Origin: Streptomyces sp. NBC_00539
Lineage (GTDB): Bacteria; Actinomycetota; Actinomycetes; Streptomycetales; Streptomycetaceae
Assembly (NCBI RefSeq): GCF_036346105.1
Contig: NZ_CP107811.1
Coordinates: 4,855,501-4,919,500, forward strand
Reading direction: 5' to 3'
Length of the DNA: 64,000 bases
Part shown: positions 1 to 64,000 of the stretch, one piece after another
How positions within the stretch are numbered: the first letter of the stretch is position 1
Layout of the letters: every line of letters begins with the position of its first letter
Translations under genes and position numbers: made by a program
Notes under the pieces: model-generated
Databases searched by the model: none
Seen by the model: the letters and a program-made list of their open reading frames with translations, nothing else
What the model was told of the DNA's origin: nothing

Positions 1-360
1 GTGGTCCCCGGGCTGGGCGTGCGGTGCGTGCTGCCGAACCCGTGGGTGACGGGCGGGGAGTCCTGCGAGCTGGCGCTCGCGCTGTGGGCGATCGGGGAGT
101 CGGACCGGGCGCTGGAGATCCTGCGCTCGATCGGGCACCTGCGCGCCGACAACGGCATGTACTGGACGGGCTACGTGTTCCAGGACGAGGCGGTCTGGCC
201 GGTCGAGCAGACGACCTGGACGGCGGGCTCGCTGCTGCTGGCCGTCGCCGCGCTCGGCGGCGACGAGGCGACGGGCGAGGTCTTCGGCGGCCTCTCGCTG
301 CCCGCCGGTCTCGAACCGGACTGCTGCGGCCGGGAACAGGACCAGACCCCGGCCGGCTGA
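1..360 (+). CDS. Prenyltransferase-like alpha/alpha-toroid protein, C-terminal part
   Basis: Only the last 119 codons are in the window; the frame is open at the left edge, so the GTG at base 1 is unlikely to be the true start. The fragment has helical hairpins with aromatic and acidic residues (GMYWTGYVF, VWPVEQTTWTAG) and ends shortly after a cysteine pair. I recognise this as the C-terminus of a streptomycete protein usually labelled prenyltransferase or squalene-cyclase-like, but an alpha/alpha-toroid glycosidase-type fold is equally possible. Substrate unknown. The next gene follows after 84 bases on the same strand with its own promoter. Confidence 0.5.
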   Translation: MVPGLGVRCVLPNPWVTGGESCELALALWAIGESDRALEILRSIGHLRADNGMYWTGYVFQDEAVWPVEQTTWTAGSLLLAVAALGGDEATGEVFGGLSLPAGLEPDCCGREQDQTPAG

Positions 361-444
361 GGGGCCTCGGGCAGGTAAGGGCCGGGTGGTAAGGGCCGGG
401 TAGCAGCTGCGCCCCTATACGCCCGGGTCCTTATACTTCGGCGC

Positions 445-963
445 ATGCAGTCCGTGACGATCAGACGCGCCCTCGCCCAGGACGCGGAGCGCCTCACCGC
501 GCTGGTCCAGGAGTCCGGGGCCTACTCGGGTGCGTACGCCTCGATCATCTCCGGCTACCGGGTCACGGCCGACTACATCGCCCGGCACGAGGTCTTCGTG
601 GCCGTCGGCCCGGACGGGCGGGTGCTCGGCTTCTACGCCCTCGTCCTGGACCCGCCGGAGCTGGACCTGGCGTTCGTGGCGGACGAGGCGCAGGGCGCGG
701 GCGTCGGACGGCTCCTGGTGCAGCACATGAAGGGACGTGCCCGGGAGGCCGGTCTGTCCGGCGTGCGGGTCGTGGCGCATCCCCCGGCGGAGGAGTTCTA
801 CCGGCGCCTGGGGGCGCGGCGGGTGGGCGTGGTGCCACCGACGCCGCCGAGGATCGGCTGGGAGCGCCCGGAGCTGTGGTTCGACACGGGCGCCGGAACG
901 CCGGCGGCCGCCACTTCGGACGTGGCGGCGGCCGGGGGAGGGTCCCGGGGTCAGCGGCGGTAG
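445..963 (+). CDS. GNAT family N-acetyltransferase
   Basis: This 172-residue protein is a single GNAT domain, predicted to move an acetyl group from acetyl-CoA to an amine. The acetyl-CoA pyrophosphate loop is visible as DEAQGAGVGRLLV near residues 80-92, preceded by the strand LDLAFVADE and followed by the helix AREAGLSGVRVVAHP and the closing strand FYRRLGARRVG. A TATACT -10 element lies about 7 bases before the ATG, suggesting a leaderless transcript. The end overlaps the convergent membrane-protein gene by 13 bases. Substrate not deducible. Confidence 0.85.
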   Translation: MQSVTIRRALAQDAERLTALVQESGAYSGAYASIISGYRVTADYIARHEVFVAVGPDGRVLGFYALVLDPPELDLAFVADEAQGAGVGRLLVQHMKGRAREAGLSGVRVVAHPPAEEFYRRLGARRVGVVPPTPPRIGWERPELWFDTGAGTPAAATSDVAAAGGGSRGQRR

Positions 964-1250
964 AGCCAGCCCGAGACGACGTGACCGATGAAGAGGTAGA
1001 CCACCGCCGCCAGGCCGTAGCCGACCACCACCTGGACCCACTCGCGGTCGAAGGTGAACAGGTCGTACGACCAGCCGGCGAGCCAGGTCGCGGCGTCGTG
1101 GACGAAGTCGACGAACGCGTTACCCCGGTTGGCGTCCAGCAGGTAGAGCAGGATCCACAGGCCGATCACGAAAGCCAGCACGTCGGCCAGGACGGCGACG
1201 GCCCGGCCCAGGCCGCTACCTCGGGCAGGTGCTCTGGTGTATGTCCGCAT
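951..1250 (-). CDS. Small conserved membrane protein
   Basis: A 99-residue protein starting MRTYTRAPARG. Two hydrophobic segments are visible: AVLADVLAFVIGLWILLYLL (about residues 19-38) and VVVGYGLAAVVYLFIGHVV (about 75-93), separated by a short acidic and aromatic loop. The open frame extends to 1361, but the basic N-terminus before the first helix fits an inner-membrane protein best when started at 1250. I recognise it only as a conserved streptomycete hypothetical protein. It is convergent with, and overlaps, the acetyltransferase gene. Confidence 0.7.
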   Translation of the reverse strand: MRTYTRAPARGSGLGRAVAVLADVLAFVIGLWILLYLLDANRGNAFVDFVHDAATWLAGWSYDLFTFDREWVQVVVGYGLAAVVYLFIGHVVSGWLYRR

Positions 1251-1363
1251 GTCCCGCGTCTTGCCGCCGCGGGGCGCGACAAACCCCGAACGGGTCCCCC
1301 GAGTAGCGCAGTCGCGCGGTCCGGGCGAGGCTGCGGAGGACACCTCAGTCCCCGGAGGCAACC

Positions 1364-2011
1364 GTGTCCCACCCCACCACTTCCGTCCGAATCCGCCGCG
1401 CCCTGACGGCGGCCCTGCTGTCCTGCGCGCTCTTGGCCGGTGCGACCGCCTGTGGTTCCGGCGGTGGCTCCGGCACGGTCACCGCGAGCCAGAACGACGA
1501 CGTCTCGGTCGCCGTGGCCGCCTTCGCGGAGGCCGAGGGAGCAGCCGCGGCAGCCGACGCCCGGGCCGCCGCCGCCGAGCCGACGCCCAGTACCTCCGCC
1601 GAGCGGCAGAAGTTCGCCAAGACCCGCTTCGTCGCCAACGCCGGTCTCGCGGCCGGGGCGACCTACCAGTGGATCATCAAGCCCTACAAGGCGGGCAAGT
1701 TCAAGAAGGGCGCCAAGGGGCGCACGTTCGCGCTCGTCAAGGCCGGCCTGGCCGGTGCCTTCGCCTACAACCGGCTCAAGGCGGCCGTCAACAACGCCAA
1801 GGGCGACCCGCTGCTGTCGAAGGCGGTGGCCCCGCTCACCGCGGGCATCGAGTCCCTCAAGGGCCTCGGTTCCAAGCTCCGCAAGGGCGACGCGAACGAC
1901 GCGGACGTCACCAACTTCCAGAACGTGATCGGCGGCGTCAAGGACGCGGGCCAGAGCGCCGGAGCCCCCGTCCAGGACCAGGTCCCGAGCCTGTCCCAGC
2001 TGCGCGGCTAG
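1364..2011 (+). CDS. Putative secreted lipoprotein
   Basis: A 215-residue protein with a GTG start. The N-terminus is a lipoprotein signal: basic SVRIRR, a hydrophobic run LTAALLSCALLAGA, then TACGSGG with the candidate lipid-modified cysteine at about residue 30. The mature part has an alanine-rich helical stretch (residues 45-70), a lysine-rich segment (KPYKAGKFKKGAKGR) and amphipathic helices that could lie on the cell surface. No enzymatic motif is seen. It stands alone, and its function is unknown. Confidence 0.7.
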   Translation: MSHPTTSVRIRRALTAALLSCALLAGATACGSGGGSGTVTASQNDDVSVAVAAFAEAEGAAAAADARAAAAEPTPSTSAERQKFAKTRFVANAGLAAGATYQWIIKPYKAGKFKKGAKGRTFALVKAGLAGAFAYNRLKAAVNNAKGDPLLSKAVAPLTAGIESLKGLGSKLRKGDANDADVTNFQNVIGGVKDAGQSAGAPVQDQVPSLSQLRG

Positions 2012-2118
2012 GGCGTCCCTTCCGGATCCCGCCGTAGGCGGCGCCCCGGCGGGCGGGGGCAACAGCCCCGGCCCGCCCCGGCGTCGCTCTGTCACACCCC
2101 CCTCGTAGAGTCGGGAGG

Positions 2119-3630
2119 GTGAACCGAGACGACGCCCCCCACCCGACGGACGCAACCGGACTGCTCCGGGACGTACACGCCCGGCTGCTCCCCGTGGACG
2201 CGTTCACCCCCGAGCTCGCCGGGGCCATGCGCTACGCGCGCGTGGTCGCCGACGGGCTCGTCTTCGCGTACGCCCTGGACGGTCCCACCAGCGTGCGGAT
2301 CCTCACCGACCACGACGTGGAGCGCGTCGGTCTCCAGGAGCTGGGGCGGGCGGGGTACGCCAACCTGATGCGCGTACCCGTCGAGTACGCGCAAGTGCCC
2401 GGACGGGAAGGGGCCCGGCTGCACTCCGTGTACGGAGACTCCCACTTCGTCGCCAGCAAGGCGCTGTTCCTGTCCGAAGTGGCCCGGCAGGTCACCGGCG
2501 AGCCACTCCCGGACGCCGGCGCCCTCGTCGTCCTGCCCAGCCGGCACAACCTCGTGTACCACCCGATCGGCGACGGATCGGTGGTCGACGCGCTCAACAC
2601 CCTCGCCGAGTACGCGTGGGGGGCCCACGCCGACGGGCCGGGCGAGCTGTCGCCGCGGGTCTACTGGTGGCACGAGGGCGGACTCACGTCGCTCACCGTC
2701 ATCGACGAGGACACCCGCACCCTCTCCGTCCAGCCGCCGCCGCGACTGCTGGGCCTGATGAAGGGCCTGGTCCGTCTGGACCGCGCGGGCCGGCTCGCCA
2801 CCCCCGCCACGGCCGACGCCCCCGACGTCGACCAACTCACTTGCGCCACCGCCGAGTCGTTGGGCCGTCTCGCCGAGGACCCGGCAGGGCTGGGCGACGC
2901 CTTCGGCTCCGCCCTCGCGCTCGCCCACGCCCACTGCGCCGCCGATCCCGACGCGTCGTGGATCGACACCTGGGACGCCTGGGCCACCGCCGTGCAGCTC
3001 GGCTCGGCGCTGTTCGCCGGCGCGCAGCCGCAGGAGTGCCGGCTGGGCGAGGACCTCGTCAGGGAGCTGCCCGAGACGCCCGCCGAACCGCCCGCGGACG
3101 TCCGCGCCTGGCTCGACGCCCTGTACCTCGCGATCGTGTGCCGCCAGCACGAGCGGATCGGCCGGCTGTGCCAGGTGCCCATGGCGAGGCTGCGCGAGGA
3201 CGACTCGGTGGACGAGTACGTCCTGCACTGGGCGGACACGCTGCGGACCTACTTCTCCCGAGGGCCCATGGACGACGTCGTGGACAAGCTGCTCGCCACG
3301 ATGGAGGCGTCCCTGCCCGAAGCGCTGGCGCACGCGCCGAAGGACTTCGTGAACCGGGTGGACTACCAGCCGGTCGCCCTCTTCCACCGCCTCGTCGCGG
3401 GTGACCCGGAGGCCTTCGCCGCGGCGCTGGCCGAGGCCCTCTCGGAGCACGGCGGCTACTGGGGTGGGTCGGGGGCGCCGCGCGCCCGGCTGGCGCTGGG
3501 GCCGCTCGCGATGGCGAGCCTCGCCTACGACCGGGGGTTCCCGGTCGATCCGAAGCAGCCGTACTTGCCGGCCTGCCTGCTCAACCGGGAACGGATAGAG
3601 ACCATCCCCGACGCCGGGGTGCCCGCGTAG
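2119..3630 (+). CDS. UPF0354 (DUF1444)-like / Imm49 two-domain protein
   Basis: A 503-residue, GTG-started protein in two parts. Residues about 25-215 resemble the UPF0354/DUF1444 (YtpQ) family: a YALD strand, a region like NLMRVPVEY, and a block GALVVLPSRHNLVYHPIGDG. Residues about 235-503 resemble the Imm49 immunity family: helical repeats with IVCRQHERIGRLCQ, PVALFHRLVAGDPEAF, and the C-terminal pattern LASLAYDRG..YLPACLLN. Imm49 members are predicted antidotes to polymorphic toxins, but no toxin gene is adjacent. TAGAGT about 10 bases before the GTG suggests a leaderless mRNA. Family assignment is from memory of motif patterns. Confidence 0.65.
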   Translation: MNRDDAPHPTDATGLLRDVHARLLPVDAFTPELAGAMRYARVVADGLVFAYALDGPTSVRILTDHDVERVGLQELGRAGYANLMRVPVEYAQVPGREGARLHSVYGDSHFVASKALFLSEVARQVTGEPLPDAGALVVLPSRHNLVYHPIGDGSVVDALNTLAEYAWGAHADGPGELSPRVYWWHEGGLTSLTVIDEDTRTLSVQPPPRLLGLMKGLVRLDRAGRLATPATADAPDVDQLTCATAESLGRLAEDPAGLGDAFGSALALAHAHCAADPDASWIDTWDAWATAVQLGSALFAGAQPQECRLGEDLVRELPETPAEPPADVRAWLDALYLAIVCRQHERIGRLCQVPMARLREDDSVDEYVLHWADTLRTYFSRGPMDDVVDKLLATMEASLPEALAHAPKDFVNRVDYQPVALFHRLVAGDPEAFAAALAEALSEHGGYWGGSGAPRARLALGPLAMASLAYDRGFPVDPKQPYLPACLLNRERIETIPDAGVPA

Positions 3631-3742
3631 GCCCTGTCCGGGGCCGCGCCGCGCCTCCCGCCCGGCGGTCCCGCGAGCCGCTCGCGGAGGGGACCCGTTG
3701 CGGACGGGAGCCACGCGGCCGGACCGCTCTTAGGATGAGCGG

Positions 3743-4123
3743 ATGTTCGGATTCCTCTTCCTTGCCGTCGTCGCCGCCGTGACCGGGTGGCTGGTCCGGC
3801 GCGCGCAGCGCCGGCGGGCGGTGGCCGGCTCCCCCGCCGGCCTCCCCTGCATGGCCCGCCACCCGGCCGGCCGGGGACGCTGGCGGTCCGGCCGGGTGTA
3901 CGTCGACCAGGGCGCGGCGCGCTGGCGCCCGCGCCGGGGTCCGGCCGTCGACCTGACCGGTGCCCGCGCCACCGCCGTGCGGCCGCCCTCGGTACGGGAG
4001 GGCCTGTCCATCAACCCCGGCTCCCGCATCGTCACCTGCACCCCCGCGGCCGGCCCGGCCATCGAGATCGCCGTGATGCCGCTGGACCTTCGGGAGCTGC
4101 TGGCCGCGGTACCGGAGGCCTAG
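3743..4123 (+). CDS. DUF2550-like single-pass membrane protein
   Basis: A 126-residue protein with one N-terminal transmembrane helix (GFLFLAVVAAVTGWLV) followed by an arginine-rich stretch (RRAQRRRA), so the remainder should be cytoplasmic. The soluble part is beta-rich (GRWRSGRVYVDQGAARWRPRRG) and resembles the DUF2550 fold found in actinobacteria. TAGGAT eight bases before the ATG suggests leaderless expression. The stop codon overlaps the stop of the convergent LLM oxidoreductase by 4 bases. Function unknown. Confidence 0.65.
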   Translation: MFGFLFLAVVAAVTGWLVRRAQRRRAVAGSPAGLPCMARHPAGRGRWRSGRVYVDQGAARWRPRRGPAVDLTGARATAVRPPSVREGLSINPGSRIVTCTPAAGPAIEIAVMPLDLRELLAAVPEA

Positions 4124-5130
4124 GTGTTGAGTTCCGCGAGGACGCGCAGGGTGTGTGGGTCGGGGGCGGTGAGGAGGAGGTCGGTGACCGGGCCCTTGCG
4201 CCAGAGGTCGAGGCGCTCCGCGATCCGCTCGCGCGGCCCGATCAGGGAGATCTCGTCCGCGAACGCGTCGGGGACCGCGAGCACCGCCTCCTCCTTGCGC
4301 CCGGCGAGGAACAGGTCCTGGATGCGGCGGGCTTCCTCCTCGTAGCCCATCCGGGCCATCAGGTCGGCGTGGAAATTGCGGGCCGCGTGGCCCATGCCCC
4401 CGATGTAGAAGCCGAGCATCGCCTTCACCGGGAGCAGCCCTTCCGCGACGTCGTCGCAGACCTTGGCGCGGGCCATCGGCGCGATCATGAAGCTCTCGGG
4501 GAGCGCCGTCAGGGAAGCCCGGTAGACGTCGGTGCGGGTCGGCGACCAGTACAGGGGGAGCCAGCCGTCCGCGATCCGGGTCGTCTGGGCGATGTTTTTC
4601 GGACCCTCCGCACCGAGCAGGACGGGCAGGTCCGCGCGCAGCGGGTGGGTGATCGGCTTGAGGGCCTTGCCGGTGCCCGTGCCGTCGGGCCCGCGGTACG
4701 GGTGGCTGTGGAAGCGGCCGTCGAGGGCGACGGGCGCCTCGCGGCGCAGCACCTGGCGGACGACGTTCACGTACTCCCGGGTGGCGGTGAGCGGGCTCGC
4801 GGGGAACGGGCGCCCGTACCAGCCCTCCACCACCTGCGGCCCCGACAGGCCGAGCCCCAGCATCATCCGGCCGCCCGAGAGGTGGTCCAGGGTCAGGGCG
4901 TGCATGGCGGTGGCGGTGGGGCTGCGGGCGGCCATCTGCGCCAGGGCGGTACCGAGCCGGATGCGGGAGGTGTGCGCGGCGATCCAGGTCAGCGGGGTAA
5001 AGGCGTCCGACCCCCAGGCCTCGGCCGTCCACACCGAGTCGTACCCGAGCCGCTCGGCCTCCGTCGCGAGGGCGAGGTGGTCCGGGCCGGGGCCGCGGCC
5101 CCAGTAGCCGAGTGCGAGTCCCAGGCGCAT
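4120..5130 (-). CDS. LLM class F420-dependent oxidoreductase
   Basis: A 336-residue luciferase-like (LLM) flavin/F420 oxidoreductase. It opens with MRLGLALGYWG, then AEAWGSDAFTPLTWIAAHTSRIRLGTALAQ and LDHLSGGRMMLGLGLSGPQ, the usual TIM-barrel segments binding the deazaflavin. The C-terminal part (GPRERIAERLDLWRK..VTDLLL) matches the family. Such enzymes reduce or oxidise lipids, sugars or xenobiotics with F420H2; substrate unknown. A perfect 17-bp palindrome lies 46 bases upstream, of the same type as upstream of the acyl-CoA dehydrogenase and MaoC operons, which suggests a role in the same catabolic programme. An F420:NADPH reductase is encoded at 45039-45743. Confidence 0.88.
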   Translation of the reverse strand: MRLGLALGYWGRGPGPDHLALATEAERLGYDSVWTAEAWGSDAFTPLTWIAAHTSRIRLGTALAQMAARSPTATAMHALTLDHLSGGRMMLGLGLSGPQVVEGWYGRPFPASPLTATREYVNVVRQVLRREAPVALDGRFHSHPYRGPDGTGTGKALKPITHPLRADLPVLLGAEGPKNIAQTTRIADGWLPLYWSPTRTDVYRASLTALPESFMIAPMARAKVCDDVAEGLLPVKAMLGFYIGGMGHAARNFHADLMARMGYEEEARRIQDLFLAGRKEEAVLAVPDAFADEISLIGPRERIAERLDLWRKGPVTDLLLTAPDPHTLRVLAELNT

Positions 5131-5175
5131 GTGCGGCCCCCCGTGAGTCCCCGGTGGGCCCCCGGCGGGCGCGCA

Positions 5176-5192
5176 CCTGACGCTGCGTCAGG
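5176..5192. promoter_or_regulatory. Palindrome CCTGACGCTGCGTCAGG, predicted operator
   Basis: Perfect 8-bp arms around one base. It contains CTGAC-N5-GTCAG, the arrangement also found at 10294-10308 and 16754-16768. On the minus strand a TACAGT -10 hexamer (5195-5200) immediately precedes it, so the palindrome would cover the transcription start of the LLM oxidoreductase gene. Confidence 0.6.
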
Positions 5193-5205
5193 AGACTGTA
5201 GGCCA

Positions 5206-5237
5206 ACGGCCCCCCGCCCGGAAGGGCGAGGGGCCGT
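5206..5237 (-). terminator. Hairpin terminator downstream of DUF5336 gene
   Basis: ACGGCCCC and GGGGCCGT arms, extended by CGCCC/GGGCG, form a stem around GGAA. It lies 18 bases beyond the stop of the 5255-6061 gene and upstream of the LLM gene promoter. There is no clear U-tract, as is usual in this genus. Confidence 0.55.
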
Positions 5238-5254
5238 CGGGAGGCGACCGGAGG

Positions 5255-6061
5255 CTATCCGCGCTGGATGCCGGAGGTGTCGTTCAGGACGCCGCGACGG
5301 CCGTCCTGGGTCTGGGCGATCAGGGTGGCTTCGCCGCGCTGCTCGACGGCCAGGTACCAGGTGCCGGGCGCGAGTTCGGCGATCGGGGTGTGCGAGCCGT
5401 CCTCCGGGAAGAGCGGCCGGGCCACCGGGACGGCGAACCAGAACGGGGAGAAGTCCGCCGCCGGGCCGGGGGCCGGGGTCTGGGCCGCGTCCTGCGGGCC
5501 GGGGGCGGGCGTCGGAGTGCCGCCGTACGGCGGGACGGGCTGCGGCGTGGACCCGTACGGCTGCTGCTGGGCGCCCGGGTAGCCGTACCCGGCGCCGGGC
5601 TGACCGCCGAAGGGCGGGACGGCGGCCGGACGCGGCTCGGGGACGAGCTGACCGGCCAGCGCGGGGATCTTCGGCCCGGCGACGGCCACACCGGCCAGCG
5701 CGAGGGCCGCGAGGAAGGACAGGATGCAGCCGGCGCCGAGGTCCGCCCTGGCCGGGCAGACGATCAGCGACCACAGGGCGTTCCAGGCGGCCGCGACGGC
5801 GAGCACCGTACCCCAGGCGGCCAGGGGCAGACCGAGGACCTTGCGGGACTCCGGCTGGAAGCGGGCGGAGATGAGCAGCCCCGCCGCGACGAAGCCGAGC
5901 AGGAAGATCGCGGGCAGGGCCAGGCCGCTGTAGTCGGTGTTCCACACGCTCGGCATGTCGGCGCCGGTGACGGAGTAGAAATCGAGGAACGAGGCGATGA
6001 ACAGCAGCACCGCTGCTCCGATCACCACGCCGTCGCCTCGAGTGAGGGAGCGGATGTTCAC
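5255..6061 (-). CDS. DUF5336-like membrane protein with proline/glycine-rich linker
   Basis: A 268-residue protein with a GTG start at 6061 preceded by AAGGACACC. Residues 1-125 contain about four transmembrane helices (VVIGAAVLLFIASFLDFY, LALPAIFLLGFVAAGLLI, LPLAAWGTVLAVAAAWNALW, ILSFLAALALAGVAVAG). Residues 130-205 are a P/G/Q/Y-rich disordered linker, and residues 210-268 form a small beta domain ending near NDTSGIQRG. The topology suggests a sensor or scaffold with a soluble tail. Function unknown. Confidence 0.65.
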   Translation of the reverse strand: MNIRSLTRGDGVVIGAAVLLFIASFLDFYSVTGADMPSVWNTDYSGLALPAIFLLGFVAAGLLISARFQPESRKVLGLPLAAWGTVLAVAAAWNALWSLIVCPARADLGAGCILSFLAALALAGVAVAGPKIPALAGQLVPEPRPAAVPPFGGQPGAGYGYPGAQQQPYGSTPQPVPPYGGTPTPAPGPQDAAQTPAPGPAADFSPFWFAVPVARPLFPEDGSHTPIAELAPGTWYLAVEQRGEATLIAQTQDGRRGVLNDTSGIQRG

Positions 6062-6201
6062 GTCTTAGGTGTCCTTCTCGGTCTCGGTCGTCTCGTGGTG
6101 CCGCGGTCGCAGATCAGAGCTGGAGCGGGGCGGGCGGCACCATGGTACGGAGGTTTCCCGTGGCCGAGAGGGCCGGGGCGGCGGGTGGCCCCGGAGGGGG
6201 A

Positions 6202-7185
6202 CTACCCGCCCAGGAAGCCGACGATACCGTCCGCGATGCCCTGCGCTGCTTTCTGGCGCCACTGCGGATTCGTCAACTGCGCCGCGTCCTTGCTGTCACG
6301 CATGTTGCCGCATTCGATGAACACCTTGGGCCGGGTTGAGAGGTTCAGTCCGCCCAGATCGTCACGGATCACCAAACCGGTGCCGCCGCCGAGGTAGTTG
6401 GCCGGGCTCGATCCCGTCGTACGGGCGAAGTTCCTCGCGATGCGTTCGCCGAGGAGCCGGGAGGGTTCCACGATCTTGGCGGTGTCCGCCTTCCCGCCCT
6501 TGACCTCGGCGGGGAGGATCACGTGGTAGCCGCGGTTGCCCTCGGAGACGCCGTCCGCGTGGACCGAGACTACGGCGTCGGCCTTCGCCTCGTTGCCGAT
6601 GCGGGCCCGCTCGTCGATGCAGGGACCCCAGGCGCGGTCCGTCTCGTGCGTGAACACCACCTTGAGGCCCTTGGCCTCCAGGAGGGTGCGCAGCCGACGG
6701 GACACGTCCATGGTGAAGTCGGCTTCCATGTAGCCCGAGTTGGTGGTGGTGCCGGTGGTGTCGCACTCCTTGCGGTTGGTGCCGATGTCCACCTCGCGGT
6801 CGATCTCGGTGGTGTGGTCGAAGTTGCCGGTGTTGTGGCCGGGGTCGACGACCACGGTCCGGCCGGCCAGTGGGCTCCCCGCGGGCGGCTGCGCGGAGGA
6901 GGCCGTGCCGGAGCGGCCGGCACCGGTGGGGGTGGCGCCGGCAGCGGTGTTCGGTTTGCCGTCCAGGCCGGTGGCGTGGGAGGCGGGCAGCGGGGCGGCG
7001 GCCGGGGGCGGCTGCCCGTCGTGCCCGGACCCGGTCAGCGCCTGGGTCAGCACCCAGGCCGCCAGGGCGGCCGGGACGAGGGACGCGGCCGCGATGGTGA
7101 GGGCGGACCGGCGCATGAACCAGCGCCGGTCCGGACTGATCGAAGAGGCGGATTCCGGGGGCGGGGGACTGTCGTCGTAGCGCAC
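6202..7185 (-). CDS. N-acetylmuramoyl-L-alanine amidase (Amidase_3)
   Basis: A 327-residue protein, GTG start. After a cytoplasmic N-terminus containing RRWFMRR there is one membrane or signal segment (LTIAAASLVPAALAAWVLTQ) and a Ser/Pro/Gly linker. Residues about 110-327 are a zinc-dependent Amidase_3 domain that cleaves peptidoglycan amide bonds. Zinc and catalytic positions appear as VVVDPGHN (His), GYMEADFTMDV (Glu), VVSVHADG (His) and FIECGNMR (catalytic Glu), so the enzyme looks intact. The region upstream holds three direct repeats that may regulate it. Confidence 0.88.
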   Translation of the reverse strand: MRYDDSPPPPESASSISPDRRWFMRRSALTIAAASLVPAALAAWVLTQALTGSGHDGQPPPAAAPLPASHATGLDGKPNTAAGATPTGAGRSGTASSAQPPAGSPLAGRTVVVDPGHNTGNFDHTTEIDREVDIGTNRKECDTTGTTTNSGYMEADFTMDVSRRLRTLLEAKGLKVVFTHETDRAWGPCIDERARIGNEAKADAVVSVHADGVSEGNRGYHVILPAEVKGGKADTAKIVEPSRLLGERIARNFARTTGSSPANYLGGGTGLVIRDDLGGLNLSTRPKVFIECGNMRDSKDAAQLTNPQWRQKAAQGIADGIVGFLGG

Positions 7186-7253
7186 GTCGCGATGCTAGAC
7201 CGGCCCCGCCCCGGGAGGCCGGAGCTGGGCCATCCGAGGGCGTGGTCTGTTTA

Positions 7254-7294
7254 TATGCCCGAGAGTTGTATGCCCGAGGAGTTGTATGCCCGAG
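7254..7294. repeat. Three direct repeats TATGCCCGAG, 15-16 bp spacing
   Basis: TATGCCCGAG occurs at 7254-7263, 7269-7278 and 7285-7294; the last two copies extend to GTTGTATGCCCGAG. They lie 70-110 bases upstream of the amidase start and just after the hydrolase stop. The A/T-containing units contrast with the surrounding GC-rich DNA, which suggests a tandem activator site rather than chance. Confidence 0.5.
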
Positions 7295-7326
7295 GGCCGC
7301 AACGGCCCGAGGTGCAAGGCGCCGCA

Positions 7327-8388
7327 TCACGCCCGGGGCGGGGCGAGCAGGCGGCGGAGCCAGCGGGTGCGGGCGTCGCGGGCGTCCCGGGTGAGGGCCG
7401 CTCGCGGTGCCAAGGAGTCGAAGCCGTGGCAGGCACCGGGCCACACGTGCAGCTCGGCCCGGCCGCCGGCCTGCCATATCGCGTTCGCGTAGGCCACGCC
7501 CTCGTCCCGCAAGACCTCCGCCGATCCGACCTCGACGTAGGCCGCGGGAAGCCGGGAAAGGTCCGTGGCACGGGCCGGGGCCGCATAGGGCGGCAGGTCC
7601 GCGGCGCCGTAGCGGTCGCCCAGCGCCGCCTTCCACACCGTCTCGTTGGAGGCGGGGTCCCACACGTCGTGGCCGGCCGGCCGGTGACCGGAGAAGGTGC
7701 TGCCGCGGTCGTCCAGCATCGGGGACAGCAGCAGTTGCCCCAACGGGCGGGGCCCGGCACCGCCCCGGTCGCGGACCAGCAGGGCGAGGGCCGCGGCGAG
7801 CCCGGCGCCGGCGCTCTTGCCGCCGATGACGATGCGGTCCGCGTCGATGCCCAGTACGCCGGCGTGGCCGGCCGCCCAGACGAGCCCGGCGTAGCAGTCC
7901 TCCAGCGGTCCCGGGTACTGCGTCCGGGGCGCCAGCCGGTACTCGACCGAGATGACGGCCAGTTCCAGGGGGAGGACCCACTCGCGCAGGATCCGCGGCA
8001 GCACGGACCAGGCGTTGCCCATGACCAGGCCGCCCCCGTGCATGTAGTACAGCAGCGGCAGCGGCCGCCCGGCGAGCCCGGCCGGCCGCGCGCTGACGAG
8101 CGTGACCTCCGGGCCGTCCGGCGGTCCTGGCACCCGGAGTTCCGCCACCTCGAAACGCCCGTCTGCGCCCAGCTCCTCGACCGTCGGCCTGGGCCGCCGT
8201 GCGGCATCCCGCCGCTGCCGGTCCGCAAGGTTCGCCGGGGTGAGTGGCTCCGGCGCCCGCGACCCGTTCGCCGCCAGTGCGGCGCCCAGTTCGGGGTCGA
8301 GGGGCGGCGCGGCCCGCGGCGCCGGCCCACGGCGGCGCTCACCCGTGGCCGGGACGCTGCCGCGCCGGACGCCCTCCCCTGAACCCAT
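7327..8388 (-). CDS. Alpha/beta hydrolase (HSL-type lipase/esterase)
   Basis: A 353-residue esterase of the hormone-sensitive lipase family. The oxyanion-hole motif is seen as YMHGGGLVMG, the nucleophile elbow as GGKSAGAGLAA (Ser), the acid region as VLRDEGVAYAN (Asp) and the catalytic histidine as GACHGFDSL, in the expected order. The N-terminal roughly 100 residues form the lid. The N-terminus (MGSGEGVRRGSVPATGERRRG) looks disordered, so the true start could be slightly downstream. It would hydrolyse short acyl esters; substrate unknown. Confidence 0.85.
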   Translation of the reverse strand: MGSGEGVRRGSVPATGERRRGPAPRAAPPLDPELGAALAANGSRAPEPLTPANLADRQRRDAARRPRPTVEELGADGRFEVAELRVPGPPDGPEVTLVSARPAGLAGRPLPLLYYMHGGGLVMGNAWSVLPRILREWVLPLELAVISVEYRLAPRTQYPGPLEDCYAGLVWAAGHAGVLGIDADRIVIGGKSAGAGLAAALALLVRDRGGAGPRPLGQLLLSPMLDDRGSTFSGHRPAGHDVWDPASNETVWKAALGDRYGAADLPPYAAPARATDLSRLPAAYVEVGSAEVLRDEGVAYANAIWQAGGRAELHVWPGACHGFDSLAPRAALTRDARDARTRWLRRLLAPPRA

Positions 8389-8449
8389 ACGGCACAGCCA
8401 ACCACACCGCCGGGCGCTAGCGGAGCCGGACGGGGCGCCGCCCGCACGC

Positions 8450-9391
8450 TCAGGAACGGTGCACGGAGTTCAGGGCGGCGAGGTCGTCGCCGGACAGGCG
8501 CAGGGCGCCGGCGGCCACGTTGGCGTCGAGGTGGTGCGGGTCGCCGGTGCCGGGAATGGCCAGGACGTGCGCCCCTTGGTGCAGGGTCCAGGCCAGCCGG
8601 ACCTGTGCCGGGCTCGCGCGGTGGGCGCGCGCGACGGCGGCCACCGCGGCGTCCTCCTCCACCCCGGTCCCGCCGATCGCACCGGCCGTGCGCCCGGGCC
8701 CGGCGATCGAGTAGAACGGCACGAACGCGACCCCCTGCTGCCCGCACTCCCGGACGAACTCCTCGTCCTCGGGGCGTACTCCGAGGCCGTACATGTTCTG
8801 CACGCACACCACGGGCGCGATGGCGCTGGCCTCCGCGAGGTGGTGGGGGCGGACGTTGGAGATGCCCAGGTGGCGGATGAGCCCGGCCTCGCGCAGGTCG
8901 GCCAGTGCGCCGAAGCGCTCGGCGATCGGATCGTCGCCGACGATGCGCAGGTTGACCACGTCGAGGTGGTCGCGGCCGAGCTGGCGCAGGTTCTCCTCGA
9001 CCTGGCCGCGCAGCTGTCGCGCGGTGGCATGGGGGAGCCACTCGCCCGACGGGTCCCGGCCGGGTCCGACCTTGGTGGCGATGACGAGGTCGTCCGGGTA
9101 GGGGGCCAGGGCCCGGTTGATGAGTTCGTTGGCGGAGCGCAGCGGTGAGAAGTAGAACGCGGCGGTGTCGATGTGGTTCACCCCGAGTTCAACGGCCCGG
9201 CGCAGCACGGTGACGGCCTGCTCCCGGTCGCGGGGAACGGCGTCCGCCGCCAGCGCCTCGCCGCTCTGCGGCAAGCGCATGGCGCCGAAGCCGATCCGCC
9301 TGATCTCGGTGTCGCCGCCGAGGGTCCAGGTGCCGGCGGCAGCCGCCGCGACGCCGTCCGGGTTGGTGTCCGTGTTCGTGTACGTGGTCAT
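8450..9391 (-). CDS. Aldo/keto reductase
   Basis: A 313-residue NAD(P)H-dependent TIM-barrel oxidoreductase. Conserved elements include RIGFGAMRLPQ, HIDTAAFYFS (catalytic Asp and Tyr), DLVIATKVGPG (Lys), RHLGISNV and the C-terminal ALAIPGTGDPHHLDANVAA-type segment. The strand normally carrying the catalytic histidine (LxLH) reads VVNLRIVG, so that position is arginine, as in some YdbC-like members. Substrate unknown; an ordinary monocistronic gene. Confidence 0.87.
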   Translation of the reverse strand: MTTYTNTDTNPDGVAAAAAGTWTLGGDTEIRRIGFGAMRLPQSGEALAADAVPRDREQAVTVLRRAVELGVNHIDTAAFYFSPLRSANELINRALAPYPDDLVIATKVGPGRDPSGEWLPHATARQLRGQVEENLRQLGRDHLDVVNLRIVGDDPIAERFGALADLREAGLIRHLGISNVRPHHLAEASAIAPVVCVQNMYGLGVRPEDEEFVRECGQQGVAFVPFYSIAGPGRTAGAIGGTGVEEDAAVAAVARAHRASPAQVRLAWTLHQGAHVLAIPGTGDPHHLDANVAAGALRLSGDDLAALNSVHRS

Positions 9392-9466
9392 GTCGGGGAT
9401 GATCGCCAGGATGCGGGCTGCCGGGCCATTGGTTAAGGCATGTGTGAATCCTCGGCGCGGCTGCCG

Positions 9467-10108
9467 TCAGACGCCTTCGCCGGTACGCCGCAGGACGCGC
9501 AGCGAGTCCGTCACCGAGACCTCCTCGAAGGCGCCGGAGGCGAGCGCGCGCAGGTAGATCCGGTACGGGGCCTGGCCGCCGTCGGCCGGGTCCGGGAACA
9601 CGTCGTGGATCACCAGGGTGCCGCCCACGGCCAGGTGCGGGGCCCAGCCCTCGTAGTCACCGTTCGCGTGCTCGTCGGTGTGGCCGCCGTCGATGAAGAC
9701 GAAGCCCAGCGGGCCGCCCCAGGCCGCCGCCACCTGCGGGGACCGGCCGACGATCGCGATCACGTACTCCTCCAGACCGGCCTGGTGCAGGGTGCGGCGG
9801 AAGGTCGGCAGCGTGTCCATCAGCCCGATCTCGGGGTCCACCACCGTCGGGTCGTGGTACTCCCATCCGGGCTGCTGCTCCTCGCTGCCCCGGTGGTGGT
9901 CGACGGTCAGGACGGCCACGCCCGCCTCACGGGCGGCGTCCGCCAGCAGGAGGGTGGAGCGGCCGCAGTACGTGCCGACCTCCAGCAGCGGCAGACCGAG
10001 CGCGGCCGCCTCGGCCGCGGCGGCGTACAGGGCGAGCCCCTCGCCCACGGGCATGAACCCCTTGGCGGCCTCGAAGGCGGCGAGGGTCTCCGGCTTGGGG
10101 CTGGCCAT
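9467..10108 (-). CDS. Class I SAM-dependent methyltransferase
   Basis: A 213-residue protein; AGGAGG sits just upstream of the ATG at 10108, so the longer open frame to 10150 is not used. It resembles the Methyltransf_24 group: SAM motif I as LLEVGTYCGRSTLLLA, the acidic loop VLTVDHHRG, motif II as FVFIDGGHTDEH and motif III as LAVGGTLVIHDVFPDPADGG. A catechol-O-methyltransferase-like fold is likely; the acceptor is unknown. It is divergent from the acyl-CoA dehydrogenase operon. Confidence 0.85.
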   Translation of the reverse strand: MASPKPETLAAFEAAKGFMPVGEGLALYAAAAEAAALGLPLLEVGTYCGRSTLLLADAAREAGVAVLTVDHHRGSEEQQPGWEYHDPTVVDPEIGLMDTLPTFRRTLHQAGLEEYVIAIVGRSPQVAAAWGGPLGFVFIDGGHTDEHANGDYEGWAPHLAVGGTLVIHDVFPDPADGGQAPYRIYLRALASGAFEEVSVTDSLRVLRRTGEGV

Positions 10109-10293
10109 GGTGGTTCCTCCTGCTGAGCGGGGTGCGCGTGGGCGGCCCATGGTGCCCTACCGCCCGGGAGGGCACCACGCCCGGGGGGCCTCGGCCCGCG
10201 GTACGGCTCGCACGGGGGGAGGCCCGGGCGGTGGAGGCGGGCCTTCGTCGTGTCCGGCGCCGGACGGCGGGTCCGGGCGGAACGGATGGCGAT

Positions 10294-10308
10294 CTGACCT
10301 TCCGTCAG
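10294..10308. promoter_or_regulatory. Palindrome CTGAC-N5-GTCAG upstream of acyl-CoA dehydrogenase
   Basis: Arms CTGAC and GTCAG separated by CTTCC, extended by one T/A pair on each side. Same spacing as the palindromes at 5176-5192 and 16754-16768. It covers the probable -35 region (TTCCGT, 10300-10305) of the acyl-CoA dehydrogenase promoter. Confidence 0.6.
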
Positions 10309-10310
10309 AA

Positions 10311-10324
10311 TGGAACGTGTTCTA
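10311..10324. promoter_or_regulatory. KstR-like operator TGGAACGTGTTCTA
   Basis: Exact match to TNNAACNNGTTNNA, the published pattern bound by the actinobacterial sterol-catabolism repressor KstR. It lies in the spacer between the -35 candidate and a TAGCCT -10 (10323-10328), and the ATG follows 7 bases after the -10. Bound protein would block RNA polymerase. Which regulator binds here is an inference. Confidence 0.6.
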
Positions 10325-10335
10325 GCCTGCCGCGC

Positions 10336-12471
10336 ATGGGCATCGGAATCACGCAAGAGCAAAGGGAGTTGGCCGACGCCGTGCGCGGCCGGCTCGCGCG
10401 GGCCGTGCCGGCCGAGGAAGTGCGCAAGCTGCTCGACACCCCGCCGCAGACCGGCGCGCGGCCCGCGTACTGGGACGACCTCGCCGATTCGGGGCTGCTG
10501 TTCCCGCTCCTGGAGGGCGGGACCCTGCTCGACCTCGCCGTCGTCGTGGAGGAGGCCGCCCGGGCTGCGCTGCCCGGGGCCTACCTGCCGAGCGCGCTGG
10601 CCTCCGTACTCCTGGCGCGGGCCGGGGCGCAGCCGCTCGGCGGGCGGGTGGGGGCCGTCGCGCTCGGGCCCGGGACCATGACCGCCGTCGCCGTCGAGGG
10701 GGGCGGCCACCTGCTGGAGGGTCTCGCTCCGCCCGTGCTCGGCGCCGGGGAGGCGGAGCTGGTGCTGCTGGCCGCCGAGGCCGACCCGGGGACGCTCTGG
10801 TTCGCGGTCGACGCCGCCTCCCTGGACGTGCGCACCCATGACAGCGCCGACCCGACCCGGCCCAGCGCCGAGGTGCGGGCGCGCGCGGTCGCCGTTCCCG
10901 CCGGGCGGCTGCTGGAGCTGGACTCCGATCTGGTGCGGGACGCGGCCTGCGCGCTGTTCGCCGCCGACGCCTGCGGAACCGCCGCCTGGGCCGTGCACAC
11001 CGCCGCCGAGTACGCGAAGGTGCGCGAGCAGTTCGGCCGGCCCATCGGGCGGTTCCAGGGCGTCAAGCACCTGTGCGCCGACATGCTGGTCCGGCTGGAA
11101 CAGGCGCGGGCGCTGGCCTGGGACGCCGCCCAGGTGCTGGAGGAACCGGACGGGGTGCGCTCGCTGGTGACCGCCCTCGCGGCCGCGACCGCCATGGACG
11201 CCGCCTACTCCTGCGCCAAGGACTGCATCCAGGTGCTCGGCGGGATCGGCTTCACCTGGGAGCACGACGCGCACGTCTTCCTGCGCCGGGCGGTCGTGGC
11301 CCGCCAGTTGCTCGGCCCCGGCGACGCGCACCGGATACGGGCCGCGGGGTACGCGGCGGCCGGCGCGCGGCGGGAGCTGCACCTGGAGCTCCCGGCGGAG
11401 GCGGACGCGTACCGCACCAAGGCCCGCGGCGCGATCCGGGAGGCGAGGGGTCTCGATCCGGCCGCCGCACGCAAGGTCCTGGCGCCGACCGGCTACGCGG
11501 CCCCGTACCTGCCGCCGCCGTACGGGCGGGGCGCCGGGCCCGTCGAACAGCTGGTGGTGCAGCAGGAACTGGCGGCGGCCGGGGTCAAGCTCGCCGACCT
11601 CGGGATCGCCACCTGGGTCGTGCCCTCGCTGCTCGCCCACGGGACCCCGCGGCAGCAGGAGAGGTACCTGATGCCGACCCTGCGCGGGGACGTCACCTGG
11701 TGCCAGCTCTTCTCGGAGCCGGGCGCGGGCTCCGACCTGGCCTCGCTGCGGACGAAGGCGGAGCCGGCGGCGGAGGGGGGCGGCTGGATCGTCAACGGAC
11801 AGAAGGTGTGGACGAGTTCCGCACACCACGCCGACTTCGGGATCCTCCTCGCCCGGACCGACCCGCAGGCGCCCAAGCACAAGGGCCTCGGCTACTTCGT
11901 GGTCGACATGCGCACGCCCGGCATCGACATCCGGCCGCTGAAGGAGATCACCGGGGAGTCACTGTTCAACGAGGTCTACTTCGACGAGGTCGCGCTGCCC
12001 GCCGACGCGCTGGTCGGGGCGGCCGACGAGGGCTGGAAGGTGGCCCGCAACACCCTCGGCAACGAGCGCGTGCACATGGCCGACCAGATGGCCTTCGACA
12101 CGGGGCTCGAAGCGCTGATCGCGGCCTGCGCCGCCGGGCCGGACGACACGTACCGGGCGCGGGTCGGCGCGCTGGCCGCCGAGGCGCACGCACTGGCCTG
12201 CATCGGCCTGCGCACCACGCTGCGGCAGGTGTCGGGGCTGGAGCCGGGCGCGGGTGCCTCCGTACGCAAACTCCTCCAGACCCCGCACCAGCAGCGGCTG
12301 GCGGAGCTGGCGCTGGAACTGCTGGGGCCGGTGGGCGCGGTGCGGGAGGGGGCGGGCGAGCGGGCGGTGCACGGGATGCTCATGTCGCGCTGCCTGACCA
12401 TCGCCGGCGGCACCACACAGGTCCAGCTGAACGTCGTCGCCGAGCGGATCCTCGGCCTTCCCAGGGACTGA
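10336..12471 (+). CDS. Fused (two-domain) acyl-CoA dehydrogenase, FadE34-like
   Basis: A 711-residue flavoprotein made of two tandem acyl-CoA dehydrogenase units. The first (about 1-340) holds KVREQFGRPIGRFQGVKHLCADM and DCIQVLGGIGFTWEHD. The second (about 350-711) holds TWCQLFSEPGAGSDLASLRTKA, GWIVNGQKVWTS and a C-terminal GMLMSRCLTIAGGTTQVQLN. Length and layout match the mycobacterial FadE34 type, active on sterol side-chain CoA esters. The start at 10336 follows a -10 by 7 bases (leaderless); the open frame extends upstream without a ribosome site. Co-transcribed with the thiolase 13 bases downstream. Confidence 0.9.
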   Translation: MGIGITQEQRELADAVRGRLARAVPAEEVRKLLDTPPQTGARPAYWDDLADSGLLFPLLEGGTLLDLAVVVEEAARAALPGAYLPSALASVLLARAGAQPLGGRVGAVALGPGTMTAVAVEGGGHLLEGLAPPVLGAGEAELVLLAAEADPGTLWFAVDAASLDVRTHDSADPTRPSAEVRARAVAVPAGRLLELDSDLVRDAACALFAADACGTAAWAVHTAAEYAKVREQFGRPIGRFQGVKHLCADMLVRLEQARALAWDAAQVLEEPDGVRSLVTALAAATAMDAAYSCAKDCIQVLGGIGFTWEHDAHVFLRRAVVARQLLGPGDAHRIRAAGYAAAGARRELHLELPAEADAYRTKARGAIREARGLDPAAARKVLAPTGYAAPYLPPPYGRGAGPVEQLVVQQELAAAGVKLADLGIATWVVPSLLAHGTPRQQERYLMPTLRGDVTWCQLFSEPGAGSDLASLRTKAEPAAEGGGWIVNGQKVWTSSAHHADFGILLARTDPQAPKHKGLGYFVVDMRTPGIDIRPLKEITGESLFNEVYFDEVALPADALVGAADEGWKVARNTLGNERVHMADQMAFDTGLEALIAACAAGPDDTYRARVGALAAEAHALACIGLRTTLRQVSGLEPGAGASVRKLLQTPHQQRLAELALELLGPVGAVREGAGERAVHGMLMSRCLTIAGGTTQVQLNVVAERILGLPRD

Positions 12472-12484
12472 ATGAGGAGTGGCA

Positions 12485-13681
12485 GTGGCACGGATGAAGT
12501 CGTACATCGTGGGCGTCGGCATGACGAAGTTCGAGAAGCCGGAGTCGCGGGAGTGGCAGTACTGGGACATGGCGAAGGAGGCGGGCGGCGCGGCGCTGGC
12601 GGACGCGGGGATCGGGTACGAGCTGGTGGAGCAGGTGCCGGTGGGGTACTGCTTCCAGGCGTCGACGGCCGGTCAGCGGGCGGTGTACGAGCTCGGGCTG
12701 AGCGGGGTGCCGGTCTACAACGTGAACAACAACTGCGCGACCGGCTCGACGGCGTTGATGATGGCGCGGCAGTTCGTGGAGGGCGGCCTGAGCGACTGCG
12801 TGCTGGCGCTGGGCTTCGAGAAGATGAAGAGGGGCGCGCTGGGCGGCGGCGCGGACGGCGGTGACTTCAAGGTCTCGCCGGTCGCCCGGCACTACGGGAT
12901 CATGGCCGCCGGGCACGGCTTCGAGATGTCGCCGCCGACCGCGCAGATCTTCGGGAACGCGGCGCGCGAGCACATGGAGCGGTACGGGACGACGGCCGCG
13001 CAACTGGCGGCGGTGGCGGCGAAGAACCACCGGCATTCGGCGAACAACCCGAACGCGCAGTTCCGGGACGTGTACGAGGTCGAGGAGATCCTCGCGGCGA
13101 AGACCATCCACGATCCGCTGACGAAGTTGCAGTGCTCGCCGACCTCGGACGGCGCCGCGGCGGCGGTGGTGGTGTCGGAGCGGTTCATGGTCGCGCACGG
13201 GCTGCACGGCAAGGCGGTGGAGATCGTGGCGCAGGCGATGGCGACGGACACGGAGGCGTCGTTCGCGTCGGGCTCGTGCATCGACGTGGTCGGGAAGCCG
13301 ATGTCGGCGGCGGCGGGGCGGGCGGTGTTCGAGGCGTCGGGGCTGGGCGTCGGGGACGTGGACGTGATCGAGCTGCACGACTGCTTCTCCATCAACGAGT
13401 TGCTGACGTACGAGGCGCTCGGGATGTGCGGCGAGGGCGGGGCCGGGGAACTGGTGGAGAGCGGGGCCACGACGTACGGGGGACGGTGGGTGGTCAACCC
13501 GTCCGGAGGCCTGATCTCCAAGGGGCACCCGCTGGGGGCGACGGGGCTGGCGCAGGCGGCGGAGCTGGTGTGGCAGCTGCGGGGCGAGGCGGGCGGCCGG
13601 CAGGTTCCGGGGGCGGGGGTGGGGCTGGCGCACAACATCGGGCTGGGCGGGGCGGCGGTGGTGACGCTGCTGCGGCGGTAG
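12485..13681 (+). CDS. SCP-x type thiolase (lipid-transfer protein family)
   Basis: A 398-residue thiolase. GAGGAG five bases before the GTG at 12485 sets the start; GTG 12479 and ATG 12494 are alternatives. The nucleophilic cysteine is in [11 protein letters not shown], the second conserved region in [13 protein letters not shown], and the base histidine in [13 protein letters not shown]. The closing motif reads HNIGLGG, as in SCP-x/Ltp thiolases, rather than the CxG of classical thiolases. These enzymes cleave 3-oxoacyl-CoA, including sterol side-chain intermediates. Forms an operon with the fused acyl-CoA dehydrogenase. Confidence 0.88.
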
Positions 13682-13762
13682 CGGCAGCGGAGGCCGTAAT
13701 GGGAGCCGGAGCCGTAGGGAGGCCTTAGCGGAAGCCGCCCCTCTTGTTTGTCACGGTCACGA

Positions 13763-13812
13763 CACAAGGGTTTCTTGAATATGTTCAAAACCCTGTGGGC
13801 CGTGCCTACCCT
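13763..13812 (+). promoter_or_regulatory. Promoter with imperfect inverted repeat, DUF4173 gene
   Basis: TTCAAA (13784-13789), a 17-bp spacer and TACCCT (13807-13812) resemble a housekeeping-sigma promoter. An imperfect dyad, CACAAGGGTTTCTTGAA facing TTCAAAACCCTGTG (13763-13796), overlaps the -35, as expected for a repressor or activator site. The core is TTGAA-TATG-TTCAA. The A/T richness stands out from the flanks. Confidence 0.5.
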
Positions 13813-13870
13813 GTCGCATCGCCGCCCTCCAGTTCCGGTGTTCCGGGGCGGCCGACAGGGGAGGAACCTG

Positions 13871-15598
13871 ATGTCCGACAACGCCGACCAGGCCGAACGC
13901 GATGCGGCCGGGGGTGGGAGCGCCGCCGCGCAGGGGGCGCCGTCGCCCGGCGCGGTGCCGCCCCCGGCCGCGGTGCCGCCGGCCGCTGCTCCGCCCCCGG
14001 CCGCGCCCGGGATGCCCGGGCACGATCCCGCGGCGTGGCACGGCTGGCTGATGTACCAGCACGAGCTGCGCCGGCAGCAGGCCCACGCCGATGCGGTGGC
14101 GAAGGCGGCCGCCTCGATCGGCGGGCGCGTCCGCACCGCCCAGGCCGCGCCGATCCGTACCGCCACCCTGGTGGCCGTCCTCGTCGCGGGGCTGGCCACC
14201 GCCGTCTTCCTCGGCGACGGCATGGGCCCCGGCCTGCTGCTCGCGGCCCTGCCGGCCATGGTGGCCGCCTACGTCTCGGCCCGGGCGGCCGGCCGCACCG
14301 CCCGCCCCTGGTCCGTGCTGTGGGCCCTCGGCTGCGTGGCGCTGCTCGGGGTCCCCGCTCTGCGCGACTCCGCCTGGCCCTCGACTCTGGCCGTCCTGGC
14401 CGCCGTGCTGCTGGCCGCGCTGGCCCTGCACGGGAGCCGGCGGTGGCCCGGCGTGCTGTTGAGCCCGCTCGGATTCCTGAGCACCGCCGTCTCCGGGGTC
14501 GGTTGGGCCTGGGCGGGAGTGCGGGAGCGGGGCGGCGGGGCCGGGCGTGAGCGCTGGCTGCCCGTCGCCAAGGCGAGCGTGGTGGCGGTCGGGCTGCTGC
14601 TGGTGTTCGGGGCGCTGTTCGCCTCCGCCGACGCGGCGTTCGCCGACCTGCTGGGGGAGCTGGCTCCGGACGTCTCGGTGGGGGAGGGGCCGTTCCGGAT
14701 CCTGCTCTTCCTCTTCGGCGCGGTCCTCGCGCTGGCGGCCGCCCGTACGGCCGCGGCCCCGCACCGCTGGGACCGCATCGAGGTGGCGCCGGGGAAGGCG
14801 CGGTCGAGGGTGGAGTGGGGGCTGCCGCTGATCGTGCTGAACCTGTTGTTCGCGGGCTTCATCGCGGTGCAGTTGGCGGTGCTGTTCGGGGGCTACGACA
14901 AGGTGCTGGAGAGCACCGGGCTCACCTACTCCGAGTATGCGCGCCAGGGGTTCTGGCAGCTGCTGTGGGCCACGGTGTTCGTGCTCGGCGTCATCGCGCT
15001 CGCCCTGCGGTGGGCGCCGCGGGGGACGGCCGGCGACCGGCGCTTCGTGCGGGTGGTGCTGGGTGTGCTGTGCCTGCTGACGCTGGTGGTGGTCGCCTCC
15101 GCCGTGCGGCGGATGGACCTGTACGTGGACGCGTACGGGCTGACCCGGCTGCGGCTGTCGGTGGTCACGATGGAGCTGTGGCTCGGGCTGGTGATCGTGT
15201 TGCTGATGGCGGCCGGGGTGGCGGGCGGTCGCTGGCTGGCCCGGGCGGTGGTCGGGAGCGCGGCGGTGACGGTGCTGGCGTTCGGGCTGGTGTCCCCGGA
15301 CGGGGTGATCGCGCGGAGCAACGTGACGCGGTACCAGGAGGAGGGCAAGATCGACCTGGCCTACGCCCGTGACCTGTCGGCGGATGCGGCGCCGGCGTTG
15401 GACCGGTTGCCGGAGCCGCAGCGGTCGTGTGCGCTGATCGGGATCCGGGACGAGCTGCGGGACGGGGGGCGGGGCGGGGCGCGGTGGTACGCGACGAGCC
15501 TCGGGGAGTACCGGGCCCGGGAGATCCTGCGGAAGCGGCCGGTGACGGTGTCCCTGAGCGAGTGCCGAACGCTCGGCGCGCCCGACGCCCGCCGATAA
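13871..15598 (+). CDS. DUF4173-like polytopic membrane protein
   Basis: A 575-residue protein; GAGGAACCTG just before ATG 13871 sets the start. Residues 1-75 are a Pro/Ala-rich cytoplasmic tail, followed by about ten transmembrane helices, for example TATLVAVLVAGLATAVFLG, WLGLVIVLLMAAGVAGG and ASVVAVGLLLVFGALFASAD. The conserved loop FGGYDKVLESTGLTYSEYARQGFWQLLWATVF is the mark of the DUF4173/DUF4153 family. A C-terminal extracellular or cytoplasmic tail carries two cysteines (RSCALIGI, SLSECRTLG). No transport or catalytic motif is apparent. Confidence 0.8.
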   Translation: MSDNADQAERDAAGGGSAAAQGAPSPGAVPPPAAVPPAAAPPPAAPGMPGHDPAAWHGWLMYQHELRRQQAHADAVAKAAASIGGRVRTAQAAPIRTATLVAVLVAGLATAVFLGDGMGPGLLLAALPAMVAAYVSARAAGRTARPWSVLWALGCVALLGVPALRDSAWPSTLAVLAAVLLAALALHGSRRWPGVLLSPLGFLSTAVSGVGWAWAGVRERGGGAGRERWLPVAKASVVAVGLLLVFGALFASADAAFADLLGELAPDVSVGEGPFRILLFLFGAVLALAAARTAAAPHRWDRIEVAPGKARSRVEWGLPLIVLNLLFAGFIAVQLAVLFGGYDKVLESTGLTYSEYARQGFWQLLWATVFVLGVIALALRWAPRGTAGDRRFVRVVLGVLCLLTLVVVASAVRRMDLYVDAYGLTRLRLSVVTMELWLGLVIVLLMAAGVAGGRWLARAVVGSAAVTVLAFGLVSPDGVIARSNVTRYQEEGKIDLAYARDLSADAAPALDRLPEPQRSCALIGIRDELRDGGRGGARWYATSLGEYRAREILRKRPVTVSLSECRTLGAPDARR

Positions 15599-16342
15599 CC
15601 CGCCCCGGCCAACGCCGGCTTCCTCCCCGGGCCGGTCAACTCCCGCCCCCGGGCCGGTCAACGCCGACCCCGCCGGGGCCCGGGGCGGCCATCTCCAGCC
15701 GGGGTTTGTGCCCGGGCCGCCCAACTCCGGCCCGCCCGGGGTTTATACCCGGGGCCGGTCAACGCCCGCCTCGACGGGGCGGCCATCCAGCCTCGCCGGC
15801 GTTTGAGGCGCGGGGTACGGGGCGGAGCCCCGAAAGCCCGGCGCAGCCGGGGCCGCTTGCGCAACGGCGCCGCACCGGCCCGGACCGGCCGGGGCCGGAC
15901 ATCAAGGGCAGGCCGGCTGCGCCGGGCCTTCCGTGGCTCCGCCCTGAGCCCCGCGCCTTTATCGTCGGCGAGGCTGGGTTGGGTTACCCGGCTGGATTTG
16001 GTTACCCGGCTGGGTTGGCCTGTCCTCCGGACCCCGCGCCTCAATCGCCGGCGAGGCTGGATTTGCCGGCCGCCTGGTTGCGGTGGGCCCCTCCGGGCCC
16101 CGCGCATCAACCATCGGCGGGGCTGGGTTTGTTGCGGCCGGCTGCGCCGGGCCTTCCGGGGCTCCGCCCCGAGCCCCGCGCCTCAAACGCCGGCGAGGCT
16201 GGGCTTGGCCGCCCGGCTGGGTTGGTTCCCCGGCTAGGTGGGGCCATACCCCGGCCCCCCCATCAAGCGCCGGAGAGGATGGAGTTGCCCGCCGATCGGC
16301 TTTGGCTCCCCGCCCGGGTGGGCCCCCGGCGGGCGGTGGGTG
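15599..16342. repeat. Non-coding block with about six degenerate GC-rich repeats
   Basis: No plausible gene is seen in these 744 bases. A unit resembling GCGCCTCAAACGCCGGCGAGGCTGG recurs in degenerate form near 15786 (inverted), 15952, 16040, 16106, 16180 and 16258, often followed by TTTG/TTGG and CCGGC and preceded by GGGCCCCG. Open frames here are arginine- and proline-rich by-products. Similar elements are scattered between genes in Streptomyces chromosomes. Several copies in one gap suggests local duplication or recombination. Confidence 0.7.
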
Positions 16343-16693
16343 TTACGGGACGTCAAGGGACGGGTCCGTGACCCGTTCGCCGCGGGAGGCGGCGTGGAGG
16401 GAGCGGGCGAGGTCCGGGAGGGGGGCGTCGCGCAGGACCAGGCCCGACGCGCCCGCCGAGAGGGCGGCTTCGCGCAGGCCCGGGCGGGCGGAGCCCACGG
16501 CCAGCAGGACCGCGCACTCCGGGGCTTCCTCCCGTACCTCCCGGACCCCCTCCACCGACTCCACCAGCGCCACCGCCGGCCGGCCCAGCGGCGAGGCCAC
16601 CACCTCGATGTCCCGCTCCAGCCCCAGCCGTACCGCCAGCGCCGGGTTCGCGGGCCACAGCAGCACCCGCAGGGGCCGGCCGGTTTCGTTCAT
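16343..16693 (-). CDS. Orphan degenerate response-regulator receiver-like protein
   Basis: A 116-residue protein starting MNETGRPLRVLLWPANPALA. The pattern resembles a receiver domain: strand RVLLW, strand CAVLLAVGS, and a C-terminal GASGLVLRDAPLPDLARSLHAASRG that parallels the GASGFLLKD..LV..IRAVA.G of NarL-type receivers. The acidic pocket and phosphorylatable aspartate are absent, the usual lysine is arginine, and there is no DNA-binding domain. It is divergent from the MaoC operon with about 240 bases between starts. It could be a decayed regulator or a phosphorylation-independent partner protein. Confidence 0.55.
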   Translation of the reverse strand: MNETGRPLRVLLWPANPALAVRLGLERDIEVVASPLGRPAVALVESVEGVREVREEAPECAVLLAVGSARPGLREAALSAGASGLVLRDAPLPDLARSLHAASRGERVTDPSLDVP

Positions 16694-16753
16694 GCCGCCA
16701 GGGTAGGGTCCCGGCCCCGCGCGCACCCGGAAAACATGCCGCATGCAGATCAT

Positions 16754-16768
16754 CTGACGTCGGGTCAG
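16754..16768. promoter_or_regulatory. Palindrome CTGAC-N5-GTCAG upstream of MaoC operon
   Basis: CTGAC (16754-16758), GTCGG, GTCAG (16764-16768). It sits 5 bases upstream of a predicted -35 (TTCACA, 16774-16779) and shares arms and spacing with the sites at 5178-5190 and 10294-10308. Confidence 0.6.
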
Positions 16769-16773
16769 CAGTC

Positions 16774-16802
16774 TTCACAACTCGGTGGGGGTGCGTTATA
16801 CA
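16774..16802 (+). promoter_or_regulatory. Predicted promoter of the MaoC-ADH-SDR operon
   Basis: TTCACA (16774-16779), 17-bp spacer, TATACA (16797-16802). Flanked by the CTGAC palindrome upstream and the KstR-like operator about 18 bases downstream of the -10, giving a doubly regulated promoter. The leader to ATG 16938 would be about 130 bases. Confidence 0.5.
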
Positions 16803-16819
16803 TGGCCTCACCGGCCGCC

Positions 16820-16833
16820 TAGAACGCGTTCTA
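16820..16833. promoter_or_regulatory. KstR-like operator TAGAACGCGTTCTA
   Basis: A perfect 14-bp palindrome that fits TNNAACNNGTTNNA at every fixed position. It lies just downstream of the predicted start of transcription, where a bound TetR-family protein would act as a roadblock. It matches the site at 10311-10324 in 12 of 14 positions. Confidence 0.65.
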
Positions 16834-16937
16834 CCCGTGGCGGCCCCGCAGACGACCTCGGTGCGGCCGACGGTGCGGACGACCGCGCCGAGGTCTTCCA
16901 CTCACGGAGCACCCACGCAGCAAGGAGCAGCATCCGA

Positions 16938-17792
16938 ATGCCGATCGATGCCGCCAAGGCCCTGGCCGCCGAACCCCGCCAGGGGCACATCGCCTGGGAC
17001 CACAAGGACATCCAGCTCTACCACCTCGGCGTCGGCGCCGGCCGGCCCGCCACCGACCCCGACGAGCTGCGCTACACCCTGGAGTCCAAGCTCCACGTAC
17101 TGCCCAGCTTCGCGACCGTCGCCGGCGCCGGCATGGCCATGATGGGCGGCCTCGCCGCCCCCGGGATCGACGTCAACCTCGCCCACGTCCTGCACGGCGG
17201 CCAGTCCATCGAGCTGCACCGGCCGATCCCCGTCAAGGGCAGCGCCACCTCCTCCGCCAAGGTCGCCGCGCTCTACGACAAGGGCAAGGCCGCCGTGATC
17301 GTGCTGCGCACCGAGGTCGAGGACGCCGACGGGCCGCTGTGGACCTCCGACGCGCAGATCTTCGTACGCGGCGAGGGCGGGTTCGGCGGCGAGCGGGGGC
17401 CCTCCGCCCGGGAGGAGGCGCCCGAGCGGGCGCCCGACCGTACCGTCGAACGGCAGATCCGCGAGGACCAGGCGCTGCTGTACCGGCTCTCCGGCGACTG
17501 GAACCCGCTGCACGCCGACCCGGAGTTCGCCAAGCTCGCCGGCTTCGACCGGCCGATCCTGCACGGCCTGTGCTCCTACGGGATGACCCTCAAGGCCGTC
17601 GTCGGCACCGCCCTGGCGGGGGACGTGTCCCGCGTCCGCGCCTACCGCACCCGCTTCGCCGGGATCGTCTTCCCGGGCGAGACGCTGCGCATCCGGATGT
17701 GGGAGGAGCCCGGTCGGGTGCGGGTGGCGGTGAGCGCCGTGGACCGCGACGACGCGCCGGTCCTCGCCGACACCGTCGTGGAACACGCGTAA
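16938..17792 (+). CDS. MaoC-type enoyl-CoA hydratase 2 (double hotdog)
   Basis: A 284-residue protein with an N-terminal hotdog domain (about 1-145) and a C-terminal one (160-284). The hydratase-2 motif is clear in the second half: SGDWNPLHADPEFAKLAGF followed by PILHGLCSYG, giving the catalytic Asp/His pair. This predicts hydration of trans-2-enoyl-CoA to the (R)-3-hydroxyacyl-CoA. Size and layout are like mycobacterial ChsH3/Hsd4B of sterol side-chain degradation. First gene of an operon with an alcohol dehydrogenase and an SDR dehydrogenase. Confidence 0.88.
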   Translation: MPIDAAKALAAEPRQGHIAWDHKDIQLYHLGVGAGRPATDPDELRYTLESKLHVLPSFATVAGAGMAMMGGLAAPGIDVNLAHVLHGGQSIELHRPIPVKGSATSSAKVAALYDKGKAAVIVLRTEVEDADGPLWTSDAQIFVRGEGGFGGERGPSAREEAPERAPDRTVERQIREDQALLYRLSGDWNPLHADPEFAKLAGFDRPILHGLCSYGMTLKAVVGTALAGDVSRVRAYRTRFAGIVFPGETLRIRMWEEPGRVRVAVSAVDRDDAPVLADTVVEHA

Positions 17793-17826
17793 CCCCCGCC
17801 GACGAACGAACCGAAGGAGCCGCACC

Positions 17827-18903
17827 GTGCGCGCAGCGCTGCAGAGCGAGATCGGCCAGGACAAGCTGGAGGTCGTCGAGGACATGGAGGCCGTGGGCTT
17901 CGGCCCCGGCAAGGTCAGGATCCGCATCAAGGCCACCGGCCTGTGCCACTCCGACCTGTCCGCGATGAGCGGCGTACTGCCGCAGCCCGCCCCCTTCATC
18001 CCCGGCCACGAGGGCTCGGGCGACGTCGTCGACGTCGGCGACGGGGTGACCACCCACGAGATCGGCGACCGGGTCCTCGTCTGCTGGCTGCCACCGTGCG
18101 GACACTGCCCCGCCTGCAAGCGCGGCCAGGGCCACCTGTGCCTGGAGTCCTTCGGGAACGTGGCGACGCCCAACTTCCGCCGCGCGGACAGTGACGTCTT
18201 CGGCTTCGCCGGCACCGGCACCTTCGCCGAGGAGATGGTGGTGCCCGCCGCGTGCGCCGTGCCGATACCCGACGACCTGCCCTACGACATCGCCGCCCTG
18301 ATCGGCTGCGGCGTGACCACCGGGCTCGGCGCGGCGATCAACACCGCGAAGGTCGAGGCGGGTTCCTCGGTCGCGGTCATCGGCTGCGGCGGCGTCGGCA
18401 TCTCCGTCATCCAGGGCGCCAAGGTGCAGGGCGCGGCGCAGGTCGTCGCCGTCGACCCGGTCGCCTCGCGCCGCGAGGCGGCGCTCCGGTTCGGGGCGAC
18501 GGAGGCGGTCGCGCCGGACGCCTTCGGCGACGCCAAGAACCGGATCACCGCCGGGGAGGGCTTCGACTACGTCTTCGAGGTGGTAGGCAAGTCGGCGACG
18601 ACCCGGACCGCGTACGAGATGACCCGGCGCGGCGGCTCCGTCGTGGTCGTCGGCGCGGGAGCGCTGGACGACGACTACTCGGTCAACATGTTCTCGCTCT
18701 TCTTCGACGAGAAGAAGATCCTGCCCTCGATGTACGGGGGCGGTGACGTGCTCCGCTCCTACGAGCGCACCATCGCGCTGTGGCGGGCCGGCCGGGTGGA
18801 CCTGGCGAGCCTGATCACGCACCGGGTGCGGCTCGGGGAGATCAACGACGCCCTCGACCAGATGCGTACGGGCGTGGCCCTGCGCACCTGCATCGAACTC
18901 TGA
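17827..18903 (+). CDS. Zinc-dependent alcohol dehydrogenase (MDR family)
   Basis: A 358-residue protein with a GTG start preceded by GAAGGAG. Catalytic zinc ligands lie in ATGLCHSDLS and PGHEGSGDVV. The structural zinc lobe is present (CWLPPCGHCPACKRGQGHLC, about residues 95-114), and the NAD-binding loop is GCGGVGISVI near residue 188. It oxidises an alcohol to an aldehyde with NAD; the substrate is unknown, but between a MaoC hydratase and a hydroxyacyl-CoA dehydrogenase a side-chain alcohol intermediate is reasonable. It lies 34 bases after the MaoC gene and 23 before the SDR gene. Confidence 0.9.
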   Translation: MRAALQSEIGQDKLEVVEDMEAVGFGPGKVRIRIKATGLCHSDLSAMSGVLPQPAPFIPGHEGSGDVVDVGDGVTTHEIGDRVLVCWLPPCGHCPACKRGQGHLCLESFGNVATPNFRRADSDVFGFAGTGTFAEEMVVPAACAVPIPDDLPYDIAALIGCGVTTGLGAAINTAKVEAGSSVAVIGCGGVGISVIQGAKVQGAAQVVAVDPVASRREAALRFGATEAVAPDAFGDAKNRITAGEGFDYVFEVVGKSATTRTAYEMTRRGGSVVVVGAGALDDDYSVNMFSLFFDEKKILPSMYGGGDVLRSYERTIALWRAGRVDLASLITHRVRLGEINDALDQMRTGVALRTCIEL

Positions 18904-18926
18904 GCCGGACGAGAGGAACGCGGGAG

Positions 18927-19880
18927 ATGTCACTGCCACATGAGCGGCCGCTCGAGGGGCTCAGCGCCCTCGTCACGGGCGCGGGCCGCGGGCTCGGCCG
19001 GGCCGAGGCGATCGAACTGGCGCGGCTCGGGGCGAGCGTGGTCGTCAACGACTTCGGCCAGCCCGGCCGCGACGGTTCCGGGGAGGCGTCGGCGGCCCCG
19101 GCGCAGGAGGTGGCCGAGGAGATCCGGGCCGCGGGCGGACAGGCGGTGGCCCACCTCGGTGACGTGGCCGACTTCGAGCAGGCGCGCGAGCTGGTGGAAC
19201 TGGCGGTCGCCAGCTTCGGAAAGCTCGACGTCCTGGTCAACAACGCGGGCATCCTGCGGGACCGGATGGTCTTCTCCATGTCGGAGGAGGAGTGGGACTC
19301 GGTGATACGGGTCCACCTCAAGGGCCACTTCAACACCACCCACTTCGCCTCCGTGCACTGGCGGGAGCGGTCGAAGGCGGCCGGCGGCCCGGTGTACGGC
19401 CGGATCGTCAACACCTCCTCCGAGGCCTTCCTCGGCGGCAGCGCCGGCCAGCCGAACTACGCGGCGGCCAAGGGCGGAATCGTGGGCCTGACCACCTCGA
19501 CCGCCCTGGCCCTGGCCAAGTACGGGGTCACCGCCAACGCCATCTGCCCGCGCGCCCGTACCCGGATGACCGAGGACGTGTTCACGGGCTTCCAGGAACC
19601 GGAGGAGGGCAAGCTGGACGCCCTCGCCCCCGAGCACGTCTCCCCACTGGTCGGCTACCTCGCCTCGCCGGCGGCCGCGAAGGTCAACGGGCAGCTGTTC
19701 GTGGTGCACGGCGGGATCGTGGCGGTGATGGAACGCCCCAAGGTCGCCGCGAAGTTCGACACCTCCAAGGAGGCGTTCACCTTCGAGGAACTCGACGGGC
19801 TCCTCACCTCCCACTACGACTCCCGCCCGCCGAACGAGACCTTCGCGGCGGCGGAGGTCCTGGGCCTCAAGCACGACTAG
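18927..19880 (+). CDS. SDR dehydrogenase, (R)-3-hydroxyacyl-CoA type (Hsd4A-like)
   Basis: A 317-residue short-chain dehydrogenase; GGGAG precedes the ATG closely. NAD-binding TGAGRGLGRAEA, the NNAG motif in LVNNAGILRDRM, catalytic Ser in NTSSEAFLGG and YAAAKGG with Tyr and Lys are all present. The N-terminal insertion VVVNDFGQPGRDGSGEAS is characteristic of the dehydrogenase unit of multifunctional enzyme type 2 and of mycobacterial Hsd4A. It would oxidise (R)-3-hydroxyacyl-CoA made by the MaoC hydratase, preparing substrate for the SCP-x thiolase of the neighbouring operon. Confidence 0.9.
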   Translation: MSLPHERPLEGLSALVTGAGRGLGRAEAIELARLGASVVVNDFGQPGRDGSGEASAAPAQEVAEEIRAAGGQAVAHLGDVADFEQARELVELAVASFGKLDVLVNNAGILRDRMVFSMSEEEWDSVIRVHLKGHFNTTHFASVHWRERSKAAGGPVYGRIVNTSSEAFLGGSAGQPNYAAAKGGIVGLTTSTALALAKYGVTANAICPRARTRMTEDVFTGFQEPEEGKLDALAPEHVSPLVGYLASPAAAKVNGQLFVVHGGIVAVMERPKVAAKFDTSKEAFTFEELDGLLTSHYDSRPPNETFAAAEVLGLKHD

Positions 19881-20350
19881 GCCCCCGGAGCCGGTATTCG
19901 GAGCGGGTGTGGTGCGGCCGGGACCAGGGGTTCCGGCTGCACCACACCCGTCGGTGTACCCGGCGTTACCTGACGTCCTTCGCCGCCGGGTTGAGGAGCA
20001 TGGCGACGTAGACCCGGCCCTCGTTGAGGCGGCACGCTTCCGCTACCGGGCCAACAGCACCTCGAACCCGGGAACCCCCAGTTGGGGTTGCACTCGTAGC
20101 GGCTGTACAGCCCGAGCCCGATGCTGAGCGAACCGGCCTGTATGCACTGCGTGGAATCCGCGTACGTGCCGCCAGACACCCGGTAGCCGGCGGCCTGCGC
20201 GCTCCCGGCGCCGGCGCCCAGCACCGCGACGGCGCTCGCCGCGCACAGGCCGGCCACCAGCAGACGACGGCCACTGCTGCCGCATCCGTTGTGGGTGACG
20301 ATGTTTCTTTCCGCTCGGATGGGCTTGCTCGTCAAACGGCGGGCGTTCAT
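19877..20350 (-). pseudogene. Small secreted protein gene with probable frameshift
   Basis: From ATG 20350 the frame encodes a signal peptide (basic SGRRLL, then VAGLCAASAVAVLGAGAGSAQA) and a small domain with two cysteines (STQCIQAGSL, YECNPNWGFPG). Beyond about 20060 this frame turns into proline/arginine-rich sequence and runs through the terminator hairpin at 19904-19950, which is unlikely for a real gene. The other frames give GFEVLLAR followed by a stop at 20043, or EACRLNEGRVYVAMLLNP ending at 19966, just before the hairpin. A frameshift near 20050-20070, real or a sequencing error, is the simplest explanation. Confidence 0.5.
19904..19950. terminator. Strong hairpin between convergent genes
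   Basis: CGGGTGTGGTGC (19904-19915) pairs perfectly with GCACCACACCCG (19939-19950), and GGCCGG/CCGGCT extends the stem inward. It can serve both the SDR operon and the convergent secreted-protein gene. Confidence 0.75.
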
Positions 20351-20434
20351 CAATCGAAGAGCGGGGTCGGGCCCACACCACCCAACCGGCAGCGGATGGC
20401 GTCCGCCGCCCCCTCACCCGGTCTCCCGGGCGGC

Positions 20435-20638
20435 TCAGTCGAGCGGCTTGCCGGGGCACCACGCGTCGCCCCAGGCCGTCGTCACGACACAGTGCTTGCC
20501 GGGCCGACCCTCCCCGGAGGCGGCGGCGACCGATGCATGGTCGGGGGCGCCGCCGTCGCCGTACGCGGCCGCGGCGGACCAGCCGAGACCCGTGCCCAGT
20601 ACCAGTGCGACCAGTGCTCGTACGGCGACCAAACGCAT
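20435..20638 (-). CDS. Small secreted peptide
   Basis: A 67-residue product starting MRLVAVRAL, with AGGAG nine bases upstream of ATG 20638. Residues 1-23 form a signal peptide (VALVLGTGLGWSAAAA); the mature peptide of about 44 residues ends HCVVTTAWGDAWCPGKPLD, with two cysteines that could form one disulfide. No known family recognised. It lies between another secreted-protein gene and a divergent LuxR-type regulator. Confidence 0.6.
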   Translation of the reverse strand: MRLVAVRALVALVLGTGLGWSAAAAYGDGGAPDHASVAAASGEGRPGKHCVVTTAWGDAWCPGKPLD

Positions 20639-20774
20639 CACGTCAACTCCTGGCCATGAGGGAGGGTTTCGGCCGAACATCCCGGCCGATGCCACCAGCC
20701 CGGCAGTCGGTCCCGCCTGCCGACAGCTCCGCAGAGGATCATCTGTGTGTCATGCATCTTTAGGAGGCAACGCC

Positions 20775-22064
20775 ATGGAGCCGAAGGCAGGGGCGGACCC
20801 CGTGACCGGAATCCCCGGTCTCGACAGTGCGGCGGTCACGCTCTACCGCTGGACGATCGTGCACGAGCTCCTCCTGCCCGCCGCCCTGGCGCAGGCGGCC
20901 GCCGAGACCGGGCTGAGCGAGCAGGAGTGCCGCGAGGCGGTGCGGACGCTCACCGGAGCCTGCCTCTTCCAGCCGTTGCCCGGCGGCGGGGGGCAGGAGC
21001 CCGCGGGCTGGCAGCCGGTGAGTCCCCAGGCCGCCGCCGCGCGGCTGCTGTCCGACAGTGACGCCGCGCTGCGCGCGCACGAGCAGGCCCTGCGGGAACA
21101 GCGCCAGCGCATCCAGGACCAGCGCGAAGGGCTGGCCGCGCTCCTGCCCGTCTACCTCCAGGCGCGCCAGCACGCCTTCCCGCAGGGCACCATCGACCAC
21201 CTGCCGGACAAGTTCGCCGTCCGGGCGCTGCTGTCCGACGTCATCGACTCCTGCCGCAGCGAGGTGCTCGTCTCCAAACACGGCGGTGCGTTCCCGGCCG
21301 CCGCGCTGCGCGAGGCGCTGCCCCGGGACGTGGCGCTGCTCGGCCGCGGCATCCGCATGCGCAGCCTCTACCAGCACGCCACCCGCTTCGACCAGGCCAC
21401 GCGCGGCCACGCCGCGCAGCTCATCGAAGCCGGTGCGGAGATCCGCACCCTTCCCGAGGTCCTGCCGCAGATGATCGTGGTGGACTCGGCGCTGGCGCTG
21501 CTCCCCGCCCGGTCCGGTGGGGCCCTGATCATCCGCGAACCCGACCTGCTCGCCTACCTGCTGGACGTCTTCGAACGCGACTGGCAGCAGGCGACCCCGT
21601 TCGCCACCGGTCCGCGTGCCGCTCACGACATCTCCGAGACCATGAAGCAGAGCATCCTGGTCCTGCTGGCCAAGGGGCTCAAGGACGACTCCATCGCGCG
21701 CCGCCTCGGCATCTCCCTGCGCACCTGCCGCCGTCACGTCTCCGAGATCCTGGACGGCCTCGACGCCCGCAGCCGCTTCCAGGCCGGGGTCATCGCCGAG
21801 CGGCAGGGCCTGACCGGCTGCCCCGCCGCGGCTTCGGCCCCCGGCCCGCAACGGGAGCCGGAGCCCGGTAACGGGCCCGCCCCCGAGGCCGGGGCCGTGG
21901 CCCGTTGCGCCGGTTGTGGCGGGCCGCTGTCCGGACCCGGCAGTGGTGGGGACCGGCCGGCCGGCCGGCCCGCGCGGTACTGCTCGCCCCCCTGCCGGTC
22001 GCGGGCCTACCGGGCCCGGGTGAAGCACCGGTCCGCGCGGCCCGAAGACGCCGCCCCGGCCTGA
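20775..22064 (+). CDS. LuxR-type regulator with TrmB/PLD-like region and C-terminal zinc-knuckle-like tail
   Basis: A 429-residue regulator; TAGGAGG precedes the ATG. Residues 20-75 look like a TrmB-type winged helix, 95-125 a coiled coil (ALREQRQRIQDQREGL), and 135-275 a PLD-like fold as in TrmB C-terminal domains. Residues 285-345 are a LuxR/GerE helix-turn-helix (KGLKDDSIARRLGISLRTCRRHVSEIL). An unusual tail (about 375-415) has CAGCGGPL and YCSPPCRSRAYRARV, a four-cysteine pattern like the zinc knuckle of CGNR proteins. It is divergent from the two small secreted-protein genes, its likely neighbours in function. Confidence 0.8.
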   Translation: MEPKAGADPVTGIPGLDSAAVTLYRWTIVHELLLPAALAQAAAETGLSEQECREAVRTLTGACLFQPLPGGGGQEPAGWQPVSPQAAAARLLSDSDAALRAHEQALREQRQRIQDQREGLAALLPVYLQARQHAFPQGTIDHLPDKFAVRALLSDVIDSCRSEVLVSKHGGAFPAAALREALPRDVALLGRGIRMRSLYQHATRFDQATRGHAAQLIEAGAEIRTLPEVLPQMIVVDSALALLPARSGGALIIREPDLLAYLLDVFERDWQQATPFATGPRAAHDISETMKQSILVLLAKGLKDDSIARRLGISLRTCRRHVSEILDGLDARSRFQAGVIAERQGLTGCPAAASAPGPQREPEPGNGPAPEAGAVARCAGCGGPLSGPGSGGDRPAGRPARYCSPPCRSRAYRARVKHRSARPEDAAPA

Positions 22065-22106
22065 GCACCGTCACGAAAGGGCGCGTGCGTCACGAAACGC
22101 TCCGCC

Positions 22107-23171
22107 TCAGTTCAGCGGGGCCTGCTGGAGGGGGACCGGGCGGGGTGCCACGGGCGGCGTGATCCGGACCGGCGGCGGCGGGGGCACCGGCTGGGCCAGG
22201 GTGACGACCGCGCACGGCACCTCCGGCGTGGCGCAGGGGAGGCGCAGCACCCCCTGCGGCGTCCAGAGCCCCGCACCCAGCCAGCCCATCGGGGCGGAGA
22301 TCCGGAAGACCTGCCGGTCGGCCGGGCGCCACAGGGCGATGCCCTCGGGCACCCGCAGCGCGACCCCACAGCTCTCGGGCATCAGCGCCTGCCCCGGCTG
22401 CACCGCGAACGGCACCGCGTCCGCCGACCGCAGGCACTCCGGGAAGCGGACCGGGCGCTCGCTGCCCAGCACCCCCCAGGCCAGGCGCGGCTCGCCGGGC
22501 GCGTCGGAGCGGATCAGCAGCAGCCCGCTGTCCGGCTCGGCCAGCAGCAGCCGGTCGTCGCTGTGCTCGGCGATCTGCAGCAGCGGGGTCACCTCCCCGC
22601 CCCGGGCCAGGTCCACCACCACCGCCTTGGTGCGGCCTTCCAGCTCCCGGTCCAGCGACAGCAGCCGGCCCGCCCGGTCCAGCCAGACGCCGCCCGAGCA
22701 GCGGCCCGCGAGGATCGCCGCCCGCCGGGGCCCGCCCGGAGCCCCGGCCACCTGCCACAGGACCGTCTCCTCGGCGGCCACCGCCAGGGCGTAGGCGCCG
22801 TGCCCGTCCGGGGACGGCGGCAGCAGGAAGACCCGTACCTCCTGCGAAGCCGGGACGACGGCGCCGAGCGGCAGCTCCCCGGTGCGCGGCCCGGCCCCGG
22901 CGCCGCCCGTCGGGTACAGCAGCGCGAAGGCGTGCCGGTCCGCGACCCGGCGGTGGATCAGGACCCGCCCGTCGGTCAGCGGCAGCACCTCGCTGTCCGC
23001 CTCCTCCGGCTGCCCGAGCGGCAGCGGCACCGCGTACGGCTCGGGCCCGGCCAGAGTCCAGCGCTCCGGGTACCGCGCCTGGCCCTCCCCGGCCAGCCGC
23101 GCGGCGTACGCCCCGTCCGCCGCGATCGTGAACGCGGCAGCCGTCGTCATCTCGATGGCACAGACAGTCAT
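22107..23171 (-). CDS. Conserved actinobacterial hypothetical protein, beta-propeller-like
   Basis: A 354-residue protein; GGAGGTGA upstream of ATG 23171 sets the start, although the open frame extends to 23549. The sequence is built of short beta segments with alternating hydrophobic residues (RVLIHRRVADRHAFALLYPTG, AILAGRCSGGVWLDRAGRLL, DRLLLAEPDSGLLLIRS), suggesting a WD-like propeller, and it ends in a proline-rich tail. No signal peptide is seen. It is divergent from the Nif3-like gene. Function unknown. Confidence 0.65.
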   Translation of the reverse strand: MTVCAIEMTTAAAFTIAADGAYAARLAGEGQARYPERWTLAGPEPYAVPLPLGQPEEADSEVLPLTDGRVLIHRRVADRHAFALLYPTGGAGAGPRTGELPLGAVVPASQEVRVFLLPPSPDGHGAYALAVAAEETVLWQVAGAPGGPRRAAILAGRCSGGVWLDRAGRLLSLDRELEGRTKAVVVDLARGGEVTPLLQIAEHSDDRLLLAEPDSGLLLIRSDAPGEPRLAWGVLGSERPVRFPECLRSADAVPFAVQPGQALMPESCGVALRVPEGIALWRPADRQVFRISAPMGWLGAGLWTPQGVLRLPCATPEVPCAVVTLAQPVPPPPPVRITPPVAPRPVPLQQAPLN

Positions 23172-23358
23172 CCGTGCGTCACCTCCGGTGAGGAAGCTAG
23201 TTTTCGCACTTCCTGACGGACAGCACCACCTCACCCGCTTCACACATACGGGTGGCGGCCCGGCGATTCGGATGTGGCGCGGGGGGTGGCTGTGCTGCGC
23301 GGTGCCGGGGTCCCCCGGCACCGCCACCAGCGGCCGCCACGGACGGTAGCCTTGGCCC

Positions 23359-24216
23359 GTGCCCCGTCTCTGCGAAGTCATCGCCGCCCTCGACGCTCTC
23401 TGGCCCCCCGCGCGGGCCGAGCAGTGGGACGCCGTCGGCACCGTCTGCGGTGACCCCGACGCCGAGATCACCCGGGTCCTGTTCGCGGTCGACCCGGTGC
23501 AGGAGATCGTCGACGAAGCCGTGCGGCTCGGCGCCGACCTCGTCGTCACCCACCACCCCCTCTACCTGCGCGGCACCACCACCGTCGAAGCGGGCACCTT
23601 CAAGGGCCGCGTCGTGCACACGCTGATCAAGAACGACATCGCGCTGCACGTCGCCCACACCAACGCCGACACCGCCGACCCCGGCGTCTCGGACGCCCTC
23701 GCCGGCGCCCTGGACCTGCGCGTCACCGGCCCCCTCGTGCCCGACCCGACCGACCCCGCGGGCCGCCGCGGCCTCGGCCGGATCTGCGAACTCGACCACC
23801 CCGAGACCCTGCGCGCCTTCGCCGCCCGCGCCGCCGCCCGCCTGCCGCACACCGCGCAGGGCATCCGCGCCGCCGGCGACCCGGACGCGCTGATCCGCAC
23901 CGTCGCCGTCAGCGGCGGCTCCGGAGACAGCCTGTTCGCGCAGGTCCGCGCCGCCGGCGTGGACGCCTTCCTCACCGCCGACCTGCGCCACCACCCCGCG
24001 TCCGAGGCCCGCGAGCAGAGCCCGCTCGCGCTCGTCGACGCCGCCCACTGGGCCACCGAGTGGCCCTGGTGCGAGCAGGCCGCCGCGCAGCTCGACGCGA
24101 TCTCCGAGCGCCACGGCTGGGGTCTTCGCACCCACGTCTCGCGCACGGTCACCGACCCGTGGACGGCGCACGCGCCGTCCGTCACCTCCCCTACCAACCC
24201 TGGAGCCCCCAACTGA
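23359..24216 (+). CDS. Nif3-like dinuclear metal-centre protein
   Basis: A 285-residue, GTG-started member of the Nif3/DUF34 family, hexameric proteins binding two metal ions per subunit. Metal-ligand motifs are visible: VVTHHPLYLRG (two His), ALHVAHTNADTAD (His, Asp) and the C-terminal LVDAAHWATEWPW (His, Glu). YGG-type glycine turns appear in VAVSGGSGDSLF. The molecular role is unsettled. TAGCCT seven bases before the GTG suggests a leaderless message. Its stop overlaps the CTG start of the zinc-ribbon gene, so the two are translationally coupled. Confidence 0.9.
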   Translation: MPRLCEVIAALDALWPPARAEQWDAVGTVCGDPDAEITRVLFAVDPVQEIVDEAVRLGADLVVTHHPLYLRGTTTVEAGTFKGRVVHTLIKNDIALHVAHTNADTADPGVSDALAGALDLRVTGPLVPDPTDPAGRRGLGRICELDHPETLRAFAARAAARLPHTAQGIRAAGDPDALIRTVAVSGGSGDSLFAQVRAAGVDAFLTADLRHHPASEAREQSPLALVDAAHWATEWPWCEQAAAQLDAISERHGWGLRTHVSRTVTDPWTAHAPSVTSPTNPGAPN

Positions 24217-24956
24217 ACGCCGAGCCCGCCGACCAGATCCGACTTCTCGATGTCCAGGCCCTGGACGTCCGGCTGTCTCAGCTCGCCCACAAGCGCAAGT
24301 CGCTGCCCGAGCACGCCGAGGTCGACTCCCTGACCAAGGACCTCACCCAGCAGCGCGACCTGCTCGTCGCCGCCCAGACGCAGGCCAGCGACGCCGCCCG
24401 GGAGCAGACCAAGGCCGAGCAGGACGTCGACCAGGTCCGCCAGCGCGCGGCCCGCGACCAGGCGCGACTGGACTCCGGCGCGGGCATCTCGGCCCGGGAC
24501 CTGGCGAACCTGCAGAGCGAGGTCGTCTCCCTCGCCAAGCGTCAGGGCGACCTGGAGGACGTGGTCCTGGAGGTCATGGAACGCCTGGAGGCCGCGCAGG
24601 CGCGCGTCACCGAGCTGACCGAGCGGGTCTCCGGCCTGGAGGCCAAGCTCGCGGACGCCACCGCGCGCCGCGACGCCGCCACCGCCGAACTCGACGCCGA
24701 GGCCGCGGGCATCACCAAGGACCGCGAGGTCATCGTCGCCTCCATGCCGCAGGCGCTGATGGCGCTGTACGAGAAGATCCGCGTCAAGCAGGGCGGCGTG
24801 GGCGCCGCGCGCCTGTACCAGCGCCGCTGCGAGGGCTGCCGCCTGGAGCTCGACATGGCCGAGGTCAACGAGATCAAGGCCGCCGCCCGCGACCAGGTCG
24901 TACGCCACGACAACTGCGGCCGCATCCTGGTCCGTACGGCGGACTCGGGGATCTGA
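24213..24956 (+). CDS. C4-type zinc-ribbon coiled-coil protein, probable CTG start
   Basis: A 247-residue protein: long coiled coil (about 5-185) rich in E, Q, K, R and A, then a zinc ribbon (about 205-240). No ATG, GTG or TTG exists in frame near the expected N-terminus (NAEPADQIRLLDVQ). A CTG at 24213, overlapping the upstream TGA as CTGA and preceded by TGGAG, is the best start. The first knuckle is CEGC, but the second reads HDNC where homologues have CxxC, so one ligand may be histidine. It is conserved between Nif3-like and RNase H/phosphatase genes in actinobacteria; its function is unclear. Confidence 0.85.
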   Translation: MNAEPADQIRLLDVQALDVRLSQLAHKRKSLPEHAEVDSLTKDLTQQRDLLVAAQTQASDAAREQTKAEQDVDQVRQRAARDQARLDSGAGISARDLANLQSEVVSLAKRQGDLEDVVLEVMERLEAAQARVTELTERVSGLEAKLADATARRDAATAELDAEAAGITKDREVIVASMPQALMALYEKIRVKQGGVGAARLYQRRCEGCRLELDMAEVNEIKAAARDQVVRHDNCGRILVRTADSGI

Positions 24957-26245
24957 TGCCGAGGCTCGTCCGGTTCGTCGTGGAGGCGGACGGCGGATCC
25001 CGGGGCAACCCGGGGCCCGCCGGCTACGGCGCGGTGGTCCTCGACCCGGCCACGGGCGAGACGTTGGCCGAGCGCGCCGAGTACATCGGCGTCGCGACGA
25101 ACAACGTGGCCGAGTACAAGGGGCTGATCGCCGGGCTGAAAGCCGCCCGCGAGCTGGCCCCCGACGCGCTGGTCCTCGTACGCATGGACTCCAAGCTCGT
25201 CGTCGAGCAGATGTCGGGCCGCTGGAAGATCAAGCACCCGGACATGAAGCCGCTGGCCACCGAGGCGGCGGCGATCCTGCCACGCGCGCAGGTGACGTAC
25301 GAGTGGATCCCGCGGGAGCGCAACAAGCACGCGGACCGGCTCGCCAACGAGGCCATGGACGCGGGCCGCAACGGCCGGCAGTGGGAGCCGTCGGCCTCCT
25401 CCGCCGCCCTGGACCACTCGGTGGCGCGCGCCCTGGCGACCCCGCCGCCGTCGGGCCCTCCCGGCGACGCCACGGCAGGGGCGGCCGCGGTCCGCGCGGC
25501 CCTCGCCGCCCCATCCGTTACGCCGGCACCCGCCGCGGGGGCCGAGCAGGCGGCGGACACCCTGTTCGCGGAGCCCGGCCCCGCCACGCCGGCGCCGGCG
25601 CCGGGATGGGGTCCCGACCTGGGTACCCCGGCCACCTTCGTGCTGCTGCGCCACGGCGAGACGGCGCTGACCCCGCAGAAGCGCTTCTCCGGCAGCGGCG
25701 GCTCCGACCCCGAACTGTCCCCGGCCGGCCGCCGCCAGGCCGCCGCGGTGGCGGGGGCGCTGGCCGCGCGGGGCACCGTGGAGGCCGTCGTCAGCTCCCC
25801 GCTGCGCCGCTGCCGGGAGACCGCGCAGGCGGTGGCGGACCGGCTCGGACTGCCGGTCGTCATCGAAGAGGGCCTGCGCGAAACGGACTTCGGTGCGTGG
25901 GAGGGCCTGACCTTCGCCGAGGTGGGGGAGCGCTTCCCGGACGACCTCCAGGCATGGCTGGACTCCCCGAAGGCGGCCCCCTCGGGCGGTGGCGAGAGCT
26001 TCACCGCCGTCACCCGCAGGGTGTCCGCCGCCCGCGACCGCCTGCTGGAGGCGTACGCGGGACGCACGGTACTGCTGGTCACGCACGTGACCCCGGTCAA
26101 GACGCTGGTCCGCCTCGCGCTCGGCGCGCCCCCGGAGTCCCTGTTCAAGATGGAACTGTCGGCCGCCTCGCTGTCGGCGGTGGCCTACTACGCCGACGGC
26201 AACGCCTCGGTCCGCCTCCTGAACGACACCTCGCACCTGCGCTAG
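24956..26245 (+). CDS. Bifunctional RNase HI / acid phosphatase (CobC-like)
   Basis: A 429-residue fusion; its ATG overlaps the upstream TGA by one base. Residues 1-140 are RNase HI, which cuts RNA in RNA:DNA hybrids: VEADGGSRGNPGPAG (first Asp), NNVAEYKGLIAGL (Glu), LVRMDSKLVVEQ (Asp) and NKHADRLANEA (last Asp). After an Ala/Pro-rich linker, residues 220-429 are a histidine phosphatase: LLRHGETALT, SPLRRCRETA, ETDFGAWEGL and LVTHVTPVK. The mycobacterial orthologue also has alpha-ribazole phosphatase activity, relevant to cobalamin synthesis. Both active sites look intact. Confidence 0.95.
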   Translation: MPRLVRFVVEADGGSRGNPGPAGYGAVVLDPATGETLAERAEYIGVATNNVAEYKGLIAGLKAARELAPDALVLVRMDSKLVVEQMSGRWKIKHPDMKPLATEAAAILPRAQVTYEWIPRERNKHADRLANEAMDAGRNGRQWEPSASSAALDHSVARALATPPPSGPPGDATAGAAAVRAALAAPSVTPAPAAGAEQAADTLFAEPGPATPAPAPGWGPDLGTPATFVLLRHGETALTPQKRFSGSGGSDPELSPAGRRQAAAVAGALAARGTVEAVVSSPLRRCRETAQAVADRLGLPVVIEEGLRETDFGAWEGLTFAEVGERFPDDLQAWLDSPKAAPSGGGESFTAVTRRVSAARDRLLEAYAGRTVLLVTHVTPVKTLVRLALGAPPESLFKMELSAASLSAVAYYADGNASVRLLNDTSHLR

Positions 26246-26254
26246 GCACACGCG

Positions 26255-26289
26255 CCGGAGCCCCCGCCACACTGTGGCGGGGGCTCCGG
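26255..26289. terminator. Perfect 16-bp bidirectional hairpin
   Basis: CCGGAGCCCCCGCCAC (26255-26270) pairs exactly with GTGGCGGGGGCTCCGG (26274-26289) around a 3-base loop. It lies between the end of the RNase H/phosphatase operon and the 3' end of rnpB and can terminate both. Confidence 0.8.
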
Positions 26290-26304
26290 GCCGTTGCGAC
26301 GGAG

Positions 26305-26716
26305 GACAGACGAGCCGGCCTGTACGCCGGGTTCTGTCGCCCGGAGACCTCGCGGTCGCCGGGGAGACGGCCATCCATCTAGGACCGGCGTTGCCGCCGG
26401 CCTCGTGCGGTCTACCCGCGGACTCGGGCGGGCAGCCCTCGATCGTCCGCGCAGGGCCGTCCGGAGACGACCCCTCTTGACCTTGCTCCGGGTGGGGTTT
26501 ACCTAGCCGCCTGAGTCACCTCAGGCGCTGGTGGTCTCTTACACCACCGTTTCACCCTTACCGAGGGCCGAAGCCCCTGGCGGTCTGTTTTCTGTGGCAC
26601 TGTCCCGCGGGTCACCCCGGGTGGGCGTTACCCACCACCCTGCCCTGTGGAGCCCGGACGTTCCTCGGCGGGATCCGAGGACCCCGACGCGGCCGCCCGG
26701 CCGACTCGTCTGTCGT
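26305..26716 (-). ncRNA. rnpB: RNase P RNA
   Basis: The minus strand carries the hallmarks of bacterial type A RNase P RNA, the catalytic RNA that trims tRNA 5' ends. In order they are: 5' helix GACAGACGAGTCGGCC, GAGGAACGTCCGGGCTCC, the block GGGTGACCCGCGGGACAGTGCCACAGAAAACAGACCGCC, GGTAAGGGTGAAACGGTGG with TAAGAGACCACCAGC, CTAGGTAAACCCC, AGATGGATGGCC, and CAGAACCCGGCGTACAGGCCGG. The 3' GGCCGGCTCGTCTGTC closes helix P1 with the 5' end. Ends are approximate to within about 10 bases. Confidence 0.95.
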
Positions 26717-26748
26717 GCCGACCATGCTACCGGCTCGGCCGTCACGGC

Positions 26749-26779
26749 TTGACCTTGCCGCAGCGGCAGGGTTTCTACT
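26749..26779 (+). promoter_or_regulatory. MerR-type promoter/operator with 19-bp spacer
   Basis: TTGACC (26749-26754) and TCTACT (26774-26779) are 19 bp apart, the long spacing typical of MerR-activated promoters. A dyad CCTTGCCGC-A-GCGGCAGGG (26753-26771) fills the spacer. Transcription would begin at about the ATG at 26787, so the mRNA is probably leaderless and the gene autoregulated. Confidence 0.65.
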
Positions 26780-26786
26780 GGGCGCC

Positions 26787-27506
26787 ATGCGGATCGGAGA
26801 AATCGCCGCCCTGGCGGGAGTCACGACCAGGGCGGTACGCCACTACCACCACATAGGCCTGCTCCCGGAACCGGCGCGGCTGACCAACGGGTACCGGACG
26901 TACACCGTCCGGGACGCCGTCCTGCTGGCCCGCGTGCGCAGGCTGACCGAACTCGGGCTGGGCCTGGACGAGGTGCGGGACGTCCTGGCCGACGACGCGG
27001 GGCGCGAGCTCGCCGAGATCCTGGCGGAGCTCGACGCGGACCTGGCCCGGCAACAGGACGAACTGGCCGCACGCCGGCGGCGGCTCGCGGAACTGTCCGG
27101 CGGGGACGCCCCGCCCGCGCTCGCCCGGCTGCTCGACGAGGCGCCGCCGACGTCCTCGCCCAGCGCCGTGCTCGACCGGGAGCACCTGACGCTGCTCGAC
27201 GCGACCGGTGCCGGGACCCGGGAGCTGTACGCCGCACTGGCCCTGCTGGCCGCCGACCCGGCGGTACTCGCCCTGTACGAGAGGCTGGACGCGCTCGCCG
27301 ACGCCGCGGCCGACGACCCCCGCATCCCGGCGCTCGCCGCCGACCTGGTGGCGGCAGTCCCCGACGAGGCGTTCGCGGCGATCGCGCCCGGCACGGGCCT
27401 CGACCTCCCCGGGTTCAAGGAGGCCCTGCTCGCCGAGTACGCCCCCGCGCAGGCGGAAGTCGTACGCCGGGTCATGGACGCCTTCGCGGAACGGGTCCGG
27501 GGATGA
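26787..27506 (+). CDS. MerR family transcriptional regulator
   Basis: A 239-residue protein. Residues 1-70 are the MerR winged helix-turn-helix (MRIGEIAALAGVTTRAVRHYHHIGLLPEPAR then NGYRTYTVRDAVLLARVRRL). A dimerisation helix (about 80-115) follows, then a roughly 120-residue helical effector domain (LALLAADPAVLALYERLDALADAA) of the kind found in streptomycete MerR regulators. No metal-binding cysteines are present, so an organic ligand is more likely. It overlaps the membrane-protein gene by 4 bases (ATGA), indicating co-translation. Confidence 0.88.
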   Translation: MRIGEIAALAGVTTRAVRHYHHIGLLPEPARLTNGYRTYTVRDAVLLARVRRLTELGLGLDEVRDVLADDAGRELAEILAELDADLARQQDELAARRRRLAELSGGDAPPALARLLDEAPPTSSPSAVLDREHLTLLDATGAGTRELYAALALLAADPAVLALYERLDALADAAADDPRIPALAADLVAAVPDEAFAAIAPGTGLDLPGFKEALLAEYAPAQAEVVRRVMDAFAERVRG

Positions 27507-28117
27507 GGGGCGTAGGGGCTGTGCGGCGGCTGGTGGGCAACGAAGTGCGGGCCGCAGCCGCGCTCGGGCGGTGGGTGCTGCGCAAGCCGCCGCAGGGGGT
27601 CGGCGGGGGCGATGTCGCCGCCGGGTACACCGGACCGCAGACGGCCATGATGTACGGGCTGCTGTTCGTGGCCCTGGTGGAGACGGTCGCCCTGGAACTC
27701 CTCGTCCCCTGGCCCGTCGTGGCCCGGGTGCTGCTGGTCCTCGACGGGTACGGCGTCCTGGCGGTGCTCGCCCTGCACGCCGCCTGCGTGCAGCGGCCGC
27801 ACGTCGTGCGCGCCGACGGCTCGCTGCGGATCCGCTACGGGGTCCTCTTCGGCCTCACCGTCCCGCCGGACGCGGTGGCCTCGGTCCGGGTGGAGCGCCG
27901 CTACCCCCAGGGGCGGCTCGTCACGGTGTCCGAGGACGGGGTGCTCGACCTGGTGGTCGGCGGTCAGACCACGGTGACCCTGGAGCTGGCCCGGCCGCTG
28001 GACTTCGTCCGGCCGCTCGGGGCCCGCGCGCGGGCCCGTACGGTCCGCTTCCACGCCGACGACCCCCGCGCGGTGGTCGCCGCCCTGAGGCGCGGACCCG
28101 CGGACCAGACGGCCTAG
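27503..28117 (+). CDS. Membrane protein coupled to MerR regulator
   Basis: A 204-residue protein with two adjacent transmembrane helices (MYGLLFVALVETVALELLVP and VARVLLVLDGYGVLAVLALHA, about residues 49-92) followed by a beta-rich soluble domain resembling a PH-like fold (SLRIRYGVLFGLTVPPDAVASVRVERR). Its ATG overlaps the MerR stop, so the regulator and this protein are probably made together. Its end overlaps the convergent ribonuclease gene by 4 bases. Function unknown. Confidence 0.7.
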   Translation: MRGVGAVRRLVGNEVRAAAALGRWVLRKPPQGVGGGDVAAGYTGPQTAMMYGLLFVALVETVALELLVPWPVVARVLLVLDGYGVLAVLALHAACVQRPHVVRADGSLRIRYGVLFGLTVPPDAVASVRVERRYPQGRLVTVSEDGVLDLVVGGQTTVTLELARPLDFVRPLGARARARTVRFHADDPRAVVAALRRGPADQTA

Positions 28118-29556
28118 GCAGGGGCGAAGAGGATCTTGGACGTGCCCGGGTCGGACCGGGTGAGACGGACGCGGATGCGTTCGCCGAGGGGCAGCTGCGC
28201 CGTGGGGGACTCGATGCGGCCGACCACCGCCGGGTCCTCCAGCTGGACCGTTCCGATCTGCGGTTCGTGTTCCTTCACGTCGATCACCGTCGCCTCGAAG
28301 GTCTCGCCGACCCGGTCCTTGAGCACGGCCGCCTCGACCAGGTCCACGCACTCCCGCTCCGCGGTGTTCGCCAGCCGGGTGCCCTCCGCCATCTCGTGCG
28401 GCAGCGCCGACAGTGCGGCGACGGCCCACTCCGGCGGCTCGGCCCCGGCGGACGCCGCCACGCACAGTTCACCGGCGTACCGGTCGACCAGCCGGCGCAG
28501 CGGTGCGGTGCAGTGCGCGTACGGGGCCGCCACCGCGGCATGCAGCAGCGGGACGGGGGTCTGACCGGGGGCGAAGGCCGTGTACCCGGCGCCGCGCAGC
28601 AAGGTCGTGCACTCCTGGAGGAAGGCGGCGTGGGCGGGCAGGTGCGGGTCGAGGGAGCGGACGAGTTCCGCGTACGGGACGTGGTGGGGCCAGTCGATCC
28701 GCAGGGCCTTCGCCGCTCGCCGCAGCCGGCCGACCGCGCCGTCGGGGGCGCTGGGCAGGGTGCGCAGGATCCCGGTCCCGGCGGCGAGCATCATGTCGGC
28801 GGCGGCCATGCCCGTCATCAGGGAGATCTGGGCGTTCCAGGCGTCCGCCGGGAGCGGCACCCGGAAGGCGAGCGCGTAGGAGCCGGCCTGCTCCACCACC
28901 TCCTGCTCGGGCACGTTCAGGGAGATCCCGCCGCGCTCCACCTCCAGGGCCTCGCGGAGCGTCCCGACGGTCTTGAGCAGAGCGAGGGCCTCATCCGCCG
29001 TCCCGGAGTCGATGGCCTCCTGGACGGTGGCGTAGTCGAGTTTCGCCCGGCTGCGGACCAGGGCCCGGCGCACCTCCGCGCTCTCCACCCGGCCGTCGGC
29101 GTCCAGGTCGAGCCGCCACACCAGCGCGGGGCGGCTCTGGCCGGGCAGCAGGCTGGCCGCACCCTCCGAGAGCACGGCCGGGTGCAGCGGGACCTTCCCG
29201 TCGGGGAAGTAGAGGGTGGTGACCCGCCGGTGGGCTTCGGCGTCGAGGGCGCCGCCGGGGGTGACGAAGGCGGCGACATCGGCGATCGCGTAGTGCACGC
29301 GGTAGCCGCCGGAGGGACGTTTCGCCAGGTGCATGGCCTGGTCGAGGTCGACGGAGCCGGGCGGGTCGATGGTGAAGAAGGGGATGCCGGTCACGTCGGT
29401 CGACGGGAGGCGGGGGTGCGCGGCGGCCGACTCGGCCTCGGCGATCACGGCGGCGGGGAACTGCTTGGGCGCGCCCAGCCTCGTCCGCAGTGCGCGCAGC
29501 GCGGCCCGCAGCGCGGCCCCGTCCGCGCCGGTCATGTGCAGGTGACGGCGTGGCAT
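28114..29556 (-). CDS. RNB-domain (RNase II/R-like) ribonuclease
   Basis: A 480-residue exoribonuclease that would degrade single-stranded RNA 3' to 5'. The RNB catalytic region is seen near residues 58-95: FFTIDPPGSVDLDQAMHLAK (acidic metal ligands), then HYAIADVAAFV and REALEVERGGISLNVPE further on. A C-terminal portion with APYAHCTAPLRRLVDRYA is the second family signature. It lacks the N-terminal cold-shock domains of long RNase R, matching the short actinobacterial form. Monocistronic. Confidence 0.9.
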   Translation of the reverse strand: MPRRHLHMTGADGAALRAALRALRTRLGAPKQFPAAVIAEAESAAAHPRLPSTDVTGIPFFTIDPPGSVDLDQAMHLAKRPSGGYRVHYAIADVAAFVTPGGALDAEAHRRVTTLYFPDGKVPLHPAVLSEGAASLLPGQSRPALVWRLDLDADGRVESAEVRRALVRSRAKLDYATVQEAIDSGTADEALALLKTVGTLREALEVERGGISLNVPEQEVVEQAGSYALAFRVPLPADAWNAQISLMTGMAAADMMLAAGTGILRTLPSAPDGAVGRLRRAAKALRIDWPHHVPYAELVRSLDPHLPAHAAFLQECTTLLRGAGYTAFAPGQTPVPLLHAAVAAPYAHCTAPLRRLVDRYAGELCVAASAGAEPPEWAVAALSALPHEMAEGTRLANTAERECVDLVEAAVLKDRVGETFEATVIDVKEHEPQIGTVQLEDPAVVGRIESPTAQLPLGERIRVRLTRSDPGTSKILFAPA

Positions 29557-29697
29557 GGACCGAGCCTATGGGGGGCGGCCCCGTACTGCCCGTCGAATCC
29601 CGCCGGGCGGACGCGTCGGTCCGCCCGCGCCGCGCCGTTTACGCTGGGCGCCGGGGGCCGCACCCCCTGCGCCGTGTCGTACCGAAGGAGAACCACC

Positions 29698-30498
29698 GTG
29701 CTCGTGCTGCTGCCGCCCTCCGAGGGAAAGGCCGCCGGGGGTTCCGGCGCACCACTGGACCTGGGATCGCTGTCGCTGCCCGGGCTGGCCGGGGCACGGG
29801 CGGCCGTGCTGGACGAGCTCGTCGAACTGTGCGCGGCCGACGAGACCAAGGCGCGCGAGGTGCTGGGCCTGAGCGAGGGCCTGCGGGGCGAGGTCGCCAA
29901 GAACGCGGAGCTGCGGTCGGCCGTCGCGCGGCCCGCCGGGGAGATCTACACCGGGGTGCTGTACGACGCCCTCGGCCTGGCCGGCCTCCCGGAGCCGGCG
30001 CGGGCCCGGGCCGAGCGGTCGCTGCTGGTGTTCTCCGGGCTGTGGGGCGCGGTGCGGATGACGGACCGGATCCCCACCTACCGGTGCTCGATGGGCGTGA
30101 AGCTGCCCGGGCTCGGCGCGCTGGGCGCGTACTGGCGGACGCCGATGGCGGAGGCCATGCCACAGGCGGCGGGGGAGGGCCTCGTGCTGGACCTGCGCTC
30201 CTCCGCGTACGCGTCGGCCTGGAAGCCGAAGGGGGAGGTCGCGGGGCGGACGGCGACCGTGCGGGTGCTGCACTCCCAGGTGGTCGACGGGGTGGAGAAG
30301 CGGTCGGTGGTGAGCCACTTCAACAAGGCGACGAAGGGCCGGCTGGTACGGGACCTGCTGCTGGCGGGCGCGGTACCGGGCAGCCCCGCGGAGCTGGTGG
30401 AGGCGCTGCGGGAGCTGGGCTACGCGGTGGAGGCGCAGGAGCCGGGCAAGCCGGCGAAGCCGTGGTCGCTGGACGTCGTGGTGACGCAGATCCACTGA
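29698..30498 (+). CDS. yaaA: Peroxide stress protein YaaA (DUF328)
   Basis: A 266-residue YaaA/UPF0246 protein. GAAGGAGAACCACC before GTG 29698 sets the start within a much longer open frame. Family segments include VLLPPSEGK at the N-terminus, IYTGVLYDALGL, LLVFSGLWGAVRMTDRIPTYR, DLRSSAYASAWKP and VVSHFNKATKGRLVRDLL. In Escherichia coli YaaA lowers free intracellular iron during peroxide stress and binds DNA. The iron operon and heme oxygenase nearby are consistent, but there is no direct linkage. Confidence 0.92.
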   Translation: MLVLLPPSEGKAAGGSGAPLDLGSLSLPGLAGARAAVLDELVELCAADETKAREVLGLSEGLRGEVAKNAELRSAVARPAGEIYTGVLYDALGLAGLPEPARARAERSLLVFSGLWGAVRMTDRIPTYRCSMGVKLPGLGALGAYWRTPMAEAMPQAAGEGLVLDLRSSAYASAWKPKGEVAGRTATVRVLHSQVVDGVEKRSVVSHFNKATKGRLVRDLLLAGAVPGSPAELVEALRELGYAVEAQEPGKPAKPWSLDVVVTQIH

Positions 30499-30519
30499 GC
30501 CGGGACCGGGCGGCCGCTG

Positions 30520-31098
30520 CTACCAGAGGCGGTCGACCGGCCCCGGGTACAACGGGATCCGCGCGGCCGTGAACACCGCGCGGGTGGCCGCCGGGTCCGG
30601 GGTGAAGAAGGCCGCCAGGACGGACTTGTCGAAGCCCGGCCGGTCGCTCGGCAGCGGATCGGCCGGGGTGCCGCCGAGCAGGACCGTGCCGGGCAGGTGC
30701 GCGAAGCCGGCCGCCTCGTAGAACGGGGTCAGCTCCCGGTCGCAGCTGAACAGGGCCACGTCCACCTCCGGGTCGGCGGCCAGCAGCTCACGGGCCGCCC
30801 TCACCAGGCGGCCGCCGAGGCCCCGCCCGCGCAGCTCCGGCCGGGTCACCACCGCGCTGAGCCCGGACGCGCGGTACGTGCCGCCCGCGAACCGGATCTC
30901 CTTGCGCAGCAGGGTCAGGCAGGCGGCCACCACCCCGGCCCCTTCCCCGGCCCCCTCCCCGTCCCCGTCCCACAGCACCACGGTGCGCGGGGCCAGCGCC
31001 GGGTCGTGGCCGGACCCCGCCCCGGGCCAGGTCACCGCCTCCAGCGCCCCGACCTGCGCGGCGACCCCGGCCGGGAGCACCTCGTACACCTCGATCAC
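30520..31098 (-). CDS. GNAT family N-acetyltransferase
   Basis: A 192-residue GNAT protein. The acetyl-CoA loop is RPELRGRGLGGRLVRAA (about residues 85-101), with DVALFSCDRELTPFYEAAGF closing the domain. The GTG at 31098, 13 bases after the PhzF stop, is the most economical start; the frame is open to 31158, where it would overlap PhzF. Probably transcribed with the PhzF gene. Substrate unknown; aminoglycoside-type acceptors are one possibility for this subgroup. Confidence 0.75.
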   Translation of the reverse strand: MIEVYEVLPAGVAAQVGALEAVTWPGAGSGHDPALAPRTVVLWDGDGEGAGEGAGVVAACLTLLRKEIRFAGGTYRASGLSAVVTRPELRGRGLGGRLVRAARELLAADPEVDVALFSCDRELTPFYEAAGFAHLPGTVLLGGTPADPLPSDRPGFDKSVLAAFFTPDPAATRAVFTAARIPLYPGPVDRLW

Positions 31099-31111
31099 GC
31101 GGCCGCGCCCG

Positions 31112-31987
31112 TCACGCGAGGGCCACCGCGGCGCCGCCCACCCGCACCCGGGCGTCACCCGGCCGCAGTTCCACCGTCAGGACCCCGGGCCGGCCCATGT
31201 CCTCTCCCTGGCGCAGCGTCAGCGTCGCCCCCTCCGGGACCAGCCCGAGCTCGCGCGCGTACGCCCCGAACGCGGCCGCCGCCGCCCCCGTGGCGGGGTC
31301 CTCGACGACGCCGCCGACCGGGAACGGGTCCCGGACGTGGAACAGCTCCGGGCCCTCGCGGTACACCAGCTGGACCGTGGTGAGGTCCAGGCGGCGCATC
31401 AGCGCCTCCAGCCGGGCGAAGTCGTAGTCCAGGCGGCCCAAGCGGGCGCGGGTCGCGGCGCCGAGCACGAGGTGGCGGGCCCCGGCGTAGGCGATGCACG
31501 GCGGGAAGGCCGGGTCGAGGTCGGCGGCCGGCCAGTCCAGCGCGGCCAGTGCCTCGGCGAGGTCCTCGGGGGACACGGCCTCGGTGTGCGGCTCGACGCT
31601 GGTCAGCACCGCCCGCAGGCCCCCGTCGGCCTCGGTCACCGATACCGGCACGGTGCCCGCCGGAGTCGCGAAGACGAGTGCGCCCGGACCGATCCGCTCG
31701 CCCAGCGCGACGGCGGTGGCGACGGTGGCGTGCCCGCAGAAGGAGACCTCCGCCTTCGGGCTGAAGAACCGCAGCGTGAAGCCCCGTCCGGGCTCGGCGT
31801 CCAGGTCCTGCGGCGGGGGAGTCAGGAACGCGGTCTCGCTGTACCCCAGCTCCGCCGCGATCTCGAGCATCCGCTCGTCGTCCAGCGCGCTCGCGTCGAG
31901 CACGACCCCGGCGGGGTTGCCGCCGGCCGGGTCGGTGGAGAAGGCGGTGTAGCGCAGCACCCGGGTCGGTTCCGTCGTATCAGTCAT
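31112..31987 (-). CDS. PhzF family isomerase/epimerase-like protein
   Basis: A 291-residue member of the PhzF fold (two diaminopimelate-epimerase-like halves). The N-terminal FSTDPAGGNPAGVVL and GYSETAFLTPP with the catalytic glutamate, SFCGHATVATAVAL, and VEDPATGAAAAAFGAYARE in the second half are all present. PhzF isomerises an intermediate in phenazine synthesis, but most homologues have unknown substrates and no phenazine genes are here. GGGAG upstream of ATG 31987. A shorter paralogue lies at 41534-42205. Confidence 0.87.
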   Translation of the reverse strand: MTDTTEPTRVLRYTAFSTDPAGGNPAGVVLDASALDDERMLEIAAELGYSETAFLTPPPQDLDAEPGRGFTLRFFSPKAEVSFCGHATVATAVALGERIGPGALVFATPAGTVPVSVTEADGGLRAVLTSVEPHTEAVSPEDLAEALAALDWPAADLDPAFPPCIAYAGARHLVLGAATRARLGRLDYDFARLEALMRRLDLTTVQLVYREGPELFHVRDPFPVGGVVEDPATGAAAAAFGAYARELGLVPEGATLTLRQGEDMGRPGVLTVELRPGDARVRVGGAAVALA

Positions 31988-32030
31988 GATCAGCCCAACT
32001 CCCGGGACACCGGCCGTCATTCCCGTCCGC

Positions 32031-32792
32031 TCAGCCCCGCCCGATGTACGGCATGGCAGTCGCCATCACCGTCGCGAACTGCACGTTCGCCTCCAGCGGC
32101 AGCTCCGCCATGTGCACCACCGTGCGCGCCACGTCAGCCGCGTCCATCACGGGCTCCACGGCCAGCTGCCCGTTGGCCTGGAGGATGCCGCTCTGCATGC
32201 GCTGCGTCATCTCGGTCGCCGCGTTGCCGATGTCGATCTGCCCGCACGCGATCCGGTACGGCCGCCCGTCCAGCGACAGCGACTTCGTCAGACCCGTCAT
32301 GGCGTGCTTGGTCGCGGTGTAGGCGATGGAGTGCGGGCGCGGCACGTGCGCCGAGATGGAGCCGTTGTTGATGAGCCGGCCGCCCTGCGGGTCCTGCGCC
32401 TTCATCTGCCGGAACGCCGCCTGCGCGCACAGGAAGGAACCGGTCAGGTTGACATCCACGACCGAGCGCCAGGCCTCGTACGTGATGTCCTCCAGCGGGA
32501 CCCCGCCGGGGCCGAAGGTGCCGGCGTTGTTGAAGAGCAGGTCGAGCCGCCCGTACCGCTCCCGGACGGTTCGGAAGAGGGCGTCCACCTCGTCCGGATC
32601 GCTCACGTCCGCCCGTACGCACAGCATGTCGGCGCCGTCCCCGGCCGCCTCGGCGGTGTCCTCCAGCGGCTGCGCACGGCGCCCGGCCACCGCCACCGAC
32701 CAGCCCGCGGCCGCCAGGGCGAGGGCGACGGAGCGGCCGATGCCGGAGCCGGCCCCGGTCACCACAGCGATCTTCTTCCCAGGTGCGTTCAT
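32031..32792 (-). CDS. Short-chain dehydrogenase/reductase
   Basis: A 253-residue classical SDR. The cofactor loop [16 protein letters not shown], basic [12 protein letters not shown] (NADP preference), [10 protein letters not shown], catalytic Ser in [14 protein letters not shown] and [11 protein letters not shown] (Tyr, Lys) are all in place. The start at 32792 is the only ATG close to the VTGAG strand; the frame is open for a further 800 codons antisense to other genes, which is not meaningful. Divergent from the Bcr/CflA exporter; substrate unknown. Confidence 0.9.
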
Positions 32793-32878
32793 GGGGCCGC
32801 AGGGTACGTCACAGCGGACATTCGCCCGCGGACGTTCCGACAGCTGAGAGCATGGGTCGGTCAAAGGTGCGAAAACGT

Positions 32879-32918
32879 ACGACGAGACCCGACGAGACAC
32901 GACGAGCCGACGACGAGA
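32879..32918. repeat. Short tandem ACGACGAGAC repeats between divergent genes
   Basis: ACGACGAGAC, CCGACGAGAC and ACGACGAGCC follow one another at 10-bp spacing, then CGACGACGAG. They lie just upstream of the exporter start. Helical-turn phasing could make a tandem binding site, but low-complexity drift is as likely. Confidence 0.35.
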
Positions 32919-32930
32919 GTGGAGTTGCGC

Positions 32931-34223
32931 ATGCCGGAGAGAGTCCCTGGGACGGCCCGCGGCCGCAAGCCGTCGTCCGCCCTCCCGCACCCCTCTCCGG
33001 CGGCGCGCCGAACCGGCCTGCTCGTCACCTTCATACTCGGCGGGCTGACCGCTCTGCCGCCGCTGTCCATGGACATGTACCTGCCGGCGCTGCCGCAGGT
33101 CACCTCCGCCCTGCACAGCCCCGCCGCCACGGTCCAGCTGACCTTGACCTCCTGCCTCGCCGGCATGGCACTGGGCCAGCTCGTCATCGGCCCGATGAGC
33201 GACAAGTGGGGGCGCCGCAGGCCCCTGCTGACCGGCATGATCGTCTACGTGCTGGCCACCGCCGTCTGCGCGCTCGCCCCCACCACCGAACTCCTCGTCG
33301 GCTTCCGGCTGGCCCAGGGCCTGGCCGGCGCGGCGGCCATCGTCATCGCCCGCGCCATCGTGCGCGACCTGTACGACGGGGTCGAGATGGCCCGGTTCTT
33401 CTCCACGCTGATGCTGATCTCCGGCGCCGCCCCGATCATCGCCCCGCTCATCGGCGGCCAGGTGCTGCGCTTCGCCGACTGGCGCGGGGTCTTCGTCGTC
33501 CTCACCGCCGTCGGCACGGCACTGACGCTGGTGGTGTGGCGGGCGCTCGACGAGACGCTGCCGCCCGAGCGGCGCCACACCGGAGGCGTGGGTGCCGCCC
33601 TGCGCACCATGCGCGGGCTGCTCGGCGACCGGGTCTTCGCCGGGTACACCCTGGCCGGCGGCTTCGCGTTCGCGGTGCTCTTCTCGTACATCTCCGCCTC
33701 GCCGTTCGTGGTCCAGGAGATCTACGGGGCTTCGCCGCAGCAGTTCAGCCTGCTGTTCGGCCTGAACTCGGTCGGCCTGATAGCGGTCGGCCAGATCAAC
33801 GGCAAGCTGCTGGTGGGCCGGGTCAGCCTGGACAAGGTCCTGGCCTGCGGGCTCGCCGTCGTCACCGTGGACGCGGTCGCCCTGCTGCTGATGGCGGGCG
33901 GCGCGTTCGGGAAGGTGGGGCTGGCGCCGATGGCGGCCGGGCTCTTCGTGCTGATGTCGGCGATGGGCGTGCTGATGCCGAACACCAACGCGCAGGCGCT
34001 GATGCGTACGCCGCATGCCGCGGGGTCCGCGTCCGCGCTGCTCGGCACCTCCTCGTTCCTGGTCGGGGCGGTCGCCTCGCCGCTGGTCGGCATCGCGGGC
34101 GAGGACACGGCGGTGCCGATGGCGCTCGTCCAGCTCGTCTGCGCGCTGCTGTCGGCGGCCTGCTTCCTCGGGCTGTGCCGCCCGTGGCAGAACCGGGAGC
34201 CGCTGGTGGCCGCGGGTCAGTAG
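32931..34223 (+). CDS. Bcr/CflA family multidrug efflux MFS transporter
   Basis: A 430-residue major-facilitator protein with twelve hydrophobic segments. Family hallmarks: [15 protein letters not shown] after the first helix, [19 protein letters not shown] (MFS loop 2-3 motif), and [39 protein letters not shown] precedes ATG 32931. It exports drugs or small metabolites by proton antiport. Divergent from an SDR gene with 138 bases between starts. Specificity cannot be read from the sequence. Confidence 0.92.
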
Positions 34224-34289
34224 GCGGCCTCGGGCGGCCGCCGGCCGCGGCCGGGGCGCGGCCCGCGCCGGGCGCCGTAAACTTCCCGG

Positions 34290-35315
34290 GTGAACGCCTC
34301 CGCCGCCCTTCCCGCTTCCGGTCCCACCACCGCCGAGACCCTGCGCTCCGCGCTCGGCGGGCTGCTCGACGGGCTGCCGCCGAAGCAGGCCTCGGCGGCC
34401 GTCGAGCGGCTGATCGCCAACTACCGCGGCACGATCCCCACCGACGTGCCCGTGCTGCGCGACCGTTCGGACGTGGCGGCGTACGCGGCGTACCGGATGC
34501 CGGCCACCTTCGAAGCCGTACGTTCCGCCCTGGACGCCCTGGCGGAGGCCGCGCCCGAGTGGTCGCCGGGCTCGCACGTCGACGTGGGCGGCGGCACCGG
34601 CGCCGCGACCTGGGCGGCGGACGCCACCTGGGACGGCCCGCGCGCCACCACGGTGCTGGACTGGGCGGAGCCGGCGCTTGCCCTGGGCCGGGAACTGGCC
34701 TCGCGCTCCTCGTCGCCCGTGCTGCGCGCGGCCGAGTGGCGCCGGGCCGTCATCGGCGCCGGGACCACGATCCCGGAGGCGGACCTCGTGACCGTGTCGT
34801 ACGTGCTCGGCGAACTCACCGTGGAGGCCCGCCGGGCGGTCGTCGCCGAGGCGGCGCGCGCCGGCCGGGCGGTGGTGCTGATCGAGCCGGGCACCCCCGA
34901 GGGCTACCTGCGCATCCGCGAGGCCCGCGGGCAGCTGATCGACGCCGGGATGACGGTGGCCGCGCCCTGCCCGCACGACGGGACCTGCCCGATCGAGGTC
35001 GGCCAGGACTGGTGCCACTTCTCGGCGCGGGTCAGCCGGTCCTCGCTGCACCGGCAGGTCAAGGGCGGCTCCCTCCCGTACGAGGACGAGAAGTTCAGCT
35101 ACGTGGCCGCGACGCGCTTCCCCGTGGAGCCGGCCGCCTCCCGGATCACGCGCAGGCCGCAGATCCGGAAGGGGCTGGTCCTGCTGGACCTGTGCGGTCC
35201 GCCGCAGGAGGGCTTGACCCGGGCCACCGTGACCAAGCGCCACGGTGACCTCTACAAGGCGGCGCGGGACGCGGACTGGGGACAGGACTGGCCGCCCGCC
35301 CCCGAGCCGCGCTGA
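34290..35315 (+). CDS. Rsm22-like small ribosomal subunit methyltransferase
   Basis: A 341-residue Rsm22 family protein, GTG start; TAAACT about 8 bases upstream suggests a leaderless mRNA. The N-terminal helical part contains [10 protein letters not shown] and [17 protein letters not shown]. The SAM site is [16 protein letters not shown], followed by [12 protein letters not shown] and [12 protein letters not shown]. Cysteines in [11 protein letters not shown] and [10 protein letters not shown] correspond to the Fe-S or metal-binding cluster of the family. Linked to ribosome assembly; activity of bacterial members not proven. Confidence 0.88.
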
Positions 35316-35336
35316 CCCCCCGGGGTCAGGGCGCCG

Positions 35337-36146
35337 TCACGGCCGCAGCTCCTGCGTGCAGCACTTGATGCTGCCACCGCCCTTGAGCAGCTCGCCCAGA
35401 TCCATCGGGATCGGCTCGAAGCCCCGCTCGCGCAGGGGTGTGAGCAGACCCGCCGCGGCCTGGGGGAGCAGGACGTGCAGGCCGTCGGAGACGGAGTTCA
35501 GGCCGAAGGCCGCCGCGTCCTCGTCGTCCACGATCAGGGCGTCGGGGAACAGCCGCCGCAAGACGGCCTGGCTGCCGGGCGAGAAGGCCGGCGGGTGGTA
35601 CATGATCTCGTCGCCGTCCAGGACGCACAGGGCGGTGTCCAGGTGGTAGAAGCGCGGGTCCACCAGGTCGAGGCCGATGACGGGGCGGCCGAAGAACTCC
35701 TGCGCCTCGTCGTGCGAGAGCGGACTGGAACGGTAGCCCCGGCCCGCCAGGATGTAGGTGGCGGTGACGGCGAAGTCGCCCTCGCCCTCGTTGATGTGGG
35801 ACGGCTCGTGGATGTCCCGGAAGCCGTGGGTCCGGAACCACTCCAGGTGGATCTCCGCCTCGGCGGAGCGTTCCGCGTAGGCGAACCGGGCCCCCAGCAC
35901 GCGGCCGTCGATGACCAGGGCGCCGTTGGCCGCGTAGACCATGTCGGGCAGTGCGGGGTCCGGAACCAGGGTCTCGACGGTGTGGCCCAGGGCGCGGTAG
36001 CGGTCCCTCAGGTCTTCCCACTGGGCTTGTGCGAGGGGCAGGTCCACCGGTTTCGCGGGGTCCATCCACGGGTTGATGGAGTACGTGACCTTGAAGTGCG
36101 CGGGTGGGCACATCAGGTAGCGCCGGGGTGTGGCGTCTCTGCGCAA
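35337..36146 (-). CDS. Dimethylarginine dimethylaminohydrolase-like amidinotransferase
   Basis: A 269-residue guanidino-group-modifying enzyme. The start is TTG 36146 (LRRDATPRRYLMCPPA), chosen because GAGGAG lies five bases upstream and no ATG precedes the conserved N-terminus. Motifs: PDMVYAANGALVIDG, EGEGDFAVTATYILAG, the catalytic histidine in DPRFYHLDTAL and the catalytic cysteine in GGGSIKCCTQEL. Predicted to hydrolyse dimethylarginine or a related guanidine to citrulline plus amine. Divergent from a TetR regulator that may control it. Confidence 0.88.
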   Translation of the reverse strand: MRRDATPRRYLMCPPAHFKVTYSINPWMDPAKPVDLPLAQAQWEDLRDRYRALGHTVETLVPDPALPDMVYAANGALVIDGRVLGARFAYAERSAEAEIHLEWFRTHGFRDIHEPSHINEGEGDFAVTATYILAGRGYRSSPLSHDEAQEFFGRPVIGLDLVDPRFYHLDTALCVLDGDEIMYHPPAFSPGSQAVLRRLFPDALIVDDEDAAAFGLNSVSDGLHVLLPQAAAGLLTPLRERGFEPIPMDLGELLKGGGSIKCCTQELRP

Positions 36147-36267
36147 AGAAGGCTCCTCACGACTGACTCGCGGTGCGTGTGCTGTGCGTGTGCAGAGAAT
36201 CGTCTCTCCTCGACGTGGACCGCGCAGTGAACTGATTGGGTGGTTTATCGGAATGACCGGAACCGGA

Positions 36268-36280
36268 AGACGGTCCGTCT
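36268..36280. promoter_or_regulatory. Palindrome AGACGGTCCGTCT, predicted TetR operator
   Basis: Perfect 6-bp arms around a single T, 20 bases before the TetR ATG in the 154-base divergent region. AGACGG-type palindromes are common autoregulatory sites of TetR proteins. Confidence 0.6.
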
Positions 36281-36300
36281 CGCGTTGGTACGTTGAGGGC

Positions 36301-36969
36301 ATGAGCAGGACTCCCCACACCAAGACCCCCGGGGCCGCACCCACCGGAGGCACGAGGCCCGAAGCCACGGCGCCCGGAACCAAGGCCCCCGATCCCACCC
36401 GCCGCAGCGACCGGTCCCGCCGGGCCATCCTGGACGCCGCGCTCGCCCTCGTCGGGGAGGTCGGCTACAACAAGCTGACCATCGAGGCCATCGCCGCCCG
36501 CGCGGGGGTCGGCAAGCAGACCATCTACCGCTGGTGGCCCTCGAAGGCGGCCGTTCTGCTCGACGCCTCCCTGGCGCTGGCCGGGGACGCCGCGACGGCG
36601 GACGGCAGGACCGGCCTCCCGGACACCGGCGACCTGGCCGCCGACTTGAAGCGGGTGCTGCGGGCCACGGTGGACGAGTTCAACGACCCGTCGTACGACG
36701 CCCCGCTGCGCGCCCTGACCGCCGCCGGGGCGACCGACCCGGAGCTCGGGGCGCGCTTCACCGAGCGGCTGCTGGCCCCCCAGCTCGCCCTGTACGAGGA
36801 CCGGTTGCGCAGCGCGCGGGTGGCGGGGCAGCTGGCGGGGGGAGCGGATCTGCGACTGATGACGGAGATGCTGCTCGGCCCGCTGACGTACCGCTGGTTG
36901 TTGCGGACGGCTCCCCTGACGCACGCGTTCGCGGACGCGCTGGTGGACGCCGTGCTGGGCACCGCGTAA
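36301..36969 (+). CDS. TetR family transcriptional regulator
   Basis: A 222-residue regulator. After a disordered Pro/Thr-rich N-terminus of about 35 residues, the TetR helix-turn-helix occupies residues 40-85: RAILDAALALVGEVGYNKLTIEAIAARAGVGKQTIYRWWPSK. The C-terminal ligand domain (TetR_C_11-like, with LTAAGATDPELGARFTERLL and LLGPLTYRWLLR) is complete. A perfect palindrome lies 20 bases upstream. It is divergent from the DDAH-like gene, its most likely target along with itself. Confidence 0.9.
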   Translation: MSRTPHTKTPGAAPTGGTRPEATAPGTKAPDPTRRSDRSRRAILDAALALVGEVGYNKLTIEAIAARAGVGKQTIYRWWPSKAAVLLDASLALAGDAATADGRTGLPDTGDLAADLKRVLRATVDEFNDPSYDAPLRALTAAGATDPELGARFTERLLAPQLALYEDRLRSARVAGQLAGGADLRLMTEMLLGPLTYRWLLRTAPLTHAFADALVDAVLGTA

Positions 36970-37127
36970 AGACCCGGGGCCGCGTCACGCAGTCCCGCGT
37001 GACCGAGAACATATGGCCGAATTCTGCCTTTATGGGCGGGCCCGGTGCGGGGGTGCGGTCACCCGGCACCCCGGAGGGTGGGACCATGGGAAGGTCCGCC
37101 GGGGGCAACGGTGAGGTGAGGGGATAG

Positions 37128-37877
37128 ATGGGGTCTGAGTCCGGCCGCGTCCAACGCGGCGAGCAGAGCAGGATTTCCCAGTGGCTGCGCCGCCGCTCGA
37201 AACCGGCTCCCGAAGACCCCGGCAGGGAACGCGAGGCCCTCCTCCTGGCCGTCGCCGCCGCCGGCCTCCCGATCGCCCCCGCCGCCCACCCGGCCGGCTA
37301 CCGGTGTTCCTGCGACCGCATCGGCTGTCCGACGCCCGCGCGACACCCCGTCTCGTTCGCCTGGCAGACCCAGGCGACCACCGACCGCGCGCAGATCGAA
37401 CGATGGGCGCGCAACCACCCCCAGGCCAACTTCATCACCGCGACCGGCATGGTCCACGACGTCCTGGACGTCCCGCTGGAAGCCGGACGCGACGCCCTGA
37501 CCCGGCTGCTGGCTGCCGGCGTGGAGGTCGGCCCGGTGGCCGAGTCCGGCGGTACGGGCGACCAGGCCCGCATGCTGTTCTTCACGGCGACCCGGGGGAC
37601 GCCGGAGGACGAGGACGAGTGGTGGCCCTGCGAGCTGGACTGCCACCCCGAGACGATGGACGAACACCCCGGCCTGCGCTGGCACTGCCGCGGCAGCTAC
37701 GTCCTCCTGCCGCCGGCCGCCCTCCCGGGCGAGCAGCGCGTCGCATGGCTGCGCGGAGTGGAACACCCGCTCCCGGACCCGCTGACGCTGCTCGAAACCC
37801 TGACCGACGCCTGCGCCCAGTACGCGGGAACCTCCGAGCAGACCCCCGCGGCCGTGGCCTGGCCCCTCGGCCGCTGA
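37128..37877 (+). CDS. Prim-Pol-like domain protein (bifunctional DNA primase/polymerase family)
   Basis: A 249-residue protein. The N-terminus is basic (WLRRRSKPAPED). Conserved blocks are LLLAVAAAGLPIAPAAHP, a cysteine cluster YRCSCDRIGCPTPARHP, TDRAQIERWARNHPQANF and LRWHCRGSYVLLPP, matching the short streptomycete Prim-Pol group. The catalytic DxD of active AEP polymerases is replaced by HDVLDVPLEAG, so activity is doubtful. It is a chromosomal stand-alone gene with no replication partner. A strong terminator follows. Confidence 0.75.
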   Translation: MGSESGRVQRGEQSRISQWLRRRSKPAPEDPGREREALLLAVAAAGLPIAPAAHPAGYRCSCDRIGCPTPARHPVSFAWQTQATTDRAQIERWARNHPQANFITATGMVHDVLDVPLEAGRDALTRLLAAGVEVGPVAESGGTGDQARMLFFTATRGTPEDEDEWWPCELDCHPETMDEHPGLRWHCRGSYVLLPPAALPGEQRVAWLRGVEHPLPDPLTLLETLTDACAQYAGTSEQTPAAVAWPLGR

Positions 37878-37893
37878 CCCCGCGAAAGGCGAC

Positions 37894-37930
37894 GGGCCGG
37901 ACGACTGCTGTCGTCCGGCCCGCGCTCTTT
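37894..37930 (+). terminator. Rho-independent terminator
   Basis: GGGCCGGACGAC (37894-37905) pairs perfectly with GTCGTCCGGCCC (37910-37921) around TGCT, followed by GCGCTCTTTT, a genuine T-tract on the plus strand. It ends the Prim-Pol gene and separates it from the convergent iron operon. Confidence 0.85.
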
Positions 37931-37960
37931 TCCCGTTCCTTAGGCCCGGCCCGGCCCGGC

Positions 37961-38818
37961 CTAGCCCTGCGCCCGCGCCGGCCGCCGGTCCGCGGGCTCG
38001 CCCTGCCCGCTCCGGCCCTTGACGGCCGACGGCGCCAGGAACAGGCCCAGCACCGTCAGCAGGTACACCACCCACACCACGAGCTGGACCACGGTCGGGT
38101 CCGGCTGGAAGTTGAACGTCCCCTTGAGCAGGGTCCCGTACCAGCTGTCCGGCGGGATCGTCGCGCTGATGTCGAACGCCTTGGTCAGGATGCCGGGCAG
38201 GAACCCGGCCTCCTGGAGGTCGTGGATCCCGTACGCCAGAACGCCCGCCGCGACCACGACCAGCATGCCGCCGGTCCAGGTGAAGAACTTGGCGAGGTTG
38301 ATCCGCAGGGCCCCGCGGTAGAACAGCCAGCCGAGCAGCACCGAGGTGCCGATGCCCAGCAGCACACCGGCCAGCGGGCCCGCGCCGTCACCGGCCGCCT
38401 TCACCGAGCGCCACACGAACAGCGACGTCTCCAGGCCCTCGCGGCCCACGGCCAGGAACGCCGTCGTCACCAGCGCACCGGTGCCCATGGCGAGCGCCGA
38501 GTCGAGCTTCTCGTGGAGCTCCGCCTTCAAGTGGCGCGCGGTGCGCTTCATCCAGAAGACCATCCAGGTCACCAGGCCCACCGCGACGACCGACAGAGAC
38601 CCGCCGATCGCCTCCTGCGCCTCGAACGTCAGCTGCTCCGTGCCGAACTCGAGCGCTGCGCCGAAACCGAGGCTGAGGGCGGCCGCGAGGCCGACGCCCA
38701 GCCACAGCGGCCCGAGCTTGTCCTTGTGGCCGGTCTTCACCAGGTAGGCGATGAGGATGCAGACGACGAGGCTGGCCTCCAGCCCCTCGCGCAGGCCGAT
38801 CAGGTAATTGCTGAACAC
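37961..38818 (-). CDS. efeU: EfeU/FTR1 family iron permease
   Basis: A 285-residue membrane protein with seven hydrophobic segments, GTG start 38818 preceded by AGGAGGAACCAC. Two REXXE iron-binding motifs are seen: LREGLEASLVVCIL in the first helix and GREGLETSLFVWRSV in the fourth. It is the inner-membrane channel of the EfeUOB iron system and works with the periplasmic-type EfeO and EfeB encoded just upstream in the same operon. Confidence 0.93.
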   Translation of the reverse strand: MFSNYLIGLREGLEASLVVCILIAYLVKTGHKDKLGPLWLGVGLAAALSLGFGAALEFGTEQLTFEAQEAIGGSLSVVAVGLVTWMVFWMKRTARHLKAELHEKLDSALAMGTGALVTTAFLAVGREGLETSLFVWRSVKAAGDGAGPLAGVLLGIGTSVLLGWLFYRGALRINLAKFFTWTGGMLVVVAAGVLAYGIHDLQEAGFLPGILTKAFDISATIPPDSWYGTLLKGTFNFQPDPTVVQLVVWVVYLLTVLGLFLAPSAVKGRSGQGEPADRRPARAQG

Positions 38819-38844
38819 GTGGTTCCTCCTACGCGTCTACAGGT

Positions 38845-40131
38845 CTACGCGAACAGCGTCCGGCCCCACCAGTCGTCCTTGTCGCGGACGCCCGGCGGGA
38901 CGGCGAAGACGGCCGAACCCACGTGCTGGATGTATTCGTTGAGCGCGTCGTTCTTCGACAGGTTGCGCTGGACCGGGATGAAGCCCTTGCGGACGTCCCG
39001 CTGGTAGGCGAGGAAGAACAGACCCGCCTCCAGGCGGCCCAGCCCGTCCGTGCCGTCCGTGAAGGAGTAGCCGCGGCGCAGGATCCTCGCACCGTTGTTG
39101 CTGTCCGGGTGGGCGAGGCGGACGTGCGCCTCGGGCTTCATGGCCTTGAGGAAGGGCTCGTCGCGCTCCTTCGACTTGCCGACGGGGGCGCCCTCGCCCT
39201 TGTCGCGGCCGAAGACGTCCTCCTGCTCCTGGAGGGAGGTGCGGTCCCAGGTCTCGATGTGCATCCGGATGCGGCGGGCGACCAGGTACGAGCCTCCGGC
39301 CATCCACGGGCTGCCGTCGGACGCGGCCGCCCAGACGTGCTGGTCGAGTGCCGCCCGGTCGGTGCCCGAGATGTTCCGGGTGCCGTCCTTGAAGCCCATC
39401 ATGTTGCGCGGGGTCTGCGCGTCCGGGGTGGTGGACGAGGTCTTGCCGAAGCCGAGCTGCGACCAGCGGACCGCCGTCTTGCCGAAGCCGATGCGGGCCA
39501 GCTGGCGGATGGCGTGCACCGCGACCTGCGGGTCGTCCGCGCAGGCCTGGACGCAGAGGTCGCCGCCGGAGCGGGCCGGGTCCAGGTTGTCGCCGGGGAA
39601 CTGCTCCAGGTCCACCAGGGCCTCGGGGCGCTTGTCCTCCAGCCCGAAGCGGTCCTTGGCGAACAGGCCCGGCCCGAAACCGATCGTCAGGGTCAGCCGG
39701 GACGCCTTGAGGCCCAGCGCCTCACCCGTGTCGTCCGGCGGGGCCTCCGGGAGGCCGCCGAAGCCGCCCTCGCCGACGGGGTGCCCGGCGGTCATCAGCC
39801 GGGCCGCCTCCGTCCAGTCCTTGAGGAGCTTGATCAGCTCCTCGCGGTCCTTCGTCTTCACGTCGAAGGCCGCGAAGTGCAGGCGGTCCTGGACGGCGCT
39901 CGCGATGCCGGCCTGGTGCTCGCCGTGGAAGGGCACGGCCGCCCCGGCCGAGGCCGCCGGCACCACGTCCGACGTGCCGCCGAACGCCGCGACCGCACCG
40001 CCGGCCGCGGCGGCGCCCAGCGCCAGCCCGGCCCCGCCCCAGCCGAGTACGGCACGCCGCGAGGGCGCGGTCGCCCCCTCGGGGGTGTCGTCGCCGTCGT
40101 GCTCCGCCGCTACCGGCTCCGTGCCAGTCAT
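38845..40131 (-). CDS. efeB: EfeB deferrochelatase/Dyp-type peroxidase
   Basis: A 428-residue heme enzyme with a twin-arginine signal (SRRAVLGWGGAGLALGAAAAGGAVAAFGG, about residues 24-52), so it is exported folded with heme. The Dyp-type GxxDG motif is MMGFKDGTRN, with later ARRIRMHIETWDRTSLQEQE and NNGARILRRGYSF. Proposed roles are oxidation of ferrous iron for EfeU uptake and iron removal from heme. It lies 26 bases upstream of efeU and 35 bases after efeO. Confidence 0.94.
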   Translation of the reverse strand: MTGTEPVAAEHDGDDTPEGATAPSRRAVLGWGGAGLALGAAAAGGAVAAFGGTSDVVPAASAGAAVPFHGEHQAGIASAVQDRLHFAAFDVKTKDREELIKLLKDWTEAARLMTAGHPVGEGGFGGLPEAPPDDTGEALGLKASRLTLTIGFGPGLFAKDRFGLEDKRPEALVDLEQFPGDNLDPARSGGDLCVQACADDPQVAVHAIRQLARIGFGKTAVRWSQLGFGKTSSTTPDAQTPRNMMGFKDGTRNISGTDRAALDQHVWAAASDGSPWMAGGSYLVARRIRMHIETWDRTSLQEQEDVFGRDKGEGAPVGKSKERDEPFLKAMKPEAHVRLAHPDSNNGARILRRGYSFTDGTDGLGRLEAGLFFLAYQRDVRKGFIPVQRNLSKNDALNEYIQHVGSAVFAVPPGVRDKDDWWGRTLFA

Positions 40132-40166
40132 CCCGGTCCTCCCGCCTGCTCCGCTGTTCCCGACCG

Positions 40167-41315
40167 TTACTTCGTGACCGCTGCGGCCAGCTTGGAGAGC
40201 GGCTCGGCCAGCGCGTTCACGGCGTCCGAGAGCTCCTTGCGCTCCGGGTCGCCGACCTTGTCGTAGGAGGTGAAGTCGTAACCGTTCTTGTCCGCGCGGT
40301 GCTTGTCGAGCAGCGCGTCCAGCGCGGCGAACTGGGTGTCGAGCGTCTTGGCGAGCTCCGGGTCGTTCTTCGCGGCGACCGGCTTGAGCAGCTCGTACGC
40401 CTTCTGCGCACCCTCGACGTTCGCCTTGAAGTCCACCAGGTCGGTGTGGCTGTAGCGCTCTTCCTCACCCGTCACCTTGCCGGTGGCGACCTCGTCGAGG
40501 AGCTCCTTGGCGCCGTTGGCCATCGAGGTGGGGGTGATCTCCGCCGTGCCGATCTTCTTCTGCCAGTCGGTCACGTCGGTCATCAGGGTGTCGGCGAGCT
40601 TCTTCTCGTCGTCGCCGATCTTGTTGTCGGCCCACAGCGCCTTCTCCAGGCGGTGCCAGCCGGTCCAGTCCTTCGCCGGGTCCTGGCCCGCCTCCAGGCC
40701 GTCCTCGCGGACGTCGACCTTCGGGTCGATGTCGCCGAAGGACTCCGCGACCGGCTCGGTGCGCTCCCAGCCGATGCGGGAGACGGCGTAGGCCTTCTTC
40801 GCGGCCTCGACGTCACCGGCCTTCACCGCGTCCACGAAGGCATTGGTGGTGGGCAGGGACTCGTCGGCCTGCGCCTGCACGTACTTGCGGTAGTCGGCGA
40901 CCGCGGCGTCCAGCTCGGGGCTGCGTTTGGCCGCGGTGCCGCCGGTGGCCTTGACCTTCTGGCGGATGCCGTCGCCCTTCATGCCGGGCTTGCAGGCGAT
41001 CTCGTAGTCGCCCGCCTTGATCTCGGCGGTGATGGTGGCCTTGGTGCCGGGGCCGATGTTCTCGCGCTCGGCGACGATGCGGTCGTCCGGGAAGAGGACG
41101 TAGACCTCGGTGACCTTGGAGCCCTTGTTGTCGACCTCGATGGTGACCTTGCCCGCGGGGAACTCCGTCTTGGAGACGCCGCAGGCGCTGTCGGAGGCGG
41201 CCACCTGGAGCGTGCCCTCGCCACCCGCCGCGCTCTTCTCGGCGCAGCCGGTCACGGCGGTGAGCGCGGCCACTGCGGCAGCCGCGGTGACGACGGTGAA
41301 GCGGGCGGGGCGCAT
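40167..41315 (-). CDS. efeO: EfeO iron-uptake lipoprotein (cupredoxin plus M75 domain)
   Basis: A 382-residue protein with a lipoprotein signal (TVVTAAAAVAALTAVTGCAEKS, lipid cysteine about residue 24). Residues 30-125 are the cupredoxin-like domain (CGVSKTEFPAGKVTIEVDNKG, a cysteine and acidic metal-site candidates). Residues 135-382 are the M75 (imelysin-like) helical domain with RIGWERTEPVAESFGDIDP and WTGWHRLEKALW, including the HxxE motif HRLE. It binds iron and delivers it to EfeU. First gene of the operon, behind an iron box. Confidence 0.94.
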   Translation of the reverse strand: MRPARFTVVTAAAAVAALTAVTGCAEKSAAGGEGTLQVAASDSACGVSKTEFPAGKVTIEVDNKGSKVTEVYVLFPDDRIVAERENIGPGTKATITAEIKAGDYEIACKPGMKGDGIRQKVKATGGTAAKRSPELDAAVADYRKYVQAQADESLPTTNAFVDAVKAGDVEAAKKAYAVSRIGWERTEPVAESFGDIDPKVDVREDGLEAGQDPAKDWTGWHRLEKALWADNKIGDDEKKLADTLMTDVTDWQKKIGTAEITPTSMANGAKELLDEVATGKVTGEEERYSHTDLVDFKANVEGAQKAYELLKPVAAKNDPELAKTLDTQFAALDALLDKHRADKNGYDFTSYDKVGDPERKELSDAVNALAEPLSKLAAAVTK

Positions 41316-41393
41316 AGGGGCTCCTGGCGGGTCTGGCGTTCGGCAGACGGCCGCCCCGTCGGATGGGGGGCGGCCGGGTGAGGCGGACCTAAC

Positions 41394-41412
41394 TTAACCG
41401 AGGCTTACCTGA
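41394..41412 (-). promoter_or_regulatory. DmdR/IdeR-type iron box upstream of efeO
   Basis: TTAACCGAGGCTTACCTGA matches the actinobacterial iron-box consensus TTAGGTTAGGCTAACCTAA at 13 of 19 positions, mainly the AGGCT-ACCT half. It lies 79 bases upstream of the efeO start, in an A/T-richer stretch suited to a promoter. Predicts repression by the iron-loaded regulator. Confidence 0.6.
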
Positions 41413-41533
41413 CCCCGCGCCGCGCGTCCAGTGATTCGGCGCACACCGCCCCCCGCCGGACACGGGGCCGTCACGGAGCCCTCACGGGCGAGCCACGGGA
41501 AGGTCAAGCGGAGGCAAAGGAGGGAGCCCGTGC

Positions 41534-42205
41534 TTGAATGCCGGGGTGAATGATCTCGACGTGCTCGCCGTCTTCTGCGCGGGCGACGGCCGTCACGGCA
41601 ACCTGCTCGGAGTCGTGCGCGACGGCCGCAGCTGCCCCGACGACGCCTCCCGGCAGGCCCTTGCGGCGGAGCTCGGATACAGCGAGACGGTCTTCGTCGA
41701 CGACCCCGAACGCGGGGTCGTGGACATCCGCACGCCCGGCACCCGGATGGCCTTCGCGGGCCACCCGCTGGTCGGGGTCGCCTGGCTGCTCGACATCGAG
41801 GAACTCCAGCCGCCGGCCGGCTCCGTGTGGGCCCGCGACGACGGGGAGTTCACCTGGATCACCGCCCGCCCCGAATGGGTCGAGGGCAAGCGCACCGAGC
41901 AGTACGCGAGCGCCGCGGAGGTGGAGGCGCTGCCCTCCCCGCCGCCGGGGGAGGGCTGGCTGTACGCCTGGGCCTGGGAGGACGAGGCCGCCGGACGGAT
42001 CCGGGCCCGCGGCTTCCCCCGCCGCCCGGACGGGGCGATCACCGAGGACGAGGCCACCGGCTCGGCGGCGGTCCTGCTGACGGCCGAGCTGAACCGGGCA
42101 CTGAACATCACCCAGGGCGCGGGCTCCCAGATCCTCACCGCCCCCGGCCCGGACGGAACGGTCGAACTGGGCGGCCGCGTCCGCTTCGCGCCCCGGGAGC
42201 CGTGA
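41534..42205 (+). CDS. Short PhzF family protein
   Basis: A 223-residue PhzF-fold protein. AAAGGAGGGAG lies about 10 bases before TTG 41534, which suits that start; GTG 41546 is an alternative. The catalytic glutamate region is LGYSETVFVDDPERG, followed by MAFAGHPLVGVAWLL and the second-half ITEDEATGSAAVLLTAEL. It is about 70 residues shorter than the paralogue at 31112-31987. It lies between the iron operon promoter and the heme oxygenase gene; no functional link is obvious. Confidence 0.8.
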   Translation: MNAGVNDLDVLAVFCAGDGRHGNLLGVVRDGRSCPDDASRQALAAELGYSETVFVDDPERGVVDIRTPGTRMAFAGHPLVGVAWLLDIEELQPPAGSVWARDDGEFTWITARPEWVEGKRTEQYASAAEVEALPSPPPGEGWLYAWAWEDEAAGRIRARGFPRRPDGAITEDEATGSAAVLLTAELNRALNITQGAGSQILTAPGPDGTVELGGRVRFAPREP

Positions 42206-42207
42206 GT

Positions 42208-42243
42208 GCGTCTCCCGCGGCTCACGCGTCTCCCGCGGCTCAC
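42208..42243. repeat. Two tandem 18-bp copies GCGTCTCCCGCGGCTCAC
   Basis: Identical adjacent copies at 42208-42225 and 42226-42243 followed by a partial third, immediately after the PhzF stop and before the heme oxygenase stop (convergent genes). They may form part of a terminator, or be a slippage product. Confidence 0.5.
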
Positions 42244-42260
42244 GCGTGTCGCGCGGCCGG

Positions 42261-42908
42261 CTACGCGCTGAGGGGGAACTGCTCGCCCAGCTCGCGGAAC
42301 ACCGCGCCGTTGAGCTCGAAAGCGAGCTTGCACTCGTCGATGATGCGCTGCTTCTCCAGGTCGTCGGCGGCGATCGCGTCGAGCAGCTCCCGGTAGCCCC
42401 GCTTGAACGCCGCCGGGTTGGCGATGTCCGCGAAGACGTAGAACCGCACCCCGTCGCCCCGGCGCTCGAAGCCCCAGGTCCGCTCCGCCCTGTCCCGGAT
42501 GATCTGGCCGCCCGAGAGGTCGCCCAGGTAGCGGGTGTAGTGGTGGGCGACGTACCCGCCGGGCCAGGTCGCCGCGCACCGGGCCACCCGGTCCGCGTAC
42601 GCCCGCGTCGCGGGCAGGGCGGTGACGGTCTCGCGCCACCCCGGGCCGCGCAGGTGCGCCAGATCCCGCTCGATCTGCGCGACGCGCATCAGCTCCGGCC
42701 GGATGAACGGCCCCGCGACCGGATCGCCCTCGAGCGCCTCGGCCGCGTCCTCCAGCGCCCGGTACACGAACCACAGCTGCTCGGTGTAGCGGGCGTACGC
42801 GGCCACGCCGAGCCGGCCGCCCAGCAGGTCGCTCATGAACGTCGAGGTCTCGGCCTCGGTGTGCTGCTCGTGCGAGGCGACACGGATGGCCGTGGAGAAG
42901 GCGTCCAA
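42261..42908 (-). CDS. Heme oxygenase (biliverdin-producing)
   Basis: A 215-residue heme-degrading enzyme that releases iron, CO and biliverdin. TTG 42908 is the start (LDAFSTAIRVASHEQHTEAE), with GGAGGTCCGCC just upstream. The proximal heme histidine lies in SHEQHTEAE, and the distal-helix glycine motif is YLGDLSGGQIIRD, as in HmuO-type enzymes. Size fits the family. Its closeness to efeOBU suggests a shared role in iron acquisition; no iron box was recognised at its own promoter. Confidence 0.93.
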   Translation of the reverse strand: MDAFSTAIRVASHEQHTEAETSTFMSDLLGGRLGVAAYARYTEQLWFVYRALEDAAEALEGDPVAGPFIRPELMRVAQIERDLAHLRGPGWRETVTALPATRAYADRVARCAATWPGGYVAHHYTRYLGDLSGGQIIRDRAERTWGFERRGDGVRFYVFADIANPAAFKRGYRELLDAIAADDLEKQRIIDECKLAFELNGAVFRELGEQFPLSA

Positions 42909-43106
42909 GGCGGACCTCCGAGGGTTCGCGTAGGAGGAGCGGGCGTCACGAGGACGGGCGTCGGCGGGCGCGGGCACGGCGGCCCCGCCGCCCCGCCCGG
43001 TCTCCCCACCAGTCTTCCCGACGCCGTGTCGGCAAAAACCTCGTCCGCCGCCCGCTGCCGCCCGCTGCCGCTCATGCCGCCGCGCCGCCTGCTGCCGCCC
43101 GCTCCG

Positions 43107-43964
43107 CTACGGCAGGGTCAGGATCTCCGCCCCGGAGTCGGTCACGACCAGCGTGTGCTCGAACTGCGCGGTGCGCTTGCGGTCCTTGGTGACGACCGTC
43201 CAGCCGTCGGCCCACATGTCGTACTCGTGCGTGCCCAGCGTCAGCATCGGCTCGATGGTGAAGGTCATGCCGGGCTCGATGACGGTGGTCGCGTGCGGGC
43301 TGTCGTAGTGCGGGATGATCAGGCCCGAGTGGAACGACGTGTTGATGCCGTGCCCCGTGAAGTCCCGGACCACGCCGTAGCCGAAACGCTTCGCGTACGA
43401 CTCGATGACCCGGCCGATGACGTTGATCTGGCGGCCCGGCTTGACCGCCTTGATGGCCCGGTTCAGGGACTCGCGGGTGCGCTCCACCAGCAGGCGCGAC
43501 TCCTCGTCCACCTCGCCGCACAGGTAGGTGGCGTTGTTGTCGCCGTGGACGCCGCCGATGTACGCGGTCACGTCGAGGTTCACGATGTCGCCGTCCCGCA
43601 GGACGGTCGAGTCGGGGATCCCGTGACAGATGACCTCGTTGACCGAGGCGCACAGGGACTTCGGGAAGCCGCGGTAGCCGAGCGTCGAGGGGTAGGCACC
43701 GTGGTCGCACATGAACTCGTGCGCGACCCGGTCCAGCTCGTCGGTGGTCACGCCCGGCGCGATGTGCTTGGCGGCCTCTTCCATCGCCCGGGCGGCGATC
43801 CGGCCGGCGGTGCGCATCGCCTCGATGGTCTCGGGCGTCTGCACCTCCGGTCCGGTGTAGGGCGTGGGCCCGGGTTTGCCCACGTACTCGGGCCGGCGGA
43901 TGTTGCCGGGAACGGAACGGGCGGGGGAGAGCTCGCCGGGTACGAGCAGCGACTGGCCAGACAT
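43107..43964 (-). CDS. map: Methionine aminopeptidase type I
   Basis: A 285-residue enzyme that removes N-terminal methionine from new proteins. The dinuclear metal ligands are seen in order: [24 protein letters not shown] (two Asp), [12 protein letters not shown] (His), [11 protein letters not shown] (Glu) and [10 protein letters not shown] (Glu). The approximately 45-residue N-terminal extension ([23 protein letters not shown]) with an SH3-binding-like proline motif is typical of the longer actinobacterial MetAP. The start at 43964 is the only ATG before conserved sequence; the frame extends further without support. Confidence 0.95.
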
Positions 43965-44045
43965 GCAAGCGAGTGTATCCAGCGGGGATGGGGCAGCATG
44001 GCGACAGAGAGCGGCGGGAGCCGCAACGAGAGGAGCCGGCGGACG

Positions 44046-44303
44046 ATGGCCCTGTTCAAGAAGCGCCAGACGGGCAAACCGGGCGAGTGGTACTACTGCC
44101 TGGTCCACCACAAGGTCGAGGAAGGCCCCGAGTGCCCGGCCAAGGACCGGTTCGGCCCGTACTCCAGCCCCGAGGAGGCGGCCCACGCCATGGAGACCGC
44201 CGAGGAGCGGAACCTGGAGTGGCAGAACGACCCCAAGTGGAACGACAAGACCGGCGACGGCGGCGGACCGGACGGACCGGACGGGAGCGCGCCCTCTCCC
44301 TAG
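44046..44303 (+). CDS. Small conserved actinobacterial protein (WYYC-HH motif)
   Basis: An 85-residue protein starting [49 protein letters not shown] before ATG 44046 favours this start; ATG 43998 would add 16 residues. The Cys-x3-His-His and Cys spacing hints at a small metal site, and the rest is acidic with a Gly/Asp/Pro tail. I recognise it only as a conserved streptomycete hypothetical protein, divergent from map. Confidence 0.75.
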
Positions 44304-44330
44304 GCCCGGACCGGCGCCCCGCCGCGCGGC

Positions 44331-44939
44331 CTACCAGCGGCTGGGTGGCGGCGCGGTGAGCTGGTCGGCCAGCCGCGCCAGCCGGTCCCGCAGCCGGCGC
44401 GGCCCGCCGCGCGGCCCGGGCAGGTGGTTCTCCCCGGCCGCCGCGCTCACCAGGTGCTGCACGGTGTCCAGGTCCAGCTCGGCGGTGGCGTCCGGCACCG
44501 ACAGCGCCTCGTGGGCCAGCGTGCCCAGGTCGGGGTCCCCGCCGTCCAGGGACAGTACGGTCGCCCCGGCCCGGCGGGCGTCGTGGACGCGCTCCAGCAG
44601 ACCCCCGCCCGGCTGTTCCGGGGCGACCACCAGCAGGGTGTGCCCGCGCCGGGCCGCCTCCAGCCGGCTCAGCCCCACCGACAGGTGCGGCGGTTCACCC
44701 GGCCGCACCAGGTGGCGTACGAGGGTCGGCGCCAGCTGGGGCAGTCCCGACCAGGCGGCCTCGTCCACCAGGTGGGCGGCCAGGTGCCAGGGCTCGTACC
44801 GCTCGGTGCCCACCAGCAGCAGGTTCCCTCCGGCCGGTACGACCGAGCGGCGAAGCGCACCGGCGAACCGGCGCGCGGCGCCGGGCCACTGCGTACCGGC
44901 GAGCACCTCGCGCAGCAGCGCGACCCTCACGGCGTCCAT
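44331..44939 (-). CDS. Conserved hypothetical protein, SIS-like nucleotide/sugar-binding fold
   Basis: A 202-residue protein. The central part alternates strands and helices: GNLLLVGTERYEPWHLAAHL, GHTLLVVAPEQPGGGLLERVHDARRAGATVLSLDGGDPDLGTLA. This strand-turn-helix order resembles SIS-domain phosphosugar isomerases, but I cannot confirm it. The C-terminus is rich in Arg and Pro. It is divergent from the F420:NADPH reductase gene with about 100 bases between starts. Function unknown. Confidence 0.6.
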   Translation of the reverse strand: MDAVRVALLREVLAGTQWPGAARRFAGALRRSVVPAGGNLLLVGTERYEPWHLAAHLVDEAAWSGLPQLAPTLVRHLVRPGEPPHLSVGLSRLEAARRGHTLLVVAPEQPGGGLLERVHDARRAGATVLSLDGGDPDLGTLAHEALSVPDATAELDLDTVQHLVSAAAGENHLPGPRGGPRRLRDRLARLADQLTAPPPSRW

Positions 44940-45038
44940 GGCGGCATCCTGCCGCAGACGCGGTCGGTACGGTGGGCACTTCCCCGGGATGCCTCCCGAC
45001 GGGTGGGGGGGACGGTACTCGGCAGTACCTTTGCCCCC

Positions 45039-45743
45039 ATGACTACCTCAGACAGCACGCAGAAGCCGCCGGCCAAGGACCCCTGGGACCTGCCGGACGT
45101 CTCGGGCCTCGTCGTCGGCGTCCTCGGCGGCACCGGTGACCAGGGCCGCGGCCTGGCCTACCGCTTCGCCCGGGCCGGCCAGAAGGTGATCATCGGCTCC
45201 CGCGCCGCCGACCGCGCGCGGGCCGCCGCCGGGGAACTGGGCCTGGGCGTGGAGGGCGCGGACAACGCCGAGTGCGCGCGGCGCAGCGACATCGTGATCA
45301 TCGCGGTGCCGTGGGAAGGCCACGCGAAGACCCTCGAAGCGCTGCGCGAGGACCTCGCGGGCAAGCTGGTGGTGGACTGCGTCAACCCGCTCGGCTTCGA
45401 CAAGCAGGGCGCGTACGCCCTCCAGGTCCCCGAGGGCAGCGCCGCCCAGCAGGCCGCGGCCCTGCTCCCCGACTCCCGGGTCACGGCGGCCTTCCACCAC
45501 CTCTCGGCGGTGCTGCTCCAGGACGAGTCGGTCGAGGAGATCGACACCGACGTGATGGTCCTCGGCGAATCCCGCGCCGACACCGACGTGGTCCAGGCCC
45601 TCACGGCCCGCGTCCCGGGCATGCGCGGCGTCTTCGCGGGCCGCCTGCGCAACGCCCACCAGGTCGAAGCCCTGGTCGCCAACCTCATCTCCACGAACCG
45701 CCGCTACAAGTCCCACGCGGCCCTGCGCATCACGGACGTCTGA
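45039..45743 (+). CDS. npdG: NADPH-dependent F420 reductase
   Basis: A 234-residue protein. The N-terminal Rossmann motif VVGVLGGTGDQGRGLAYRFARAG and VIIGSRAADRARAAA binds NADPH; DIVIIAVPWEGHAKTL, VVDCVNPLGFDKQGAY and VTAAFHHLSAVLL complete the F420:NADP oxidoreductase pattern. It transfers hydride between NADPH and the deazaflavin F420, supplying reduced cofactor to enzymes such as the LLM oxidoreductase at 4120-5130. The roughly 20-residue N-terminal extension (KPPAKDPWDLPD) is typical of streptomycete versions. Confidence 0.93.
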   Translation: MTTSDSTQKPPAKDPWDLPDVSGLVVGVLGGTGDQGRGLAYRFARAGQKVIIGSRAADRARAAAGELGLGVEGADNAECARRSDIVIIAVPWEGHAKTLEALREDLAGKLVVDCVNPLGFDKQGAYALQVPEGSAAQQAAALLPDSRVTAAFHHLSAVLLQDESVEEIDTDVMVLGESRADTDVVQALTARVPGMRGVFAGRLRNAHQVEALVANLISTNRRYKSHAALRITDV

Positions 45744-45767
45744 CCCCGGACCCACCCTGCCCGGCGG

Positions 45768-47825
45768 TCAGCCGCGTCGCGCGGAACGCCCGTCCAGCAC
45801 GCCCAGCTGTGCGATGACGCCGTGATAGAAGCGGTCCACGGCGTCATCCACGCTGCGGATGAAGCCCGAATCCGTGTTGCCCCGGGAACTCCCCATTCCC
45901 TTGACCAGGGACAGCCGGAACCCGGTGGCCGGCGCCCCGCCCTTGGGCAGTAGATTGCCCGGTTCGGGACGCAGCCGTTCCAGCGTGCCGCGCGGGCCGT
46001 TCCCACCCTCCATCAGTGTCTCCACGTGAAGATCGGCCGGTGCCTCGGCCAGCGTCCGCAGCAGCTTCTTCGCCATGGCCAGGGGGTACGAACCCGCAGG
46101 CGCGGGGATTTCCACTGACGTGCGGATCCTGGCCGTCCGCAGGTCGGCGGTGACCGCGACGACACTGTTCGTCCCGTCGATCCGGAATTCCGCCGTCAGT
46201 CGCCCGTCCGCGCAGAGCCTCTCGGCCGCGGCGAGCCGCCGTTCCTTCGGGTCGCTACCGCGCCGGGCCCGCTGCACCGGCAGCGCCTTCTGGCCCAGTT
46301 CACCACCGAGGCGCAGGCACGTCTGGCGGATGAGCCGCTCCCAGCTCTCCACGACGTCCACCGCCCGGCTGTCATCGACGCAGAGCGTCTCGTCCTCGAT
46401 GCCGTTACGAACGGCCACCCAGGAGGGGCCCATGTTCTGGAAGCCGTGGCAGCCGGAGTTCTCGTGCTGGAGGTACTGCAAGAACTCCTGGACGAGCCAC
46501 GCATGTGCTGCGTTCCCCACGCCCTCGTGCCGGATCAGCATCTGGGCCTGGTGGGCCACCTCGGCCCAGGAAAGGTGCCAGAGACCGACCTTGTGCTTCC
46601 GTCGTCCGTCGATCTTGATGTCGACGACGTCCGAGCCTTCGAGGGCCACGTCGTTGGAGAGGGTGATCACGGCCTCGTAGCCGCGCCGAGCCGCGATGTC
46701 CACGTACTGCTGCACCTGCTCGGGCTTGAGCGGGTTCCCGTTGGTCTTCGTCTCCACCAGGGCCGTCCACAGCTTCCCGGCACGTTCCACCCGGATCACA
46801 CCGTCCGGCCGGCGCGGGGTGTCGCCGTGGGGGAGGGACACCTCGGTGAAGGTCTGCATGCGGCCCGTCGGGGCGCCGAACGCGGCCGTGAGCCGACGCC
46901 CCAGTTCGGGCACCTGGGCCATGACGGACAGCAGCACGGAGGTGGCGCGGACCTCCCGTTCACGGTCGCTCTTGAGCGAGGGGACCGGAAACAGACGCGC
47001 CATCTGCCAAGCGTCGCTCTCGGCGAGCGACTTCTGGTCCTTGGGGAGCGTGACCTTCTTCTTGGTGGTCCGGGGCCCCTTGGAACGCTGCGCGGGGATG
47101 CTCGCGGCTTCGGCCCCGGCGCCTTCCGGGGCCGCCGAACCAACCGGTGCTTGCGGCGCTTCCGCTTCCTTGCTCGTCAAGGGGCCGGGCGCTTTCGCTC
47201 CGTCGGCGTCCTCGGGTCCCTCGATGGCCGTGGTGCCTTCGGCGTGTTCGGTGGCTCCGGTCTGTTCGGGCTCCTCGCTGTCGTCGAGCACCACGATGCC
47301 GAAGTCGGTGGCGAGACCGGCCAGACCGGTTTCGTACCCCTGGCCCACGGCCCGGAACTTCCATTCGTCGCCTCGCCGGTACAGCTCACCGAAGATGAAC
47401 GCCGTCTCGGGGCCCGCGTCGTCGATGGAGAATCCGACCAGCGCCTCCCCGGACCGGTCCGCGACCGTCATCCGCAGATCGTCGAGGTCCCCGAAGCGCG
47501 CGCCGCCGTACTGGCTGGCCGCAACGACGATCCGTGTGACGTCCTCCGGCACCGCCGTCAGATCCAGGCTGATGCGGTCCTCGTCACCGCTCTCGGTCGG
47601 AGCCTTGCCGAGCAGCCGCACGCTGCCGTCGGCGGCGGCCGGGTGGTTGTAGAAGTAGAAGTCGTTCTCGCTGCGGATCTTGCCACTCGCGTCCAGCAGC
47701 AGAACGGAGACGTCAGCGTCTCCGGCTCCCGATGCACTCGTCCAGCCAAGGCTCACGACAACCGCTCCGGCGTCCTCGCTGAGAGCGGTCAGACTGACGT
47801 TCGCGCCCTTGGAGATCTCCTGCAT
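45768..47825 (-). CDS. TerD domain fused to PD-(D/E)XK nuclease domain
   Basis: A 685-residue protein. Residues 1-180 are a TerD domain (MQEISKGANVSL, SVLLLDASGKIRSENDFYFYN, RLLGKAPTESGDEDRISLDL, GELYRRGDEWKFRAVGQGY), a calcium-binding stress-response fold. Residues 183-265 are an acidic/Pro-rich linker ending in basic PRTTKKK. Residues about 280-420 carry a restriction-endonuclease fold: RRPDGVI (Asp341), ALVETKTNG (Glu358, Lys360) and EQVQQYVDIA (Gln370-x3-Tyr374), that is PD...ExK plus QxxxY. The remaining 260 residues are unrecognised. Convergent with npdG; no other ter genes are adjacent. Confidence 0.85.
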   Translation of the reverse strand: MQEISKGANVSLTALSEDAGAVVVSLGWTSASGAGDADVSVLLLDASGKIRSENDFYFYNHPAAADGSVRLLGKAPTESGDEDRISLDLTAVPEDVTRIVVAASQYGGARFGDLDDLRMTVADRSGEALVGFSIDDAGPETAFIFGELYRRGDEWKFRAVGQGYETGLAGLATDFGIVVLDDSEEPEQTGATEHAEGTTAIEGPEDADGAKAPGPLTSKEAEAPQAPVGSAAPEGAGAEAASIPAQRSKGPRTTKKKVTLPKDQKSLAESDAWQMARLFPVPSLKSDREREVRATSVLLSVMAQVPELGRRLTAAFGAPTGRMQTFTEVSLPHGDTPRRPDGVIRVERAGKLWTALVETKTNGNPLKPEQVQQYVDIAARRGYEAVITLSNDVALEGSDVVDIKIDGRRKHKVGLWHLSWAEVAHQAQMLIRHEGVGNAAHAWLVQEFLQYLQHENSGCHGFQNMGPSWVAVRNGIEDETLCVDDSRAVDVVESWERLIRQTCLRLGGELGQKALPVQRARRGSDPKERRLAAAERLCADGRLTAEFRIDGTNSVVAVTADLRTARIRTSVEIPAPAGSYPLAMAKKLLRTLAEAPADLHVETLMEGGNGPRGTLERLRPEPGNLLPKGGAPATGFRLSLVKGMGSSRGNTDSGFIRSVDDAVDRFYHGVIAQLGVLDGRSARRG

Positions 47826-48032
47826 GTGTCCCCCCGTTCGCCGGCTTCGCCCCTGTGGACACAGCCCCCGGCGAACCGTAACGGGGTGCCGGGCGAAAGA
47901 GCGGCTGAAGAGGAAAATGCGATGATATGCACCCGGCGGTCAGCGGTGGGACGGGTGAGGGCGGCGGGTGGGTGGGGATGGGGGACACTGGAGGGGCTCG
48001 ACCCCTTCTGTGCCGCCGAGGAGCTCTGCCGC

Positions 48033-48206
48033 ATGCCCCGCCTTGCCGTGTTCGCCGTTGTCGTCTGCCTCATGTCCGTGGCCGCGGCCGTGGTCGCCTT
48101 CGTGGAGGGCAGCTTCCTCGGGATCGTCTGGGTCCTGCTGGCCGGTCTGACCTCCAACATGGCCTGGTACTACGTCCGCAAGGCCAAGGCGGAGAAGCAG
48201 GCCTGA
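48033..48206 (+). CDS. 57-residue two-helix membrane protein
   Basis: Starts at ATG 48033 behind GAGGAGCTCTGCCGC. Two hydrophobic segments, AVFAVVVCLMSVAAAVVAFVEG and FLGIVWVLLAGLTSNMAWYYV, are followed by a charged tail RKAKAEKQA. It is embedded in a long meaningless open frame; codon usage and ribosome site support only the last 57 codons. Conserved-looking small streptomycete protein; function unknown. Confidence 0.7.
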   Translation: MPRLAVFAVVVCLMSVAAAVVAFVEGSFLGIVWVLLAGLTSNMAWYYVRKAKAEKQA

Positions 48207-48224
48207 CCGGCCGCCGGACGCCCG

Positions 48225-48830
48225 CTAGCCCTTGCGGCGGGGCTGCTTGATCTTGATGCGGCCGGTCCGTGGGTGCCCGACGACCGTGAGCACCGGGGCG
48301 GCCGGGTCCGCGGGCGCCGAGACCTGGTTGGCGATGTGCGCCGTATTGGTGCTCGACCCGTCGATGCGCACCGCCCAGCCCTGCGGGACGACCAGCTGGA
48401 TGCTGCCCGATCCGCACCGCGCCTCGACGGTGACCTCACCGTGCAGGCAGATCGCCTCGGTGAAGTCGATCACGATGCTCAGCATCTTGCACTCGGCGAC
48501 GATCCTGCGCGGGACCGTCCACCGGCCGTGCTGCTTGATGCTGCTCATACCGGTCTTGAGGACGAGCGTGTCCGCTTCGGTCCCGGGACGTACCCCCGAA
48601 CCCCGCCCCTGCGGCAAGTCGGCCACCAGCACGTCCAGTTCGCCGTAGGTCTTCGCGGCGTACGCGCGATCGAGCCGCTCCTCCAACTCGGCGAGGCCGA
48701 GCCGGCCCTCACCGGCGGCGACCCGCAGCTGCTCGGCCACCGCTTCCCGGTCCACGTCCGCTGCCCGGAGCTCCACCGTGTCCCGCACCGACGGCTCCGG
48801 CGACTCCTGCTCCCCATTGATCATGGTCAT
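48225..48830 (-). CDS. DUF1707 domain protein
   Basis: A 201-residue protein. Residues 18-70 are DUF1707 (ELRAADVDREAVAEQLRVAAGEGRLGLAELEERLDRAYAAKTYGEL), a short helical domain common at the N-terminus of actinobacterial regulators and membrane proteins. Residues 90-190 are beta-rich (IVIDFTEAICLHGEVTVEARCGSGSIQLVVPQGWAV), like the cell-wall-active-antibiotic-response domain seen with LiaF-type proteins. ATG 48824 is an alternative start. No membrane segment. Role unknown. Confidence 0.85.
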   Translation of the reverse strand: MTMINGEQESPEPSVRDTVELRAADVDREAVAEQLRVAAGEGRLGLAELEERLDRAYAAKTYGELDVLVADLPQGRGSGVRPGTEADTLVLKTGMSSIKQHGRWTVPRRIVAECKMLSIVIDFTEAICLHGEVTVEARCGSGSIQLVVPQGWAVRIDGSSTNTAHIANQVSAPADPAAPVLTVVGHPRTGRIKIKQPRRKG

Positions 48831-48860
48831 GGACTGTAATCGCAGTGAAGCGGCCCGGCG

Positions 48861-49655
48861 CTACGGGAGCGTGCAGTAGCCGTCGGTCTCCTGCCAGAAG
48901 CGGTAGAGGTTGTGGCCGCAGTACGTCTCCAGGTCGGACACGCCCAGCGCGCCGAGGACATCGGTGACCCGGTCGAAGAAGAACACGTTCACCTCGGGGA
49001 TCCACAGCAGCGCGAACACGCCGATCAGGGCGAAAGGTGCGAGCGGCGCCACCTCGCGGCGCACCCGCTGGGACAGCCAGGGCTCGATGACCCCGTAGCC
49101 GTCCAGCCCCGGGACCGGCAGGAAGTTCAAGATCGCCGCCGAGACCTGGAGCAGCGCGAGGAAGGCCAGGGCGAAGCGGAAGACGAGGGGCACGCCGTCG
49201 AGGGCGTGCAGCCAGAACGGCGCCGTGCACACGGCCGCGAACAGCACGTTGGTCAGCGGGCCCGCCGCCGAGACGAGGCTGTGCTTCCAACGGCCGCGGA
49301 TCCTGTCCCGCTCGATGTACACGGCGCCGCCGGGCAGGCCCAGACCGCCCAGGATCACGAACACCACCGGCAGCACGATGCTGAGGAGCGCGTGCGTGTA
49401 CTTGAGCGGATTCAGCGTCAGGTAGCCCTTGGCCCCCACCGAGATGTCACCGCCGTGCAGGGCGGTACGGGCGTGCGCGTACTCGTGCAGGCACAGGGAG
49501 ACCACCCACGCGGACGTCACGAAGAGGAACACGGCGAGCCCGGGGCTCGTCGCGTAGCCGGTCCACACGGCCCAGCCGGTGACCGCCATGACGGCGACGA
49601 TGCCCAGAAACACGGAACTGACCCGCCGCTCGGAGCGGCTCCCCTGGTGACTCAT
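48861..49655 (-). CDS. Site-2 protease family (M50) membrane metalloprotease
   Basis: A 264-residue polytopic protein with about six transmembrane helices. The zinc site is SLCLHEYAHARTA (HExxH in a helix at about residue 56) with the third ligand in LNFLPVPGLDGYGV (Asp near residue 187). It is a rhomboid-unrelated intramembrane protease that would cleave single-pass substrates, for example anti-sigma factors. No PDZ domain is present. The only ATG near the start of homology is 49655; the open frame beyond is not coding. Divergent from the AfsR-like regulator. Confidence 0.9.
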   Translation of the reverse strand: MSHQGSRSERRVSSVFLGIVAVMAVTGWAVWTGYATSPGLAVFLFVTSAWVVSLCLHEYAHARTALHGGDISVGAKGYLTLNPLKYTHALLSIVLPVVFVILGGLGLPGGAVYIERDRIRGRWKHSLVSAAGPLTNVLFAAVCTAPFWLHALDGVPLVFRFALAFLALLQVSAAILNFLPVPGLDGYGVIEPWLSQRVRREVAPLAPFALIGVFALLWIPEVNVFFFDRVTDVLGALGVSDLETYCGHNLYRFWQETDGYCTLP

Positions 49656-49721
49656 GCGGCGAAACCTATCCCGGCCGGTAAATCGGTCGGGCCCGGGGGC
49701 CCGGGCAGCGACAATGGGCCG

Positions 49722-52700
49722 GTGCGTTACGCGATTCTCGGCACCGCCCAGGCCACTCGCGACGACGGGACCCCCGTCGCCGTCGGCGGAGCGCGCCTGC
49801 GGGCCCTGCTGACCGCGCTGGCGCTGCGGCCCGGCCGCACGGTGCCGGCGGACCTGCTGGTCGACCAGGTCTGGGACGGGGACCCGCCCGCCGACGGCAT
49901 CGCCGCGCTCCAGGCCCTCGTGGCCCGGCTGCGGCGCACTCTGGGGCACGAGGCCGTGCGCTCCGCCGGGGGCGGCTACCTGCTGGCCGCCGACCGGGAC
50001 GACATCGACCTCTACCGCTTCGAGCGGCTGGCCGGCTGCGCCGCTGCGGAGCCGGACCCGGCCCGGGCCGCCGCCCTGTACGACGAGGCCCTCGCCCTGT
50101 GGCGCGGACCGGCGCTGGCCTCCCTGCCCGACCCCGCGGCCGAGTCCGCGCGCTGGGAGGCCGTACGGACGGACGCGCGCCGGGGCCGGCTGGCGGCGGC
50201 CCTCGCGCTGGGGCAGGCGGAGCGGGTCCTGCCGGAGCTGGGCGCGCTGTGCGCCGAGCAGCCGCTGGACGAGCCGTCGCAGGCGCTGCGGATCCGCGCC
50301 CTGCGCGACGCGGGCCGGCCGGCGGAGGCACTGGCCGCCTACGAGCAGGTCCGGCGGGACCTCGCAGACCGCCTGGGCGCCGACCCGGGCCCCGCCCTGC
50401 GTGCCCTGCACGCCGAACTGCTGACCCCCGCGCCGGTCCCCGTACCGACGCCGGTCCCCGTACCTGCGCCGGCCCCCGCACCGCCCGAGCCGGCGCCGGT
50501 ACGGGGCAACCTGAGGGCCCGGCTCACCACCTTCGTCGGCCGCGAGGAGGACATCCGGGTCATCGGCGACGACCTCGCCCGCGCCCGCCTCGTCACGCTG
50601 CTCGGTCCCGGCGGGGCGGGCAAGACCCGGCTCTCGCAGGAGGCCGCCGAGGCCCAGGCCCCCGACGGCCTGCCCGACGGGGTGTGGCTGGTGGAGCTGG
50701 CACCCGTGGACGACCCCGAAGACGTGCCCGAGGCGGTACTCGCCGCGCTCGGAGCCCGCGAGACCAAGCTGCGCGGCGCCGCCGCCGAGGAACTGCGGGC
50801 GCTGACCGACCGCAACGGCGACGACCCCCTCGAACGGCTCGTCGACCACTGCGCACGACGGCGGCTCCTGCTGCTCCTGGACAACTGCGAACACGTCGTC
50901 AAGGCCGCCGCCGCCCTCGCCGAGGAACTCCTCGCCCGCTGCCCCGGCGTACGCATCCTGGCCACCAGCCGCGAACCCCTCGGGGTGCCGGGGGAGACGC
51001 TGCGTCCGGTGGAACCGCTGCCCGACCCGGTCGCGCTACGGCTGCTCGCCGACCGGGGGGCCGCCGCCCGCCCCGGGTTCCGGACGGAGGACGACCCGGA
51101 GGCCGCCGCCGAGATCTGCCGCCGCCTCGACGGACTGCCGCTCGCCATCGAACTCGCCGCCGCCCGGCTGCGGCTGCTGACCGCCCGGCAGATCGCCGAC
51201 CGGCTGGACGACCGGTTCCGCCTGCTCACCAGTGGCTCCCGAACCGTCCTGCCGCGCCAGCAGACGCTGCGCGCCGTCGTGGACTGGTCCTGGGACCTGC
51301 TCGACGCCCCCGAACGGGCCGTGCTGCGCAGGCTGTCGGTCTTCGCGGGCGGCTGCGACCTGGCCGCCGCCGAAGCCGTCTGCGGCGGGGCCGGTGAGAC
51401 CGGGGCCGGTGAGACCGGGCCCGCCGGCTCCCGGGCTGCCGCCCGGGACGGCTCCGGCGCCCGGGACGGCTCCGGCCCGCGGGACGGCGCCGACGTGCTC
51501 TTCCTGCTCGGTTCGCTCGTGGACAAGTCCCTCGTCGTCGCCGCCCCGGGCCCGGACGGCGGCATGCGCTACCGGCTGCTGGAGACCGTCGCCGAGTACG
51601 CGGCCGAGCGCCTCCACGACATGCCCGGCGACCGCGCCGCCACCGAGCGCCGCCACCTCACCCACTACCGCGAACTCGCCCGCACCACCGAGCCGCTGCT
51701 GCGCGGCCACGGCCAGCGCGAGGCCGGCGAGCGGCTGGCGGTCGAGTACGAGAACATCCGTACCGCCCTGCGCCGCGCCGTCGCCACCAAGGACGTGGGC
51801 GAAGTGCTCTGCCTCGTGCACTCCCTGGGCTGGTACTGGCACATGCACGACCTGCGCGCCGAGAGCCGCCACTGGTCCGCCCTCGCCGCCGCCCTCGGCC
51901 CCGACCCCTTCGCCCCGCCCCTCGTCCCCGCCGAGCCCGTCCTGGAACTGATCGTCGACTCCCCGCCGCCGTACACGGGCGAAGTGCTCACCGAAGCCTG
52001 GCGAGGCGTGCAGATGATGTGCATGGCCTCCCGCGACCAGACCAGCACCGACTGGAGCAGTCCCGAGATACGGACGCAGGTCGAGGCGATCGTGCAGGTC
52101 TACCAGCCCGGTCTCCCGCAGACCTGCCGGTTCCCCGGCACCTTCTGGATCTTCGCCGTCATGATCAACGGGGACGTGGGCCTGCTCCGGCGCATCCTCG
52201 ACGCGACCGTCGACACCTCACGCGAACTCGGCTACCGCTGGGCGTACGCCAACGCCCTCCAGCTGCGCGCCAACGTCCTCGCCAACCATGCCGACTGGAG
52301 CGGCGACGCCGCCCGCGACGCGGAGGAGAGCCTGGCCGTCTTCCGGGAGCTCGGCGACGCCTGGGGCTGCGCCGAAGCCCTGTCGGCCCGCGCGGAATCC
52401 CTGGAGAAGCGCGGTGAATTCGCCCTGGCGGCAGCCGACTTCCGGGCCGCCGTCGACTACGCCGAACGCCTCGGCGCCCAGGCGCAGGTCACCGTCCTGC
52501 GGGTGCGGCGGGCCGGGAGCCTCATCGAGAACGATCAGGTGGAGGAGGCCGAGGCGATCCTCGACGAGCTCATCGGGATCGTCCAGCAGTTCAACAACGA
52601 GGCCATGCCGGCCGCCCGGATGTTCCTCGCCGGCGTGTACGGCCGCACCGGCCGCATCCCCCAGGCCCGCGAGCTGCTCCTCTCGCTGCGCGAGGAGTTC

Positions 52701-53111
52701 GCCTCCGGCGCTTACGCGATCTTCGACTGCTTCCTGCTGGCGATGCTGGCCTGGCTCGACAACCAGGAGGGCAGGTACCGCGAGGCACTCGCGTTGAACC
52801 GGCAGGCCATGGCCGCCGCCCAGGACCCGCTCGCCACGATGGTCGCGCCGCAGATGCCAGCTGTCTTCATGATCACGGCGGCCGTCTCCCTCGTCGGACT
52901 GGGCGGCCGCGAGCGCGCCTACGACGCGGCCCGGCTGGTCGGGGCCTACCGGGCCCTGCTGCCGCCCGGGCACGTCCCGGTCTCCACCGAACGCGCCGAC
53001 GCCGCCCGCGCCGAGGAAGGGGCGCGTGCGGTACTGGGCGACGCCGTCTTCGAGGCGGCTCGCGCCGAAGGCGGCGGCCTCACCCTGGAGGAGGCCACCG
53101 CCCTCTTCTGA
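49722..53111 (+). CDS. AfsR/SARP-like BTAD-STAND transcriptional regulator
   Basis: A 1129-residue regulator with GTG start 49722. Residues 1-95 are an OmpR-like winged helix (VGGARLRALLTALALRPGRTVPADLLVDQVW), and 100-250 the bacterial transcriptional activator domain. About 275-640 is a STAND NTPase with Walker A LLGPGGAGKTRLSQ and Walker B RRLLLLLDNCEHV. The rest is winged-helix and TPR-like repeats (FRAAVDYAERLGAQAQVTVLRVR). A GACAAT -10-like element close to the GTG suggests a leaderless mRNA. AfsR-type proteins activate secondary-metabolite or stress genes. The convergent DrrAB-type transporter is the nearest candidate target. Confidence 0.9.
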   Translation: MRYAILGTAQATRDDGTPVAVGGARLRALLTALALRPGRTVPADLLVDQVWDGDPPADGIAALQALVARLRRTLGHEAVRSAGGGYLLAADRDDIDLYRFERLAGCAAAEPDPARAAALYDEALALWRGPALASLPDPAAESARWEAVRTDARRGRLAAALALGQAERVLPELGALCAEQPLDEPSQALRIRALRDAGRPAEALAAYEQVRRDLADRLGADPGPALRALHAELLTPAPVPVPTPVPVPAPAPAPPEPAPVRGNLRARLTTFVGREEDIRVIGDDLARARLVTLLGPGGAGKTRLSQEAAEAQAPDGLPDGVWLVELAPVDDPEDVPEAVLAALGARETKLRGAAAEELRALTDRNGDDPLERLVDHCARRRLLLLLDNCEHVVKAAAALAEELLARCPGVRILATSREPLGVPGETLRPVEPLPDPVALRLLADRGAAARPGFRTEDDPEAAAEICRRLDGLPLAIELAAARLRLLTARQIADRLDDRFRLLTSGSRTVLPRQQTLRAVVDWSWDLLDAPERAVLRRLSVFAGGCDLAAAEAVCGGAGETGAGETGPAGSRAAARDGSGARDGSGPRDGADVLFLLGSLVDKSLVVAAPGPDGGMRYRLLETVAEYAAERLHDMPGDRAATERRHLTHYRELARTTEPLLRGHGQREAGERLAVEYENIRTALRRAVATKDVGEVLCLVHSLGWYWHMHDLRAESRHWSALAAALGPDPFAPPLVPAEPVLELIVDSPPPYTGEVLTEAWRGVQMMCMASRDQTSTDWSSPEIRTQVEAIVQVYQPGLPQTCRFPGTFWIFAVMINGDVGLLRRILDATVDTSRELGYRWAYANALQLRANVLANHADWSGDAARDAEESLAVFRELGDAWGCAEALSARAESLEKRGEFALAAADFRAAVDYAERLGAQAQVTVLRVRRAGSLIENDQVEEAEAILDELIGIVQQFNNEAMPAARMFLAGVYGRTGRIPQARELLLSLREEFASGAYAIFDCFLLAMLAWLDNQEGRYREALALNRQAMAAAQDPLATMVAPQMPAVFMITAAVSLVGLGGRERAYDAARLVGAYRALLPPGHVPVSTERADAARAEEGARAVLGDAVFEAARAEGGGLTLEEATALF

Positions 53112-53174
53112 TCCGCCCCCCGTACGGGGCAGGTCCGTCCCGGGACGCGATCCGAAACGGACCGGCCCCCCGGA

Positions 53175-54025
53175 TCAGGTCTTCTGGCGGAACTTGCGCA
53201 CCGCGAGCGGCATGGTGACGAGCGTGATGGCCACGGACCAGGCCAGGGTCACCCAGACCGGGTGGGCGACCGCGCCGCCGTTGATCAGGCCGCGCGCCGC
53301 GTCGGCCAGGTTGGAGAGCGGGTTGTAGTCGGTGAAGGTCTGCAGCCAGCCCGGCATGGTCGACGGCGGGGCGAAGATCGAGCTGCCGAACTGGAGCGGC
53401 ATCAGGACCAGCATGGCCATGCCCTGGACGGCCTGCGCGGTCTTCATGGTCAGACCGAGCAGGATGAAGATCCACATCAGAGAGGCGCCGAACACGGCGG
53501 ACAGCCCGATGGACAGGAACAGGTCCAGTACGGAGGTCTTGATCGACAGGCCCAGCATGAAGCCGACGGCGAGCAGGATCGCGATGGCGACCATCATGCG
53601 GCCGAGTTCGACCACGATCTTGGCTATCAGCACGGAGGACCGGGCGATGGGCATGGACCGGAAGCGGTCCATCACGCCCTTCTTGAAGTCGTCGTTGACC
53701 CCCGTACCGACGCCCATGGCGATGTTCATGCCCATCATGGCCATCAGGCCCGGGACGACGTAGTTGACGTACGCCTCCTGCTGGCCCTTGCCGGAGATCG
53801 CGCCGCCGAAGACGAACACGAACAGCAGGGTGAAGATGATCGGCATGAACACGACGTCGAACATCGACTCGGGATCCTGCTTGATCTGCAGGGTGTTGCG
53901 GCGCACCAGGGCGCCGATGTGCCGCAGGTTGCCCCGCAGGCCGATCCGGCCCTCGCCGGCCGGTCCGGCGGCCGTGGCCGCCGGGGCGGCCGCGGGGGTA
54001 CTGGGCTTGGACGTGGTGACGGTGC

Positions 54026-54029
<4 letters not shown>
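53175..54029 (-). CDS. ABC-2 type transporter permease (DrrB-like)
   Basis: A 284-residue permease with six transmembrane helices after a roughly 45-residue Ala/Pro-rich cytoplasmic start. Family blocks: IKQDPESMFDVVFMPIIFTLLFVFVFGGAI, DDFKKGVMDRFRSMPIARSSVL, MLVLMPLQFGSSIFAPPSTMPGWLQTF and YNPLSNLADAARGLI. It pairs with the ATPase whose stop overlaps its ATG (ATGA), so the two are translated together. Probable exporter of a drug or lipid-like metabolite. Confidence 0.92.
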
Positions 54030-55042
<1,013 letters not shown>

Positions 55043-55189
55043 GTCCACCATGGGACCATCGACCACTGACAAACCGCCGACAGAGGACCGACAGCGAACC
55101 GACGGGCGGCCGACGGGCCGAGACCACGCGCGTCCGGCGGCCCCTGCGGCGGCTCCCCCGGCTCCCCCTGCCGCGCCCCCGGGAGGGGC

Positions 55190-55223
55190 GACAGCCCGCC
55201 GGCACCGGAGCCGACGGGCTGTC
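55190..55223 (-). terminator. Hairpin terminator of panB
   Basis: GACAGCCCG (55190-55198) pairs exactly with CGGGCTGTC (55215-55223), with CCGGC/GCCGA inside lengthening the stem. It lies 54 bases beyond the panB stop and before the start of the ABC operon. Confidence 0.65.
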
Positions 55224-55276
55224 AGACGGGATCGGAGGGGCCGGTGGAGCCCCCGGTGGAAGGCGGGCAGGATCCC

Positions 55277-56137
55277 TCAGTGGAAGGCGTGCTCCGGCTG
55301 CGGGAACGATCCGCCGGTCACGTCCTCGGCGAAGGCCTTCGCCGCGTCACCCATGGTCTGACGGAGGTTCGCGTACTGCTTGACGAACTTGGGCATCTTG
55401 CCCCCGGTCAGGCCCATCATGTCGGTCCACACCAGCACCTGCGCGTCGCACTCCGCACCCGCGCCGATGCCGACCGTCGGGATGTGCAGCGACCGGGTGA
55501 CCTCCGCGGCCAGCTCGGCCGGGACCAGCTCCAGCACCACCGCGAACGCACCCGCGTCCTGCGCCGCCTTCGCGTCGCGCAGCAGCTGGTGCGCGGCCTC
55601 GTCGCCGCGGCCCTGCACCCGGTAGCCCATGGCGTTCACGGACTGCGGGGTCAGGCCCAGGTGGGACATGACCGGGATGCCGGACTGCACGATCAGCTCG
55701 GTCTGGGCCAGCGAGCGCTCGCCGCCCTCCAGCTTGACCGCTCCGACGCCCGCCTCCTTGACCAGCCGGGTCGCGCTCCGCAGCGCCTGTACGGCGCCTT
55801 CCTGGTACGAACCGAACGGCAGGTCGCCGATGACCAGGGCGCGGCGGGTGCCCCGTACGACGGCCGCCGACAGCAGGGTCATCTCGTCCATCGTCACGGG
55901 GACGGTGGTCTCGTAGCCCAGGTGGCAGTTGCCCATCGAGTCGCCGACGAGGATCACCGGGATCCCGGCCTCGTCGAACACGGACGCGGTCATCGCGTCG
56001 TACGCCGTGAGCATGGGCCACTTCTCCCCGCGCTCCTTGGCCAGGGCCAGGTCGCGGATGGTGAGGCGGCGGGTGCCCGTGCCCCCGTACAGCGTGGGGC
56101 CGGAAGCTTCGCGGGCAGGCGAAACGGCATGCGTCAT
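55277..56137 (-). CDS. panB: 3-methyl-2-oxobutanoate hydroxymethyltransferase
   Basis: A 286-residue PanB, first committed enzyme of pantothenate (CoA) synthesis: it transfers a hydroxymethyl group from methylene-tetrahydrofolate to 2-oxoisovalerate. Landmarks are MLTAYDAMTASVFDEAGIPVILVGDSMGN (metal-binding Asp), VVIGDLPFGSYQ, AVKLEGG (Lys), MSHLGLTPQSVN, LELVPAELA (general base Glu) and TVGIGAGAECDAQVLVW. AAGGAG eight bases before ATG 56137 sets the start; ATG 56158 is less well placed. No panC or panD follows. Confidence 0.95.
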   Translation of the reverse strand: MTHAVSPAREASGPTLYGGTGTRRLTIRDLALAKERGEKWPMLTAYDAMTASVFDEAGIPVILVGDSMGNCHLGYETTVPVTMDEMTLLSAAVVRGTRRALVIGDLPFGSYQEGAVQALRSATRLVKEAGVGAVKLEGGERSLAQTELIVQSGIPVMSHLGLTPQSVNAMGYRVQGRGDEAAHQLLRDAKAAQDAGAFAVVLELVPAELAAEVTRSLHIPTVGIGAGAECDAQVLVWTDMMGLTGGKMPKFVKQYANLRQTMGDAAKAFAEDVTGGSFPQPEHAFH

Positions 56138-56446
56138 TGCTGCTGCTCCTTGTGTCATCTCGAGGCGTCCTGACGACGTCCCCGGACTCATCCACCATGG
56201 TGGCACTCTCCGGGCCCGGGGAGGAAGTGGCGCGATGACCGGTCCGTCACACTCCCGGCCGCGCTACGAGCCCCACTCCAGCCGCTCCGGATCGAATGTG
56301 CGCGTTTCGTGACAACCGGAACTACGGGCGGACAGCTGTTCGTCCTCCCGGTCGTACGGCCGGAACGGACGGCACGGATGGCTGCGTCCATCGCCTAGGG
56401 TCAAGGGGCGGGGACGGAGCGCAAGCACGGCAGCGAGGGCAGTTAC
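56138..56446. other. 309-bp divergent intergenic region
   Basis: Promoter region between panB and the exonuclease/endonuclease/phosphatase gene. It holds a 12-bp palindrome CCACCATGGTGG (56192-56203) and the panB ribosome site. Short open frames crossing it have no ribosome site or conserved look. No RNA gene or riboswitch was recognised. Confidence 0.5.
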
Positions 56447-57478
56447 ATGGCACAGGCGTACATGACGGAGACGGGGAACGGCGGCGGCTCGGAGCCGGGG
56501 CCCTCCGGATCCGGCCTGCGGCGCCGACTCGCCGAATGGCGCAGGGACCGGGGCATCTGGCGGCGCGGGATCGTGACGGCGGCCCTGGCCGCGCTCGTCT
56601 CGCTGGTGACGATCTTCCATGCCGAGCTGCCGAACGACGTCGGCAACCTCGGCAGCCTCACCGAGACCTTCCTGCCCTGGCTCGGGCTGGCCGTGCCGCT
56701 GCTGCTCGTCGCGGCCGTGATCCGGAAGTCGGCGACCGCGCTGATCTCGATAGCGCTGACCGCCGCCGTCTGGGTGAACCTCTTCGGCGGCCTGGTCACC
56801 GACAAGTCCGGGACCGGCGGCGACCTGACGGTCGCCACCCACAACGTGGACGCCGCCAACCCGGACCCGCGCCGCACCGCCGAGTCGGTCGCGAAGGCCG
56901 GGGCCGACGTGCTGGCCCTGACGGAGCTCAAGGCGGGCGCCGTCCCGGCCTACGAGAAGGCGCTGGAGCCCACGTACAAGTACCACGCCGTCGAGGGGAC
57001 GGTCGGCGTGTGGAGCAAGTACCCGCTCACCTCCAGCCGGCCCGTCGACATCAAGATGGGCTGGACGCGGGCGATGCGCGTCACCGTGAAGACCCCGTCC
57101 GGGGACGTGGCCGCCTTCGTCGCCCACCTGCCGTCCGTCCGGGTCAAGCTGAACGCCGGGTTCACCGCGAACCAGCGCGACAACAGCGCCGACGCGCTGG
57201 GCGCCGCGCTCGCCGCGGAACCGCTCAAGCGGGTCGTGCTCCTCGGCGACCTCAACGGCACCGTCAACGACCGGTCGCTGTCCGAGATCACCTCGCAGAT
57301 GCGCTCCACCCAGGGCGCGGCGGGCGACGGGTTCGGGTTCACCTGGCCGGCCCGGTTCCCGATGGCCCGCATCGACCAGATCCTGGTCCGGGGCGTCACC
57401 CCGAAGGCCTCCTGGACCCTGCCGCGCACCGGCAGCGACCACCTGCCCGTCGCGGCGCGGGTCACGCTCACGCCGTAG
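56447..57478 (+). CDS. Membrane-anchored endonuclease/exonuclease/phosphatase family protein
   Basis: A 343-residue protein with three N-terminal transmembrane helices (about 41-115: IVTAALAALVSLVTIF, FLPWLGLAVPLLLVAAVI, ALISIALTAAVWVNLFGG). Residues 125-343 are an EEP metal-dependent hydrolase: LTVATHNVDAANP (Asn), LALTELKAGA (Glu), FVAHLPSVRVK (His), VLLGDLNGTVNDRS (Asp, Asn) and TGSDHLPVAARV (Asp-His). The catalytic domain should face outside, suiting a secreted nuclease or phospholipid phosphodiesterase role. Monocistronic. Confidence 0.9.
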   Translation: MAQAYMTETGNGGGSEPGPSGSGLRRRLAEWRRDRGIWRRGIVTAALAALVSLVTIFHAELPNDVGNLGSLTETFLPWLGLAVPLLLVAAVIRKSATALISIALTAAVWVNLFGGLVTDKSGTGGDLTVATHNVDAANPDPRRTAESVAKAGADVLALTELKAGAVPAYEKALEPTYKYHAVEGTVGVWSKYPLTSSRPVDIKMGWTRAMRVTVKTPSGDVAAFVAHLPSVRVKLNAGFTANQRDNSADALGAALAAEPLKRVVLLGDLNGTVNDRSLSEITSQMRSTQGAAGDGFGFTWPARFPMARIDQILVRGVTPKASWTLPRTGSDHLPVAARVTLTP

Positions 57479-57586
57479 TCCCGCAGTCCCCTTGCGCAGG
57501 TGTTCACGTACCGGGGCCCCGGTCGCCTTTCACGGCGGCCGGGGCCCCTGGTGCACGTACGGCTCGTCCGGCGCGTGCCGCCGGCC

Positions 57587-59341
57587 CTACGCGTGCTCGC
57601 GCCAGCCGTTGGTGATGGGCAGGCGGCGGTCCTTGCCGAAGCCCTTCGCGGAGATCTTGGTGCCCGGCGGGTACTGGCGGCGCTTGTACTCGGCCGTGTC
57701 CACCATCCGGAGGGTCTTGGCGACCAGCTCGCGGTCGTAGCCGGCCGCGACGATCTCCTCCAGCCCCCGGTCGCGGTCCACGTAGAGCTCCAGGATCGCG
57801 TCCAGCACCGGGTAGTCCGGCAGCGAGTCCGTGTCCACCTGGCCCGGGCGCAGCTCGGCGCTCGGCGGCTTGACGATCGAGTTCTCCGGGATCGGCGGGG
57901 TCTCGCCGCGCGCGGCGGCGGCCCGGTTGCGGTACTCCGCAAGGCGGAAGATCACCGTCTTGTAGACGTCCTTGATCGGGCCGTAGGCGCCGACGGAGTC
58001 CCCGTAGAGGGTCGAGTAACCGACGGCCAGTTCCGACTTGTTGCCGGGGGCCAGCACGATGTGGCCCTCCTGGTTGGACACCGCCATCAACATGGTGCCG
58101 CGCAGCCGGGACTGCAGGTTCTCCTCGGCCAGGCCCGACAGGCCCAGCGACCCCATGTACGCGTCGAACATCGACTCGATCGGCACGGTACGGAGGTTGA
58201 GGCCGGTACGCCGGGCCAGCTCGGCCGCGTCGCCCTTGGAGTGGTCCGAGGAGTACTTCGAGGGCATCGAGATGCCGTACACGTTCTGCGCGCCGATGGC
58301 GTCGCAGGCGATGGCGGCGACGAGCGCGGAGTCGATGCCGCCGGACAGGCCGATCAGCACGGAACGGAAACCGTTCTTCTTGACGTACGCGCGCAGGCCC
58401 ACGACCAGCGCGTCGTACACCTCCTCGTCGTCGTCGAGACGCTCGGCGTAGCCGCCCGCCACGACCGGCTCGTACGGCTCCACCGGCTCCTCGGACAAGA
58501 TCACCCGGTCGATCCGCAGACCGTCCTCGACCACGCCCTCCGGGGCGTCCGCGCGGGCGGCGGGCAGGTCGAGGTCGACCAGCACGCAGCCCTCGGAGAA
58601 CTGCGGGGCGCGCGCGATGACCTCGCCGTCGGCGCCGACGACGATCGAGTCGCCGTCGAAGACCAACTCGTCCTGGCCGCCGATCATCGCCAGGTACGCC
58701 AGCGTGCAGCCGGCTTCCTGGGCGCGCTTTTGGACCAGCTCCAGGCGCAGGTCGTCCTTGTTGCGCTCGTACGGCGAGGCGTTGATCGACACCAGCAGAC
58801 CGGCCCCGGCGGAGCGGGTGGCCGGGACGCGCCCGCCCTCCTGCCACAGGTCCTCGCAGATGGCCAGCGCCACGTCGACGCCGCGGACCCGGATGACCGG
58901 CTGGGTGTCGCCCGGCACGAAGTAGCGGAACTCGTCGAAGACGCCGTAGTTGGGCAGGTGGTGCTTGGCGAAGCGCAGCACGACCTCGCCGCGGTGCAGG
59001 ACGGCGGCCGCGTTCTCCGGAGAGCCGGGCGGCAGGCCGAGCCGTTGCGCGGCCCGCTCGGCGCGGTCGAGGTAGCCGACGATGACCGGCAGCTCGCCGA
59101 GGCCCTCGGCCGCCAAGCGCTGCGCGAGGTCGCGCAGCGCCTGGCGGGAGGCCTCGACGAAGGAGCCGCGCAGGGCGAGGTCCTCGACGGGGTACCCGGT
59201 CAGCATCATCTCCGGGAACGCCACCAGGTGGGCGCCCTGCTCGGCGGAGTGCCGGGTCCAGTGGACGACCGAGTCGGCGTTGGCGGCGATGTTGCCGACG
59301 TGCGAGTCGATCTGATTCAGAGCGAGGCGTAGTTGAGGCAC
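57587..59341 (-). CDS. nadE: Glutamine-dependent NAD+ synthetase
   Basis: A 584-residue two-domain enzyme making NAD+ from deamido-NAD+, ATP and glutamine. The N-terminal nitrilase-like glutaminase shows its Glu-Lys-Cys triad in VAFPEMMLTGYP, RFAKHHLPNYG and ALAICEDLW. The C-terminal synthetase has the P-loop IGLSGGIDSALVAAI, SKYSSDHSKGDA and SELAVGYSTLYGDS. GTG 59341 (VPQLRLALNQID) matches the family N-terminus; the frame is open to 59407. Confidence 0.95.
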   Translation of the reverse strand: MPQLRLALNQIDSHVGNIAANADSVVHWTRHSAEQGAHLVAFPEMMLTGYPVEDLALRGSFVEASRQALRDLAQRLAAEGLGELPVIVGYLDRAERAAQRLGLPPGSPENAAAVLHRGEVVLRFAKHHLPNYGVFDEFRYFVPGDTQPVIRVRGVDVALAICEDLWQEGGRVPATRSAGAGLLVSINASPYERNKDDLRLELVQKRAQEAGCTLAYLAMIGGQDELVFDGDSIVVGADGEVIARAPQFSEGCVLVDLDLPAARADAPEGVVEDGLRIDRVILSEEPVEPYEPVVAGGYAERLDDDEEVYDALVVGLRAYVKKNGFRSVLIGLSGGIDSALVAAIACDAIGAQNVYGISMPSKYSSDHSKGDAAELARRTGLNLRTVPIESMFDAYMGSLGLSGLAEENLQSRLRGTMLMAVSNQEGHIVLAPGNKSELAVGYSTLYGDSVGAYGPIKDVYKTVIFRLAEYRNRAAAARGETPPIPENSIVKPPSAELRPGQVDTDSLPDYPVLDAILELYVDRDRGLEEIVAAGYDRELVAKTLRMVDTAEYKRRQYPPGTKISAKGFGKDRRLPITNGWREHA

Positions 59342-59435
59342 GGGGACAGTGTAATCGTCTGACTGACGCAATGTCCTGGGGGGCGTGGTGTCGATCGGTT
59401 TCCGCATCCCGTACGGTGCCCGCGGCCGGGGCCGG

Positions 59436-60839
59436 TCAGCTGATCGGACCGCTGAACCGGGCGGCGGGGGCGGGGATCACCGGGGAGACCTCCGCGGTGA
59501 CGTACGCGGTGCCCTCGGGGACCTCGTAGGCGGCCGTTCCGGTGGCGGTGGCGCCGGGCTGGATGGTGCCGGTGATCATCTTCGGGGTGTCGACGTCGAA
59601 GACGAGCTTGGCGCGGTGGCCCTGTGCGTCGTGGACGGAGGGAACCGCGTAGATGACGTTGACGGGCTTGTCGGAGCTGTTAGTGATCTTGATGTCGATC
59701 CGGACCGCGTTGCCGACCTCGATGTACTTGCGCTTCGTGACGTACTTCTCCGGCGTCGACAGGCTCACGCGGAGGCCGTTCGCGTAACTGACGGTGCTGC
59801 CGAAGGGGACGGCGGAGTCGAAGCCCTGGCCGTGGTCCGGGGCGGTGGGCTTCGACGGGTAGTCGGGGTAGTCGGGGTAGTCCGGATCGGCCGGGTCGTC
59901 CGGCAGGTCCCAGTCGCGGTCGAGGCGGCGGTCCGCCGCGTCCTCGGCCTTGTGGACGACGGCGACGCTGAGGTAGAAGCCGCCGACGGAGGAGACGAGG
60001 CCGAGGACGCCGAGGATCGTGCCGATCACGGCCATCGTCTTGCGGGGGGCGCCGCGGGAGGCGCTGACGATGGCGGCGATGCCTATGCCGGCGCCGGTCA
60101 GGCCGAGGAGGGCGCCGACCCAGAAGACGAACGGGATGACACCGAAGGCGATCGCGAGCAGCCCGAGCACGAGGGCGGCGATGGCCATGTTGTTGGCGGG
60201 CGCGGCGGGGTGGCCGGGATAGCCGGGGTAGCCGGGGTAACCCGGGTACCCGGGGAAGCCGGGCTGGCCGGGTCCGGCGCCGGTACCGGGGTACGGGCCC
60301 GGCCCGGGCTGGCCCGTGTACGCGCCGGGGCCGGGCTGGCCGGGGTATGCGCCGGGGCCGGGCCGGCCCGGCCAGCCGTACGGCGCGGCCCCGGGCGGTG
60401 TCGCCTGCGGCGCGGCGGGAGGCGGGGTGAGCGGCGCGAAGTGGGCGGCGCCGGGCCCGCCCTGCGGTACGGCGTCTTCGGGCGCGGGCTGCGGGGCCGT
60501 CGGTGCGGCGTCTCCGGGGGCCGGCTGGGGGGCCGGCTGCGGTTCCTTGGTCAGGGACAGCGGTGCCGCGGCCGGCTTCGGCACGTCGGGCGCGGCCTGC
60601 GGTGCGGCGTCCTCGGGGGCCGGCTGCGTTTCCTTGGTCAGGGACAGCGGCTCGGCGGGGGGTGCCGCGTCCTCGGACGGGGTTTTGTCCAGGGACAGCG
60701 GCGACGGCGCCGGGGCCGGCGCGTCCTCGGGCGCGGGCTGGGGGGCCGGTGGGGCGGCGTCCTCGGGTATGGGGTTCCCCGAAGGCCCCGTCGGCGGGTC
60801 GCTCGGGCTGCTGCTCGGCGGGTTCGGGGGCGTACTCAT
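59436..60839 (-). CDS. Proline-rich DUF4190/DUF4352-type membrane protein
   Basis: A 467-residue protein. Residues 1-205 are low-complexity Pro/Ala/Gly/Tyr with repeated units such as PLSLTKE, QPAPEDAAP and GYPGYPGYPG. Residues 210-285 carry two or three transmembrane helices (NNMAIAALVLGLLAIAFGVIPFVFWVGALLGLTG, TMAVIGTILGVLGLVSSVGG). Residues about 330-467 form an extracellular immunoglobulin-like DUF4352 domain (TVSYANGLRVSLSTPEKYV, GTAAYEVPEGTAYVTAEVSP). Probably a cell-envelope protein with a disordered cytoplasmic tail; function unknown. Confidence 0.75.
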   Translation of the reverse strand: MSTPPNPPSSSPSDPPTGPSGNPIPEDAAPPAPQPAPEDAPAPAPSPLSLDKTPSEDAAPPAEPLSLTKETQPAPEDAAPQAAPDVPKPAAAPLSLTKEPQPAPQPAPGDAAPTAPQPAPEDAVPQGGPGAAHFAPLTPPPAAPQATPPGAAPYGWPGRPGPGAYPGQPGPGAYTGQPGPGPYPGTGAGPGQPGFPGYPGYPGYPGYPGHPAAPANNMAIAALVLGLLAIAFGVIPFVFWVGALLGLTGAGIGIAAIVSASRGAPRKTMAVIGTILGVLGLVSSVGGFYLSVAVVHKAEDAADRRLDRDWDLPDDPADPDYPDYPDYPSKPTAPDHGQGFDSAVPFGSTVSYANGLRVSLSTPEKYVTKRKYIEVGNAVRIDIKITNSSDKPVNVIYAVPSVHDAQGHRAKLVFDVDTPKMITGTIQPGATATGTAAYEVPEGTAYVTAEVSPVIPAPAARFSGPIS

Positions 60840-60868
60840 ACCTGGGGCGTCCTTCGGAACGGGGAGCG

Positions 60869-61148
60869 GTGATCACCTACCCTGCCACGGCCCCCGACCC
60901 CCTCCAACCGCTTTCGGCGCCCGTCCGCACCGCCGCCCTCGTCCTGGTCGACTCCACCGCCGCCCGGCCCCCGGACGGTGCCGGGCGCGGGCCTGCACAC
61001 CGGGCGCCGCCCGTGTGCAACGGCCGCGCCGTGTGGGCCGCCGAGGCCCTCGGGGCCCGGACCACGCACCTGGTCGTGCGAGGACCACCCGCGCCAGGTG
61101 GCGCGGGCGGTCCTCGAAGCGCAATATGCCGGTCAGCGCCGGGCGTAG
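60869..61148 (+). pseudogene. Possible small gene with frameshift
   Basis: From GTG 60869 the frame VITYPATAPDPLQPLSAPVRTAALVLVD... keeps very high third-position GC up to about 61070 (GARTTHLVV), then loses it. One base further on, another frame continues with high GC3 as CEDHPRQVARAVLEAQYAGQRRA and a stop at 61146-61148. Joining them by removing one base near 61075 gives about 92 residues. No family is recognised and the ribosome site is weak. It may be a real gene with a frameshift, or coincidence. Confidence 0.3.
61079..61116. terminator. Hairpin downstream of CBS gene
   Basis: CGAGGACC-AC-CCGCGCC faces GGCGCGG-GC-GGTCCTCG around AGGT, a long, nearly perfect stem. It lies 17 bases past the stop of the minus-strand CBS gene. 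It also overlaps the candidate frameshifted reading frame. Confidence 0.55.
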
Positions 61149-61552
61149 ACCCTCTCGACGAAGCCGGCTATCTGCTCCTCCGAGAGGTGCTGGGCCAGGT
61201 CCGCCTCGCTGATCATGCCGACCAGCCTCTTGTCCTGGATCACCGGCAGCCGCTTGATCCGGTGGCTCTCCATCTCGTCCAGGACGTCGGAGACGTCCGC
61301 CCCGGCGTCGATCCAGCGCGGAGTTCCCTGACAGAGGTCACGGCAGGTGACCACCGACGGGTCGTGCCCCTTGGCCACGCACGACACCACGATGTCGCGG
61401 TCCGTGATGATGCCGCAGAGGCGTTCGTTCTCGTCGCTGACGGGCAGGGCGCCCACATTGAGCCGGGCCATCAGCTGAGCCGCCCGGTCCAGGGTTTCTT
61501 CGGCCGGGATCCACTGGGCCCCGGGGTGCATGATGTCTGCGGCGGTCGTCAT
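61133..61552 (-). CDS. Two-CBS-domain protein
   Basis: A 139-residue protein consisting of a CBS pair (Bateman module) binding adenine nucleotides: residues 5-60 (ADIMHPGAQWIPAEETLDRAAQLMARLNVGALPVSDENERLCGIITDRDIV) and 75-130 (DVSDVLDEMESHRIKRLPVIQDKRLVGMISEADLAQHL). AGGAGGT nine bases before ATG 61552 sets the start. Stand-alone CBS proteins of this type are frequent in streptomycetes and act as energy or redox sensors of unknown partners. Confidence 0.9.
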   Translation of the reverse strand: MTTAADIMHPGAQWIPAEETLDRAAQLMARLNVGALPVSDENERLCGIITDRDIVVSCVAKGHDPSVVTCRDLCQGTPRWIDAGADVSDVLDEMESHRIKRLPVIQDKRLVGMISEADLAQHLSEEQIAGFVERVYARR

Positions 61553-61643
61553 CGCGAGTACCTCCTGAGCGCGCCGTGCGGGCGGGCGCGGACGCACCCG
61601 TCCCGGCGTTCCCATCGTCGGTCGCCCGGACGGAGCACGCGAC

Positions 61644-61661
61644 CCCACCCGTACGGGTGGG
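61644..61661 (-). terminator. Perfect 18-bp palindrome CCCACCCGTACGGGTGGG
   Basis: Followed directly by a second copy of the right part (CGCCCGTACGGGTGG, to 61676). It lies about 50 bases downstream of the DUF305 gene stop and upstream of the CBS gene on the plus side, so it is a terminator or an operator; the tandem copy favours alternative hairpins. Confidence 0.5.
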
Positions 61662-61709
61662 CGCCCGTACGGGTGGAGGACCGGACGAAAGCCCAGGTGG
61701 CGCCTTCTC

Positions 61710-62438
61710 TCAGCCGCGCGGGGCGGCCCCGCGCTGCCTGAGCATGTCGGCCATCAGGGTGAGCTCCGAGCGCTGTGCCGCCACCATCCCCTCGGCCAGC
61801 TTCCGCTCGGCCGGGGTCGCGCACTGGCTCGCGCAGCCCTGGGCCATGGCGACGCCGCCCTTGTGGTGGTCGGTCATGAGCTGGAGGTAGAACACCTCCG
61901 CGTCCCGGCCCTCGGCCGAGCCCAGCCGCTCCAGCTCCTCCTTGGTGGCCATGCCGGGCATCAGCGCGCCCGGCTTGGTGGTCGCGCCGCCCATGTCGTG
62001 CCCGGACATGTCCTGTCCGCCCATGTCGTGCCCGGACATGCCGTGCCCGTCGCCGCTGCCCATCCACGACATCGGCGGTTCGTCCGCCACCACCTTCGGC
62101 AGGCCCCACAGGTCGAGCCAGCCCAGCAGCATGCCCCGCTGGTTGGCCTGGGTGTTGGCGATGTCGTAGGCGAGGCTGCGGACCGCCTCGTCCTTGGTGC
62201 GGTCCCGGACGATGAAGGACATCTCCACGGCCTGCTGGTGGTGCACCGCCATGTCCCGGGCGAAGCCCGCGTCCGCCGAGTAGAGCGCCGGCGCCCGCGA
62301 AGCGGCGGAACCGCCGTCCCCGTCCCCGCCGTTCGCGGTGGCGACCGTGGCCCCCACCGCGAACAGCGCGGCGACGACGACCGCCGCGCCCGCGCCCACG
62401 TACGTACGGGAGACCCGCCGGCCCAGCGGCGGGGTCAC
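61710..62438 (-). CDS. DUF305 family secreted/membrane protein with His/Met-rich insert
   Basis: A 242-residue protein, GTG start 62438 overlapping the upstream DUF3105 stop (GTGA). An N-terminal signal or anchor helix (YVGAGAAVVVAALFAVGATVATA) is followed by the DUF305 four-helix fold: DAGFARDMAVHHQQAVEMSFI and, at the end, FYLQLMTDHHKGGVAMAQGC with paired histidines. Between them is an insert with HGMSGHDMGGQDMSGHDMGG, a Met/His repeat typical of copper-binding segments. A role in copper binding outside the membrane is a reasonable inference. Confidence 0.88.
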   Translation of the reverse strand: MTPPLGRRVSRTYVGAGAAVVVAALFAVGATVATANGGDGDGGSAASRAPALYSADAGFARDMAVHHQQAVEMSFIVRDRTKDEAVRSLAYDIANTQANQRGMLLGWLDLWGLPKVVADEPPMSWMGSGDGHGMSGHDMGGQDMSGHDMGGATTKPGALMPGMATKEELERLGSAEGRDAEVFYLQLMTDHHKGGVAMAQGCASQCATPAERKLAEGMVAAQRSELTLMADMLRQRGAAPRG

Positions 62439-63097
62439 TTTCCGGCCAGCCCGTTGGTGCAGGCCGCGCCCGGCTCGGGGGTCTGCGGGCCCTGCACGTA
62501 CTTGGTGAAGAACTCCGCCACCCGGGGGTCGGCCGCGTTGCTCACGGTCAGCTGCTTGCCCCAGGCGCTGAGCACGATCGCCCCGGCTTGCGTCTTGTCC
62601 GGGCTCATCAGCGTGTACGGGGTCTTGCGGACCTTCCCGGCCAGCGTGTCCACATCGGCCTTGGCGGCCTTGTCGTTGTACGTGACCCAGACCGCGCCGT
62701 GCTCCAGCGAGTGCACCGCGTTCACCTCGGGCAGCGGGCTGGTGTAGACGTCGCCGTTGCAGTTCATCCAGCGGGGGCTGTGGTCACCGCCGACCGGCGG
62801 GTTCATCGGGTAGCTGACCGGGGTGTCGACGTGGTTGCGGCCCAGCGTCTTGGCGTCCCAGCTCTGCTCGCCGCTCACCGGCGCCTTGCGGGCCTCGGCG
62901 GCGTCCTTCTCCTTCTGCTTCTGGCTCATCAGCATCCAGGAGCCGAAGCCGATGAGGGCGGCGACGACCGCCGTCGAGGCGGTGATCGCGATGATCTTGT
63001 TGCGCCGGTCGCGCGCCTTGTCCGCGCGGCGCATCTCGGCTATGCGGGCCTGCCGCGCGGTGTTGTCGGGGGTGGTCTTGCCGGACTTGCTGGCCAT
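62435..63097 (-). CDS. DUF3105 family membrane-anchored protein
   Basis: A 220-residue protein: basic N-terminus, one transmembrane helix (KIIAITASTAVVAALIGFGSWMLM, about residues 34-57), then an extracellular domain with DTPVSYPMNPPVGGDHSPRWMNC, VHSLEHGAVWVTY and PYTLMSPDKTQAGAIVLSAWGKQL, the DUF3105 pattern. The conserved His, Met and Cys residues could bind metal. Its stop overlaps the DUF305 start by 4 bases, so the two form a coupled pair widely seen in actinobacteria. Confidence 0.88.
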   Translation of the reverse strand: MASKSGKTTPDNTARQARIAEMRRADKARDRRNKIIAITASTAVVAALIGFGSWMLMSQKQKEKDAAEARKAPVSGEQSWDAKTLGRNHVDTPVSYPMNPPVGGDHSPRWMNCNGDVYTSPLPEVNAVHSLEHGAVWVTYNDKAAKADVDTLAGKVRKTPYTLMSPDKTQAGAIVLSAWGKQLTVSNAADPRVAEFFTKYVQGPQTPEPGAACTNGLAGK

Positions 63098-63177
63098 GTG
63101 CCCTGTTCCTTCTGCTGAGGGGGGTGGAAGGCGGTTCCGTTACAGGGGCGCGCGCCGGGCGGCGGCGCCCGACGGCG

Positions 63178-63738
63178 TCAGGTCCGCAAAACCTGGAGGG
63201 CGTGCAGGTCGGGGGCGCGCGCGAGCGTTCCGGGCGCCCGGACGGGCCCGGCGTACGCGGGGCGCACGGCCACCACGGCCCCGGCCCCCGCCGCGGCGAG
63301 GGCCGACGGCGGCACGGGCAGTACGGCGGGAGGCGTATCGGAGCGGGGGGAGCAGCCGGGCAACTGGTACGGGGCCACGCAGTCGGCGTGCACCCGCCCG
63401 TACGCGGCTTCGCCCGCGGGGCCGTAGGGCCGCCCGTACGCGGCTTCGCCCGCGGGGCCGTAGGGCCGCCCGTACGCGGCTTCGCCCGCGGCACCGTGAG
63501 CCCGCCCGCCGGCCGCTTCGCCCGCCCGGGCGTGCGCCGGCACCTGCCCCTGCCCCTGCGCGACGGCCGTCCGCGCTCCGTGGGACCCCACGGAGCGCGC
63601 GCAGGGGAACGCGGCACCCCACAGCAGCGCGCCGAGGGCGAGCGCGGCGGCCAGGGCCGTCAGCGCGGCCGACGGGACGGCACGCCGGGGCGGGGGACCG
63701 GTGTGGCCCCCGAGCTGCGCGTGCTTCCTGCCCCCCAT
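63178..63738 (-). CDS. Membrane-anchored repeat protein (AGEAAYGRPYGP repeats)
   Basis: A 186-residue protein with one N-terminal transmembrane or signal helix (ALTALAAALALGALLWGAAF). Residues about 70-117 are four 12-residue repeats: AGEAAGGRAHGA, two exact AGEAAYGRPYGP and AGEAAYGRVHAD. The remainder is Ala/Pro/Val-rich with two cysteines (HADCVAPYQLPGCSP). No family recognised. It is divergent from the glutamine synthetase gene. Confidence 0.6.
   Translation of the reverse strand: MGGRKHAQLGGHTGPPPRRAVPSAALTALAAALALGALLWGAAFPCARSVGSHGARTAVAQGQGQVPAHARAGEAAGGRAHGAAGEAAYGRPYGPAGEAAYGRPYGPAGEAAYGRVHADCVAPYQLPGCSPRSDTPPAVLPVPPSALAAAGAGAVVAVRPAYAGPVRAPGTLARAPDLHALQVLRT
63395..63538. repeat. 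Four tandem 36-bp repeats inside the repeat-protein gene
   Basis: Copies start at 63395, 63431, 63467 and 63503. The first two are identical (CGCCCGTACGCGGCTTCGCC...), the third differs at its end and the fourth is degenerate. The period is a multiple of three, so copy-number change would keep the reading frame. Confidence 0.8.
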
Positions 63739-63911
63739 GGCCGCAGATGGTAATGCTCATGACCGGCCCGGGGTCAGTGCGGGGGTGCCACGACCTTTCA
63801 GGGGTGCGTAATGTGGCGGAAACCACGGGTGGCGATACTGGGACGGCCCGACTGTGCTCCCCCTCCGGGGGTCGGTGGTGCACACGTCGTCTGAACTGCG
63901 AGGATGAAGGC

Positions 63912-64000
63912 ATGGACAAGCAGCAGGAATTCGTCCTCCGGACGCTTGAGGAGCGTGACATCCGCTTCGTGCGCCTGTGGTTCACCGACGTACTGGGCTT
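63912..64000 (+). CDS. glnA: Glutamine synthetase family protein, N-terminal end (GlnA2-like)
   Basis: Only 29 codons are in the window: MDKQQEFVLRTLEERDIRFVRLWFTDVLGF. The RFVRLWFTDVLGF strand is the conserved beta-grasp start of glutamine synthetases. GAGGATGAAGGC precedes the ATG. The position near nadE matches the streptomycete glnA2 locus as I remember it; such paralogues have been reported to glutamylate polyamines rather than make glutamine, but the fragment cannot decide this. Confidence 0.85.
   Translation, partial: MDKQQEFVLRTLEERDIRFVRLWFTDVLG

Follow-up and report, generated by a model that had tools for sequence, protein, structure and literature searches.

Genes for tellurite resistance (Ter) also confer resistance to phages and colicins, and the reason has long been unclear. 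In 2012, Anantharaman, Iyer and Aravind reportedly linked Ter proteins to DNA processing from comparative genomics, and the Ter-linked stress and DNA-processing systems that they described are said to be multi-gene clusters. The gene considered here likewise ties TerD to a DNA-processing function but, unlike those clusters, it carries TerD and a nuclease-like domain in a single polypeptide. What might such a protein do, and does its TerD domain act as the sensor of a stress- or phage-triggered nuclease, as a sequence-only reading of this DNA had hypothesized?

The question is worth asking because a TerD domain and an apparently intact nuclease in one protein bring the link between Ter and DNA processing within reach of experiments on a single gene with two point mutants. 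A free-standing version of the nuclease, described below, allows comparison with a natural form that has no TerD, and the arrangement of the three domains hints at what the switch may be. The literature matches listed, in the portions of text that they give, hold no account of the TerD-nuclease fusion or of the free-standing family, and an earlier mention is possible (Anantharaman et al. 2012).

The Gene and Its Layout

The window, that is, the whole stretch of 64,000 nucleotides that was analysed, comes from a Streptomyces genome of 7.5 Mb and has a G+C content of ~73%. Calling of open reading frames was crude here and shadow frames arise (e.g., 44424-45743, which starts too early). The 685-residue frame reported at 45768-47825 is borne out. 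It lies on the minus strand, and the frame read there on the plus strand contains stops. From the frame, profile matches, and a structural model, the protein runs from a TerD domain through a linker to a PD-(D/E)XK nuclease-like domain and a C-terminal domain resembling YbjN and type III secretion chaperones.

These parts are unequally conserved. Across 80 homologues (the best 80 of 268 relatives, 67-79% identical, 77 of them titled Streptomyces), mean identity is 86% in the nuclease core, which is thus the best conserved part, 73% in TerD, 69% in the C-terminus, and 29% in the linker. Searched as a whole, the 685-residue protein found no useful match in NCBIfam, and its PHROGs match is confined to the TerD part.

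The gene is not obviously part of an operon. It converges with a plus-strand gene at 45033-45743 for an F420-dependent NADP oxidoreductase-like protein (PF03807, E 7.1e-24), a match to which occurs at position +1 in 9 of 80 loci and which we do not judge to belong to the system.

The Predicted Nuclease Core

The PD-(D/E)XK domain, of restriction-endonuclease fold, covers approximately residues 270-460 (46446-47018, minus strand) and is placed there by the order of its secondary structure elements, by VIA, and by conservation. The motif residues named in the sequence-only reading are at their positions: D341, a predicted metal ligand (46803-46805), E358-T-K360, the predicted catalytic ExK (46746-46754), and Q370-x3-Y374, on the helix that follows the ExK-bearing strand (46704-46718), all on the minus strand. 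All five residues are identical in the 81 sequences made up of the window's protein and the 80 relatives. The same holds for 134 of 134 aligned homologous domains, which include free-standing forms with 35-39% identity as well as more distant ones. For this count, 168 loci with a domain match, less 4 short ones, gave 133 distinct strings, to which the window's own was added again. E328 and N391 are invariant as well (134/134 each), and E291 is kept in 133 of 134. With the catalytic set invariant across homologues, the motif is not a product of chance.

The predicted structure agrees. It contains the restriction-endonuclease core, in which the third strand ends with ExK, and the ExK strand, the QxxxY helix, and the flanking strands follow in the order of that fold; confidence is modest in the core and the lowest among the three ordered domains. 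The structure alignments held 49 of the 81 sequences (A2) or all 81 (A5). In VIA, all 16 rows listed over the core are PD-(D/E)XK folds, four of them taken to be so, and they include FokI, BspD6I, MspJI, SgrAI, McrBC, EcoT38I, and AspBHI, as well as entries that we take to be Cap4 and AF1548. The core therefore shares with the superfamily (FokI, MspJI, McrC, Cap4, AF1548) its order of helices and strands, the D, ExK, and QxxxY residues, and structural matches, but it differs in being matched by no Pfam family above cut-off.

NCBIfam and PADLOC likewise gave nothing useful for this region. The best Pfam match is VRR_NUC (PF08774), at E 0.12 and 12.9 bits for the full length and E 0.06 and 13.9 bits for the C-terminal part, below the curated cut-off of 23.8 bits, and membership was rejected. 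Scans of 98 genomes each for VRR_NUC and PDDEXK_4 yielded no reference set, and the PDDEXK_4 controls were silent too. NucS, the actinobacterial mismatch endonuclease (PF01939), was also compared: its ExK..QxxxY aligns in register with that of the core, but the hhalign match is not significant (probability 1.3%; its score of 22.5 placed it second of 68 when ranked with 67 neighbour families). A neighbour family that looks sigma-factor-like by eye scored higher (27.2, falling to 23.7 when rows were reordered). The likeness to NucS is thus one of motif register alone.

On sequence and model, we infer that the core is a Mg2+/Mn2+-dependent nuclease, with DNA the more likely substrate than RNA.

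The TerD Domain and Its Linker

Residues 3-175 (47301-47819, minus strand) match the TerD profile significantly over its whole length (Pfam PF02342, E 5.5e-50), and they share fold and sequence throughout with TerD of Streptomyces coelicolor (3ibz) and Klebsiella (2kxt). Calcium binding by TerD is attributed to two acidic loops, D-x-D and GDNxxGxGxGDDE. The first is retained in fused TerDs (D36 in 99 of 102, D38 in 102 of 102). The second is absent: aligned to 3ibz and 2kxt, residues 73-85 (GKAPTESGDEDRI; 47571-47609, minus strand) show a GK..G.ED stretch in place of the canonical GDN..GxGDDE, and K74 is shared by 99 of the 102 fused TerDs. Of the "intact-looking calcium-type TerD" proposed earlier, then, the domain and its D-x-D loop stand, and the calcium type would have to be dropped. 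The fusion further differs from 3ibz and 2kxt in carrying a nuclease-like and a chaperone-like domain as well.

The GK loop also occurs elsewhere in the same genome. That genome has 13 TerD matches, 8 with loci; among the five distinct paralogous sequences compared, three have GDN..GDDE and two have a GK loop as in the fusion. At another locus of this genome (L002, G000:C1:778531-779937), a TerD of the GK-loop type and a TerF-like vWA domain share one open frame.

A low-complexity linker rich in Ala, Glu, Pro, and Gly follows TerD (residues 181-258; 47052-47285, minus strand), with pLDDT values of 31-45 in blocks of ten. Among the 80 homologues, 61-122 residues separate positions 178 and 263.

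The C-terminal Domain

What had been described as a 260-residue uncharacterized C-terminus is not featureless. The region (45786-46373, minus strand) is predicted to adopt a fold resembling YbjN and type III secretion chaperones (the TY-chaperone fold), and from this modelled fold we would expect it to bind a protein or peptide and so to recruit or release the nuclease.

A YbjN-related protein with a tie to DNA handling is DR1245 of Deinococcus, which interacts with the SSB-like protein DdrB (PMC3575483). DR1245 and the fusion would share the YbjN-like fold and a connection to DNA; DR1245 is a separate protein for which the available part of that paper names no nuclease domain, whereas the fusion has one.

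Distribution and Origin

Matches to the C-terminal 431 residues were found in 37 of 101 genomes sampled from the genus and in 43 of 296 from the class, and the family profile matched in 20 of 396 from the phylum; these samples overlap. The nuclease-chaperone unit also exists free-standing in bacteria belonging to other families within the class or to other classes within the phylum. Outside the fused clade it is found in open frames of mostly 450-580 residues with no TerD match upstream.

In a tree of 68 of the 134 rows (66 Streptomyces-type rows having been thinned out), the 37 fused rows all group in a single clade of 38 rows with support 100/97. The sole row without TerD in that clade (L098) comes from a copy with a frameshift, and its TerD part is encoded in a different frame. 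The tree has only a midpoint root and contains long branches, as flagged by the tree program, and from these sequences the likely order is that the free-standing unit came first and TerD was added once. Since the nuclease unit occurs widely without a TerD domain, that domain is more likely to serve as an additional adaptor or regulator than as an essential sensor.

Free-standing copies of one genus have, by inspection of the sequence, the same upstream gene in 5 of the 5 loci read (L122-L126). Two similar-looking proteins of 647 and 644 residues are encoded near other free-standing copies (L173 and L174), and in L174 this neighbour adjoins what looks like a MazG-like gene.

Mobility and Decay

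Eleven plasmid records carry the gene, six from Streptomyces and five from Rhodococcus. The copy is annotated as a TerD family protein in 10 of these and has no annotation in one; of the five plasmids opened, four are linear and one is circular.

Among the 37 genomes of the genus with a match, 31 hold an intact-looking copy (open frame of at least 690 residues) and six a broken one (G334, G340, G354, G377, G388, and G389). Two genomes (G318 and G324) have an extra fragment beside an intact copy, and the class sample adds two broken or partial copies (G261 and G277). On rereading, some of the eight broken copies keep the C-terminal end only and two are without the middle; G261 and G389 show simple frameshifts, which could be sequencing errors. 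The gene's scattered occurrence, its presence on plasmids, and its decay are in keeping with an accessory role in stress or defence.

The surroundings of the gene vary. The 80 loci fall into 38 contexts when these are defined as components sharing at least two neighbour families within six genes, a count inflated by short contigs, and into 10 if one shared family suffices. By clustering, no shared operon partner emerged from the 80 loci; the best-shared neighbour family occurs in 13. The window gene with the most matches across loci is an ABC-type ATPase (by eye), with 14 of 80.

No ter gene was seen beside the fusion among the window genes examined. A TerF-like vWA gene lies directly downstream on the same strand (149-219 bases) in 3 of 80 loci (L049, L055, and L066), and this family has two matches in the whole of the window's own genome. 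Another family, present in 11 loci and first suspected to be TerF-like, looks PucR-like in sequence and was discarded.

What the Protein May Do

Taking sequence and model together, we favour a three-domain accessory nuclease, optional and horizontally spread, that would act under stress or attack by foreign DNA, and give this reading a probability of about one half. The PD-(D/E)XK core would cut nucleic acid, and the chaperone-like domain, in binding its protein or peptide, would recruit or release it. TerD, probably added once through the long linker, would be an adaptor on a flexible leash, coupling the older unit of nuclease and chaperone-like domain to the Ter stress machinery or to a ligand, which may be something other than calcium. 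The gene would be kept as an optional one rather than as a housekeeping repair enzyme. Its mobile and patchy occurrence, some conflict-type neighbours on plasmids, and the adjoining TerF-like vWA gene at three loci speak for a role of this kind. The original proposal is in this way partly upheld: neither of the two findings that would have refuted it, a predicted structure lacking the restriction-endonuclease core or motif residues that vary among homologues, was obtained. It loses its calcium-type TerD, and a stress- or phage-triggered nuclease with TerD as sensor stays a hypothesis.

A repair function is one alternative, and a doubtful one. Here the protein would be a nuclease for DNA repair or the processing of DNA ends with no part in defence, its YbjN-like domain holding a single-strand-binding or repair partner and TerD sensing oxidative or metal stress. 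The interaction of DR1245 with DdrB, as far as it is described in the available part of PMC3575483, speaks for this, as do the stable upstream neighbour of the free-standing forms in one genus, the motif register shared with NucS, and the strong conservation of the core. However, the NucS match is not significant, and a gene with any match in only 37 of 101 genomes of its genus, many contexts, plasmid copies, and broken copies is unlike a core repair gene. Upstream signals also argue against it: a LexA-like motif was found in 1 of 80 loci (0.2 expected) and a RecA-NDp/PafBC-like motif in none. No stress motif is common upstream of the 80 loci; the most frequent is SigR-like (4/80, 1.2 expected), and the six patterns other than SigR-like and LexA-like scored 0 of 80.

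Just as tentative is the view that the gene alone makes up an anti-phage or anti-plasmid effector, of restriction-like or abortive type, in which the chaperone-like domain would sense a phage or foreign protein and thereby free the nuclease. The accessory and mobile distribution, plasmid carriage, and decay are in its favour, and the VIA rows include the defence nuclease Cap4 as well as McrBC. Some plasmid neighbours are presumably of conflict type as well (the CU044_2847 and trypsin-like pair, RES-family genes, and ThiF/JAB/DUF6602). Against it, neighbours vary among loci, and there is no clear enrichment of defence families next to the gene: 61 PADLOC families were matched by the 126 near genes taken from representatives of the 38 contexts, and 52 by the 126 far genes of the same loci, in an informal comparison that lists the first 25 families of each. 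A defence-island context was rejected on this comparison. The protein itself matched no family of PADLOC-DB 2.0.0 at E up to 1, the phage collection held no match to the gene, and none of eight pattern matches in viral contigs is a relative.

The plasmid neighbourhoods can be described briefly. On a linear Streptomyces plasmid (NZ_CP027299.1; L143:6269-14145), a gene of the CU044_2847 family and one for a trypsin-like peptidase come after the fusion, a pair that we take to resemble peptidase conflict systems. By a Rhodococcus plasmid copy (NZ_CP058641.1; L145:9309-13160), genes for a hypothetical protein, a ThiF adenylyltransferase, a Mov34/MPN/PAD-1 family protein, and DUF6602 stand side by side, and a RES-family gene flanks the copy on its opposite side.

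A more speculative proposal, and an unlikely one, is that these are a new family of mobile one-gene immune or stress effectors, in which a YbjN-type chaperone domain recognizes polypeptides that are foreign or misfolded and then sets the restriction-fold nuclease free, TerD having been captured once by actinomycetes to couple this switch to the Ter system. If true, it would connect Ter proteins directly, at the molecular level, with the cleavage of DNA.

That the core is a structural or nucleic-acid-binding relic in a protein serving as a binding scaffold, to which its lowest fold confidence of the three ordered domains might point, is very improbable, as relics usually lose their catalytic residues and here all five are invariant in the most conserved part of the protein.

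Other Features of the Window

Downstream of the gene, on the minus strand, 44331-44939 holds a 202-residue open frame with no Pfam match; 6 of the 80 loci have a family looking like it at +2 or +4. Farther away, positions 14001-16000 have a strong AT skew of -0.272, over a plus-strand DUF4153 gene (14012-15598).
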